Part shown: positions 1 to 34,806 of the stretch, in pieces
How the letters are laid out: each line of letters begins with the position of its first letter
How positions within the stretch are numbered: the first letter of the stretch is position 1
Origin: Clostridia bacterium
Lineage (GTDB): Bacteria; Bacillota; Clostridia; Oscillospirales; CAG-272
Direction: 5' to 3'
NCBI GenBank assembly: GCA_017456145.1
Contig: JAFTJZ010000033.1
Location: forward strand, 1-34,806
DNA length: 34,806 nucleotides
The notes under the pieces: model-generated
Told to the model about the DNA's origin: nothing
Seen by the model: the letters and a program-made list of their open reading frames with translations, nothing else
Database searches by the model: none
Made by a program: the position numbers and the translations under genes

Positions 1-324
1 CACCCAACACTGTGGGGCGAAAACCCATAAAATGATCCTTTTGAAAAAGCTTTTTAAGGATTCTTAAGGTGCTTTTTCTCGAAAAAGCACCTTAAGTGGG
101 GTTTGGGGCAAAGCCCCAAGTCTGCTCGTCGACAAAGAGCGGTGCTGCGCCAATGGCGCAGCCCCTCAGACTGTAGACCAAATCATTCACCACCCAACAC
201 TGTGGGACGAAAACCCATAAAATGATCCTTTTGAAAAAGCTTTTTAAGGATTCTTAAGGTGCTTTTTCTCGAAAAAGCACCTTAAGTGGGGTTTGGGGCA
301 AAGCCCCAAGTCTGCTCGTCGACA
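1..324. repeat. Tandem direct repeat, two 134-bp copies 190 bp apart
   Basis: Bases 1-134 and 191-324 are identical except for one G/A difference (17 versus 207). Each copy contains a long hairpin (arms 63-78 and 81-96, repeated at +190) followed by a short G-rich hairpin TTGGGGC/GCCCCAA. This is the same architecture found before obgE, the GDSL gene and cmk. The spacer 135-190 holds another perfect hairpin (144-151 with 155-162). The first copy begins at the window edge, so the array may extend further left. No coding region is seen here. Confidence 0.9.
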
Positions 325-325
325 C

Positions 326-462
326 TGCGTAAAGGAGCCGACGATAGGCTTATTACGGCGCGGGATTTGCGTTTAGCCTGCAAAGCAGGCAAAACTTGTG
401 GTATTCATCCGTAAAGCAAAAAAAGGGGTGAGTATCAAATGCATTTTACATTTGACTCACCC
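326..462. repeat. Dispersed repeat, copy A (partner at 21972-22112)
   Basis: This stretch matches 21972-22112 over its whole length with scattered differences. Shared words occur in the same order: TGCGTAAA, AGCCGACG, TAGGCTT, GCAAAGCAGG, CCG(C/T)AAAG, TCAAATGCAT and TACATTTGAC. In copy A the last 37 bases form a strong hairpin that also works as a terminator for the minus-strand gene at 468-797. The identity of the family is unknown. Confidence 0.75.
418..462 (-). terminator. Intrinsic terminator of the minus-strand membrane-protein gene
   Basis: Read on the minus strand, GGGTGAGT-CAAATG pairs with CATTTG-AT-ACTCACCC (arms 462-449 and 441-426, with a two-base bulge). The hairpin is followed by C and a run of T. 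It lies directly after the stop codon at 468. It is part of the dispersed repeat at 326-462, so that repeat supplies a terminator here. Confidence 0.75.
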
Positions 463-467
463 TCATT

Positions 468-797
468 TTATGCATTTCGGTAATTATGATCCTCGGCGAG
501 CAGGTTGATCGCGGTAGCACACTGATGCAGCATGATAAAGTAGGGAACAATGAGCAGCATCAATAAATAGCCGCATACACTCGTATAACAGCGGGAAATC
601 CGATATTCGATCCCGCGGTGCTTGAGGGAGAGATTGATGCGGGCGTTCAGGCGCGCTGTGCCGACGTCAATGGCTCTGATCCGATCGGTCTCACTGCCCG
701 AACGGAAGATGCTGTTCAGGCTCGCAGCGACCTTTTTACGACCATAGAGCAGTGATGATATTCCAAAGTCAGTTCTTAAATCGTTGTTTCCATCCAT
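468..797 (-). CDS. Small membrane protein of unknown function (109 aa)
   Basis: The start at 797 (MDGNNDLRTDF) is chosen because TAAGGAG lies just upstream on the minus strand. A longer in-frame reading to 914 would run through the promoter region. The protein is basic in the first 70 residues. It has one clear hydrophobic segment near residues 74-95 (GYLLMLLIVPYFIMLHQ) and a short polar tail, so it is probably a single-pass membrane protein. I do not recognise the family. It is transcribed divergently from the HTH gene at 905 from a promoter whose -35 box overlaps that gene's -35 box, which makes the HTH protein its likely regulator. Confidence 0.6.
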   Translation of the reverse strand: MDGNNDLRTDFGISSLLYGRKKVAASLNSIFRSGSETDRIRAIDVGTARLNARINLSLKHRGIEYRISRCYTSVCGYLLMLLIVPYFIMLHQCATAINLLAEDHNYRNA

Positions 798-836
798 ATT
801 TTTCTCCTTATGCCGATGCTGTTGTAACTTGGATAT

Positions 837-865
837 ATTATACTCTATATATCGACAATTGTCAA
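837..865 (-). promoter_or_regulatory. Sigma-A promoter for the 468-797 gene
   Basis: On the minus strand the -35 box TTGACA (865-860) is followed after 17 bases by TATAAT (842-837). It is a consensus promoter whose -35 box overlaps that of the divergent plus-strand promoter. Confidence 0.8.
854..863. promoter_or_regulatory. Palindromic operator candidate between divergent promoters
   Basis: GACAATTGTC is a perfect 10-base palindrome lying across the overlapping -35 boxes of both divergent promoters. A small HTH dimer such as the product of the gene at 905 could bind here and control both directions. The palindrome is visible; its role is inferred. Confidence 0.5.
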
Positions 866-887
866 TACCCCGAGCATAATTTATAAT
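859..887 (+). promoter_or_regulatory. Sigma-A promoter for the HTH gene at 905
   Basis: TTGTCA (859-864), a 17-base spacer, then TATAAT (882-887). The start codon is 18 bases after the -10 box, so the leader is very short, with GGGGTG as the ribosome binding site. Confidence 0.8.
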
Positions 888-904
888 TATGTAGGGGTGA
901 AAAT

Positions 905-1105
905 ATGATAACATATGAGCCTTTTTATCGTACCATCAAGGACAGAGGAATCACGACCTACAAGCTGATCAACGTATACGGTGTCAGCAGGAGCCTGATT
1001 GATCGGCTGAAACACAACAAACCAATCACAACGGTGACGATCGATGATCTTTGTAAAATTCTCGATTGTCAAGTCAGTGATATTTTACAGTATAAGCAAG
1101 AATGA
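905..1105 (+). CDS. Small Cro/CI-type HTH transcriptional regulator (66 aa)
   Basis: The protein is a stand-alone helix-turn-helix domain of the HTH_26 type. The recognition region is GVSRSLIDRLKHNK (about residues 25-38), followed by the family's typical ending (TIDDLCKILDCQVSDIL). Small proteins of this type act as repressors, often in mobile or stress loci. A consensus promoter and a palindrome lie immediately upstream, and the divergent partner is the small membrane protein at 468-797. It ends at a bidirectional terminator. A similar but not identical HTH protein opens the accessory island at 23649. Confidence 0.85.
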   Translation: MITYEPFYRTIKDRGITTYKLINVYGVSRSLIDRLKHNKPITTVTIDDLCKILDCQVSDILQYKQE

Positions 1106-1109
1106 TGGT

Positions 1110-1157
1110 AATAACGCCGTACCCGCTCTGAAAAAGGGAAGGTGCGGCGTTATTTTA
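1110..1157. terminator. Bidirectional terminator between convergent genes
   Basis: AATAACGCCG (1110-1119) pairs with CGGCGTTATT (1145-1154). T-rich sequence follows in the plus direction and the stop codon of the minus-strand gene at 1155 overlaps the far end. It serves both the HTH gene and the VanY-like gene. Confidence 0.8.
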
Positions 1158-2198
1158 TTGCATCTGGCCCAGATATTCTTCCAGTGTGATGCCCGCGGCA
1201 CTGATCTCCAGCGCGGCGGCTCTGCCGACAAAGCGGTAGTGCCAGGGTTCATAAGTGTAGCCCGTGATATTCTCCATTCCCTTGGGATAACGGAGAATGA
1301 ATCCAAATTGGCCAGCGTTTTCCTGCAGCCAGGGGAAGGCGGCGGTGTTCTCAAAGCTCTCATCCAGGTTTCCCATGGTAGTGGTCATCAGATCGACGCA
1401 CAGCCCGCTCTGATGCTCGCTTTGTCCGGGGCGGGAGGAATAGGTCTCGACGATCTCTGTCGCTCTCTCGCGGCTCAGCGTGGGGTCGCTGTTCATCTCC
1501 CGCTCCACGTACAAAGCAAAGAGCTGAGATTGATAGGTGTAGGAGCGATAGCCGCTGGTGGCATAGGTATCCGTGATGCCATCGGCGCGCATACAAAGCA
1601 GCATGGCCTCCAGCGCGGCTGCCGCCGTAGATTCCAGCAGCACCTCCTTACCATACAGAGTATAGGAGGGGGCCAGCTCGCTCAGAGAGGAGGGCGCATA
1701 TCCCGCCCCCTTGGAATGGGTCTTATTCAAAAGAAGAATGTCATCCTTTTCGGGGGCATATTCAATGGCGCTCATAAAGGCACTGACGTCACAGGCATAG
1801 GTGTAAGCAGGCCGGGGCGGCGGTGTCTGCATGCTGCTATCGGGATCGTTTTCGGATGCCGGTGGCTGCTGTTGATCGATATTTTCTCCCGATTGCGCGG
1901 GGGGCTGCTCGCTGTCATCGACGGGGGGAACATTGGTTGCGGCAGCATGGGCGATCCAGACCACGGCAGCAGTGACGATACAAGCGACTCCCAGCGTCAG
2001 CAGATGGCGGCTCCATGCCGGACGGTTTGCTTTTGCGGCGGGCGGTGCTTTGGTGGGCGAGACTTTATGGGGGCTGCTTACATGGGGCTCGTAGGGTGGC
2101 AGGTCAAAAAAATCGTCGGCATCGGTATCGCTTACGGTCAGATCGATGTCCGTTTTTTTCTTATCGGTGTCTGCATTGCGGCGGGGCTGTTCTTTCAT
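1155..2198 (-). CDS. Membrane-anchored VanY/M15 D,D-carboxypeptidase-like protein (347 aa)
   Basis: Residues 1-63 are polar and cytoplasmic, residues 64-86 form a membrane anchor, and residues 90-130 form a Pro/Gln-rich linker. The rest is a D-Ala-D-Ala carboxypeptidase domain of peptidase family M15B. The zinc motif SEHQSGLCVDL (His262, Asp269) and EPWHYRF (Glu317, His320) are both present, as is the substrate-loop motif TSGYRSY (214-220). The family trims the terminal D-alanine of peptidoglycan stem peptides outside the cell. The start at 2198 is preferred because it follows AAAGGA and does not overlap the upstream gene, which ends at 2227. Nothing suggests a vancomycin-resistance cluster, so a housekeeping wall role is likely. 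Confidence 0.85.
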   Translation of the reverse strand: MKEQPRRNADTDKKKTDIDLTVSDTDADDFFDLPPYEPHVSSPHKVSPTKAPPAAKANRPAWSRHLLTLGVACIVTAAVVWIAHAAATNVPPVDDSEQPPAQSGENIDQQQPPASENDPDSSMQTPPPRPAYTYACDVSAFMSAIEYAPEKDDILLLNKTHSKGAGYAPSSLSELAPSYTLYGKEVLLESTAAAALEAMLLCMRADGITDTYATSGYRSYTYQSQLFALYVEREMNSDPTLSRERATEIVETYSSRPGQSEHQSGLCVDLMTTTMGNLDESFENTAAFPWLQENAGQFGFILRYPKGMENITGYTYEPWHYRFVGRAAALEISAAGITLEEYLGQMQ

Positions 2199-2226
2199 CG
2201 GAGCGAGCGTCCTTTCTTTGGTGGTA

Positions 2227-2802
2227 TCAGCTGTTATTTGCGTCCTTGGAGGGCTTGGTCTCCACCATGATGAAATACGGAGAGGTGGGGGAATTAAGGA
2301 TCTTGACCAGTGTTGCACAGACGCGGTAGCGGGACAAAGAGGAGAGATAATCGCAGATCATCTTTCCCTCTGCCTCACCCTCGGCGTGACCCGGGTAGAC
2401 GGCGATATTAAGGATTCCGTCGGGAGCGAGCAATGCGACGGCGGCCTCGATGGCGGGCAGGGTGGTTTCACGCATGGTAGTGATGCGCTTATCGCCGCCG
2501 GGGAGATAACCGAGGTTGAACATACCCGCACGGTAGGGTTCCTTGACGTAATCGGCCACCTTATGGTGGGAGTCGTGGATCAGGGTATAATTCTCCGGGC
2601 AGCCCTCCTCGCGGAGTGTTTTGGCGGTGGAGGTGAGGGCTTGCTCTTGGATATCGAAGGCGTAGACGTGTCCGTGCTCGCCGACGGTTTTGGAGAGAAA
2701 GGCGGTATCATGGCCGTTACCCATGGTGAAGTCAACGGCGGTGTCACCCTCGCGAAGGTGGGTGAGGATGAATTGCTTATGGAGATTGAGTAAGTCGATC
2801 AT
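2227..2802 (-). CDS. mnmM: YtqB/MnmM-type SAM-dependent tRNA methyltransferase (191 aa)
   Basis: This is a short class I methyltransferase. The SAM-binding motif is VDFTMGNGHDTAFL (about residues 23-36) and an acidic residue ends the second strand (AFDIQ, Asp50). The family hallmark NLGYLPGGDK lies at residues 96-105. Length and motifs match the YtqB family (old name rRNA methylase family). One member has been described as the enzyme adding the last methyl group of mnm5s2U in the tRNA wobble position. The gene is upstream of the VanY-like gene with a 28-base gap, so the two are probably one transcript. The function is from family knowledge; orthology is likely but not proven here. Confidence 0.85.
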   Translation of the reverse strand: MIDLLNLHKQFILTHLREGDTAVDFTMGNGHDTAFLSKTVGEHGHVYAFDIQEQALTSTAKTLREEGCPENYTLIHDSHHKVADYVKEPYRAGMFNLGYLPGGDKRITTMRETTLPAIEAAVALLAPDGILNIAVYPGHAEGEAEGKMICDYLSSLSRYRVCATLVKILNSPTSPYFIMVETKPSKDANNS

Positions 2803-2952
2803 GGCAGACCTCGGAGAAGTGAAATTTTTGGTATGTGAGTGTATGTTTATGTGGAGAGTCGGTTTGTAAAAAATTATGATTGTGCGAACATAACGTTCTA
2901 ACCTTGTTTTGCTTATTGTTCATATCTTTGTCAAACGACAAAGAAACGAACC

Positions 2953-3188
2953 AAATGAAAACCGCATTCCGCTGCGCGGAACGCATAAGTTTGCCTTGAC
3001 GGCTAAACGCCGTCACCGCGCCGTTTTGTTTCACAAAACATCGCGACGGCAAACTTGCTGCTGCCGGGAAATGAAACCCGCATTCCGCTGCGCGGAACGC
3101 ATAAGTTTGCCTTGACGGCTAAACGCCGTCACCGCGCCGTTTTGTTTCACAAAACATCGCGACGGCAAACTTGCTGCTGCCGGGAAAT
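2953..3188. repeat. Two tandem copies (116-bp period) of a cloverleaf-forming repeat
   Basis: Bases 2953-3072 and 3069-3188 are identical except for one A/C difference near the start. In each copy an outer stem (2987-2995 with 3048-3056, AAGTTTGCC/GGCAAACTT) closes two inner hairpins. The inner hairpins are TGACGGC/GCCGTCA (2997-3003, 3009-3015) and GTTTTGT/ACAAAAC (3023-3029, 3033-3039). Related single copies with changed but still paired arms occur at 7101-7179 and 8683-8765. The whole gap 2803-3428 shows no convincing gene. Further hairpins lie at 2926-2943, 3274-3302 and 3379-3396. Confidence 0.85.
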
Positions 3189-3273
3189 TCTTTTACGCAT
3201 CCCCTCCTTCGCGTGCTAACGCGGTCTTGCGAGTGCTGATACGCACGCGGCTGTCAAAGTTCGAAAATCTTGC

Positions 3274-3302
3274 TTTTCGTCGTGGGAAAGCCACGACGAA
3301 AA
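3274..3302. terminator. Strong hairpin downstream of the DUF6062 gene
   Basis: TTTTCGTCGTGG (3274-3285) and CCACGACGAAAA (3291-3302) are perfectly complementary with a five-base loop. It lies about 130 bases past the stop of the minus-strand gene at 3429. It lacks a long T tract, so it could be a terminator or part of a repeat. Confidence 0.4.
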
Positions 3303-3428
3303 ACAAGGTGACGCTGACGGGATGAAGGTGATAAGATTTATGGTTGCCGCGGTAGGTATGGAATATGGGAAATCGGATGCTCCGCTGAGGCGGAGCCATA
3401 TCTACTTGCGGGAGGGGTTCAAACGGTA

Positions 3429-4151
3429 TTATTTGTTTTTCTTGGGTTCTTTATGCAGATCGGCGCGCAAAAAACGGATGGAGCGCTCAACGGCATCCTT
3501 GGAATTATACCAAGGCTCCTCATCGTAGCGGTAGTCGAATTTTTTACAGAACCAGCTGATGTCTTCGTTCAGTGTCTTCATGTAGGGCATGACGACCGAT
3601 GCAAGGTCAGCGGCGAAGGCGGGCTGTTTTTTCTTGCCCAGGCGCGTGTGCGCGCAATCCAGAAGGCGACGGTAATGAGGCAAGCAGATATAGGGCTGTG
3701 CCTTGAGCTTTTTAACAAATTCCTCATCGGTGTCCCAGAGCAGCACGATGGTTTCGATCATATGTCCGAAATTAAATTCGATGCGTCCGCAGACGTAGCA
3801 ATCCGCCTCCAGCTTGGCAATGCGGCGGGCGGGCTTGTCCCCCTTGGGCTGGGTAAAGGGCAGTGACAGTTCGGTCAGCTCCTTTTGCAGCTCTGCCAGA
3901 TGGCTCTCCAGCGTCAGCGCCATGCCAAGGCGGTTTTTACGCACGAACATCATATCGTAGTGGGTGCGGCAAAAGCCGGTTTCGTTGGTTTTGATGCGGA
4001 TATCGGGCTCCATCATAGATGCACCGAGGATGAGATCCAGCTCATTTTCCTCCAGACGGTTATACAGCGTACAGACAGGGCAGCCGCACGACGGCTCGTC
4101 TCGGCTCAGCTCAAACGCCTCGTTGACGGGAATGGTGTAAATTTGTTCCAT
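3429..4151 (-). CDS. DUF6062-family protein with four Cys/His pairs (240 aa)
   Basis: I recognise this as the DUF6062 family found across Clostridia; its biochemical role is not established. Two similar halves each carry a Cys pair followed by a C-x2-H pair. They are CGCPVC (Cys22, 24, 27) with FCRTH (Cys61, His64), and CYVC (Cys118, Cys121) with ICLPH (Cys156, His159). That spacing suggests two metal sites, probably zinc, in an internally duplicated fold. The C-terminal 70 residues are helical and end in a Lys-rich tail. A consensus promoter lies at 4206-4234, and the gene is divergent from DUF512-der. Confidence 0.75.
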   Translation of the reverse strand: MEQIYTIPVNEAFELSRDEPSCGCPVCTLYNRLEENELDLILGASMMEPDIRIKTNETGFCRTHYDMMFVRKNRLGMALTLESHLAELQKELTELSLPFTQPKGDKPARRIAKLEADCYVCGRIEFNFGHMIETIVLLWDTDEEFVKKLKAQPYICLPHYRRLLDCAHTRLGKKKQPAFAADLASVVMPYMKTLNEDISWFCKKFDYRYDEEPWYNSKDAVERSIRFLRADLHKEPKKNK

Positions 4152-4205
4152 GGCGGGTATCCTTTCGCGGCGCCGCGGTATACGGCAATATACAATATAC
4201 TTGGT

Positions 4206-4234
4206 ATTATATCATACTTTCACTGCTTTTTCAA
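4206..4234 (-). promoter_or_regulatory. Sigma-A promoter for the DUF6062 gene
   Basis: On the minus strand TTGAAA (4234-4229), a 17-base spacer, then TATAAT (4211-4206). Confidence 0.75.
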
Positions 4235-4287
4235 GAGTGAAATGGCGAACTTTTTTACGTTTTCTCCTCGATGTGCGAGAAAATCCT

Positions 4288-4316
4288 TTGACAAACGGGG
4301 AATAATATGGTATAAT
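4288..4316 (+). promoter_or_regulatory. Sigma-A promoter for the DUF512-der unit
   Basis: TTGACA (4288-4293), a 17-base spacer, and TATAAT (4311-4316) form a perfect consensus promoter 45 bases before the DUF512 start codon. Confidence 0.85.
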
Positions 4317-4360
4317 ATAGAGAATATCATGCCGTATTATGGCCGACGGGAGGTGAAAGG

Positions 4361-5743
4361 ATGGTTAAAATCGTTGCGGTCGGTGTACATTCCAGAGCAG
4401 CACGCGCGGGAATTCTTCCCCGGGATGTGCTGATATCGATCAATCAGCGGGAGATCCACGATGTATTGGATTACCGTTTTCATCTTGCCAACCGCCGCAT
4501 CACGCTGTGCTTGATGCGAGGGGAGGAACGCTATGAAATCGTCATTGTCAAGGGTGAATATGATGATATCGGGTTGGAATTTGAGACGCCGCTGATGGAT
4601 GAAAAGCATTCCTGCGAAAATCGCTGTATCTTCTGCTTTATCGACCAGCTCCCCAAAGGATTGCGGCAGACGCTCTATTTCAAGGACGATGACAGCCGTC
4701 TGTCCTTTCTGCATGGTAACTATGTGACGCTGACCAATCTTTCCCGCCGCGACATTGAACGTATTATCGAGATGCATATCTCTCCCATCAACGTCTCGGT
4801 GCATACGACCGACCCCGTGCTGCGAGTCAAGATGATGCGCAACAAGCACGCGGGTGAGGTGCTGGACTATTTGCGACTGCTTGCCGACGCGGGCATCCGC
4901 ATCTGTGCGCAGGTGGTGCTTTGTCGCGGCATCAACGACGGTGCGGCGCTTGATCGCACCATGCGGGATCTTCAGACCTACCTACCCGCGCTGGACAGCG
5001 TTTCGATCGTGCCGGCGGGGCTGACGCGGTATCGGCAAAAGTTGTATCCGCTGGAGCCGTACACGCCCGAGGAATGCCGTGCGATCATTGCGCAGGTGAG
5101 CGAGGTGGGCGACCGCTGCGTGGAGGCGTACGGTCGGCGCGTGTTTTTCTGCGCGGATGAGATGTATATCAAGGGCGGTCTTCCTCTGCCCGACGACGAA
5201 TATTATGAGGACTACTCCCAGCTGGAGGACGGCATCGGCATGGTGACCTCCATGGCGCATGAGTTTGGCATGGAGATGCAATTCCTTGCCGACGATCTGG
5301 AAACGTTTCGCCCGCCGCGTCGTGTCACGGCGGTGACGGGCGTGGCGGCGTATGCGAGCATCCACGCGCTGTGCGGACAGCTGGAGGCGGCGGTGGAGGA
5401 CTTGACCATACAGGTCGTCCCCGTTATCAACCGCTTTTTCGGCGAGACCATAACGGTGGCGGGGCTCTTGACGGGCAAGGATATGCTGGAGCAGCTGTCG
5501 GGGCGTGAGCTTGGCGACGAGATATTGATCCCTGCCAATACCCTGCGTGCCGACGGAGATCTTTTTCTTTGCGGCATGACGCCGTGGGAGCTATCCCGTA
5601 CGCTCGGCGTGCCTGTGCGGGTCTGCCCGAACGATGGTGCCGGCTTTTTGACGGCGATGCTCGGGGTCAATCCCGACGCGCCGTGCTTTGACGGGACGAA
5701 TTATGAATGTGATAACGAATCGGAGGATAAACAATATGAGTAA
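4361..5743 (+). CDS. DUF512 protein: PDZ-like plus radical-SAM-like Fe-S protein (460 aa)
   Basis: The first 65 residues are a PDZ-like module (VHSRAARAGILPRDVLISIN). A CxxxCxxC cluster follows at Cys85, Cys89 and Cys92 (CENRCIFC), as in radical-SAM enzymes. The DUF512 C-terminal domain fills the remainder, including VTGVAAYASI and ILIPANTLR. The family is widespread in Firmicutes directly beside der, and its exact reaction is unknown. The start at 4361 has GGGAGGTGAAAGG upstream. The last eight bases overlap the der start, indicating translational coupling. Confidence 0.85.
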   Translation: MVKIVAVGVHSRAARAGILPRDVLISINQREIHDVLDYRFHLANRRITLCLMRGEERYEIVIVKGEYDDIGLEFETPLMDEKHSCENRCIFCFIDQLPKGLRQTLYFKDDDSRLSFLHGNYVTLTNLSRRDIERIIEMHISPINVSVHTTDPVLRVKMMRNKHAGEVLDYLRLLADAGIRICAQVVLCRGINDGAALDRTMRDLQTYLPALDSVSIVPAGLTRYRQKLYPLEPYTPEECRAIIAQVSEVGDRCVEAYGRRVFFCADEMYIKGGLPLPDDEYYEDYSQLEDGIGMVTSMAHEFGMEMQFLADDLETFRPPRRVTAVTGVAAYASIHALCGQLEAAVEDLTIQVVPVINRFFGETITVAGLLTGKDMLEQLSGRELGDEILIPANTLRADGDLFLCGMTPWELSRTLGVPVRVCPNDGAGFLTAMLGVNPDAPCFDGTNYECDNESEDKQYE

Positions 5744-7067
5744 ACCGATCATTGCCGTAGTAGGCAGACCGAATGTAGGAAAGAGCACGCTGTTCAACCG
5801 TTTGATCGGTGAACGGCGCTCAATTGTGGAGGATACTCCCGGCGTGACTCGCGACCGCATATATGGTGAGACCGAGTGGCGCGGGCGTACGCTGGTCATG
5901 ATCGACACGGGCGGCATTGAGCCTCGCACCGACGACACCATTTTAGTGCAGATGCGCAACCAGGCGCAGATCGCCATTGACACGGCGGACGTGATCATCT
6001 TCCTGTGCGACGTGCGCACGGGCGTGACGGCGGCGGACAGGGATATTGCCGTCATGCTTAAAAAGAGCGGCAAGCCGATCGTGCCTTGCATCAACAAGTG
6101 CGACCGCATCGGCGATCTGCCGTTTGAATTTTATGAGTTTTACGAGCTGGGCTTTGATTTGGATCCCATTGCCGTTTCCTCGGTGCATGGATCGGGTACG
6201 GGAGATCTGCTGGATGCCTGCATCGAGGCACTGCCCGAGGAGCAGGAGGTCGAGGAGGAACCCGAGGGCATTCGCGTGGCGGTCATCGGCAAGCCGAATG
6301 CAGGCAAGTCGTCCATCGTTAACCGCTTTGTCGGCGCGGAGCGTATGATCGTTTCCAATATTGCAGGTACGACGCGTGACAGCGTGGATACGGTGGTCGA
6401 GAACGAATACGGACGCTTTACCTTTATCGATACGGCCGGCATCCGTCGTTCCTCCAAGGTCAACGACAAGATCGAAAAATACAGCGTTTTGCGTGCCCAC
6501 ATGGCAGTTGAGCGTGCGGACGTTTGCCTGATTATGATCGACGCGTCCGAGGGGATCACAGAGCAGGACGAGAAGATCGCGGGCATAGCGCATGAGGCGG
6601 GCAAGGCGAGCATTATTGTGGTCAACAAATGGGATCTGGTGGAAAAGGATTCCAAAACCATGGGCGAGTTCACCCGCAAGATCCGTGAGGCGTTGGCATA
6701 TATGCCATACGCACCGCAGATCTATGTCTCCGCATTGACAGGACAGCGCCTGCCCAATATTTTCGAGCTGATCTGCAAGGTGCATGAGCAGCATACGCTG
6801 CGCATTACCACAGGTCTGCTCAACGACGTGCTGGGCGAGGCGACCATGCGGACCCAGCCGCCCTCGGACAAGGGACGCAGGCTCAAGATCTACTATATGA
6901 CCCAGAACGCTGTCGCGCCTCCTACCTTCGTGCTGTTCTGTAATTCCGTTGAGCTGTTCCATTTCTCGTATCAGCGTTATATCGAGAATTGCCTGCGCGA
7001 AACCTTCGGCTTTGAAGGTACACCCATCAAAATGATCATCAAACAAAAGGGCGATACGTCGGTGTGA
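5736..7067 (+). CDS. der: Ribosome-associated GTPase Der/EngA (443 aa)
   Basis: Two complete GTPase domains are visible. The first has GRPNVGKS (residues 10-17), DTPGVTRD, DTGG and NKCD (120-123). The second has GKPNAGKS (185-192), GTTRDS, DTAGIRR and NKWD. A KH-like C-terminal domain follows. Length matches the family. Der acts in assembly of the 50S ribosomal subunit. The start at 5736 (MSKPIIAVVG) follows GGAGG at 5722-5726; the longer in-frame reading from 5688 lies inside DUF512 and has no matching site. It is co-transcribed with DUF512. Confidence 0.97.
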   Translation: MSKPIIAVVGRPNVGKSTLFNRLIGERRSIVEDTPGVTRDRIYGETEWRGRTLVMIDTGGIEPRTDDTILVQMRNQAQIAIDTADVIIFLCDVRTGVTAADRDIAVMLKKSGKPIVPCINKCDRIGDLPFEFYEFYELGFDLDPIAVSSVHGSGTGDLLDACIEALPEEQEVEEEPEGIRVAVIGKPNAGKSSIVNRFVGAERMIVSNIAGTTRDSVDTVVENEYGRFTFIDTAGIRRSSKVNDKIEKYSVLRAHMAVERADVCLIMIDASEGITEQDEKIAGIAHEAGKASIIVVNKWDLVEKDSKTMGEFTRKIREALAYMPYAPQIYVSALTGQRLPNIFELICKVHEQHTLRITTGLLNDVLGEATMRTQPPSDKGRRLKIYYMTQNAVAPPTFVLFCNSVELFHFSYQRYIENCLRETFGFEGTPIKMIIKQKGDTSV

Positions 7068-7100
7068 AGTTTTAGAGATGGCGGGAAGGAACCTTTTTGG

Positions 7101-7179
7101 AGAAAAAGATGGTCGCAAGCGACCTTCGAGTTTGCCTTGGCGGCTGAACACCGCCGTTTTGTGAACAAAACCGGCAAAC
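7101..7179. repeat. Cloverleaf-type dispersed repeat downstream of der
   Basis: A perfect GGTCGC/GCGACC hairpin (7111-7124) is followed by an outer stem GTTTGCC/GGCAAAC (7130-7136 with 7173-7179). The outer stem encloses GGCGG/CCGCC (7139-7143, 7151-7155) and GTTTTGT/ACAAAAC (7156-7162, 7165-7171). The same plan occurs at 8683-8765 and in tandem at 2953-3188. Apart from this and the double hairpin at 7285-7339, the gap 7068-7357 contains no gene. Confidence 0.75.
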
Positions 7180-7272
7180 ATCGTTCCTCCCCGCACCCCT
7201 CCTCCCAAAACTTTTGGAATAAAAAGAATGGCGTATACGGTAGAGATATCACGGGTCCATGATTTGTGAAAG

Positions 7273-7351
7273 TTTTTGAGGATTTTTAAGGAGCTTTTTT
7301 CAAAAAGCTCCTTAAACGGGGTACGGGGCAGAGCCCCGTGAAAGAAAGGAG
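7273..7351 (+). repeat. Double-hairpin repeat with built-in ribosome binding site, before obgE
   Basis: Arms TTTAAGGAGCTTTTT (7285-7299) and its complement (7302-7316) are followed by ACGGGGC/GCCCCGT (7323-7329, 7333-7339). AGAAAGGAG comes right before the obgE start codon. The second hairpin differs from the other copies by compensating changes (TTGGGGC/GCCCCAA elsewhere). It replaces an ordinary leader, so it presumably forms the obgE 5' untranslated region or its end. Confidence 0.75.
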
Positions 7352-7357
7352 ATTAAA

Positions 7358-8632
7358 ATGCTGATAGATCATGTAAAGCTGGAAATCAAAGCGGGGAACG
7401 GAGGCAACGGCGCCATTACGTTCCACCGCGAGAAATACGTCGCTGCGGGCGGACCCGACGGCGGCGACGGCGGTCGCGGGGGCAACATCGTGTTCCGCGT
7501 GGACGACGGTGTCAATACGCTGCTGGCCTACCGTTACCGTCACAAGTTTGTGGCGGGGAACGGCGGCGACGGAAAGGGCGATAAATTCCACGGCGCGACG
7601 GCGGACGATCTGATCATCCCCGTGCCGCGCGGCACGCTGATCAAGGACGCCGAAACGGGCAAGGTCATTCACGATATGTCGGACGGAGAGGACTATATTG
7701 CCTGCCGCGGCGGTCGCGGGGGATGGGGCAATCGTCATTTTGCCACGCCCACCCGACAAGTGCCGATGTTTGCCAAGAACGGTACGCCCGGCGAGGAGAA
7801 GGTGGTCATATTGGAGCTGAAGATGCTGGCGGATGTTGGCTTGATCGGCTTTCCCAGCGTGGGAAAATCGTCCATTCTTGCTCGCATCAGCGCGGCACGA
7901 CCCAAGATCGCCGAATATCATTTCACGACGCTCTCTCCCAATCTCGGCGTGGTGCGTGTGCACGGTGAGAACGGCTTTGTGGCAGCGGACATTCCGGGCT
8001 TGATCGAGGGCGCGTCGGACGGTGCGGGGCTTGGACACGATTTTTTGCGTCACACCGACCGCTGCCGCCTGCTTTTGCACGTGGTGGACATCTCCTGCTT
8101 TGAGGGCAGAGATCCCATTGAGGACATCCGCATCATCAACCGAGAGCTGGAGCGCTACAGCCCCGAGCTTGCGCTGCGCCCGCAGATCATTCTCGCCAAC
8201 AAGTGTGACGCGCTGGATGAGGAGCTGGTCAACGTCAAGGAGTTTGAGGACTACGTCCGTGCTTGCGGCTATGAGCTGATGTATGTGTCGGCGGCGACGG
8301 GGCAGGGAATAACCGAGATGGTCGAGCACGTCTGGGATCGGCTGCAGGAGCTGCCCCCCATGCGTGTATATGAGAACGAAACAGCAGGAGACGAGGTCGT
8401 CGTTGAGGAGGGTAAGGTCACGCATATCCGTTACGAGGGCGGTCGCTTTATCGTCGAAGGACAGTGGATCTTCAATCTGATGAATCAGGTCAACTTCGAT
8501 AATTACGAGTCTCTCAACTTCTTCCAACGCTCGCTGCAGAAGGGCGGTGTTTTCGAGCAGCTGGAGGCCGCCGGCTGCCGCGACGGCGATACCGTTTCGA
8601 TCTATGATTTTGAGTTTGATTATGTGAAGTGA
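7358..8632 (+). CDS. obgE: GTPase Obg/CgtA (424 aa)
   Basis: The glycine-rich Obg fold occupies residues 1-158 (GNGGNGAITF, GGPDGGDGGRGG). The GTPase domain has GFPSVGKS (164-171), FTTLSPNLG, DIPGLIEGA (211-219) and NKCD. The C-terminal OCT domain (about 345-424) is complete. Obg couples nucleotide state to late 50S assembly and stress responses. The start codon at 7358 sits after AAAGGAG that ends the double-hairpin repeat. obgE follows der after a 290-base repeat-filled gap rather than sitting in the common rplU-rpmA context. Confidence 0.97.
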   Translation: MLIDHVKLEIKAGNGGNGAITFHREKYVAAGGPDGGDGGRGGNIVFRVDDGVNTLLAYRYRHKFVAGNGGDGKGDKFHGATADDLIIPVPRGTLIKDAETGKVIHDMSDGEDYIACRGGRGGWGNRHFATPTRQVPMFAKNGTPGEEKVVILELKMLADVGLIGFPSVGKSSILARISAARPKIAEYHFTTLSPNLGVVRVHGENGFVAADIPGLIEGASDGAGLGHDFLRHTDRCRLLLHVVDISCFEGRDPIEDIRIINRELERYSPELALRPQIILANKCDALDEELVNVKEFEDYVRACGYELMYVSAATGQGITEMVEHVWDRLQELPPMRVYENETAGDEVVVEEGKVTHIRYEGGRFIVEGQWIFNLMNQVNFDNYESLNFFQRSLQKGGVFEQLEAAGCRDGDTVSIYDFEFDYVK

Positions 8633-8638
8633 TGAGGA

Positions 8639-8668
8639 GTAAGGGGCTCTGCCCCTTAAACCCCGTCA
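8639..8668 (-). repeat. Partial double-hairpin repeat in reverse orientation
   Basis: AAGGGGC/GCCCCTT with a three-base loop, followed by AAACCCCG, is the reverse complement of the G-rich end of the repeats at 7317-7339, 8951-8973 and 18431-18453. It begins just after the obgE stop. The long-arm part is not recognisable, so this is a fragment or a divergent copy. Confidence 0.55.
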
Positions 8669-8682
8669 AAGGGTATTTTTGA

Positions 8683-8765
8683 AGAAAAAGATGGTCGCAA
8701 GCGACCACCGAGTTTGGCTCGGCGGCTAAACACCGCCGCTTCGGGCAAGCCCGAAACCACCAAAC
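8683..8765. repeat. Cloverleaf-type dispersed repeat, covarying copy
   Basis: It has the same GGTCGC/GCGACC hairpin as at 7111 (8693-8706). The outer stem is GTTTGG/CCAAAC (8712-8717, 8760-8765). The inner hairpins are CGGCGG/CCGCCG (8720-8725, 8733-8738) and TTCGGGC/GCCCGAA (8740-8746, 8749-8755). The last hairpin has an entirely different sequence from GTTTTGT/ACAAAAC in the other copies but still pairs perfectly. The gap 8633-8990 has no other gene-like content. Confidence 0.75.
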
Positions 8766-8906
8766 GTCGCCCTTTGGAAACCCAAAAACTTCTGAAAAAA
8801 TTTTTGGATCGAGATCGTTATGGCTCTGTTCTGACTGTGGAAAGAGGTTTGCCATGTGGGGCCCCTTCCCCACAAGATTGGCACAAGGATGACATTATAT
8901 TTGAGT

Positions 8907-8980
8907 TTTTTGAAGATTTTTAAGAAACTTTTTCAAAAAAGTTTCTTAAACGGGGTTTGGGGCGGCGCCCCAACAGAAAG
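8907..8980 (+). repeat. Double-hairpin repeat with built-in ribosome binding site, before the GDSL gene
   Basis: Arms TTTAAGAAACTTTTT (8919-8933) and its complement (8936-8950), then TTGGGGC/GCCCCAA (8957-8963, 8967-8973), then CAGAAAGGA before the start codon at 8991. The arm sequence differs from the copy before obgE while the pairing is kept. Confidence 0.75.
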
Positions 8981-8990
8981 GAACGTTGAA

Positions 8991-9848
8991 ATGAAGGTTA
9001 AAAAGATTCTGGGCAGTGCCGTGCTTGACGGCAAGTGCGTTGTTTCCAACGTCGCGCTCGCAAAGCTGGCGACCGGTGATGTGCTTGGTATGATCGAACT
9101 TGAGGGCAAGGCAGACAGTGCTTATTATGATGAGGCGTCCAAAACCGTAACGGTCAAGGGGGAGGGTGAGACGATCAGCATTGCGCTGGAGTACGCCCCC
9201 TGTGCTCATCCGCATCCCTTGGCGGAGGGCAAAATGGTCGAGTTGGACGGCGTGGCGCTGGCTGCTCGCGACGGCAAGATCGCGCTGATCGGTGACTCTC
9301 TGTTCCACAATTGGGCGGACCCCGAGGGCGATACCGGCATGACCGATGATATTTCCAACTTCGGTGTGGGTGGCTATTGCATTCCCAACCTCAAGGAGCT
9401 GACCGTTCCGCGCCACGTTTTCCCGACCGCCCCCCGCTGCATCGTGGTACACGTCGGCATCAACGATATGTTCCAGGGCGGGGTCCCGCTGGATACATAT
9501 CTGTCTGATATCAAGGGCTTTTTTGATTGGCTGCACGAGGTGCAGCCGAAGGCAAAGATCTGCTTTTTGTCCATTGTCCGCCCCACCGACATCGCCCCGA
9601 CCGTGACGGGCATCGTAGGCCCCGAGGCAGATGCACGGCGTGACGCCATCGACCGTGCCAACGCTGCCATGCGCGACTATTGCACCGCACGCGACTGGGC
9701 AGGATATCTTGACGCCGAGGCTGCCTATTGCGACGAGCATGGTCGCAGCCGCGTGGAGCTGTTCCACGGTGACGGCATCCACTTGTTGCCCGATGCGTAT
9801 CCCGCATGGGGAAAAGCTATCGCGGCAGCGTTACGCACCGTGATATAA
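8991..9848 (+). CDS. SGNH/GDSL-family hydrolase, cytoplasmic (285 aa)
   Basis: All four SGNH blocks can be seen: IGDSLF with Ser103, the Gly of NFGVGG (about 124), VGINDMF with Asn158, and GDGIHLLPDAY with Asp261 and His264. There is no signal peptide. About 95 N-terminal residues form a separate domain of unrecognised type. Such enzymes are esterases, lipases or carbohydrate deacetylases, and the substrate cannot be told from the sequence. The start at 8991 follows AGAAAGGA of the repeat; an upstream in-frame reading from 8856 runs through repeat sequence and is rejected. ppa follows after 51 bases. Confidence 0.85.
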   Translation: MKVKKILGSAVLDGKCVVSNVALAKLATGDVLGMIELEGKADSAYYDEASKTVTVKGEGETISIALEYAPCAHPHPLAEGKMVELDGVALAARDGKIALIGDSLFHNWADPEGDTGMTDDISNFGVGGYCIPNLKELTVPRHVFPTAPRCIVVHVGINDMFQGGVPLDTYLSDIKGFFDWLHEVQPKAKICFLSIVRPTDIAPTVTGIVGPEADARRDAIDRANAAMRDYCTARDWAGYLDAEAAYCDEHGRSRVELFHGDGIHLLPDAYPAWGKAIAAALRTVI

Positions 9849-9899
9849 AGGTCATCATAATTCAAGTCGCCGCAGAGGGCGAAAAAGGAGGATATGAGA

Positions 9900-10439
9900 A
9901 TGAACATATGGCATGACATTGACCCGAAGGAAATCGGAGCAAAGGAATTTACCGCAGTCATTGAGATCCCCAAGGACAGCCAATGTAAATATGAGCTGGA
10001 TAAGCATACGGGACTTTTGCGGCTTGACAGAGTGCTTTATACCTCAACGCACTATCCCGCCAATTACGGTTTCATTCCCCGCACTTATGCGGATGACGGA
10101 GACCCGCTGGACGTTCTTGTGTTGTGCAGCGAGACGCTCTATCCCATGACGCTGGTCTCGGTGCGTCCCATTGGCGTGATGCGCATGATCGACAGCGGCA
10201 AGCTGGACGATAAGATCATCGCCGTTCCCGTTGCCGACCCGACCTACTTCGGCATCAACGACATCGATGAGCTGCCGGCACATATTTTTGACGAAATTCT
10301 GCATTTTTTCACCGTGTATAAGCAGCTGGAGAACAAGCAGACCGCCGTCAAGGAGCTGTTCGGCGGCAAAGAGGCCGAGGAGATCGTCGCGCAGTGTATT
10401 GCGTGCTATACGCAGACCTTCGGCGACGGTCAGCCCTGA
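9900..10439 (+). CDS. ppa: Family I inorganic pyrophosphatase (179 aa)
   Basis: The protein has the soluble pyrophosphatase signature DDGDPLDVLVL (residues 65-75) with its metal-binding aspartates. It also has YPANYGFIP (52-60) and the typical Lys/Glu substrate residues (EIPKDSQCKYE). The enzyme hydrolyses pyrophosphate to drive biosynthesis. Two Met codons lie six bases apart. AAGGAGG (9885-9891) is 2 bases from the first and 8 bases from the second, so 9900 is preferred. The C-terminus is 20 bases before the CotH gene, so the two may be co-transcribed. Confidence 0.95.
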   Translation: MNIWHDIDPKEIGAKEFTAVIEIPKDSQCKYELDKHTGLLRLDRVLYTSTHYPANYGFIPRTYADDGDPLDVLVLCSETLYPMTLVSVRPIGVMRMIDSGKLDDKIIAVPVADPTYFGINDIDELPAHIFDEILHFFTVYKQLENKQTAVKELFGGKEAEEIVAQCIACYTQTFGDGQP

Positions 10440-10459
10440 GTGGCAGGAGGTGCGATCGG

Positions 10460-12559
10460 ATGAAACGCTATTTTCGTGTTGCTTTGATCATGGTCGTGGC
10501 GTTGCTGTCGCTTTGCTTGCTTGCCGCCTGCTCCAACGGAAATAACGGCGACACCGACGGCACCATAAACGTCGGCAAGGAGCACGACCGTCAATGGCTC
10601 CCCGAGAGCCCCGAGAAGGTTCCCGAGGTGGGGGAAGGAGTGTATGCGCTGTATGCCGTCAATTCGAGCAATGCCGGCTATATTTCGGGAAAAAGCAAGC
10701 AATTGCTGGGCGAAGGGGTGGTCAGTGAGGAGGTCACGGCGCTCGCTCGGCTGGGATATTGCTTTGTCCGTTGGAGTGACGGCGTCACCGAGCCGACCCG
10801 CTCGGGGGACAGCTTTTCCGAGACGACGGTCGTCACCGCGATTTTTGACTACGATTATTACGATATGCCCATTGTGCTGCTGACGACCGAGACGAACAAG
10901 GACGTGGAGAGTAAGACCGAATATATCGGCGGTACATTTTCCGTCATCAACGCCGAGGATGAGGCGCTCAACATTGTCACCCCCATTAGCAATCAGATCC
11001 GCGGGCGCGGTAACAATACGTGGACATATGAGAAAAAGTCCTATAAGCTCAAGTTCCCGGAGAAGATCAGCCCACTCTCGCTGGGCGGCGTGGAGACGAC
11101 GTGGGTGCTGCTTGCAAATGTTTGCGACCAGTCTCTTTTGCGTAACGACACGGCACTGGAGCTGATGGATCGTTTTGATTATCTGCGCTATTCTCCAAAC
11201 GCGACGAGCGTGGAGGTCTATCTGAATGGAGAATACCGCGGGGTTTATCTGCTTGCCGAGGAGATCACCGAGGACAAGGCGCATCTGGATCTGGATGACA
11301 GCGGTGTAGAGACCGACGTTGACACGGGCTATCTGCTGGAAATGTCCTATTATGCCGAAACGGTGGATTTCGTCGTGACGGGTAAGAATTTTGAGATCAA
11401 AAGCGATCTGTCGGCGGATCAGAGCGTGGCATCGCAGCAGCGGGCGTATATCGGCAGCTACGTGCAGCGCGCATGGGAGGCCCTGCAGCGCGGTGACGAG
11501 AAGGAAATCGGGACACTGATCGATCTTAACACGCTGGTCGATGCCTATATCGCCGAGGAGATCACCAAAAATCTGGATATGGGGTGGGACAGCTTTTATC
11601 TGCACAAGGATGCGGGCGGTAAGCTGTGTTTCGGCCCGCTGTGGGATTTTGACCTGAGCTTTGGCAACGGCGATGAGACCTGTCAATATTACACCGAGCT
11701 GTATTGTGGACGAAACTATCTGCAGCATTTGAGCAACCCTTGGTTTTACACCGCCATGCAGTATGATTGGTTCCGTAACCGTGTCACGGCGCGCTGGGAC
11801 GAGATGTACGGCGAGCTGACAACGCTGTCAGCCGGCGTACGGGAGACGGGAGAGAAATATGCCGCCTCCTTTGACCGCAACTTTGAAAAATGGCCCATCT
11901 TCGGGCAGTGTATGAACCGCGAGACCGAGCTGATCATGTCGCTTTCCTCCCATACCGCGCATTACAGCTATCTTGCCGAATGGATCGAAGATCGCATCGG
12001 CTGGCTCAACGACTTTTATCATTCGGACGAGTACAACAACGGCGCGTGGCGTTATGAGGATCAGTTCAAGGAGGAACGACTTGCCGCCGAGGATTTGGCG
12101 TGGGAATATCAAAGGAACGCTGAAAATCTGACTTCTTTGATCGATACCAAGTCGATCCATGCCACACTGGATGGGGTCTCGCCCAAGGAAGGGGCGGAAA
12201 ACCTGCTGGACGGCGACACTGCGACCAAGTATTGTCTGCAGCACACGCACACGGTCCACGTGACCTTCCGTACGACCGAGCCGGTCACACTTGTGGGCTT
12301 TTCGGTGACGACGGGAGAGGACACCGATCGATATCCGGAGCGTAACCCCCAAACCTTCGCGCTCTACGGCTCGACGGACGGTGTGGAATGGGAGGTGCTG
12401 CGTGTGGTCGGCTACGGGCATGACCTGCTGGGCGCGGAATCTGCCACGGAATACGCCTTTGCCATTGAGAGCACGGGGCAGTACCGATATTTCCGCTTTG
12501 GATTCAATAACAATGAGATGATGCAGCTGTCTGAGCTGACGCTGTACGGAGCAGAATAA
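10460..12559 (+). CDS. CotH-like lipoprotein with N-terminal repeat and C-terminal discoidin-like domain (699 aa)
   Basis: A lipoprotein signal peptide ends at LLAAC with Cys24. Residues about 55-130 resemble an InlB-type/bacterial repeat module (VNSSNAGYISG, RWSDGVTEPTR). A CotH domain follows, with IRGRGNNTW, SYKLKF, VEVYLNGEYRGVYLL and FGPLWDFDLSFGN. The last about 115 residues look like an F5/8 type C (discoidin) sugar-binding domain (NLLDGDTATKY, RYFRFGF). CotH proteins can be atypical kinases of secreted proteins; here the architecture suggests a cell-surface protein that binds glycans. The start follows GGCAGGAGG, and a terminator follows the stop. Confidence 0.85.
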   Translation: MKRYFRVALIMVVALLSLCLLAACSNGNNGDTDGTINVGKEHDRQWLPESPEKVPEVGEGVYALYAVNSSNAGYISGKSKQLLGEGVVSEEVTALARLGYCFVRWSDGVTEPTRSGDSFSETTVVTAIFDYDYYDMPIVLLTTETNKDVESKTEYIGGTFSVINAEDEALNIVTPISNQIRGRGNNTWTYEKKSYKLKFPEKISPLSLGGVETTWVLLANVCDQSLLRNDTALELMDRFDYLRYSPNATSVEVYLNGEYRGVYLLAEEITEDKAHLDLDDSGVETDVDTGYLLEMSYYAETVDFVVTGKNFEIKSDLSADQSVASQQRAYIGSYVQRAWEALQRGDEKEIGTLIDLNTLVDAYIAEEITKNLDMGWDSFYLHKDAGGKLCFGPLWDFDLSFGNGDETCQYYTELYCGRNYLQHLSNPWFYTAMQYDWFRNRVTARWDEMYGELTTLSAGVRETGEKYAASFDRNFEKWPIFGQCMNRETELIMSLSSHTAHYSYLAEWIEDRIGWLNDFYHSDEYNNGAWRYEDQFKEERLAAEDLAWEYQRNAENLTSLIDTKSIHATLDGVSPKEGAENLLDGDTATKYCLQHTHTVHVTFRTTEPVTLVGFSVTTGEDTDRYPERNPQTFALYGSTDGVEWEVLRVVGYGHDLLGAESATEYAFAIESTGQYRYFRFGFNNNEMMQLSELTLYGAE

Positions 12560-12564
12560 TGTAT

Positions 12565-12597
12565 AAAAAGCGGGTGGCGATGTGTTACCCGCTTTTT
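12565..12597. terminator. Intrinsic terminator after the CotH gene
   Basis: AAAAAGCGGGT (12565-12575) pairs with ACCCGCTTTTT (12587-12597) around an 11-base loop, giving a classic terminator in the plus direction. Confidence 0.9.
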
Positions 12598-12647
12598 CTA
12601 TTTACAGTTTTTTAACAGAACTACCATAAAAGTTCATAAAATATTTA

Positions 12648-12675
12648 TTGAAAAGACATATATGTATGCTATACT
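12648..12675 (+). promoter_or_regulatory. Possible promoter for the lipoprotein gene at 13035
   Basis: TTGAAA (12648-12653), a 16-base spacer, then TATACT (12670-12675). It would give a leader of about 350 bases that contains the hairpin at 12730-12761. Confidence 0.45.
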
Positions 12676-12729
12676 TTAAGCAGAAAATATAATCCTCTGC
12701 CCAAGTTTGACAGAGTAATCCATATGATA

Positions 12730-12763
12730 AACGGTGCAGAGATGAACGATTCTGCACCGTTTT
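12730..12763 (+). terminator. Hairpin with short T run in the leader of the 13035 gene
   Basis: AACGGTGCAGA (12730-12740) pairs perfectly with TCTGCACCGTT (12751-12761), followed by TT. It could be an attenuator in the long leader or the terminator of a lost gene. Confidence 0.5.
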
Positions 12764-12779
12764 GCGCATTTGTGGGATG

Positions 12780-12994
12780 ATCACGGAAATCTTCCAAACG
12801 GATGACGGAGATGTTTCGGAATATGAAGAGACTTACGAGGGTGAATTTTCAATCAACGCTGCAACCAACGAACGGATCGGGATTATATATGGACAGAACA
12901 CACTGCGTATGATGCACCATTTGTTGATCGTCCGTGGAATAATTATGTTATATGGACGGGCACCGGTGTATATGATGTGTCCGACTTCTATTAA
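12780..12994 (+). pseudogene. Possible decayed coding fragment upstream of the 13035 lipoprotein gene
   Basis: One frame reads an acidic stretch (TDDGDVSEYEETYEGEF). Around 12875 the coding-like signal shifts to another frame that reads WTEHTAYDAPF and then NNYVIWTGTGVYDVSDFY, ending in TAA at 12992. This looks like the C-terminus of a secreted protein broken by a frameshift. It has no start codon or ribosome binding site and the family is not recognised. It may be chance. Confidence 0.3.
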
Positions 12995-13034
12995 AATAAT
13001 AAGCATATATGCGGATTATGGGGAGACGATTTCA

Positions 13035-14417
13035 ATGTTAGTGAAAAAAATCACAGCGGTATTACTCATATGCGTGCTGCTGGTATGCTCTTTTTCCTGC
13101 ACTCCGGTTGAAACGGGCGGTTCACAGAATGACGGTGATAGACACCTTGATGCAGAGAATGAAACTACCGTTAATATCCACACAGGCAGCTCGAATACAA
13201 AGGAACGGGAGTTCAGCGATTTACTGACCTCGGGGAATCAGGTGATGTGGGAAGGCAAGCTGTTCGATAAAACGGGAATGCTGGACATCCTGTCAGGGGA
13301 ATCATTTTCTCTTTGTTCTGACCCACTGTGTCAATCTCATCTTGAATGTGAGATCAGCGTCATGAATGACATTATGCGGTTCACTCTTGATCCGAATTAT
13401 GAGGAAAACGGGCCGGTTTTGATTGCGTCGTTCCGCGAAACCGTTTTGGAAAACGACAAAATCGTTGAAAAAACGAGTTTCATCCGTTATCACTTTGCTA
13501 CCCGTGAAAAGGTGTATTTGTTGGAGGATGTGAAACTGAATAAAACCACCTGGTCGTACGATGCGCAGACGCAGACCGCCTATTATATGGTATACCGTAT
13601 CAAAGAGAATACATCGAACGAGACAGAATTGGTGTTATGCGCGCTTGACACCCGCAGCAAAGAGGTACGAGAAATCTGTGTGCTGAACGAGCAGGTCATT
13701 CCGGCATGTATAAGCGGCGATATCCTTTATACCGATTCACAATCCAAAACGCTGTATGCGATCGATATGAGTGCGGAGGAGCCGCAGCTCACGGCTACGG
13801 ATTATTTCAATGGATATGTTGAGGGCGGATATTTTTACTATTTTGTCAATATGCCGGATGCAGTGACCGTATCTGTTCCCGACGATGTCATGCAAAGGCT
13901 GGAGCGATACCCCAACAAAGGAGCCGGAGAAATAGTTTGCTACCCGAAAGCAGCGTATCGTTTGGATCTTTGCCGAGAGGATGCTGAGCCTGAGTTGGTT
14001 GCAGAAAATATCGCCTCCATAGCTGTCAATCACCAATATATTCTGGTGAAAGAATTTATGCCGCAATATCGTTTCAGCACGGTTTACTATAATGGCAAAT
14101 ATTATCTGCCGGATGCAGCGAATGCACCGTTAAACAGTTCTGTATCTCACTACATTGTAGAGCACGGCACAACGGCGACACTTTTACGTTCGGATACGCT
14201 GGAAAAGGCTGCGGATATTGACCTTGCTCCCTATTTCATGATGAGCGTGAACATGGATGTCGCACAGGACGGTATGGTTGTTTATCTGTCGGAGCAAACA
14301 TCGGAGGAGTTTATGTTGAGCAAAGCCGGTGCTCAGTCGGACAGAATCACTGCTTATATTCTCTTTAATAAACCCGTGATCACGCAGGAGGATATCCAAC
14401 CGATTTATATGAAATAA
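13035..14417 (+). CDS. Secreted lipoprotein of unknown function, paralogue 1 (460 aa)
   Basis: An N-terminal signal peptide is followed by Cys22 (SFSC), so it is probably a lipoprotein, and a Ser/Thr/Asn-rich spacer comes next. The diagnostic motif is CSDPLC-x5-C (Cys94, Cys99, Cys105). Closely related CxDPLC motifs recur in Oscillospiraceae surface proteins that look like beta-propellers. Repeated short beta-strand patterns (SYDAQTQTAYYMVYR, ISGDILYTDSQ) support a propeller-like fold. The start at 13035 follows GGGGAG; a longer reading to 12762 would remove the signal peptide. It is about 40% identical by eye to the gene at 14662 and is less GC-rich than its neighbours. The function is unknown. 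Confidence 0.75.
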   Translation: MLVKKITAVLLICVLLVCSFSCTPVETGGSQNDGDRHLDAENETTVNIHTGSSNTKEREFSDLLTSGNQVMWEGKLFDKTGMLDILSGESFSLCSDPLCQSHLECEISVMNDIMRFTLDPNYEENGPVLIASFRETVLENDKIVEKTSFIRYHFATREKVYLLEDVKLNKTTWSYDAQTQTAYYMVYRIKENTSNETELVLCALDTRSKEVREICVLNEQVIPACISGDILYTDSQSKTLYAIDMSAEEPQLTATDYFNGYVEGGYFYYFVNMPDAVTVSVPDDVMQRLERYPNKGAGEIVCYPKAAYRLDLCREDAEPELVAENIASIAVNHQYILVKEFMPQYRFSTVYYNGKYYLPDAANAPLNSSVSHYIVEHGTTATLLRSDTLEKAADIDLAPYFMMSVNMDVAQDGMVVYLSEQTSEEFMLSKAGAQSDRITAYILFNKPVITQEDIQPIYMK

Positions 14418-14489
14418 TCTCCCGGCGCGTTCGGTTGAATTTTGGTCGGAATATGATGAAAACTATCGATCAAAAAGCGGTTAACCTAA

Positions 14490-14639
14490 AACATCAAGTA
14501 TGTATATTTCGTTGATGGAGTTGTAAATGTGCCGATCCGGAAAATTGAATACAGCGCACGTTTCCTGAACAACCCGGATTTTCGATATGCGGTTTGGGAA
14601 TCTGTCGGTATTCACGGTGAAAATGAATTTTTTAACTAA
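14490..14639 (+). pseudogene. Possible decayed coding fragment between the two lipoprotein genes
   Basis: An open stretch of about 49 codons without a start reads YVYFVDGVVNVPIRKIEYS and FRYAVWESVGIHGENEFFN, then stops at 14637. The composition is protein-like. It lies in the same relative place as the fragment before the first paralogue, but no homology between the two fragments is obvious. The region 14418-14661 contains nothing else. Confidence 0.3.
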
Positions 14640-14661
14640 AAAATAAAACGGGGGAATCCGT

Positions 14662-16014
14662 ATGTTTGCAAATAAGCTTGCCGTATTTTTCTTGTCCTGC
14701 TCGTTAATGTTTTGCCTGATATCCTGTACCTCGGTGGATTCGAATCCCATGAGTGGAGAACAATCGTCCGATGTTTTGGACACGGAACCTGATGTGATTG
14801 CTCGGGCTGACGTGCGTGATTTGGATATCGCATCTACCCAGTATACGGTGTGGAATAATATATTGTTTGGCAAGAAAATGATCATTGACTTATCGACAGG
14901 AGAACAATTTTCCGTATGTACCGATCCCTTGTGTGACGAATATCATGCCAATTGCGAGATCGCTACGATGAATAAAATCGACTGCTTTGTCGTCGATCCG
15001 AATTATAATGAAGGTGGGCCGGTTTTATGTGCGTCTGCATATGAGACGGTCTTTGAAAACGGTATAATAACGAAAATACCGTATTTTGTTCGTTATCATT
15101 ATTCCACGCGCGAGTCGGAAATTTTACTCAAAGATTTCAAATTGAACGAAACACCATGGTCATATGATTCGCAAACGCAGACGATTTATTTCATGACCTA
15201 TCGCGTCATGGAGGATGTCTCGGGCGATGCGGAGCTGATGTTTTGCTCATTAAATACCAGAACGAAAGAATTGCGTGAGCTGTGTACACTGGATGAGCAG
15301 ATCATATGCACGAGCATATGCGGCGACATCTTATATGCCGTAGCTCAATCCACAACACTATATTGCATGGATATGAGGGAAGAAACTCCTTCTTTTAAGG
15401 CTCTGCCATATCGGAATGGCTATTCGGTCAACGGATATTTTTATTATTCCGAGCCACAAGATACGATTCGAGCGACCGTTCCCGAAGAAATCGAGCAGCT
15501 TTGTGAAAAATACGGATCTGCACCGTATCGTGAGTATCAATCGAAGAATCTGTATCGTATTGATCTTGTGACGGAAGGTGCAAAGCCCGAGCTGATTGCA
15601 GAAAATGCATGGTCCTGGGGAATCAGCAGTCAATACATTCTGCTTATGACTTTATCACCGCAGTACCGATACAGCTACATAAATGCATATGGAAACTTTT
15701 ATCCCCCCGATGCAACAAATGTACCCATGGATAGTCAAGTGTTTCATGCCTTTGCTGATTATGACGGGACAGCGCGATTGTTGCATGCAGACTCATTAGA
15801 GGAGGTCGCGGCTTTTTCATCGGATCGATATTTCATCAGTGCCCTTGATATGACAACTTCTCAAAACGGCTTTTTTATATATTTTTCGGAACTGACTTTG
15901 GAGGGCTTTTTGGGTGAGAAGACGAGTGGAAAGCAAAATATTTTTATGGGATATCTTCCTTTTGGCAGCACCGTTATGACGGACGAGGACATTATCCCTG
16001 TCCAACTGAATTGA
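14662..16014 (+). CDS. Secreted lipoprotein of unknown function, paralogue 2 (450 aa)
   Basis: The signal peptide ends in a good lipobox, LISC with Cys22. The motif CTDPLC-x6-C (Cys86, Cys91, Cys98) corresponds to that of the neighbour at 13035. Long blocks align along the whole length, for example WSYD-QTQT-Y, ICGDILY, FYYSEPQDTIRATVPEE and SSQYILLMTLSPQYRYS. The pair arose by tandem duplication and then diverged. The fold is probably all-beta and propeller-like. The predicted place is the outer face of the membrane; ligand and role are unknown. A strong terminator follows at 16019. Confidence 0.75.
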   Translation: MFANKLAVFFLSCSLMFCLISCTSVDSNPMSGEQSSDVLDTEPDVIARADVRDLDIASTQYTVWNNILFGKKMIIDLSTGEQFSVCTDPLCDEYHANCEIATMNKIDCFVVDPNYNEGGPVLCASAYETVFENGIITKIPYFVRYHYSTRESEILLKDFKLNETPWSYDSQTQTIYFMTYRVMEDVSGDAELMFCSLNTRTKELRELCTLDEQIICTSICGDILYAVAQSTTLYCMDMREETPSFKALPYRNGYSVNGYFYYSEPQDTIRATVPEEIEQLCEKYGSAPYREYQSKNLYRIDLVTEGAKPELIAENAWSWGISSQYILLMTLSPQYRYSYINAYGNFYPPDATNVPMDSQVFHAFADYDGTARLLHADSLEEVAAFSSDRYFISALDMTTSQNGFFIYFSELTLEGFLGEKTSGKQNIFMGYLPFGSTVMTDEDIIPVQLN

Positions 16015-16018
16015 CCCC

Positions 16019-16060
16019 GCCCCGCGGCGTGATGCAACAGCACACGCCGCGGGGCATTTT
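16019..16060 (+). terminator. Intrinsic terminator after the lipoprotein pair
   Basis: GCCCCGCGGCGTG (16019-16031) pairs perfectly with CACGCCGCGGGGC (16043-16055), followed by ATTTTA. The stem is 13 base pairs and GC-rich. Confidence 0.9.
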
Positions 16061-16110
16061 ATGCTTGTGGGCAAAAAATACCGCAATTTTCCGCAAAAAG
16101 AAAAATACGC

Positions 16111-16139
16111 TTGACTTTTCGACGGGAAAACTGTATAAT
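16111..16139 (+). promoter_or_regulatory. Sigma-A promoter for the rpiR-flavoprotein unit
   Basis: TTGACT (16111-16116), a 17-base spacer, and TATAAT (16134-16139), 43 bases before the start codon at 16183. Confidence 0.8.
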
Positions 16140-16182
16140 ATTATGTGTGTAGACTACGCTGTGTGCAAACGGAGGTTCGGGG

Positions 16183-17061
16183 ATGAGAGACGACTTGCTG
16201 CAACGAATGGAGAAGGGAATGGACTCCTTTTCCAAGGGACAACGGCAAATTGCCACGTATATTATCAATCACTACGAAAAAAGTGCGTATATGACCGCGT
16301 CCAAGCTGGGCGCTGCCGTCAACGTGTCGGAATCGACCGTCGTACGCTTTGCCATTGAGATGGGCTTTGCGGGCTATCCCGAGTTTCAACGCGCCATGCA
16401 GAACATCATCCGCAATCGGCTCAAATCCTTTCAGCGCATCGAGGTCACCAATCACCTCATCGGCGGCGGTGACGTGCTGGAAAAGGTACTGACCTCGGAT
16501 ATCGACAAGATCAAGCACACGCTGGACACCATTGACCGCGCTGCTTTTGAGGGGGCGGTGGACAAGCTGATCGCCGCCAAGAATATTTATGTGTTCGGTG
16601 TTCGCTCCTCCTTTGCGCTGGCAACCACGCTCAGCTACAGCCTGCGTATGGTGTTTGATAACGTCCACCTGATCCAGTCCACCTCGGGGAGTGAGGTGTT
16701 TGAACAGATGCTCGGCATCGGGCAGGATGACGTGTTGGTCGCCATCAGCTTTCCCCGCTATTCCAACCGTGTCGTCACGGCGGTGGAATTTGCACATCGC
16801 GCAGGGGCGGACGTCGTGGCACTGACCGATTCTAAAAGTGCTCCCATTGCTGCTTATGCCAATCAACTGCTGACGGCACAAAGCGACATGGCATCCTTTA
16901 TGGATTCGCTGGTCGCACCGTTGAGCATCATCAACGCGCTGATCGTTGCGCTCTCCCGCAAGCGGCAGGAGAATCTGACCGAGCGGCTGCGCAGGTTGGA
17001 GCAGATCTGGGAGGATTATGACGTATATGACAATCAAGGCGGAGGAGAGACCGATGCCTGA
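16183..17061 (+). CDS. RpiR/MurR-family transcriptional regulator (292 aa)
   Basis: The N-terminal RpiR-type HTH domain covers residues 1-77 (SKGQRQIATYI, TASKLGAAVNVSESTVVRF). A SIS sugar-phosphate-binding domain follows at about 120-260 (KNIYVFGVRSSFALA, DVLVAISFPRYSNRV, VALTDSKSAPIA). Such regulators sense sugar phosphates. No sugar catabolic genes are adjacent, so the effector is unknown. GGAGG lies at 16171-16175. The last eight bases overlap the start of the flavoprotein gene, so the two are translated together. Confidence 0.9.
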   Translation: MRDDLLQRMEKGMDSFSKGQRQIATYIINHYEKSAYMTASKLGAAVNVSESTVVRFAIEMGFAGYPEFQRAMQNIIRNRLKSFQRIEVTNHLIGGGDVLEKVLTSDIDKIKHTLDTIDRAAFEGAVDKLIAAKNIYVFGVRSSFALATTLSYSLRMVFDNVHLIQSTSGSEVFEQMLGIGQDDVLVAISFPRYSNRVVTAVEFAHRAGADVVALTDSKSAPIAAYANQLLTAQSDMASFMDSLVAPLSIINALIVALSRKRQENLTERLRRLEQIWEDYDVYDNQGGGETDA

Positions 17062-18334
17062 CGAAATGGATACCCGCCCCACGGTGGCCGTGATCGGCGG
17101 TGGTGCGGCGGGGATGATGGCGGCGTATCACGCGGCGCAAATGGGCGTACGGGTGCTTATGCTGGAAGGTACGGGGAAACTCGGGCGCAAGCTGCGGATC
17201 ACGGGCAAGGGGCGCTGCAACGTCACCAATGACTGTGATACGCAGGAATTTCTGAACAACGTGCGAACCAATCCGCGTTTTCTGTATGCGGCGCTGGATC
17301 GCTTTTCTCCGGCGGACACCAAGGCGTTTTTTGAGGCGCGCGGTGTGCCGCTGAAAACCGAGCGGGGCAGACGGGTCTTTCCCGTCTCGGACAAGGCAGG
17401 GGATATTGTCGGCGCGCTTGCCGATGCTTGCCACCGTGCGGGCGTTGAGGTGGTGTATGAGCGAGCACGGTCGCTGTGGCTCGAAAATGACGTTCTGCGG
17501 GGCGTTTGCGCCGACGGGGGCAACTATGCCGCCAATGCCGTGATCGTTTGTACAGGAGGAAAATCTTACCCTCTGACGGGGTCTGACGGCGGTGGCTACG
17601 ACTTGGCAAGGCAGGCGGGGCATACCATCGTGGATCCCAAGCCTTCCCTGGTGCCCATGACGGTCAAGGGAGATGTCTGTCCCTTGCTGCAAGGGCTGTC
17701 GCTCAAGAACGTGGGGCTCAAGGTGATCGACACGAAAAGCGGCAAGACAGTCTACGAGGACTTTGGTGAGATGATGTTCACTCACTTTGGTATTACGGGG
17801 CCGATGGTGCTCTCGGCGTCCTCGCATCTGCACGATCTTTCGGCGGGGAGATATACCGCGCGGATTGATCTCAAGCCTGCGCTGGACGAAAAAACGCTGG
17901 ACGCGCGCATTCTGTCGGATTTTGAAAAATATCGCAATAAGGATTTTATCCATGCACTGGACGATCTGCTGCCCAAAAAGCTAATCCCCGTCATCATTCG
18001 CGAGAGCGGTATTGATGAGCGATGCAAGGTCAACACCATCACCAAGGAGCAGAGAAGGGCACTTCTGACGTTGCTCAAGGGCTTTGAGCTGCCGCTGCAC
18101 GGCTTTCGCCCCATTGACGAGGCGATCGTCACGGCGGGCGGCGTAAGCGTCAAGGAGATCAATCCCAAGACCATGGAGTCCAAGCTGCTGCGCGGGCTGT
18201 ATTTTGCCGGTGAGGTCATCGACGTGGACGCCTATACGGGCGGCTATAATTTGCAGATTGCCTTCTCGACGGCGGTTCTTGCCGGGGAGAGCGCGGCGAT
18301 GGAGGTTGCCTCCGGCGGGTCAGAACCTTTTTGA
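17054..18334 (+). CDS. HI0933/BaiN-type NAD(P)/FAD-dependent flavoprotein (426 aa)
   Basis: The Rossmann FAD motif IGGGAAGMMAA is at residues 14-24. The family motifs KLGRKLRITGKGRCNVTN, CTGGKSYPLTGSDG, THFGITGP and GLYFAGEVIDVDAYTGGYN are all present. Length matches the family. These proteins are common flavin oxidoreductases of unclear physiological role; one relative (BaiN) acts in bile-acid dehydroxylation, but most are unassigned. The start at 17054 follows GGAGGAG at 17041. A hairpin overlaps the stop codon. It is the usual neighbour of cmk-plsC-ispH in Clostridia. Confidence 0.9.
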   Translation: MPDEMDTRPTVAVIGGGAAGMMAAYHAAQMGVRVLMLEGTGKLGRKLRITGKGRCNVTNDCDTQEFLNNVRTNPRFLYAALDRFSPADTKAFFEARGVPLKTERGRRVFPVSDKAGDIVGALADACHRAGVEVVYERARSLWLENDVLRGVCADGGNYAANAVIVCTGGKSYPLTGSDGGGYDLARQAGHTIVDPKPSLVPMTVKGDVCPLLQGLSLKNVGLKVIDTKSGKTVYEDFGEMMFTHFGITGPMVLSASSHLHDLSAGRYTARIDLKPALDEKTLDARILSDFEKYRNKDFIHALDDLLPKKLIPVIIRESGIDERCKVNTITKEQRRALLTLLKGFELPLHGFRPIDEAIVTAGGVSVKEINPKTMESKLLRGLYFAGEVIDVDAYTGGYNLQIAFSTAVLAGESAAMEVASGGSEPF

Positions 18335-18344
18335 AAAAAGGTTC
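18323..18344 (+). terminator. Hairpin overlapping the flavoprotein stop codon
   Basis: GAACCTTTTT (18323-18332) pairs with AAAAAGGTTC (18335-18344). The stop TGA is in the two-base turn and the next base. No T tract follows, so it may belong to the adjoining repeat. Confidence 0.4.
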
Positions 18345-18382
18345 CGACACCTCCAAAAACTTTTTATAAAATAATTTTGGTT

Positions 18383-18465
18383 AAAGTTTTTGAAAACGCC
18401 AAGAAAACTTTTTTCAAAAAGTTTTCTTGGCGGGGTTTGGGGCAGAGCCCCAACTTCAGAAAGGA
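18383..18465 (+). repeat. Double-hairpin repeat with built-in ribosome binding site, before cmk
   Basis: Arms GCCAAGAAAACTTTTT (18398-18413) and its complement (18416-18431), then TTGGGGC/GCCCCAA (18437-18443, 18447-18453), then CAGAAAGGA (ending 18465). The AAGGA is the only ribosome-binding-like sequence before cmk. It is a third copy placed directly ahead of a start codon. Confidence 0.75.
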
Positions 18466-18477
18466 ATGGTCATAACG

Positions 18478-19182
18478 ATGATTCAAATAGCTATTGAGGG
18501 TCCCGGCGGTGCGGGCAAAAGCACGGTAGCCAAAGCGCTTGCCAAGTCGTTGGGAATTGTATACGTAGACACAGGTGCTTTGTACCGCACGGTTGGCGTA
18601 GCGGCACTTTCCCGCGGACTTGACACCAAGGATGCCGCCGCACTGGAATCGCTGCTGCCCGAAATCGAGATCGACGTCCGTTTTGAAAACGGTGTACAAA
18701 GCGTCTATCTCAACGGTGAAAATCTGGGGGATCGCATTCGTACGCCCGAGGCGTCCATGGCGGCGTCCAACGTCTCTGCCATTCCCGCGGTACGGGCATT
18801 TCTTCTGGACACCCAGAGAAGGATCGCCCAAAAAAATCACGTCGTCATGGACGGTCGCGACATCGGCACGGTCATTCTGCCCGATGCGCCCGTCAAAATC
18901 TTTATGACCGCCTCTCCCGAGGCGCGTGCCCGCCGTCGCACGCTGGAGCTGCGCGAGAAGGGGATGGAGGTGCGTTATGAGGACGTGCTGCGCGAGATGA
19001 ACGAGCGCGACGCGCAGGACAGCGGTCGCGCCATCGCACCTGCGATTCCCGCTGCCGATGCGGTCATGCTGGATAACTCCGATCTGGATATCGACGGCAC
19101 GGTCGATGCGGTGATCGCTGTGATGAAGGAAAAGCTGGGTGAGGATGTAATCGATGAGATGAAGGGGCTGAGCAAGCTGTGA
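18478..19182 (+). CDS. cmk: Cytidylate kinase (234 aa)
   Basis: The P-loop GPGGAGKST is at residues 8-16. The CMP-kinase features VDTGALYRTVG, the insert domain, MDGRDIGTVILPDA and ARARRRTLEL are all present, at the usual length. The enzyme phosphorylates CMP and dCMP in pyrimidine salvage and DNA precursor supply. Two in-frame ATGs exist, at 18466 and 18478. The first directly abuts AAGGA, so the second, 12 bases further on, is preferred. The 3' end overlaps plsC by four bases (GTGA). Confidence 0.95.
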   Translation: MIQIAIEGPGGAGKSTVAKALAKSLGIVYVDTGALYRTVGVAALSRGLDTKDAAALESLLPEIEIDVRFENGVQSVYLNGENLGDRIRTPEASMAASNVSAIPAVRAFLLDTQRRIAQKNHVVMDGRDIGTVILPDAPVKIFMTASPEARARRRTLELREKGMEVRYEDVLREMNERDAQDSGRAIAPAIPAADAVMLDNSDLDIDGTVDAVIAVMKEKLGEDVIDEMKGLSKL

Positions 19183-19859
19183 AGAAACAAAACAATGATC
19201 AGACCGTTGCGCGCGCGAGCCGTTATGAACGAGTCTATAAGGCGACCCAGATCCTGTTTGCCAAGATCGTCTTAAAGCTGTATCGTATACGTATATATCA
19301 CGCCGAGCGGGAGCCGGATGACGGTAACTACCTGCTTTGCGCCAACCATACCGCAGCCATGGATCCTTTTATTCTGGCAGCGGTGCTGCGTAAGCAACAG
19401 ACGCATTTCATGGGGAAGAAGGAATTGTTCCACGTTCCCGTGGTCGGCTGGCTTTTGCGTATGTTCGGCGCATTCCCCGTCGATCGCTCGGGAGACGTCG
19501 GTGCGATCCGCACGACGCTGGAGCTTTTGGAGCAGGGAAAGTGCGTCGGGATGTTCCCGCAAGGGACGCGCTGCCCCGGTGTAGCCCCGATGGATGCGGC
19601 GGATAAGCTGAAAAACGGTGCGGGAATGTTGTGTGTTCGCACCAAGGTCACCGTGCTGCCCGTTTGCCTGCGCGCCAAGGGGAACAAGCTGCGTATGTTC
19701 GGCGGTGCGGACGTGATTGTCGGTGAGCCGATCCCTTATGAGGCGTTTGGTGTGAGCGAGCCGTGCCATGCCGAATACGTGCGGGTGACGGGTGAGATAT
19801 TCTCCCGCATCTGTGCGCTTTATCATGAAGATATCGGAGAGCATCAAAATGGGAAATAA
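19179..19859 (+). CDS. plsC: 1-acylglycerol-3-phosphate acyltransferase (226 aa)
   Basis: The acyltransferase motifs NHTAAMD (His57, Asp62) and FPQGTR (126-131) are both present. There is also the third block (VTVLPVCLRAKG) and a hydrophobic segment before motif I. PlsC makes phosphatidic acid from lysophosphatidic acid at the inner membrane face. The start codon is GTG at 19179, overlapping the cmk stop. The cmk-plsC-ispH order is standard in Clostridia. Confidence 0.93.
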   Translation: MKKQNNDQTVARASRYERVYKATQILFAKIVLKLYRIRIYHAEREPDDGNYLLCANHTAAMDPFILAAVLRKQQTHFMGKKELFHVPVVGWLLRMFGAFPVDRSGDVGAIRTTLELLEQGKCVGMFPQGTRCPGVAPMDAADKLKNGAGMLCVRTKVTVLPVCLRAKGNKLRMFGGADVIVGEPIPYEAFGVSEPCHAEYVRVTGEIFSRICALYHEDIGEHQNGK

Positions 19860-21909
19860 ATCAAGCAGAGAAGTCATCGTCGCCAAGAATGCGGGCTTTT
19901 GCTTTGGCGTTCGTCGCGCGGCGGAGCAGCTGGAGCGATCGCTGACCGAGCGGGCGCCGGGACAACGGATCGTCACGCTGGGGCATCTCATTCATAACGA
20001 TATCTACAATAATCGCATGGCGGCGCGCGGCGTGGAGATGGTGGAGGTCGAGGGACTTGCAGCATTGGTCGCCTCGGCAACGCCCGAGCAGCCTGTGCTG
20101 CTGATCGCACGTGCGCACGGCATCCCACCGCAGGTGGAGCAATCGTTGGATGACTTTGCTGCAGAGAATCCCCATTTTTCCTGGATCGATTGTACCTGTC
20201 CTTTTGTCGCCAGAATCCATCGGATCGTGGAGGAAAACTGCACCGAGGCACACCAGCTTTGGGTGTTCGGGAAGAAAAATCACCCCGAAGTGATCGGAAT
20301 TTTGGGCTGCTTTGGGGGTGAAAAGCACGTTTTTGACTCGGCAGAGGATTTTGTTACGGCGTTTGAACAAAAAAAAGTCGAAAATTTTTGTGTAAAAATC
20401 CCAATTGTTGTGGCTCAAACGACCTATTCTTTGCCCGAATGGGAGAAATCTCAAAAAGTTATCAAAAAGCTATGTACAAATGCCGTAATTTTTGATACAA
20501 TATGTAGTGTTACGGAAATGCGCCAGAAGGAGGCAGCGAGTCTGTCAGCGGCGTGTGATTTGATGATCGTCATTGGCGGGGTGCAGAGCTCCAACACAGC
20601 AAAGCTCGCCGCAATCTGTCGGGATCAAGGCACACCGACCGTGTTTGCAGAGAGCGCTGCTGACCTTATGTCCACAGATCCGTCAGCCTATCAGCGTATA
20701 GGCATAGTCGCCGGTGCATCGACACCGAGCGATGTTATAGAGGAGGTATACAAAACCATGAGCGAAATGGAAAATTTCGAAACACTGCTTGCGGAAGAAA
20801 ATTCCGTCAAGACACTAAATACAGGGGATGTCGTTACGGGTATCGTCGAACACGTTTCTGACACTGAGATCCAGCTGGACCTCGGTACGAGCGTGACCGG
20901 CTATATCAAGGCTGAACAGGTCACAGATGATTCCAGCGTCAAAATGACGGACCTGTATAAGAAGGGCGACAAGATCGAGGCCTTTGTTATCCGCGTCAGC
21001 GACGTGGAGGGCGTTGCCGAACTCTCCAAGAAGAGAGTGGACTCCGACAAGAACTGGCTCAGCGTTGTCGCGGCTTGCGAGAGCGGCGAGATCATTGAGG
21101 GTAAGGTCATTGAGGCTGTCAAGGGCGGTCTCGTCGTTTTGGTCAACGGTGCCAATCAGGTATTCGTTCCCGCATCGCAGTCCGGCGTGCCGAGAGACGG
21201 CGATATGAACGCGATGGTTGGTCAGACGGTCAAGCTCCGCGTTATCGAGATCCGCCAGCCCAAGAAGGCAATCGGCTCGATCCGCAGCGTGCTGCGCGAG
21301 GAGCGCCGCGCCAAGAAGGCGGAGTTCTGGGCAAACATCGAGGAGGGCAAGGTATATACCGGTGCCGTCAGAAGCATGACCAGCTACGGTGCTTTCGTGG
21401 ATCTGGGCTGCGGTGTTGACGGTATGGTTCATGTGACCGAGCTGTCCTGGAAACGCATCAAGTCTCCTGCTGACGTGCTCTCCGTGGGTGATGTGATCAC
21501 TGTTTTCGTCAAGAGCTTTGACAGAGAGAAGGAAAAGATCTCGTTGGGCTATAAGACCGAGGATACCAATCCTTGGAACATCTTTACATCTCAGTATGCC
21601 GAGGGTGACGTGGTTTCCGTTAAGATCGTGAGCCTGATGCCCTTCGGTGCGTTTGCAGAGATCGTTGACGGTGTGGACGGCCTGATCCACATCTCCGAGA
21701 TCGCGAAGAAACGCATCGGCAAGCCCGAGGAGGTTCTGTCCGTCGGTCAGATCGTGGACGTTAAGATCCGCGAGATCGATATGGAAAAGCAGAAGGTCGG
21801 TCTGTCTATCCGCGCACTGCTGGAGGATGCCGTTGAGGAGCCTGCTGCAGAGGTTGTCGAGGAGGAGGCTGCTGTCGAGGAGCCTGCCGAAGAGACTGCT
21901 GAGGCGTAA
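19849..21909 (+). CDS. ispH: IspH (HMBPP reductase) fused to ribosomal protein S1 (686 aa)
   Basis: Residues 1-300 are 4-hydroxy-3-methylbut-2-enyl diphosphate reductase. The three Fe-S cysteines are Cys18 (NAGFCFGVRRA), Cys117 (DCTCPFV) and Cys219 (ICSVTEMRQ), with AHGIPP and GVQSSNTAKL also present. Residues about 320-665 are four S1 RNA-binding domains, followed by a Glu/Ala/Val-rich tail. This fusion is a known clostridial arrangement joining the last step of the MEP isoprenoid pathway to a translation factor. The start at 19849 overlaps plsC by 11 bases. An internal AGGAGG with ATG at 20758 could also give free S1. Confidence 0.95.
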   Translation: MGNKSSREVIVAKNAGFCFGVRRAAEQLERSLTERAPGQRIVTLGHLIHNDIYNNRMAARGVEMVEVEGLAALVASATPEQPVLLIARAHGIPPQVEQSLDDFAAENPHFSWIDCTCPFVARIHRIVEENCTEAHQLWVFGKKNHPEVIGILGCFGGEKHVFDSAEDFVTAFEQKKVENFCVKIPIVVAQTTYSLPEWEKSQKVIKKLCTNAVIFDTICSVTEMRQKEAASLSAACDLMIVIGGVQSSNTAKLAAICRDQGTPTVFAESAADLMSTDPSAYQRIGIVAGASTPSDVIEEVYKTMSEMENFETLLAEENSVKTLNTGDVVTGIVEHVSDTEIQLDLGTSVTGYIKAEQVTDDSSVKMTDLYKKGDKIEAFVIRVSDVEGVAELSKKRVDSDKNWLSVVAACESGEIIEGKVIEAVKGGLVVLVNGANQVFVPASQSGVPRDGDMNAMVGQTVKLRVIEIRQPKKAIGSIRSVLREERRAKKAEFWANIEEGKVYTGAVRSMTSYGAFVDLGCGVDGMVHVTELSWKRIKSPADVLSVGDVITVFVKSFDREKEKISLGYKTEDTNPWNIFTSQYAEGDVVSVKIVSLMPFGAFAEIVDGVDGLIHISEIAKKRIGKPEEVLSVGQIVDVKIREIDMEKQKVGLSIRALLEDAVEEPAAEVVEEEAAVEEPAEETAEA
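20741..20760 (+). promoter_or_regulatory. Internal ribosome binding site and start codon for a free S1 protein
   Basis: AGGAGG (20741-20746) and ATG (20758-20760) lie in frame at the exact boundary between the IspH and S1 parts (Met304). The resulting 383-residue protein would begin MSEMENFETLL, which resembles the start of stand-alone S1 proteins. The position and strength suggest it may be used; this is inference. Confidence 0.5.
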
Positions 21910-21945
21910 GCAAAAGCAAATATTAAAGATCTACCATCCAAAAAA

Positions 21946-21971
21946 GGGGGCTGCGTCATTGGCGCGGCCCC
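21946..21971 (+). terminator. GC-rich hairpin after ispH-rpsA
   Basis: GGGGCTGCG pairs with CGCGGCCCC (one G-T pair) around a short loop, 37 bases after the stop codon. It is joined to the dispersed repeat at 21972-22112, and the same kind of hairpin occurs at 144-162. It probably terminates the operon, although a T tract is missing. Confidence 0.5.
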
Positions 21972-22112
21972 TGCGTAAAAGCCGACGGTAGGCTTTTTTT
22001 GCCGCGCGGAATTTACGTTTTCGTTTGCAAAGCAGGTAAAATTGGGGTGTTCAGCCGCAAAGAAAAAACGGTAGAGTGAGTTTCAAATGCATGTTTACAT
22101 TTGACGCACCTC
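21972..22112. repeat. Dispersed repeat, copy B (partner at 326-462)
   Basis: It matches copy A in order and spacing of shared words and ends in a weaker version of the same inverted repeat (TTTCAAATG with CATTTGA). It fills most of the 331-base gap between the ispH stop and the tRNA gene; the rest holds only the tRNA promoter. Confidence 0.75.
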
Positions 22113-22168
22113 TTTGAACCGAAAATGAAAATTTTCAAAAAAAAAATCAACTTTTTTTCAAAAAGGTA

Positions 22169-22196
22169 TTGACATTTTGAAAAATTGTGGTATAAT
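22169..22196 (+). promoter_or_regulatory. Promoter of tRNA-Leu
   Basis: TTGACA (22169-22174), a 16-base spacer, and TATAAT (22191-22196), 45 bases before the mature tRNA 5' end. Confidence 0.85.
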
Positions 22197-22240
22197 AGTC
22201 ATGTTGTCAGCGAGAGAGTCGCAGACAGCACGCCACCGAT

Positions 22241-22327
22241 GCGGGTTTGGCGGAATTGGCAGACGCGTAAGATTCAGGTTCTTATGATCGCAAGATTGTG
22301 GAGGTTCAAGTCCTCTAACCCGCACCA
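22241..22327 (+). tRNA. tRNA-Leu, anticodon CAG
   Basis: The acceptor stem is GCGGGTT (22241-22247) with AACCCGC (22317-22323), then A and an encoded CCA. The D arm is GGCGGAATTGGCAGACGC. The anticodon stem is TAAGA/TCTTA with loop TTCAGGT, giving anticodon CAG at 22275-22277. A long variable arm and a GGTTCAAGTC T-loop complete a class II tRNA, 87 bases with CCA. It reads CUG codons. It marks the left border of the AT-rich island. Confidence 0.95.
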
Positions 22328-22334
22328 AAGCAAT

Positions 22335-22379
22335 ATAATCCGAACCAGATCTTCCCTGTGGGAGACGGGTTCGGATTAT
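22335..22379 (+). terminator. Terminator of tRNA-Leu
   Basis: ATAATCCGAACC (22335-22346) pairs perfectly with GGTTCGGATTAT (22368-22379), followed by T-rich sequence. Confidence 0.85.
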
Positions 22380-22387
22380 TTGTTTAT

Positions 22388-22480
22388 TTCGAGAAGTTTG
22401 AGGACACTCACTTCAAGAACGGCATACTCAAACGTCCGAACTCCAAACCAAGAGGACCGAGAAAGAAGAAACGATCTTGA
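22388..22480 (+). pseudogene. C-terminal coding remnant at the left end of the island
   Basis: In one frame this reads FEKFEDTHFKNGILKRPNS and then KPRGPRKKKRS, ending in TGA at 22478. The strongly basic, protein-like ending lacks any start and runs back into the tRNA terminator. It is best explained as the last part of a gene cut off at the tRNA-proximal junction. The family is not recognised. Confidence 0.35.
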
Positions 22481-22497
22481 TTATGGAGGATTTGATT

Positions 22498-22743
22498 ATG
22501 AGAAAACTTATCAGTTGTGAATTTAACTTCGATACCGTATGTGTGGAGATGAAGTTCTCTGACGGCAGTATGATTTCCATTGATACAATTGCCGTAGAGA
22601 ACGAGATTGCCGACAATATGTATCAGCGGTCGGAGCTGGACTATCTGATCTACAATGACCCAGTAGCGTATGCCGAGCTGATACTGAGCGGCGATCCGGA
22701 AACCTATTTGAAAACCGTAACCGAATACAAGCCATTGGACTAA
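22498..22743 (+). CDS. DUF6061-family small protein (81 aa)
   Basis: I recognise the pattern CEFNFDTVCVEMKFSDGS, then the Asn-Met-Tyr-Gln-Arg-Ser-Glu-Leu-Asp-Tyr block and an ending LKTVTEYKPLD. These mark a small acidic protein family carried by mobilizable elements of gut Clostridia. Its function is unknown. The start at 22498 has GGAGGA seven bases upstream. It is the first intact gene of the island, supporting a mobile-element origin. Confidence 0.8.
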   Translation: MRKLISCEFNFDTVCVEMKFSDGSMISIDTIAVENEIADNMYQRSELDYLIYNDPVAYAELILSGDPETYLKTVTEYKPLD

Positions 22744-22945
22744 TCACCACATACGGCTTTTCCGTATCTGGTTTTGCCATATATGGTAAAACCACGTCTG
22801 GAAACTCCCGCACAAATAAATAAATATAGATAAAAGAATTACTAATATAAAGAATTACTGACTAATATTCTTTTCTATTCCGATGAATGAAATGAATCGA
22901 AATAAAAAAAGGAGCACATGGTCTGATTTTTGAAAAAGCTATTTC

Positions 22946-23019
22946 TGCTATATTCCGGTGCAGATATAGCAAGTTAGCGCCGCCACAAGGAGCGTTTGTT
23001 CCATGTGGCGGGTTAACTT
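22946..23019. other. oriT-like pair of inverted repeats
   Basis: TGCTATAT/ATATAGCA (22946-22953, 22964-22971) is followed by CCGCCACA/TGTGGCGG (22980-22987, 23004-23011). The second hairpin is nested inside AAGTTA/TAACTT (22971-22976, 23014-23019). Adjacent hairpins of this kind are typical of transfer origins near mobilization genes in Firmicutes, and I have seen similar sequences beside MobA/MobL genes. No relaxase gene is in the window. The gap 22744-23080 otherwise holds only AT-rich sequence with the repeated word AAAGAATTACT (two copies, about 22833-22860). Confidence 0.45.
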
Positions 23020-23080
23020 ATGCCGAAATATAGAAATGGCTCAGAGAGCGTTTACCGCCCTCCGAGCCATATTTGTATTG

Positions 23081-23275
23081 TTAAACGGACTTGCCGCTAT
23101 TGTTGTCTTTGGATGTCTTGAGCTTTTCTTGTTCTGCTTTCCATTCTGCGAACTCTCGCTGCCCCTCTTCGCTTTGATAGTAAGCCATAATGTCGGGAAG
23201 AAGTCGACGAGCGATGCTTTCGATTGTATGCTGTGGAATGTTGGTGTTATTGATGAGTTTTTTACGTCTACCCAA
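23081..23275 (-). CDS. Small mobile-element protein of unknown function (64 aa)
   Basis: The protein begins GRRKKLINNTNIPQHTIES and ends with a Lys/Glu-rich tail. It belongs to a small family seen beside mobilization modules in gut Clostridia; its role is unknown. TTG at 23275 is the likely start because AAGGAGG lies just upstream. The same frame continues upstream through coding-like sequence (TFKFNHQHTKEELL) to a TAA at 23318 and then back to ATG codons at 23347 and 23350. A longer ancestral protein may therefore have been cut by a nonsense codon. A consensus promoter lies at 23443-23471. Confidence 0.6.
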   Translation of the reverse strand: MGRRKKLINNTNIPQHTIESIARRLLPDIMAYYQSEEGQREFAEWKAEQEKLKTSKDNNSGKSV

Positions 23276-23442
23276 GAGTTCCTCCTTCGTATGCTGGTGG
23301 TTGAATTTGAAGGTGTCTTAGGTGTCTTTGGCGTTTGTGTTCGGCATCATTCCTTTCGTTTTTTGTATGAAAAAAGCAGACCCTGTGTCAAGCAAGAGCT
23401 TGTATAGGTGTCTGCGTGTCTTAGACGTCTTTGTTCATTTAC

Positions 23443-23471
23443 ATTATAACAAAAAAGATGCGTTTTGTCAA
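23443..23471 (-). promoter_or_regulatory. Sigma-A promoter for the small minus-strand gene
   Basis: On the minus strand TTGACA (23471-23466), a 17-base spacer, then TATAAT (23448-23443). The leader of about 160 bases contains three copies of AGACACCT (plus-strand AGGTGTCT at 23311, 23320 and 23406). Confidence 0.8.
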
Positions 23472-23565
23472 GATTTTGCAGGCATATCATTCATTAGAAT
23501 TGGTGACTTTTTAATTATAAACTTCGAGAAGTCGAAACTATTTTGTGAATTATCAGACGATATTA

Positions 23566-23594
23566 TTGTAAATTCGACATTTTTGTGCTATAAT
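23566..23594 (+). promoter_or_regulatory. Sigma-A promoter for the HTH-902 aa-HATPase unit
   Basis: TTGTAA (23566-23571), a 17-base spacer, and TATAAT (23589-23594), 54 bases before the HTH start codon. No other promoter or terminator is obvious before 26657, so it probably drives the three genes together. Confidence 0.7.
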
Positions 23595-23648
23595 ACAATT
23601 ATGAATATGTGCAATCACGCTTCAAGACTATAAATCAGAGGTGTTTAC

Positions 23649-23861
23649 ATGAAAATCAGCTACAAAAAACTCTGGGTAATGCTTATCCAAAGAGACATCA
23701 CTAAGGTAACGTTAAGAAAAGAATTAGGCATATCGACAAGTACAATGAGCAAGCTCAATAAAGGTGAAGAAGTTGCCCTATCTGTACTTCTGCGTATTTG
23801 CGATTATCTTGATTGCGATATCGGAGATATTTGCGAAGCAGTTCGGGGTGATACCAAATAA
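23649..23861 (+). CDS. Small Cro/CI-type HTH regulator of the island (70 aa)
   Basis: This is a single HTH_26-type domain: ITKVTLRKELGISTSTMSK with the following helix, then a typical ending (LRICDYLDCDIGDICEAV). It has AGAGGTG as a ribosome binding site. It stands first in the transcript that continues with the 902-residue protein and the HATPase-nuclease. A small repressor at the head of a defence-type operon often limits toxic expression until infection; that role here is inferred from position. Confidence 0.85.
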   Translation: MKISYKKLWVMLIQRDITKVTLRKELGISTSTMSKLNKGEEVALSVLLRICDYLDCDIGDICEAVRGDTK

Positions 23862-23900
23862 CGGTGAGCTAATGATTTCAAACGTGAAAGGATTAACTTT

Positions 23901-26609
23901 ATGATAAACACATTACAGGAAATTCAAGACAGATTTGACAAAATAAAAGATCATAAACCCAAGGCGACAAAAAAGTTAAGCGAATTGGGCGATATTCTTG
24001 CGTCCGCATACAATATTTCCCCTGAAGTTGCGGATGAAATGTGGCAATACATTATTGACCTTAATGTTTCTGAGGATATTACAAATTCGGATTTTTATAT
24101 TGCTCAGGTATTCAACAAACTAATTTCGCATTTGTCTGTATCCAGTTTAACTGACTTTGTTTCCATGAATCCCGAAAGAGTATATAATCTGATAGTATAC
24201 GGATATAATGGGGCAAAAACTTGGAATGCAAGACTTTGGGAGTGCTTAGAAATTCTTATTCCCGGATATATCGAAATGAATCGGATTGATGAGGCTGCCC
24301 TATGTATTAACTGGTTTTATGAAAGATTCGGCGGGATATGGTCTGATAGAAAAGAAATATATAGAGTAGCTCGTAGAGTGACGAATACCTGTGTTAAATA
24401 TTATATAAACAATGACAACTACGTAGATGAAGCAGAAAGTTTATTAAAAATAATTGGTCAGACTGAAAATTCGGAAGTTAATGCTATTGTAGAAATCACA
24501 AAAATTATCTCATCCTCAGATGTATGTGAAGACTATGATATGTTGTTCTATCTTACAAGAAAATGTAAAGAGCCGGTTGAGTTTTTTGACTTGCTTTGGG
24601 AATCTCGTAAGCATTTTACTATAGATGAACTTAGGGCAAAATGGATTGAGTATGTGTCCGAATGCGATGATCAAGATATAAGACCTTGGAACTACATACA
24701 CGATAACGAAAAACTGAAATTCTATGTTGATTTGGAAAAAGATGAAGATGAATTATTGGATTATTATTTCAACAGAGCAAAGTTATACGATGTTGAAAGA
24801 GGTATCGTATATTCTTGGGTCGAAAATGGAGACTGGGAGAGATTCATCAAATATATTTCACAAAGCATTATTTCAACGCGCGAATCATCAATTGACTTAA
24901 CATTAAAGAACTTATTAGCGAATCTTAAAAGTGCTTGTTATTCTGCCAATAATAGACATGTTGCCAACGAATACCGATACGGTGATATTACAATCGATAA
25001 AAATAAAATAGAATCCTTTTCAATGTCCTTGGTGAAAATATCTGCTATAACGCTTGGTTGTGAATGCCATAATGATTATCACACCTTGATAAAAGAGTTT
25101 GTTATAAAAATTAACAAAAATGCTTTTAAGGAGATAGGCTATCCCGAAGAAACTGAACAGAAAAGCAATAAAAGTTCTCAAGACCCGGAAAAACAGTTAA
25201 AAAACTATGTTAATAATTTTCTTGCAAGTGGAGAAACGTTACACAAAAAGTGTGATATGCACGATAATATCATTGAACAATTACAACTTCATGATTATTC
25301 TCCCAAAGCTACAAACAAAGCGTATAGGTTGGCACATGATAATGTAGTTGCAGAATTCTATTTTTCGTATGCAATAGGAGAAAATGAAATTAGAAAAACA
25401 TTAATATCTTCGTGTGTTAAGAAAAACGACTTGGAACATGCCTTGAAATTAGTAGATATGATGATATCTACTAAGGATAAGACTAATTATAGAGGGACTG
25501 CGGGATGGGGGCATCAAAATGCACTCACAATAATTCATTTGATTCGGGAATACGATTATTCTTTAAAGGGAAGCAATCGAGCATCCGAAATCAATGATGA
25601 AAAAAGACAACTGATTAAACAACTTGTAGGACGAATTACTCCATATTTGCCTGAAAAATCGCAACAAAAAGTCAAGGATGAAATATATAGAATAACACCC
25701 ATAGAAGATTCGTTTGATGCATACGTTGCGAATTTGTTAGAAAATGTCGATATTTACACTGGAGAAATCAGTTCTAAAAAAAGTGTAAACGTTAATACAT
25801 TATCGAATCAACTTGAAAAAAATTTTTCTAAATTCGCGTCAAAGGATAGGTATGATATCATATATCATATTATGATGAAACTCGCAAAAAATGAAAAAGA
25901 AAATAATTCAATAAAATATCCTATGTGGATGTGGCGGTTAATTAGGGGTGTTAGCGAAAAAGATTTAATGAAGTTGTTTAAGAGTTATCCCGAAATGTTT
26001 ATTGCATGGGTTGAGCACCCATCAGTAAAAGATTCTGATATACGAGAGATAGCAGAGATCTTTGGAGGCTCTTGTAGTAAGGACGATTTCTTTGCATTCA
26101 GAAATTTGGTTCTTAATCACAAAGGGTTCATAGATGGCGTTGATAATTGTTTTAAGCGAACATCTAAAAATACTGAAACACAGGTTCTTTTTGACGGAAC
26201 AAATGCACTTATAGAATTGGATTATCTTGAAGTATATGGTTATTGTCCAAGAGCCAGTTTTAATCCAATCTGCAATGTTGTTTTTCACTTTCTGACTATG
26301 CAGAAATCCAAAAAACTAAATTCAGTGAGAGTCGTATCTTGTAAGGTTAACGGCTTGGATGTGAATAGTATGGGATTTGTCTGTGGTTTTGATGACGGTG
26401 GTCCATCAGTTGGTTATGAACTTTATGAGAGGAAAAGCAAAGATGAATTGACTATTTACGGTGATTTCTTTGATAATAAGCAGATAACTCATATAAGCAA
26501 AATTGAATTAGCTTTGGTTTTAATGGATGAAAACAAAAAAGTACTCGATGCTCCGCCTACAATTATCATTGAATATGATATTTATGCAGGGGATTACAAA
26601 GTAGTTTGA
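23901..26609 (+). CDS. Large helical protein of unknown function, partner of the HATPase-nuclease (902 aa)
   Basis: No known domain is recognised. Residues 1 to about 770 are dominated by amphipathic helices (for example EVADEMWQYIIDLNVSED, LKSACYSANNRHVANEY) with an alpha-solenoid look. The last about 120 residues turn to beta-strand patterns (VRVVSCKVNGLDV, GPSVGYELYERK, TIIIEYDIYAGDYKVV), suggesting a C-terminal beta-sandwich. There is no signal peptide, membrane segment, Walker motif or clear nuclease motif. The start ATG follows GAAAGGA. It lies 39 bases after the HTH gene and 47 bases before the ATPase-nuclease gene. It has very low GC content compared with the backbone. It may sense or scaffold in a two-component defence system; this is inference. 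Confidence 0.7.
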   Translation: MINTLQEIQDRFDKIKDHKPKATKKLSELGDILASAYNISPEVADEMWQYIIDLNVSEDITNSDFYIAQVFNKLISHLSVSSLTDFVSMNPERVYNLIVYGYNGAKTWNARLWECLEILIPGYIEMNRIDEAALCINWFYERFGGIWSDRKEIYRVARRVTNTCVKYYINNDNYVDEAESLLKIIGQTENSEVNAIVEITKIISSSDVCEDYDMLFYLTRKCKEPVEFFDLLWESRKHFTIDELRAKWIEYVSECDDQDIRPWNYIHDNEKLKFYVDLEKDEDELLDYYFNRAKLYDVERGIVYSWVENGDWERFIKYISQSIISTRESSIDLTLKNLLANLKSACYSANNRHVANEYRYGDITIDKNKIESFSMSLVKISAITLGCECHNDYHTLIKEFVIKINKNAFKEIGYPEETEQKSNKSSQDPEKQLKNYVNNFLASGETLHKKCDMHDNIIEQLQLHDYSPKATNKAYRLAHDNVVAEFYFSYAIGENEIRKTLISSCVKKNDLEHALKLVDMMISTKDKTNYRGTAGWGHQNALTIIHLIREYDYSLKGSNRASEINDEKRQLIKQLVGRITPYLPEKSQQKVKDEIYRITPIEDSFDAYVANLLENVDIYTGEISSKKSVNVNTLSNQLEKNFSKFASKDRYDIIYHIMMKLAKNEKENNSIKYPMWMWRLIRGVSEKDLMKLFKSYPEMFIAWVEHPSVKDSDIREIAEIFGGSCSKDDFFAFRNLVLNHKGFIDGVDNCFKRTSKNTETQVLFDGTNALIELDYLEVYGYCPRASFNPICNVVFHFLTMQKSKKLNSVRVVSCKVNGLDVNSMGFVCGFDDGGPSVGYELYERKSKDELTIYGDFFDNKQITHISKIELALVLMDENKKVLDAPPTIIIEYDIYAGDYKVV

Positions 26610-26656
26610 TGTATTGCTTGAAGGCAATCTAGATATTACGAAAGGTAGGATATAAA

Positions 26657-29077
26657 TTGAATAATACAATTTTAAGCATATCAAATTCGTTTATGCAAGA
26701 AGCATTTTCTTCGCCCAGAATGTTGGAAGATCTTGCAGCGATGGAAAAATACATGTCAGAAAGTTATGACGGAAGAACTTTTGTTGAACTCTTGCAAAAT
26801 GCTGATGATGCTCAGTCCAATAGAGTAAAGGTTTTTCTTGTTGGTGATACTTTAGTTGTAGCTAATGACGGTAGACCGTTTAACGAGAATGATATAATGG
26901 CGATTTGTCGTTCCGGTGCCAGCAGTAAGCAAAGAGGTAACAATATCGGTTATCGTGGCGTTGGATTTAAAAGTGCAACAACAATCTCTACAGAGATCAT
27001 CATTCATTCGGCAGATGTGTATTTTACATTTTCAAAGTCCATATGCGCAAAAAGATTAAATAAGAGCGATACCCAAGTACCGACTGTACGAATTCCATTT
27101 TTGATTGATAAAAATGAACTTGGCGAAGATGTCAATTTATCTATTGAGAATTGCAAAAAAGAAGGATTTACTACCTTTTTCGTGTTCAATAGAGCAAAAG
27201 TAGCAAAGTTTTTAAATGAACTAAATGGTTTTGATTCGGGATGGTTATTGTTCTTGAGAAATATCGGTGAGGTTGAAATTTCTTGCGGTACATTCAAAAA
27301 GACATGCTCCATAAATAGAAAAAACATATCCGATACAGATGTGTTGTTGAGTGTAGTCGGAAGCAAAGACCAGTGGTATCTTGTTTCCCAAGATGGAGTT
27401 TCAATTGCATTTAAGTACGATACCGTTAAAGGCATTATTCCCTGTGGAGCAGACGAAGCAGTGTTCCATTGTTTCTTACCGACAATTGACAAGACAGGAT
27501 TTCCATTCAAAGCCAATGCCGATTTTTCTACCGATCCGTCACGAAAGCATATTATCCAAGATGAAAGTACAAATAGTGCTATTCTTAGTATCCAAAAACT
27601 CTACGCAGATGTTGTTAAACGAATAACGGCAAATGATGAAGAAAAGATGTATGCAGTTTTATCGTTGTTAAATACACATACAACGCTTAACTCATTGGTT
27701 ACACGGTTTGAAAATGGAGTGTTGGATGAATTGCGATCATCTTCATGGACACCCTTAAATAATAACCAGTTTGTTAAGCCCAATAATGCAAAAATATTCC
27801 CAAAGTGGTTAGATGCAGAAGAAAGAAGTGTAATTTGTAAAAACACAAAATCTTTTTCATCACACCTAATTCTGCCAACGTTGTTTGAAAAAACAGATCG
27901 TTTGGAAGTATTGTTTGGAAAACTTGGAACATCAGAACTGACACCTCGAGAATTATCTGAAATCCTTACAAATATTGATAATGCTCAAAACATGCCGATA
28001 TCACTTTTAGGAAAGATATTTGTCTATTGTTATAGAGCAATGGGTGTAGATGAACGTGCGGTTAGAAAATTCTTCGTTCCATTAACTAATGGTTATTTAA
28101 CCATAGCAGACACGACCGCTGATACCGAATTACATAAAGATTTTATATCTGTTTTGAAATCTCTCTTAAATGCTAAGGAAGCAGAAAATTTAGCAATAAC
28201 ATATGAGGTGTTTTCAAAACTTCAGAAGAAAAAGGAGATTCCTGTTAAGAAAGCGACGTCTGATATATTACCCAAAGGCGCATCTGCTACTCAAATGGCA
28301 ATCAATAAATGGAAAACTCCTATTCAAAACTGCATTACAGTTGAAACGCTTAATGGTAATACCGCGAAAGATGTTAGCAAAAAAAGTGAGGGATATACTA
28401 TTATCAGTACCACCCCTTCAGGAGATATTTCGTATATTGCTGTAAAACAAGTAGGTGTATTGGGTGACTCTTTTAAATTGACCGAAAGTGAATATAGTGC
28501 CGCACAAAAATACGGACAAGCGTATAAGGTATACTTGTTTACGACCGATACGAGCAATATCAAGTATGATATAATTACAAACCCGATAGATACTGTTAGT
28601 ATGAAAAAAGTAGTAAGAGAGTGGGAGTGGATTTGTAATTGTCATTCAGAACTTGGAGATTCTCAAGACATCGTTGAAAGTGTTGTCGATACATTTGAGA
28701 ATCCTAATATAGACACAGTAGATTTCGATGTTATGGATGGTGAGGAATTTGAGAGATTCTGCGCACGACTTTTGATGAACAGTGGCTACGAAGATGTTTC
28801 ATTAACCAAGGGATCGGGCGACCAAGGAATTGATATTATTGCTTATCGCGATGGTATAAAATATGGAATTCAATGCAAGTGCTATTCATCGGATATTGGC
28901 AATGCGGCTGTTCAAGAAGTTTTTGCCGGAAAGACTTTCTATAAATGCAACATCGGTATTGTTTTGACAAATCGGCATTTCTCGCCTTCTGCAATACAGC
29001 TCGCAGAAACAAATGGCATCATTCTTTGGGGACGTGAAACGTTATTAAAACTTATTAAAACATCCAAATCAAATTAA
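26657..29077 (+). CDS. Sacsin/Hsp90-like ATPase fused to an Mrr-type restriction nuclease (806 aa)
   Basis: The N-terminus is a GHKL ATPase of the sacsin-like type. It has ELLQNADDA (Glu44, Asn48), the ATP-binding DGRPF (71-75) and the lid GYRGVGFKS (98-106). About 550 residues without a recognised fold follow. The C-terminus (about 693-800) is a PD-(D/E)xK nuclease of the Mrr_cat type, with the EEFERF helix, GSGDQGID (719-726, Asp726) and QCKC (Gln739, Lys741). The family cuts DNA, often modified or foreign DNA. The start codon is TTG at 26657 after GGTAGGA; an ATG twelve codons later has no site. It is probably an effector in phage defence together with the 902-residue protein. Confidence 0.85.
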   Translation: MNNTILSISNSFMQEAFSSPRMLEDLAAMEKYMSESYDGRTFVELLQNADDAQSNRVKVFLVGDTLVVANDGRPFNENDIMAICRSGASSKQRGNNIGYRGVGFKSATTISTEIIIHSADVYFTFSKSICAKRLNKSDTQVPTVRIPFLIDKNELGEDVNLSIENCKKEGFTTFFVFNRAKVAKFLNELNGFDSGWLLFLRNIGEVEISCGTFKKTCSINRKNISDTDVLLSVVGSKDQWYLVSQDGVSIAFKYDTVKGIIPCGADEAVFHCFLPTIDKTGFPFKANADFSTDPSRKHIIQDESTNSAILSIQKLYADVVKRITANDEEKMYAVLSLLNTHTTLNSLVTRFENGVLDELRSSSWTPLNNNQFVKPNNAKIFPKWLDAEERSVICKNTKSFSSHLILPTLFEKTDRLEVLFGKLGTSELTPRELSEILTNIDNAQNMPISLLGKIFVYCYRAMGVDERAVRKFFVPLTNGYLTIADTTADTELHKDFISVLKSLLNAKEAENLAITYEVFSKLQKKKEIPVKKATSDILPKGASATQMAINKWKTPIQNCITVETLNGNTAKDVSKKSEGYTIISTTPSGDISYIAVKQVGVLGDSFKLTESEYSAAQKYGQAYKVYLFTTDTSNIKYDIITNPIDTVSMKKVVREWEWICNCHSELGDSQDIVESVVDTFENPNIDTVDFDVMDGEEFERFCARLLMNSGYEDVSLTKGSGDQGIDIIAYRDGIKYGIQCKCYSSDIGNAAVQEVFAGKTFYKCNIGIVLTNRHFSPSAIQLAETNGIILWGRETLLKLIKTSKSN

Positions 29078-29097
29078 CACGAATTGGGGATAAAGTT

Positions 29098-29241
29098 ATG
29101 CCAGACTTAAATGATTTTCATGCTTTCAAGAGCACAAGTTCCAGGGGCAATAGTAGCAACGGCGGATGCTTGGGCGGTGGTTTCACTTGGATTGTTATAA
29201 TCATAGTTGTTCTGTGGCTAATAGGAAAAATCTTTGGCTGA
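29098..29241 (+). CDS. Short membrane peptide (47 aa)
   Basis: ATG at 29098 follows GGGGAT and ends with TGA at 29239. It reads MPDLNDFHAFKSTSSR, then a Gly/Ser/Asn-rich stretch, then one membrane helix WIVIIIVVLWLIGKIFG. The design (soluble head, Gly linker, C-terminal helix) recurs in small clostridial proteins of unknown function. It starts 20 bases after the nuclease gene and is likely translated from the same transcript. It could be a membrane-acting effector or an anchor for the upstream proteins; neither is shown. Confidence 0.6.
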   Translation: MPDLNDFHAFKSTSSRGNSSNGGCLGGGFTWIVIIIVVLWLIGKIFG

Positions 29242-29248
29242 GCATAGT

Positions 29249-29414
29249 TGCTAAAAGTTAGCATGGGATGTAGCAAGCAATGCTCGACGATAGCCATTTT
29301 GCTTATCTCTCTCAAGTGATCGCATCATGCGCAGAGAGAAAATTACAAAAGCGTCGAGCGCTTGCTAACTCATAGTTGGAGTCAGCAAGCTGGGCATGGC
29401 GGTACCCACCATGC
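29249..29414 (+). ncRNA. Structured intergenic region with alternative pairings, before the AAA-TOPRIM gene
   Basis: Between 29242 and 29520 there is no gene but dense inverted repeats. These are TGCTAA/TTAGCA (29249-29263), AGCAAGC plus GCTCGACG (29272-29289) with CGTCGAGC plus GCTTGCT (29352-29366), an inner TCTCTC/GAGAGA, and GCATGG/CCATGC (29394-29414). GCTTGCT at 29360-29366 can pair instead with AGCAAGC at 29384-29390. The two folds exclude each other, as in attenuators. Whether it is an RNA leader, an independent RNA or a mobile border is unknown. Confidence 0.4.
29384..29409 (-). repeat. Conserved non-coding unit, inverted copy left of the AAA-TOPRIM gene
   Basis: Read on the minus strand this 26-base unit begins GTGGGTACC and ends GCTTGCT. 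It matches 31320-31345 at 21 of 26 positions and 31262-31285 more weakly. The copies flank the gene at 29521 in opposite orientation. Confidence 0.6.
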
Positions 29415-29520
29415 GAAATGACTTGTTGAGGAAACATCCCCAATCCCCTTTAACAGAGAATACTTCTCTGGCTATGCACACGATGGTGTGCTGATAAGTA
29501 CAAAATTCCAGGAGGTAATT

Positions 29521-31146
29521 ATGTGTACTGAAAATGAAACTGCAGAGATGGCTATGGGACAAACGCCACAAGTCTTTATGCAGAACATTGCATTTAATGA
29601 TGGTACGGTTCTGCCTCTCACACCTAATAGCATCGTGGTCTTCACTGGTGCGAATAATAGCGGAAAGAGCCAAATATTAAGAGACGCAGAAAACTGTCTT
29701 AACAAATCCAATGAGAGTTTACAAATTGTATTAAAGAATTCTCTATATGATTTTCGTGGGAACATTTGTGATGAAGCTTTTTTAAAAGGTCATTTCATTA
29801 TAAACCAACAAGGACATTTCGAGTTAGTTGGTTCGGGTAATTCTTTTGACAAAAATGCTCTGAGCAACTGGTGGAGAGAGCGAACTTTATACAGTGATTT
29901 GCATTTATTATTTGTAAAACGTCTTAGTACAGAAATACGATTAACTGTATCCAATGCCTTGCAACGCGAAATTCAACCCGAAAGTCATCCGATTTACAAA
30001 CTGTATAAGAGCGAACAACTTGCTCAAGAAATCTCTGATTATTTTCATCAAGCCTTTGGTGTGGATTTGATTGTTAACCGTAACGAAATGCGAACTATTC
30101 CGTTACATGTGGGACAAGCGCCAGACAAAGAAGCTTATACAATCAAGTCACAAGATGAGTATTATGATCTGGTTTCCGCATTACCAAAATTACAGGACCA
30201 AGGCGATGGCATGCGGAGTTTTGCGAGTATACTTCTCGACACTTTTACATCAGAGCATTCCATCACATTGATTGATGAACCAGAAGCCTTTTTGCATCCA
30301 CCGCAGGCGAGAGTACTTGGAAAAATGCTTGCTAAAAACAATCCTAATAATCGACAGTTATTTATCTCTACTCATAGCGAAGATTTCTTACAAGGATTAC
30401 TTGATGCGGATAATGAAAATGTTACTGTTATCAGAATTAATCGAGTAGACAACATTAACAAAATGAGCATCTTGGCGAATTCCGAAATCAAAAAGCTATG
30501 GAGCACCCCTCTGCTTCGCTACTCCAATATACTCAGTGGTCTGTTCCATGAGAAGGTCGTTGTTTGTGAAAGTGACTATGATTGTTTGTTTTATCAAGCT
30601 GTAATGAACGCCGTGTATGAAAGTAAAGGTGAAATTGCACCTGATATACTCTTTACTCATTGTGGAGGTAAATCCCGAGCTAAAGATGTTGTTAATGCTT
30701 TGAGAGCGGTGAATGTTCCTGTAGTTGCAATCTGTGATTTTGACTTGTTAAATGCAAGCCAAAACTTCAATCCCCTAATTACTGCATTTGGTGAAAAGTG
30801 GAGTAATATATTATCAAATGGGATGCAAACCATCTACAATAATATGAATGCTAAAAACAGTAATGGAATTAATGCATGGGAACAGATTAAGAAGATCGGC
30901 AAGGCTGGATTTACCGGAGATGCCCCCGCTGCCTATGAAACAGTAGAATCCATGTGTAAAAAAGTTGGATTGTTTATAGTGCCTGTAGGAGAAATGGAAG
31001 GCTTTGATAAAACCATAAACAAAGAAAAGAAAGACTGGGTATATCATGTGTTGGCAACTTATGATTTGGTAGCAGAACCCAAACTGACTGAGGCTCGGAC
31101 ATTCGTACAAGCTGTTGTTGATTTTAAGATTCCCGAAGGTATCTAA
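29521..31146 (+). CDS. OLD/PARIS-like AAA ATPase-TOPRIM nuclease (541 aa)
   Basis: An ABC-type ATPase domain has Walker A GANNSGKS (43-50), Walker B LIDEPEAFLHP (Asp252, Glu253) and the switch THSEDF (284-289). A TOPRIM domain follows, with VVCESDYD (Glu350, Asp352), THCGGKSR and ICDFDLL (Asp406, Asp408). This is the plan of OLD-family nucleases and of fused AriA-AriB proteins of PARIS, both anti-phage ATPase-nucleases. The start at 29521 follows AGGAGGT. No UvrD-like helicase (Gabija) or reverse transcriptase (retron) is adjacent, so it seems to work alone or with the small neighbours. A terminator follows at 31397. Confidence 0.85.
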   Translation: MCTENETAEMAMGQTPQVFMQNIAFNDGTVLPLTPNSIVVFTGANNSGKSQILRDAENCLNKSNESLQIVLKNSLYDFRGNICDEAFLKGHFIINQQGHFELVGSGNSFDKNALSNWWRERTLYSDLHLLFVKRLSTEIRLTVSNALQREIQPESHPIYKLYKSEQLAQEISDYFHQAFGVDLIVNRNEMRTIPLHVGQAPDKEAYTIKSQDEYYDLVSALPKLQDQGDGMRSFASILLDTFTSEHSITLIDEPEAFLHPPQARVLGKMLAKNNPNNRQLFISTHSEDFLQGLLDADNENVTVIRINRVDNINKMSILANSEIKKLWSTPLLRYSNILSGLFHEKVVVCESDYDCLFYQAVMNAVYESKGEIAPDILFTHCGGKSRAKDVVNALRAVNVPVVAICDFDLLNASQNFNPLITAFGEKWSNILSNGMQTIYNNMNAKNSNGINAWEQIKKIGKAGFTGDAPAAYETVESMCKKVGLFIVPVGEMEGFDKTINKEKKDWVYHVLATYDLVAEPKLTEARTFVQAVVDFKIPEGI

Positions 31147-31261
31147 TAACAAAGATGTTTGTGTGATGTATTTTAGCTTCAAAGAAGCGTAGCCAATTTC
31201 TCTGAAATTGTTAAAGGGTTCGGGATGTTGCCCGACAAGGAAATCGCAGATTTCGCATTGA

Positions 31262-31353
31262 GGGTACCTCGGTGCATTGCTTGCCAAGTATGATTCATCA
31301 TCTTGAGCAAAAATGCGACGTGGGTCCCTTCATGCCCTGCTTGCCAAGTATGA
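31262..31353 (+). repeat. Two tandem copies of the conserved non-coding unit right of the AAA-TOPRIM gene
   Basis: The exact 15-base word GCTTGCCAAGTATGA occurs at 31279-31293 and 31339-31353, 60 bases apart. Each is preceded by a related block (GGGTACC at 31262, GGGTCCC at 31322). A related unit lies inverted at 29384-29409. The gap 31147-31474 has no convincing gene on either strand. Confidence 0.7.
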
Positions 31354-31396
31354 AATCGTCTGATAGATAAATTCGAGTAGTTCTCAAAATGAACAC

Positions 31397-31428
31397 AGGC
31401 AGGAAGGTCTTGATGCACTTTCCTGCCT
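31397..31428 (+). terminator. Intrinsic terminator after the AAA-TOPRIM gene region
   Basis: AGGCAGGAA (31397-31405) pairs with TTCCTGCCT (31420-31428), followed by TATTAT. Confidence 0.7.
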
Positions 31429-31474
31429 TATTATCGTATAACTTGTAACTTGCTTTTGTATTGGAGGTGGAAAT

Positions 31475-31942
31475 ATGAGTTTTAATATCAGCGAATTAAC
31501 AGAAGTAGAAAAAAGAGAAATTATGACATGGACAGGAAATAGCGCTGATAACGGAGAGGCTATCAATCAAAGTCTAAGAACGGGGCATGAACTAACCAAA
31601 GATCAATTTGTTAGATTTTCCATAGTTAAGCAAGCAATACAGAAATCGAAGACGACAGAGGAAATAACTCTATATCGAGTCTGGGGAAGAAATAATCCTC
31701 ATTCACCCTACAAAAGGAAGAAAGAAATAATTGATTACGGAATTATGGAAGCATCTCTTACGAATGATATTGTCAATGTATTTTCTCAGCGTAAGTTTTT
31801 TATGATAATTCGTGTGCCTAAAGGAACACGGTGTCTGCCGGTAATGTGGGTTAACGGTCGTGACTTTGAGCAGGGTGTGCTGTTTTTACCGAATACTCGT
31901 CTATTAGTCGAGAAAATACAGAGAAATCCATTTAAGCAATAA
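31475..31942 (+). CDS. ADP-ribosyltransferase-like protein with incomplete active site (155 aa)
   Basis: The C-terminal 95 residues follow the arginine-specific ADP-ribosyltransferase pattern. They show LYRVWGR (the R of R-S-E, near residue 69), a helix NDIVNVF, the strand MIIRVPKGTR, and FEQGVLFLPNTRLLV in place of the usual E-x-E-VLLP. The second Glu of the E-x-E pair appears to be Gly, and the S-T-S strand reads EASLT, so activity is doubtful or altered. The first 60 residues are a helical lead-in as in many toxin ARTs. The start follows GGAGGTGG. It stands alone between a terminator and the XRE promoter. Confidence 0.55.
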   Translation: MSFNISELTEVEKREIMTWTGNSADNGEAINQSLRTGHELTKDQFVRFSIVKQAIQKSKTTEEITLYRVWGRNNPHSPYKRKKEIIDYGIMEASLTNDIVNVFSQRKFFMIIRVPKGTRCLPVMWVNGRDFEQGVLFLPNTRLLVEKIQRNPFKQ

Positions 31943-32017
31943 ATTAAAGTATATTGCTCGGTCGTGAGTGGTGACTAACTTATTTGTAAACATTCTCGGA
32001 ATTATGCTTGTTTGCTA

Positions 32018-32046
32018 TTGAATGTTATCGCATTTTGATGTATAAT
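32018..32046 (+). promoter_or_regulatory. Sigma-A promoter for the XRE-recombinase trio
   Basis: TTGAAT (32018-32023), a 17-base spacer, and TATAAT (32041-32046), just before the ribosome binding site GGAGGTGA. Confidence 0.7.
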
Positions 32047-32070
32047 AAAATCAAGGATGGAGGTGAGATA

Positions 32071-32454
32071 TTGGAAGTTATAAGCAAGCGATTGAAACAA
32101 CTTCGTGAAGATGCAGGGTTGTCTCAAAGTAAGATAGGGAAGTTAGTTGGCGTTCCTCAATCCAGTATCTATCGCTATGAACAAGGTCAATCAACACCAT
32201 CCCCAAAAACATTCCGTTGGTATGCAGACTATTTTGATGTTTCCCTTGATTATCTCTTTGGAAGAACCGACGATCCACACGGGACTCACTATGAATATAA
32301 ACCCAAATACGAAACGCTTAATCCCGAAATGGGCAAGTTCGTGGAGATGTGCTTCGAACCAGGTTCACCAATAAATGAAAGATTAAAAGAAACCTTGACA
32401 CAGATGTTGAACTCGGGTGAGTTCACAGAGAAAACGGAAAAGGAGTCAAAATGA
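32071..32454 (+). CDS. XRE-family regulator of the mobile element (127 aa)
   Basis: An N-terminal HTH_3 domain (LKQLREDAGLSQSKIGKLV, SSIYRYEQGQSTP, ending DVSLDYLFGRTDD) is followed by a helical C-terminal region that may dimerise. TTG at 32071 is chosen because GGAGGTGA (32059-32066) is correctly spaced. The longer in-frame reading from 32008 starts upstream of the promoter's -10 box. Its last codons overlap the next gene by four bases (ATGA), so expression of the next two genes is coupled to it. It is probably the element's own repressor or switch. Confidence 0.85.
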   Translation: MEVISKRLKQLREDAGLSQSKIGKLVGVPQSSIYRYEQGQSTPSPKTFRWYADYFDVSLDYLFGRTDDPHGTHYEYKPKYETLNPEMGKFVEMCFEPGSPINERLKETLTQMLNSGEFTEKTEKESK

Positions 32455-33194
32455 ATTTTGAGGAATTTGGCAAAATAATTAAAAGTGATGAGACAAAAAA
32501 TATTGGGAAAGAGTTAATTGATAATACTATAGGTGCTCTAAGTGCTGATCCTGTTGCTTGCAAAAATTTAGTGCAATATATTATCAAATTGCCAATCTCG
32601 TTGAGAGAACAATTCTTTTGGAATAAGTTTTATCGTTTTCTTAATGGCGTTTATGTTCCATATGACAAGAGCATCGCACTAAGCCACAAACTGTTTGGTG
32701 ACGAAAAAAACAAGCGAAAGAATGCGATGCGAATCGTTGAAGTTATTGGAAAAATCGAAACCGAAGACAGTCTGCAATTCGTGATTAATGCGACAAGAAA
32801 CGTGTTACTAAATTTAATTAGTACGACTGATTACTTCCGAATCATAAAAGCTATTGCAGATACTTTACTTGAAGATTTGCTATTCTTATCCGATAACATT
32901 ACTAAGGGTGGACAGTTTAGGGGTAATACACAAGTACTCGCTTTAGAACGCTCTGGTTTGATGATAATGGCTGGAATCGACGCTAACGAAGATGTGGAAT
33001 CTCAAAATTATGTGTTTACCTCATTCGGAAGAATGGTAGACCAATATGCATTATCATTGGAAGATGACGAGCGTTACAAATGGCATAATAAAGCACAAAA
33101 AACGGGAACATTATTCGATACTGGAATAGAAGAAATTAGCAACGAAGAAATCCAAGATATGGTTAATAAAGTTATGAAAGAGGGTGAAACATGA
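32451..33194 (+). CDS. Unknown helical protein between regulator and recombinase (247 aa)
   Basis: No family is recognised. The protein is soluble and helix-rich (NLVQYIIKLPISLREQFFW, NKFYRFLNGVYVPYD) and has an acidic C-terminus (TGIEEISNEEIQDMVNKV). It overlaps the XRE gene and the recombinase gene by four bases on each side (ATGA both times), so it is made in step with both. Possible roles are a recombination directionality factor or immunity/stability protein, but its size is larger than most such factors. Function open. Confidence 0.6.
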   Translation: MNFEEFGKIIKSDETKNIGKELIDNTIGALSADPVACKNLVQYIIKLPISLREQFFWNKFYRFLNGVYVPYDKSIALSHKLFGDEKNKRKNAMRIVEVIGKIETEDSLQFVINATRNVLLNLISTTDYFRIIKAIADTLLEDLLFLSDNITKGGQFRGNTQVLALERSGLMIMAGIDANEDVESQNYVFTSFGRMVDQYALSLEDDERYKWHNKAQKTGTLFDTGIEEISNEEIQDMVNKVMKEGET

Positions 33195-34777
33195 AAGCTG
33201 TAATTTACGCTCGTTATTCTTCCGATAGCCAACGTGAAGAATCCATCGAAGGTCAAATCCGTGAATGTACTGCCTTTGCAGAAAAGAACGGCATCACGGT
33301 TCTGCGCCACTATATCGACAGAGCTTTTTCCGCTAAGACAGGCAACCGTCCCGAATTCCAGAATATGATTAAAGACAGCGGTAAGAAGCTGTTTGACACG
33401 GTCATCGTTTGGAAACTCGACCGCTTTGCACGTAACCGTTATGACAGCGCAAGGCATAAGGCAACACTGAAGAAAAATGGCGTAAAGGTCGTGTCTGCTA
33501 CCGAAGCGATTGCTGATGGTTCTGTTGGTATTATGATGGAGACCATTCTGGAAGGCATGGCAGAATATTATTCGGTTGACCTCTCTGAAAAGGTTGTTCG
33601 TGGCATGACCGACAATGCCTTAAAATGTATGTTCAACGGCGGAACATTGCCGATTGGATATATCATCGATAAGGAACAGCACTTTCAGATTGACCCCGTT
33701 ACCTCGCCTTTTGTTCTTGCAGCCTTTGAGAAATATGCCGATGGTGCAACGATGACGGAAGTTCGTGATTATCTCAACGAAAACGGCGTTACCAACACCA
33801 GAGGCAAGCCGATGACCTACAATAGCGTTCAGCATTTGCTGAATAATCGTCGATACATCGGTGAGTATGTTTACAGAGAAATCGTTGTTCCAGATGGAAT
33901 ACCTGCTATTGTTCCTATCGATCTGTTTGAACGAGTACAGGAAAAGATGGCGAAAAATAAGAAAGCCCCTGCACGACACAAAGCAGAGGACGACTACTTA
34001 CTGACCACCAAACTGTTCTGCGGTCATTGCGGAGCTTATATGTGCGGCGAAAGCGGTACAAGCAGAACCGGTGTGGTTCACCACTATTACAAGTGCGTAT
34101 CCGTCAAGAAGAAACGTGCTGAATGCCACAAGAAGCCCGTCAAGAAACGCTGGATCGAAGATTTGGTCGTTGCAGAAGCCATGAAGATGGTTATGGATGA
34201 CGATGTTGTAGATGCCATCGTTTCCATGCTGATGGACTTGCAAGGGCGTGAAAACACCAATTTGCCTCTGTATCAGCAACAATTGAGAGAGACAGAGACC
34301 AAGATAGAAAACCTCTTAAAAGCCATTACAGAGGGTGTCTTCACAAAATCTACGAAGACACTCCTTGAAGAATTGGAAGCAGCCAAAGAGGAGCTTGAGA
34401 ATCGCATTTCTCTTGAAAAACTGGAGAAGCCGCAAATCAGCGAAGAATTTATGCGCTTTTGGCTCCATCGCTTCCGCAAGCTGGATATGGCAAAGAAAGA
34501 ACATCGTCAGATGTTGATTGATGTGTTCATCAATGCGATTTTTCTATACGATGACAAGATGCTCATCACCTTCAACTACAAAGAGGGTACCAAAACCATT
34601 ACTTTTGATGATGTAAAAAATGAGGTCTCAGAGGAGACTTCCGGTTCGAATTTGGATTGTTCAAGTGCACCAAGAAAAAGCGACAAAATTCGACAGAATT
34701 TTGTCGCTTTTTCAACTAAATCCGTCATTGAGGACGGGATAAATCCAACTACGTTGGGTGAAATCGCCTCGCAATGA
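33191..34777 (+). CDS. Large serine recombinase (528 aa)
   Basis: The resolvase domain has the catalytic Ser10 in YARYSSDSQ, KLDRFARNR (Arg78, Arg81) and EGMAEYYSVDLSEKV. The recombinase domain (about 155-265) includes GGTLPIGYI and NNRRYIGEYVYRE. The zinc ribbon begins CGHCG (Cys277, Cys280). A coiled coil at about 355-410 is followed by a C-terminal domain. Such enzymes integrate and excise mobile elements. The start ATG overlaps the previous stop. GC content is higher than in the defence genes. The last about 30 codons contain a perfect terminator hairpin, so the tail probably reads through the element end. Confidence 0.93.
   Translation: MKAVIYARYSSDSQREESIEGQIRECTAFAEKNGITVLRHYIDRAFSAKTGNRPEFQNMIKDSGKKLFDTVIVWKLDRFARNRYDSARHKATLKKNGVKVVSATEAIADGSVGIMMETILEGMAEYYSVDLSEKVVRGMTDNALKCMFNGGTLPIGYIIDKEQHFQIDPVTSPFVLAAFEKYADGATMTEVRDYLNENGVTNTRGKPMTYNSVQHLLNNRRYIGEYVYREIVVPDGIPAIVPIDLFERVQEKMAKNKKAPARHKAEDDYLLTTKLFCGHCGAYMCGESGTSRTGVVHHYYKCVSVKKKRAECHKKPVKKRWIEDLVVAEAMKMVMDDDVVDAIVSMLMDLQGRENTNLPLYQQQLRETETKIENLLKAITEGVFTKSTKTLLEELEAAKEELENRISLEKLEKPQISEEFMRFWLHRFRKLDMAKKEHRQMLIDVFINAIFLYDDKMLITFNYKEGTKTITFDDVKNEVSEETSGSNLDCSSAPRKSDKIRQNFVAFSTKSVIEDGINPTTLGEIASQ
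34675..34712. terminator. Perfect 17-bp terminator hairpin inside the recombinase 3' end
   Basis: AAAAAGCGACAAAATTC (34675-34691) pairs perfectly with its complement (34696-34712) around GACA, with A and T tracts on both sides, so it works in both directions. It lies 65 bases before the annotated stop. Confidence 0.85.
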
Positions 34778-34806
34778 AATCCCGCTTTCGCGGGGTGAGA
34801 GGACGG
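34713..34806. repeat. Row of short hairpins at the right edge of the window
   Basis: CCGTC/GACGG (34722-34737), CCAAC/GTTGG (34745-34757) and CCCGC/GCGGG (34781-34794) follow each other. The word GAGGACGG occurs at 34730-34737 and again at 34799-34806, 69 bases later. The window ends there, so a repeat unit of about 69 bases may begin. No gene is seen after 34777. Confidence 0.4.

Follow-up and report, generated by a model that had tools for sequence, protein, structure and literature searches.

A repeat protein and a sacsin-type ATPase-nuclease as a probable undescribed two-part version of a known type of bacterial immunity

A conserved pair within a four-gene array

Within the 34,806-nucleotide stretch of clostridial DNA analysed here (the window), four closely spaced genes raise the question of whether they form one defence operon, as the original prediction proposed, or whether a smaller unit is conserved, and what such a unit may do. 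Recomputation from the sequence recovered the four same-strand open reading frames (ORFs) that had been predicted, with successive gaps of 39, 47 and 20 bases, preceded by a weak promoter-like site:

23566..23594, + strand: weak promoter-like site, TTGTAA-17-TATAAT with TG, 5' of the HTH gene
23649..23861, + strand: 70-aa Cro/C1-type HTH protein (HTH_26, 2.4e-20, Pfam)
23901..26609, + strand: 902-aa repeat protein (P0002), partner of the ATPase, with homologues adjoining the ATPase in loci L011-L013
26657..29077, + strand: 806-aa ATPase-nuclease (P0003) with a TTG start, identified by Pfam, PADLOC and motifs
29098..29241, + strand: 47-aa peptide with one hydrophobic stretch, from the ORF and its sequence

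The one visible promoter of the original prediction is indeed present as a site, but such sites are no commoner in the region than expected by chance (32 found versus 27.9 expected, s.d. 5.2).

Fourteen relatives were collected through the ATPase alone, with the truncated L042 excluded. A homologous partner adjoins the ATPase in 12 of them (13 of 15 when the window is included), namely in all three relatives that together with the window make up class A (L011-L013) and in all nine members of class B, while in L043 and L044 the ATPase has no recognisable partner of the family found in the window. The 12 loci collected initially all had an adjacent same-strand partner, the other two members having been added later. 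In 11 of 13 loci the two genes of the pair are separated by between -11 and 27 bases, against 47 bases in the window and 250 bases in L017. The expectation that the two large genes are conserved together was thus borne out, the three full-length homologues of the 902-aa protein (L013, 1.5e-218; L011, 1.5e-188; L012, 6.1e-153), all found through the ATPase, each adjoining it. The TTG start of the 806-aa frame lies within a few residues of the point at which its class A relatives start. The two small genes do not share this conservation: the loci of the 14 relatives contain no homologue of the HTH protein (best E 0.36) or of the 47-aa peptide (best E 0.88), and the only relative of the peptide in 59 genomes has no pair within the 3.1 kb fetched around it. 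The four-gene operon was therefore rejected as a conserved unit, and its core is two genes, encoding the 902-aa and 806-aa proteins; the HTH protein is probably a local regulator that is not conserved with the pair, and the 47-aa peptide probably lies outside the core.

The partners of the two classes are homologous (hhalign E 6.2e-5), their trimmed profiles scoring 34.7 against each other where none of 30 reversed or shuffled controls exceeds 19.7, and residues 6-206 of the 902-aa protein align with the short class B family. Each class B partner is the top ORF of its own locus in a leave-one-out HMM search (9/9, E <= 6e-7). Compared directly by HMM, the two classes are weakly linked. With the class A model, the partners of only three of the nine class B loci headed the 405 ORFs (2.6e-5, 9.3e-4 and 0.096), with the remaining class B partners scoring lower and intermixed with unrelated ORFs; conversely, the class B HMM placed L011, L013 and L012 first among 322 ORFs (4.6e-5, 0.012 and 0.014), with the 902-aa protein of the window outside the top 12.

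No model in PADLOC, Pfam or NCBIfam covers the 902-aa protein, except for one PPR repeat match; from this weak match and the character of its sequence the protein is predicted to be helical, and is predicted to be a helical-repeat sensor or specificity subunit. Partners are 902-1344 aa long in class A versus about 190-680 aa in the others. Between the window and L011 the identity is 76% for the GHKL region, 78% for the Mrr end and 32-50% by region for the repeat protein, so that the partner is less conserved than the catalytic domains and is best read as fast-evolving. Protein and alignment searches of samples comprising 59 relatives, 291 class-level genomes, plasmids and viral contigs yielded no further full-length copy of the 902-aa protein and no full-length solo homologue; the only additional match was a 134-aa ORF in genome G144, covering about 96 model positions and lying ~1.6 kb from an McrC-like gene. 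A pattern scan of genome contigs with the 902-aa protein proved too insensitive, missing even L011-L013, and pattern scans with single proteins found nothing.

P0003 alone is likewise a poor probe, since seven of its eight matches in the 291 class-level genomes at 1e-20 cover the Mrr end only, the eighth being the window itself. The two-member alignment A1 retrieved relatives in genome contigs, and in viral contigs gave five weak, partial ATPase matches only. No phage record matches a class B ATPase at 1e-10, and a Planococcus plasmid is the only plasmid to match it at 1e-20. Members of the pair come from Bacillota and from one MAG contig each with the labels Prevotella and Chloroflexi, and the distribution is patchy.

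Among the 12 paired relatives, five lie beside restriction or other defence-type genes, a count taken from chosen neighbours scanned without a control set; in the other seven, the neighbours inspected included no recognisable defence gene. In L012 the pair is flanked by PglZ and BrxL, with PglX also beside it, as part of a BREX cluster; in the window, none of these three turned up among those proteins of the low-GC island that were scanned. Further contexts across the relatives include GmrSD, DUF1016, plasmid or mobile settings and kinase-phosphatase clusters.

Domain architecture and exchange of the effector end

The 806-aa protein carries three recognisable regions:

26663..27616, + strand: GHKL ATPase and transducer-like region (residues ~3-320, boundaries approximate; E44, N48, D51 and GYRGVGF)
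28277..28642, + strand: NOV_C/DUF3883 restriction-like domain (residues ~541-662; PF13020 match over 562-634, Pfam E 2.5e-6)
28727..29056, + strand: Mrr_cat nuclease domain (residues 691-800; PF04471, 4.1e-28; D726 and Q739-x-K741 present)

The GHKL and Mrr motifs lie at the residues originally predicted, with E44, N48 and D51 in ELLQNADDA, G98, G101 and G103 in GYRGVGFKS, D726 in GSGDQGID and K741 in QCKC, and Pfam matches to SACS (3.6e-10) and Mrr_cat agree with them. The ATPase is of the sacsin type (NF047352, 5.3e-22), and its six GHKL motif columns are invariant across all 15 family members. The D and QxK are the catalytic residues of Mrr_cat. No solved structure is related by sequence to P0003 at 0.001 or to alignment A2 at 0.01, and alignment A3, searched at E <= 1, gave a single match (0.31), to an antibody chain. 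The NOV_C domain, its decay and a match of residues 3-442 to the TmtA profile had been omitted from the original prediction.

The acidic residues of NOV_C are lost in all four class A members (T/S for D, A for E) and kept in all 11 others; in the window, T581 and A595 occupy the two acidic positions and K597 is retained. Class A forms a single clade (support 100), as does its Mrr-bearing half (96), and its C-terminus is new, being Mrr in two members and a short unassigned stretch in the other two, in which no nuclease was recognised. ATPases of the family measure 806 aa, as in the window, or about 670-695 aa. In the alignment Mrr is fused to two of four class A ATPases and to none of the nine of class B; L014 has a separate Mrr_cat gene downstream of the pair.

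Proposed function and alternative explanations

No described system in PADLOC 2.0.0, NCBIfam or Pfam matches the pair, and no description of it was found in the literature searched, which consisted largely of papers open without subscription. In the ATPase half, residues 3-442 match the TmtA profile PDLC03964 at 1.5e-66. Partial likenesses extend to other systems. Profiles of PD-T4-1, which has a defence role, match the class B NOV_C region (P0005, 1.6e-6; L018, 1.8e-9) but no GHKL region, and the Mrr end resembles that of Zorya ZorD (3.6e-20 over residues 668-804), which its profile describes as an SWI2/SNF2 helicase; ZorA/B had no match among the island proteins scanned. According to PMC12137116 (section 12), VcSduA of Shedu type I-D (paraMORC3-like) is a GHKL-PD-(D/E)xK fusion of an N-terminal ATPase and a C-terminal restriction-fold nuclease, for which the same ATP-control logic would be expected, and its anti-phage activity requires both ATPase and nuclease residues. 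P0003 differs in being of the sacsin type, in belonging to a two-gene unit and in having Mrr_cat instead of DUF4263, of which the Pfam scan found none at E <= 0.1; plain Shedu membership was rejected on this ground, despite the GHKL motifs.

The pair is probably an undescribed two-part version of a known type of bacterial immunity, because pairs of this kind are found again in distantly related bacteria, in some cases within known anti-phage clusters. On balance we favour a defence module of two genes, with the partner as sensor or licensing factor and with an exchangeable nuclease under the control of a GHKL dimer gated by ATP. The 902-aa protein would bind the ATPase and either detect a cue of infection or act as a restraint until one arrives; the GHKL dimer would close like a clamp upon ATP binding, and closure would free the Mrr nuclease at the C-terminus, or place it, for cutting DNA, in defence against phage or DNA from another foreign source. 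Cutting in the family ancestor was probably the task of the NOV_C domain; class A has lost two acidic residues of this domain's active site and would have had its effector end replaced, by Mrr in the window. About evenly balanced is a wider reading of a taxonomically broad but rare two-gene immune family, whose constant core would be a sacsin-type GHKL ATPase with its helical adaptor and whose effector would be exchangeable; in one clade the built-in nuclease lost its acidic residues, the adaptor is longer, and the effector role would have passed to an Mrr fusion or to genes from BREX and kinase-phosphatase clusters.

The strong TmtA match could mean that the protein is a short member of Tiamat (with which we equate PADLOC TmtA), a single-gene system, so that the GHKL/NOV protein works alone beside an incidental neighbour; two class B ATPases, P0005 and L018, show a further match, to the NOV_C-like C-terminal end of another TmtA profile, PDLC03969. 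These profiles, however, span 1063-1782 positions and are matched only in part (at best positions 11-468 of 1538) by proteins of 806 or about 670-695 aa, class A lacks the NOV_C acidic residues and has Mrr or another end added, and a separate homologous repeat protein adjoins the ATPase in most relatives. Plain Tiamat membership was rejected for want of a full-length match, and we regard the solitary-protein explanation as quite improbable. A more serious contender, albeit still an unlikely one, is type IV modification-dependent restriction, in which Mrr would cut modified DNA and GHKL and partner would only control access. The Mrr_cat domain with its D and QxK, and the separate Mrr_cat gene of L014, fit such an enzyme; the GHKL and NOV_C regions ahead of Mrr and the partner gene set the pair apart from Mrr-family type IV enzymes, and the scarcity of Mrr fusions means that recognition of modified DNA by Mrr is not a family property.

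Alternatively, the module may be self-targeting, either abortive or toxin-antitoxin-like, with the partner holding back a nuclease directed at the DNA of its own cell. The two closely spaced genes, the HTH gene upstream of them in the window and the abortive action of other ATPase-nuclease systems such as WonAB (PMC12137116) are compatible with this arrangement; yet the present observations do not separate self from foreign targets, VcSduA, the nearest tested GHKL-nuclease, was protective at all multiplicities tested (PMC12137116, section 12), and self-targeting appears rather improbable. Least credible of all is a role outside defence, as a chaperone or stress protein of the Hsp90/sacsin kind that also bears a DNA-processing domain, to which the sacsin-type matches and a GroEL-like gene (recognised by eye) adjoining L016 lend some substance, but against which stand the nuclease domains, the variable effector ends, the patchy distribution and the BREX, GmrSD, DUF1016, plasmid or mobile contexts.

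Were the pair a two-gene defence module as favoured, a recurring two-part architecture would be added to the sacsin/GHKL-nuclease defences, together with a partner family invisible to PADLOC 2.0.0. It would also offer a natural experiment on effector replacement, acidic residues being lost in the one clade where a second C-terminal end arises, and the role of the ATPase in Tiamat-like proteins would become testable, since sensing and cutting would reside here on separate genes or domains. The broad-family reading, if true, would connect the sacsin-like ATPases of bacteria with a logic of sensor, clamp and effector.

Genomic setting of the window

The low GC content and the flanking elements noted in the original prediction were recovered:

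22241-22327: tRNA-Leu
33191-34777: serine recombinase

The GC content is 0.349 for the four genes together and 0.378 for the block 22328-34806, against 0.529 for positions 1-22000. It counts against the favoured reading that the MAG containing the window has 7.5% contamination. Fragments of a structured stretch at 29236-29500 recur in five of 97 genomes, and the 3 kb fetched there contained no OLD-like gene. A second, weaker drop in GC content (0.42-0.47) is seen at about 12.5-16 kb of the window.

The ATPase and its adjacent partner

The 806-aa ATPase-nuclease of the window, P0003, and the adjacent 902-aa protein, P0002, are encoded in a run of four ORFs, together with an HTH gene and a gene for a 47-aa peptide, whose strand, gaps and motifs are as given in the original prediction. 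The predicted fusion of a sacsin-type GHKL ATPase with an Mrr nuclease in P0003 is supported by Pfam and NCBIfam matches (SACS, 3.6e-10; NCBIfam sacsin N-terminal domain, 5.3e-22; Mrr_cat, 4.1e-28), and the protein also matches NOV_C/DUF3883 (2.5e-6). Scans with single proteins as probes retrieved no relatives. P0003 was aligned with a Planococcus plasmid hit (33% over 82% of P0003), and a scan of genome contigs with this two-row alignment recovered 11 loci, hosted by Lachnospiraceae, other Clostridia and Bacillota MAGs, Bacillus haikouensis, Macrococcoides, a Prevotella MAG and a Chloroflexi MAG. Three further loci came from subsequent HMM searches: L043 (a second copy in the Chloroflexi genome), L044 and the truncated L042, the last of which was excluded from counts. 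The ATPase family is rare: five of 398 phylum-level genomes match at 1e-20, near-whole-model coverage among these being confined to the window's own genome and G450, and within the family of L011 the matches at 1e-40 number two in 397 genomes, that of L011 included.

Since the plasmid locus and the 11 scan loci were chosen by the ATPase only, their neighbours provide a fair test of pairing. In class A (the window, L011, L012 and L013), full-length P0002 homologues lie directly upstream of the ATPase in L011, L012 and L013 (E of 6e-153 or better; 1104, 1377 and 1138 aa in the initial ORF calls, a start adopted subsequently giving 1344 aa for L012). In class B (L002 and L014-L021), each locus was scored with an HMM made from the other partners, and the ORF adjoining the ATPase was the top scorer in nine of nine loci (E of 6e-7 or better); the partner is broken into two frames in L020 and lies downstream of the ATPase in L014 and L015, and L018 has two partners. 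In 11 of the 13 loci the gap between the two genes is between -11 and 27 bases; it is 47 in the window and 250 in L017. The upstream 805-aa ORF of L043 failed the leave-one-out test, and L044 has a 265-aa protein without Pfam family. Thus, among loci found through the ATPase, the partner adjoins it in 12 of the 14 relatives, or 13 of 15 members once the window is counted. The HTH gene and the small peptide, originally included in the operon, are probably not core parts of it: a six-frame search of the loci of the 14 relatives gave no homologue of either (best E of 0.36 and 0.88, respectively). The peptide has one relative in 59 genomes, in G032, with no pair in the 3.1 kb fetched around it.

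The partners of the two classes are themselves related, class A residues 6-206 aligning with the whole length of the class B partner (hhalign E of 6.2e-5); the trimmed profiles scored 34.7, and none of 30 reversed or shuffled controls exceeded 19.7. Plain cross-class HMMs pointed the same way, though less strongly. When 405 class B-locus ORFs were ranked with the class A HMM, the top three were partners (2.6e-5, 9.3e-4 and 0.096), those of the other six loci scoring lower, intermixed with unrelated ORFs; among 322 ORFs ranked with the class B HMM, the top three were the partners of L011, L013 and L012 (4.6e-5, 0.012 and 0.014), P0002 itself being absent from the top 12. PPR matches (NCBIfam, 22.6 bits with a cut-off of 20; Pfam, under its cut-off) are the only family signal of P0002 in Pfam, NCBIfam and PADLOC, and for this reason it is termed a putative helical-repeat protein. 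The class B partners P0006, L014 and L017 have no Pfam match, and P0006 and L017 no PADLOC match. By eye, the L011-L013 partners carry acidic linkers and extra repeats past the end of P0002 homology (one in L011, one in L013 and two in L012). A stand-alone 134-aa ORF that resembles the class A repeat-protein model over about 96 positions (4.5e-14) was observed in L056 of genome G144 (9825-10229, minus strand), approximately 1.6 kb from a McrC-like gene and its AAA partner.

Loss of acidic NOV_C residues and variation at the C-terminal end

The GHKL residues E44, N48, D51, G98, G101 and G103 are identical in all 15 members. The D...E-x-K pattern of NOV_C, of which we take D and E to be catalytic from the usual restriction-fold motif, is retained in 11 of 11 members outside class A, whereas in all four class A members D is replaced by T or S and E by A, with K retained. 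With L044 set as outgroup, class A forms one clade (ultrafast bootstrap 100), divided into the window with L011 (96) and L012 with L013 (92); several class B internal nodes are weak (35-52). Mrr is found at the C-terminal end in the window and L011, the ends of L012 and L013 are unrelated to it (in this stretch 21% and 15% identical to the window), and class B ATPases stop after NOV_C. Read most simply, the acidic NOV_C residues were lost once, in the class A ancestor, and different effector ends followed; either change may have come first. DUF3883 is described in PMC3710099 as a restriction-endonuclease-type domain.

Between the window and L011, identity in P0003 is 76% for GHKL, 45% for the middle region, 70% for NOV_C and 78% for the Mrr end, and in the repeat protein 32-50% by region. 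The faster divergence of the partner relative to the catalytic parts fits, without proving, a role in recognition; the middle region of the ATPase is likewise fast-changing.

Neighbouring genes and relation to known systems

L012 has the order PglX, PglZ, pair, 381-aa gene, BrxL, LRR protein, 168-aa gene, protein kinase, vWA protein and PP2C phosphatase. L013 has vWA and PP2C upstream and transglutaminase-like and MkoA/MkoC-like helicase genes downstream, L014 a separate Mrr_cat gene, L018 a nearby DUF1016/YhcG nuclease and L020 GmrSD and a Schlafen-group helicase, so that such neighbours, selected and without a control set, occur at five of 12 pair loci besides the window. L002 is a plasmid, and a conjugative coupling protein and a recombinase are encoded in L017 and L015, respectively. 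The divergent ATPase of L044, which is without a repeat-protein partner and outside the counted pairs, lies near a SMODS/Mab-21 nucleotidyltransferase and HsdM. The vWA and PP2C genes accompany both Mrr-less class A pairs (L012, 17111-20111, with the protein kinase; L013, 4530-6125), possibly as a phosphorylation-based control layer.

GHKL proteins are dimers whose N-termini are closed by ATP binding, and the partner would sense or license. In PMC12137116, VcSduA is modelled as a GHKL dimer with a clamp-like middle domain, and E27A or K557A abolishes its protection, a direct precedent for a nuclease under GHKL ATPase control; by analogy, P0003 function should require E44 and D726/K741. Among known systems, the ATPase of the pair is nearest to Tiamat, its best PADLOC match being the Tiamat protein TmtA (1.5e-66); this match is confined to residues 3-442, and membership of Tiamat was rejected, as was that of Shedu. 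The Mrr end is best matched in PADLOC by ZorD (3.6e-20). No account of the pair was found in the retrieved sections of the literature searched (including PMC3710099, PMC12629846, PMC9519451, PMC8195603 and PMC12137116), and the pair is placed with the GHKL-nuclease defences as a putative, probably undescribed variant.

The low-GC island of the window

The low GC content noted for the four-ORF block was borne out (0.349 versus 0.529 in the first 22 kb), with a milder dip at 12.5-16 kb, as were the preceding tRNA-Leu and the serine recombinase, which shares the low-GC stretch with the block and with an OLD-like ATPase-TOPRIM gene. As for the predicted promoter, a promoter-like site does match, but matches of that type are not above chance. 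The source MAG (2.92 Mb, 95.4% complete, 7.5% contaminated) has the window as contig 36. Features following the four ORFs are:

29236-29500, strongly structured intergenic stretch (fold z -4.84)
29488-31146, OLD/PARIS AriA-like ATPase with TOPRIM (PADLOC Old 5.6e-23, AriA 1.9e-16; Pfam OLD-like_TOPRIM 1.7e-6)
31475-31942, 155-aa protein (ADP-ribosyltransferase exoenzyme family, 4.5e-10)
33191-34777, large serine recombinase (weak CcrB similarity, 151 bits, far under the cut-off of 900)
34713-34785, Gut-1 RNA match at the window's end (44.3 bits, under the gathering score of 50)

Positions 29384-29455, whole or in parts, recur in five of 97 related genomes, with no OLD-like gene in the 3 kb fetched around these recurrences, so the structured stretch is perhaps an intergenic repeat. 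The OLD/AriA-like gene is perhaps a second, independent defence gene of the island, and the serine recombinase is possibly the island's own integrase.
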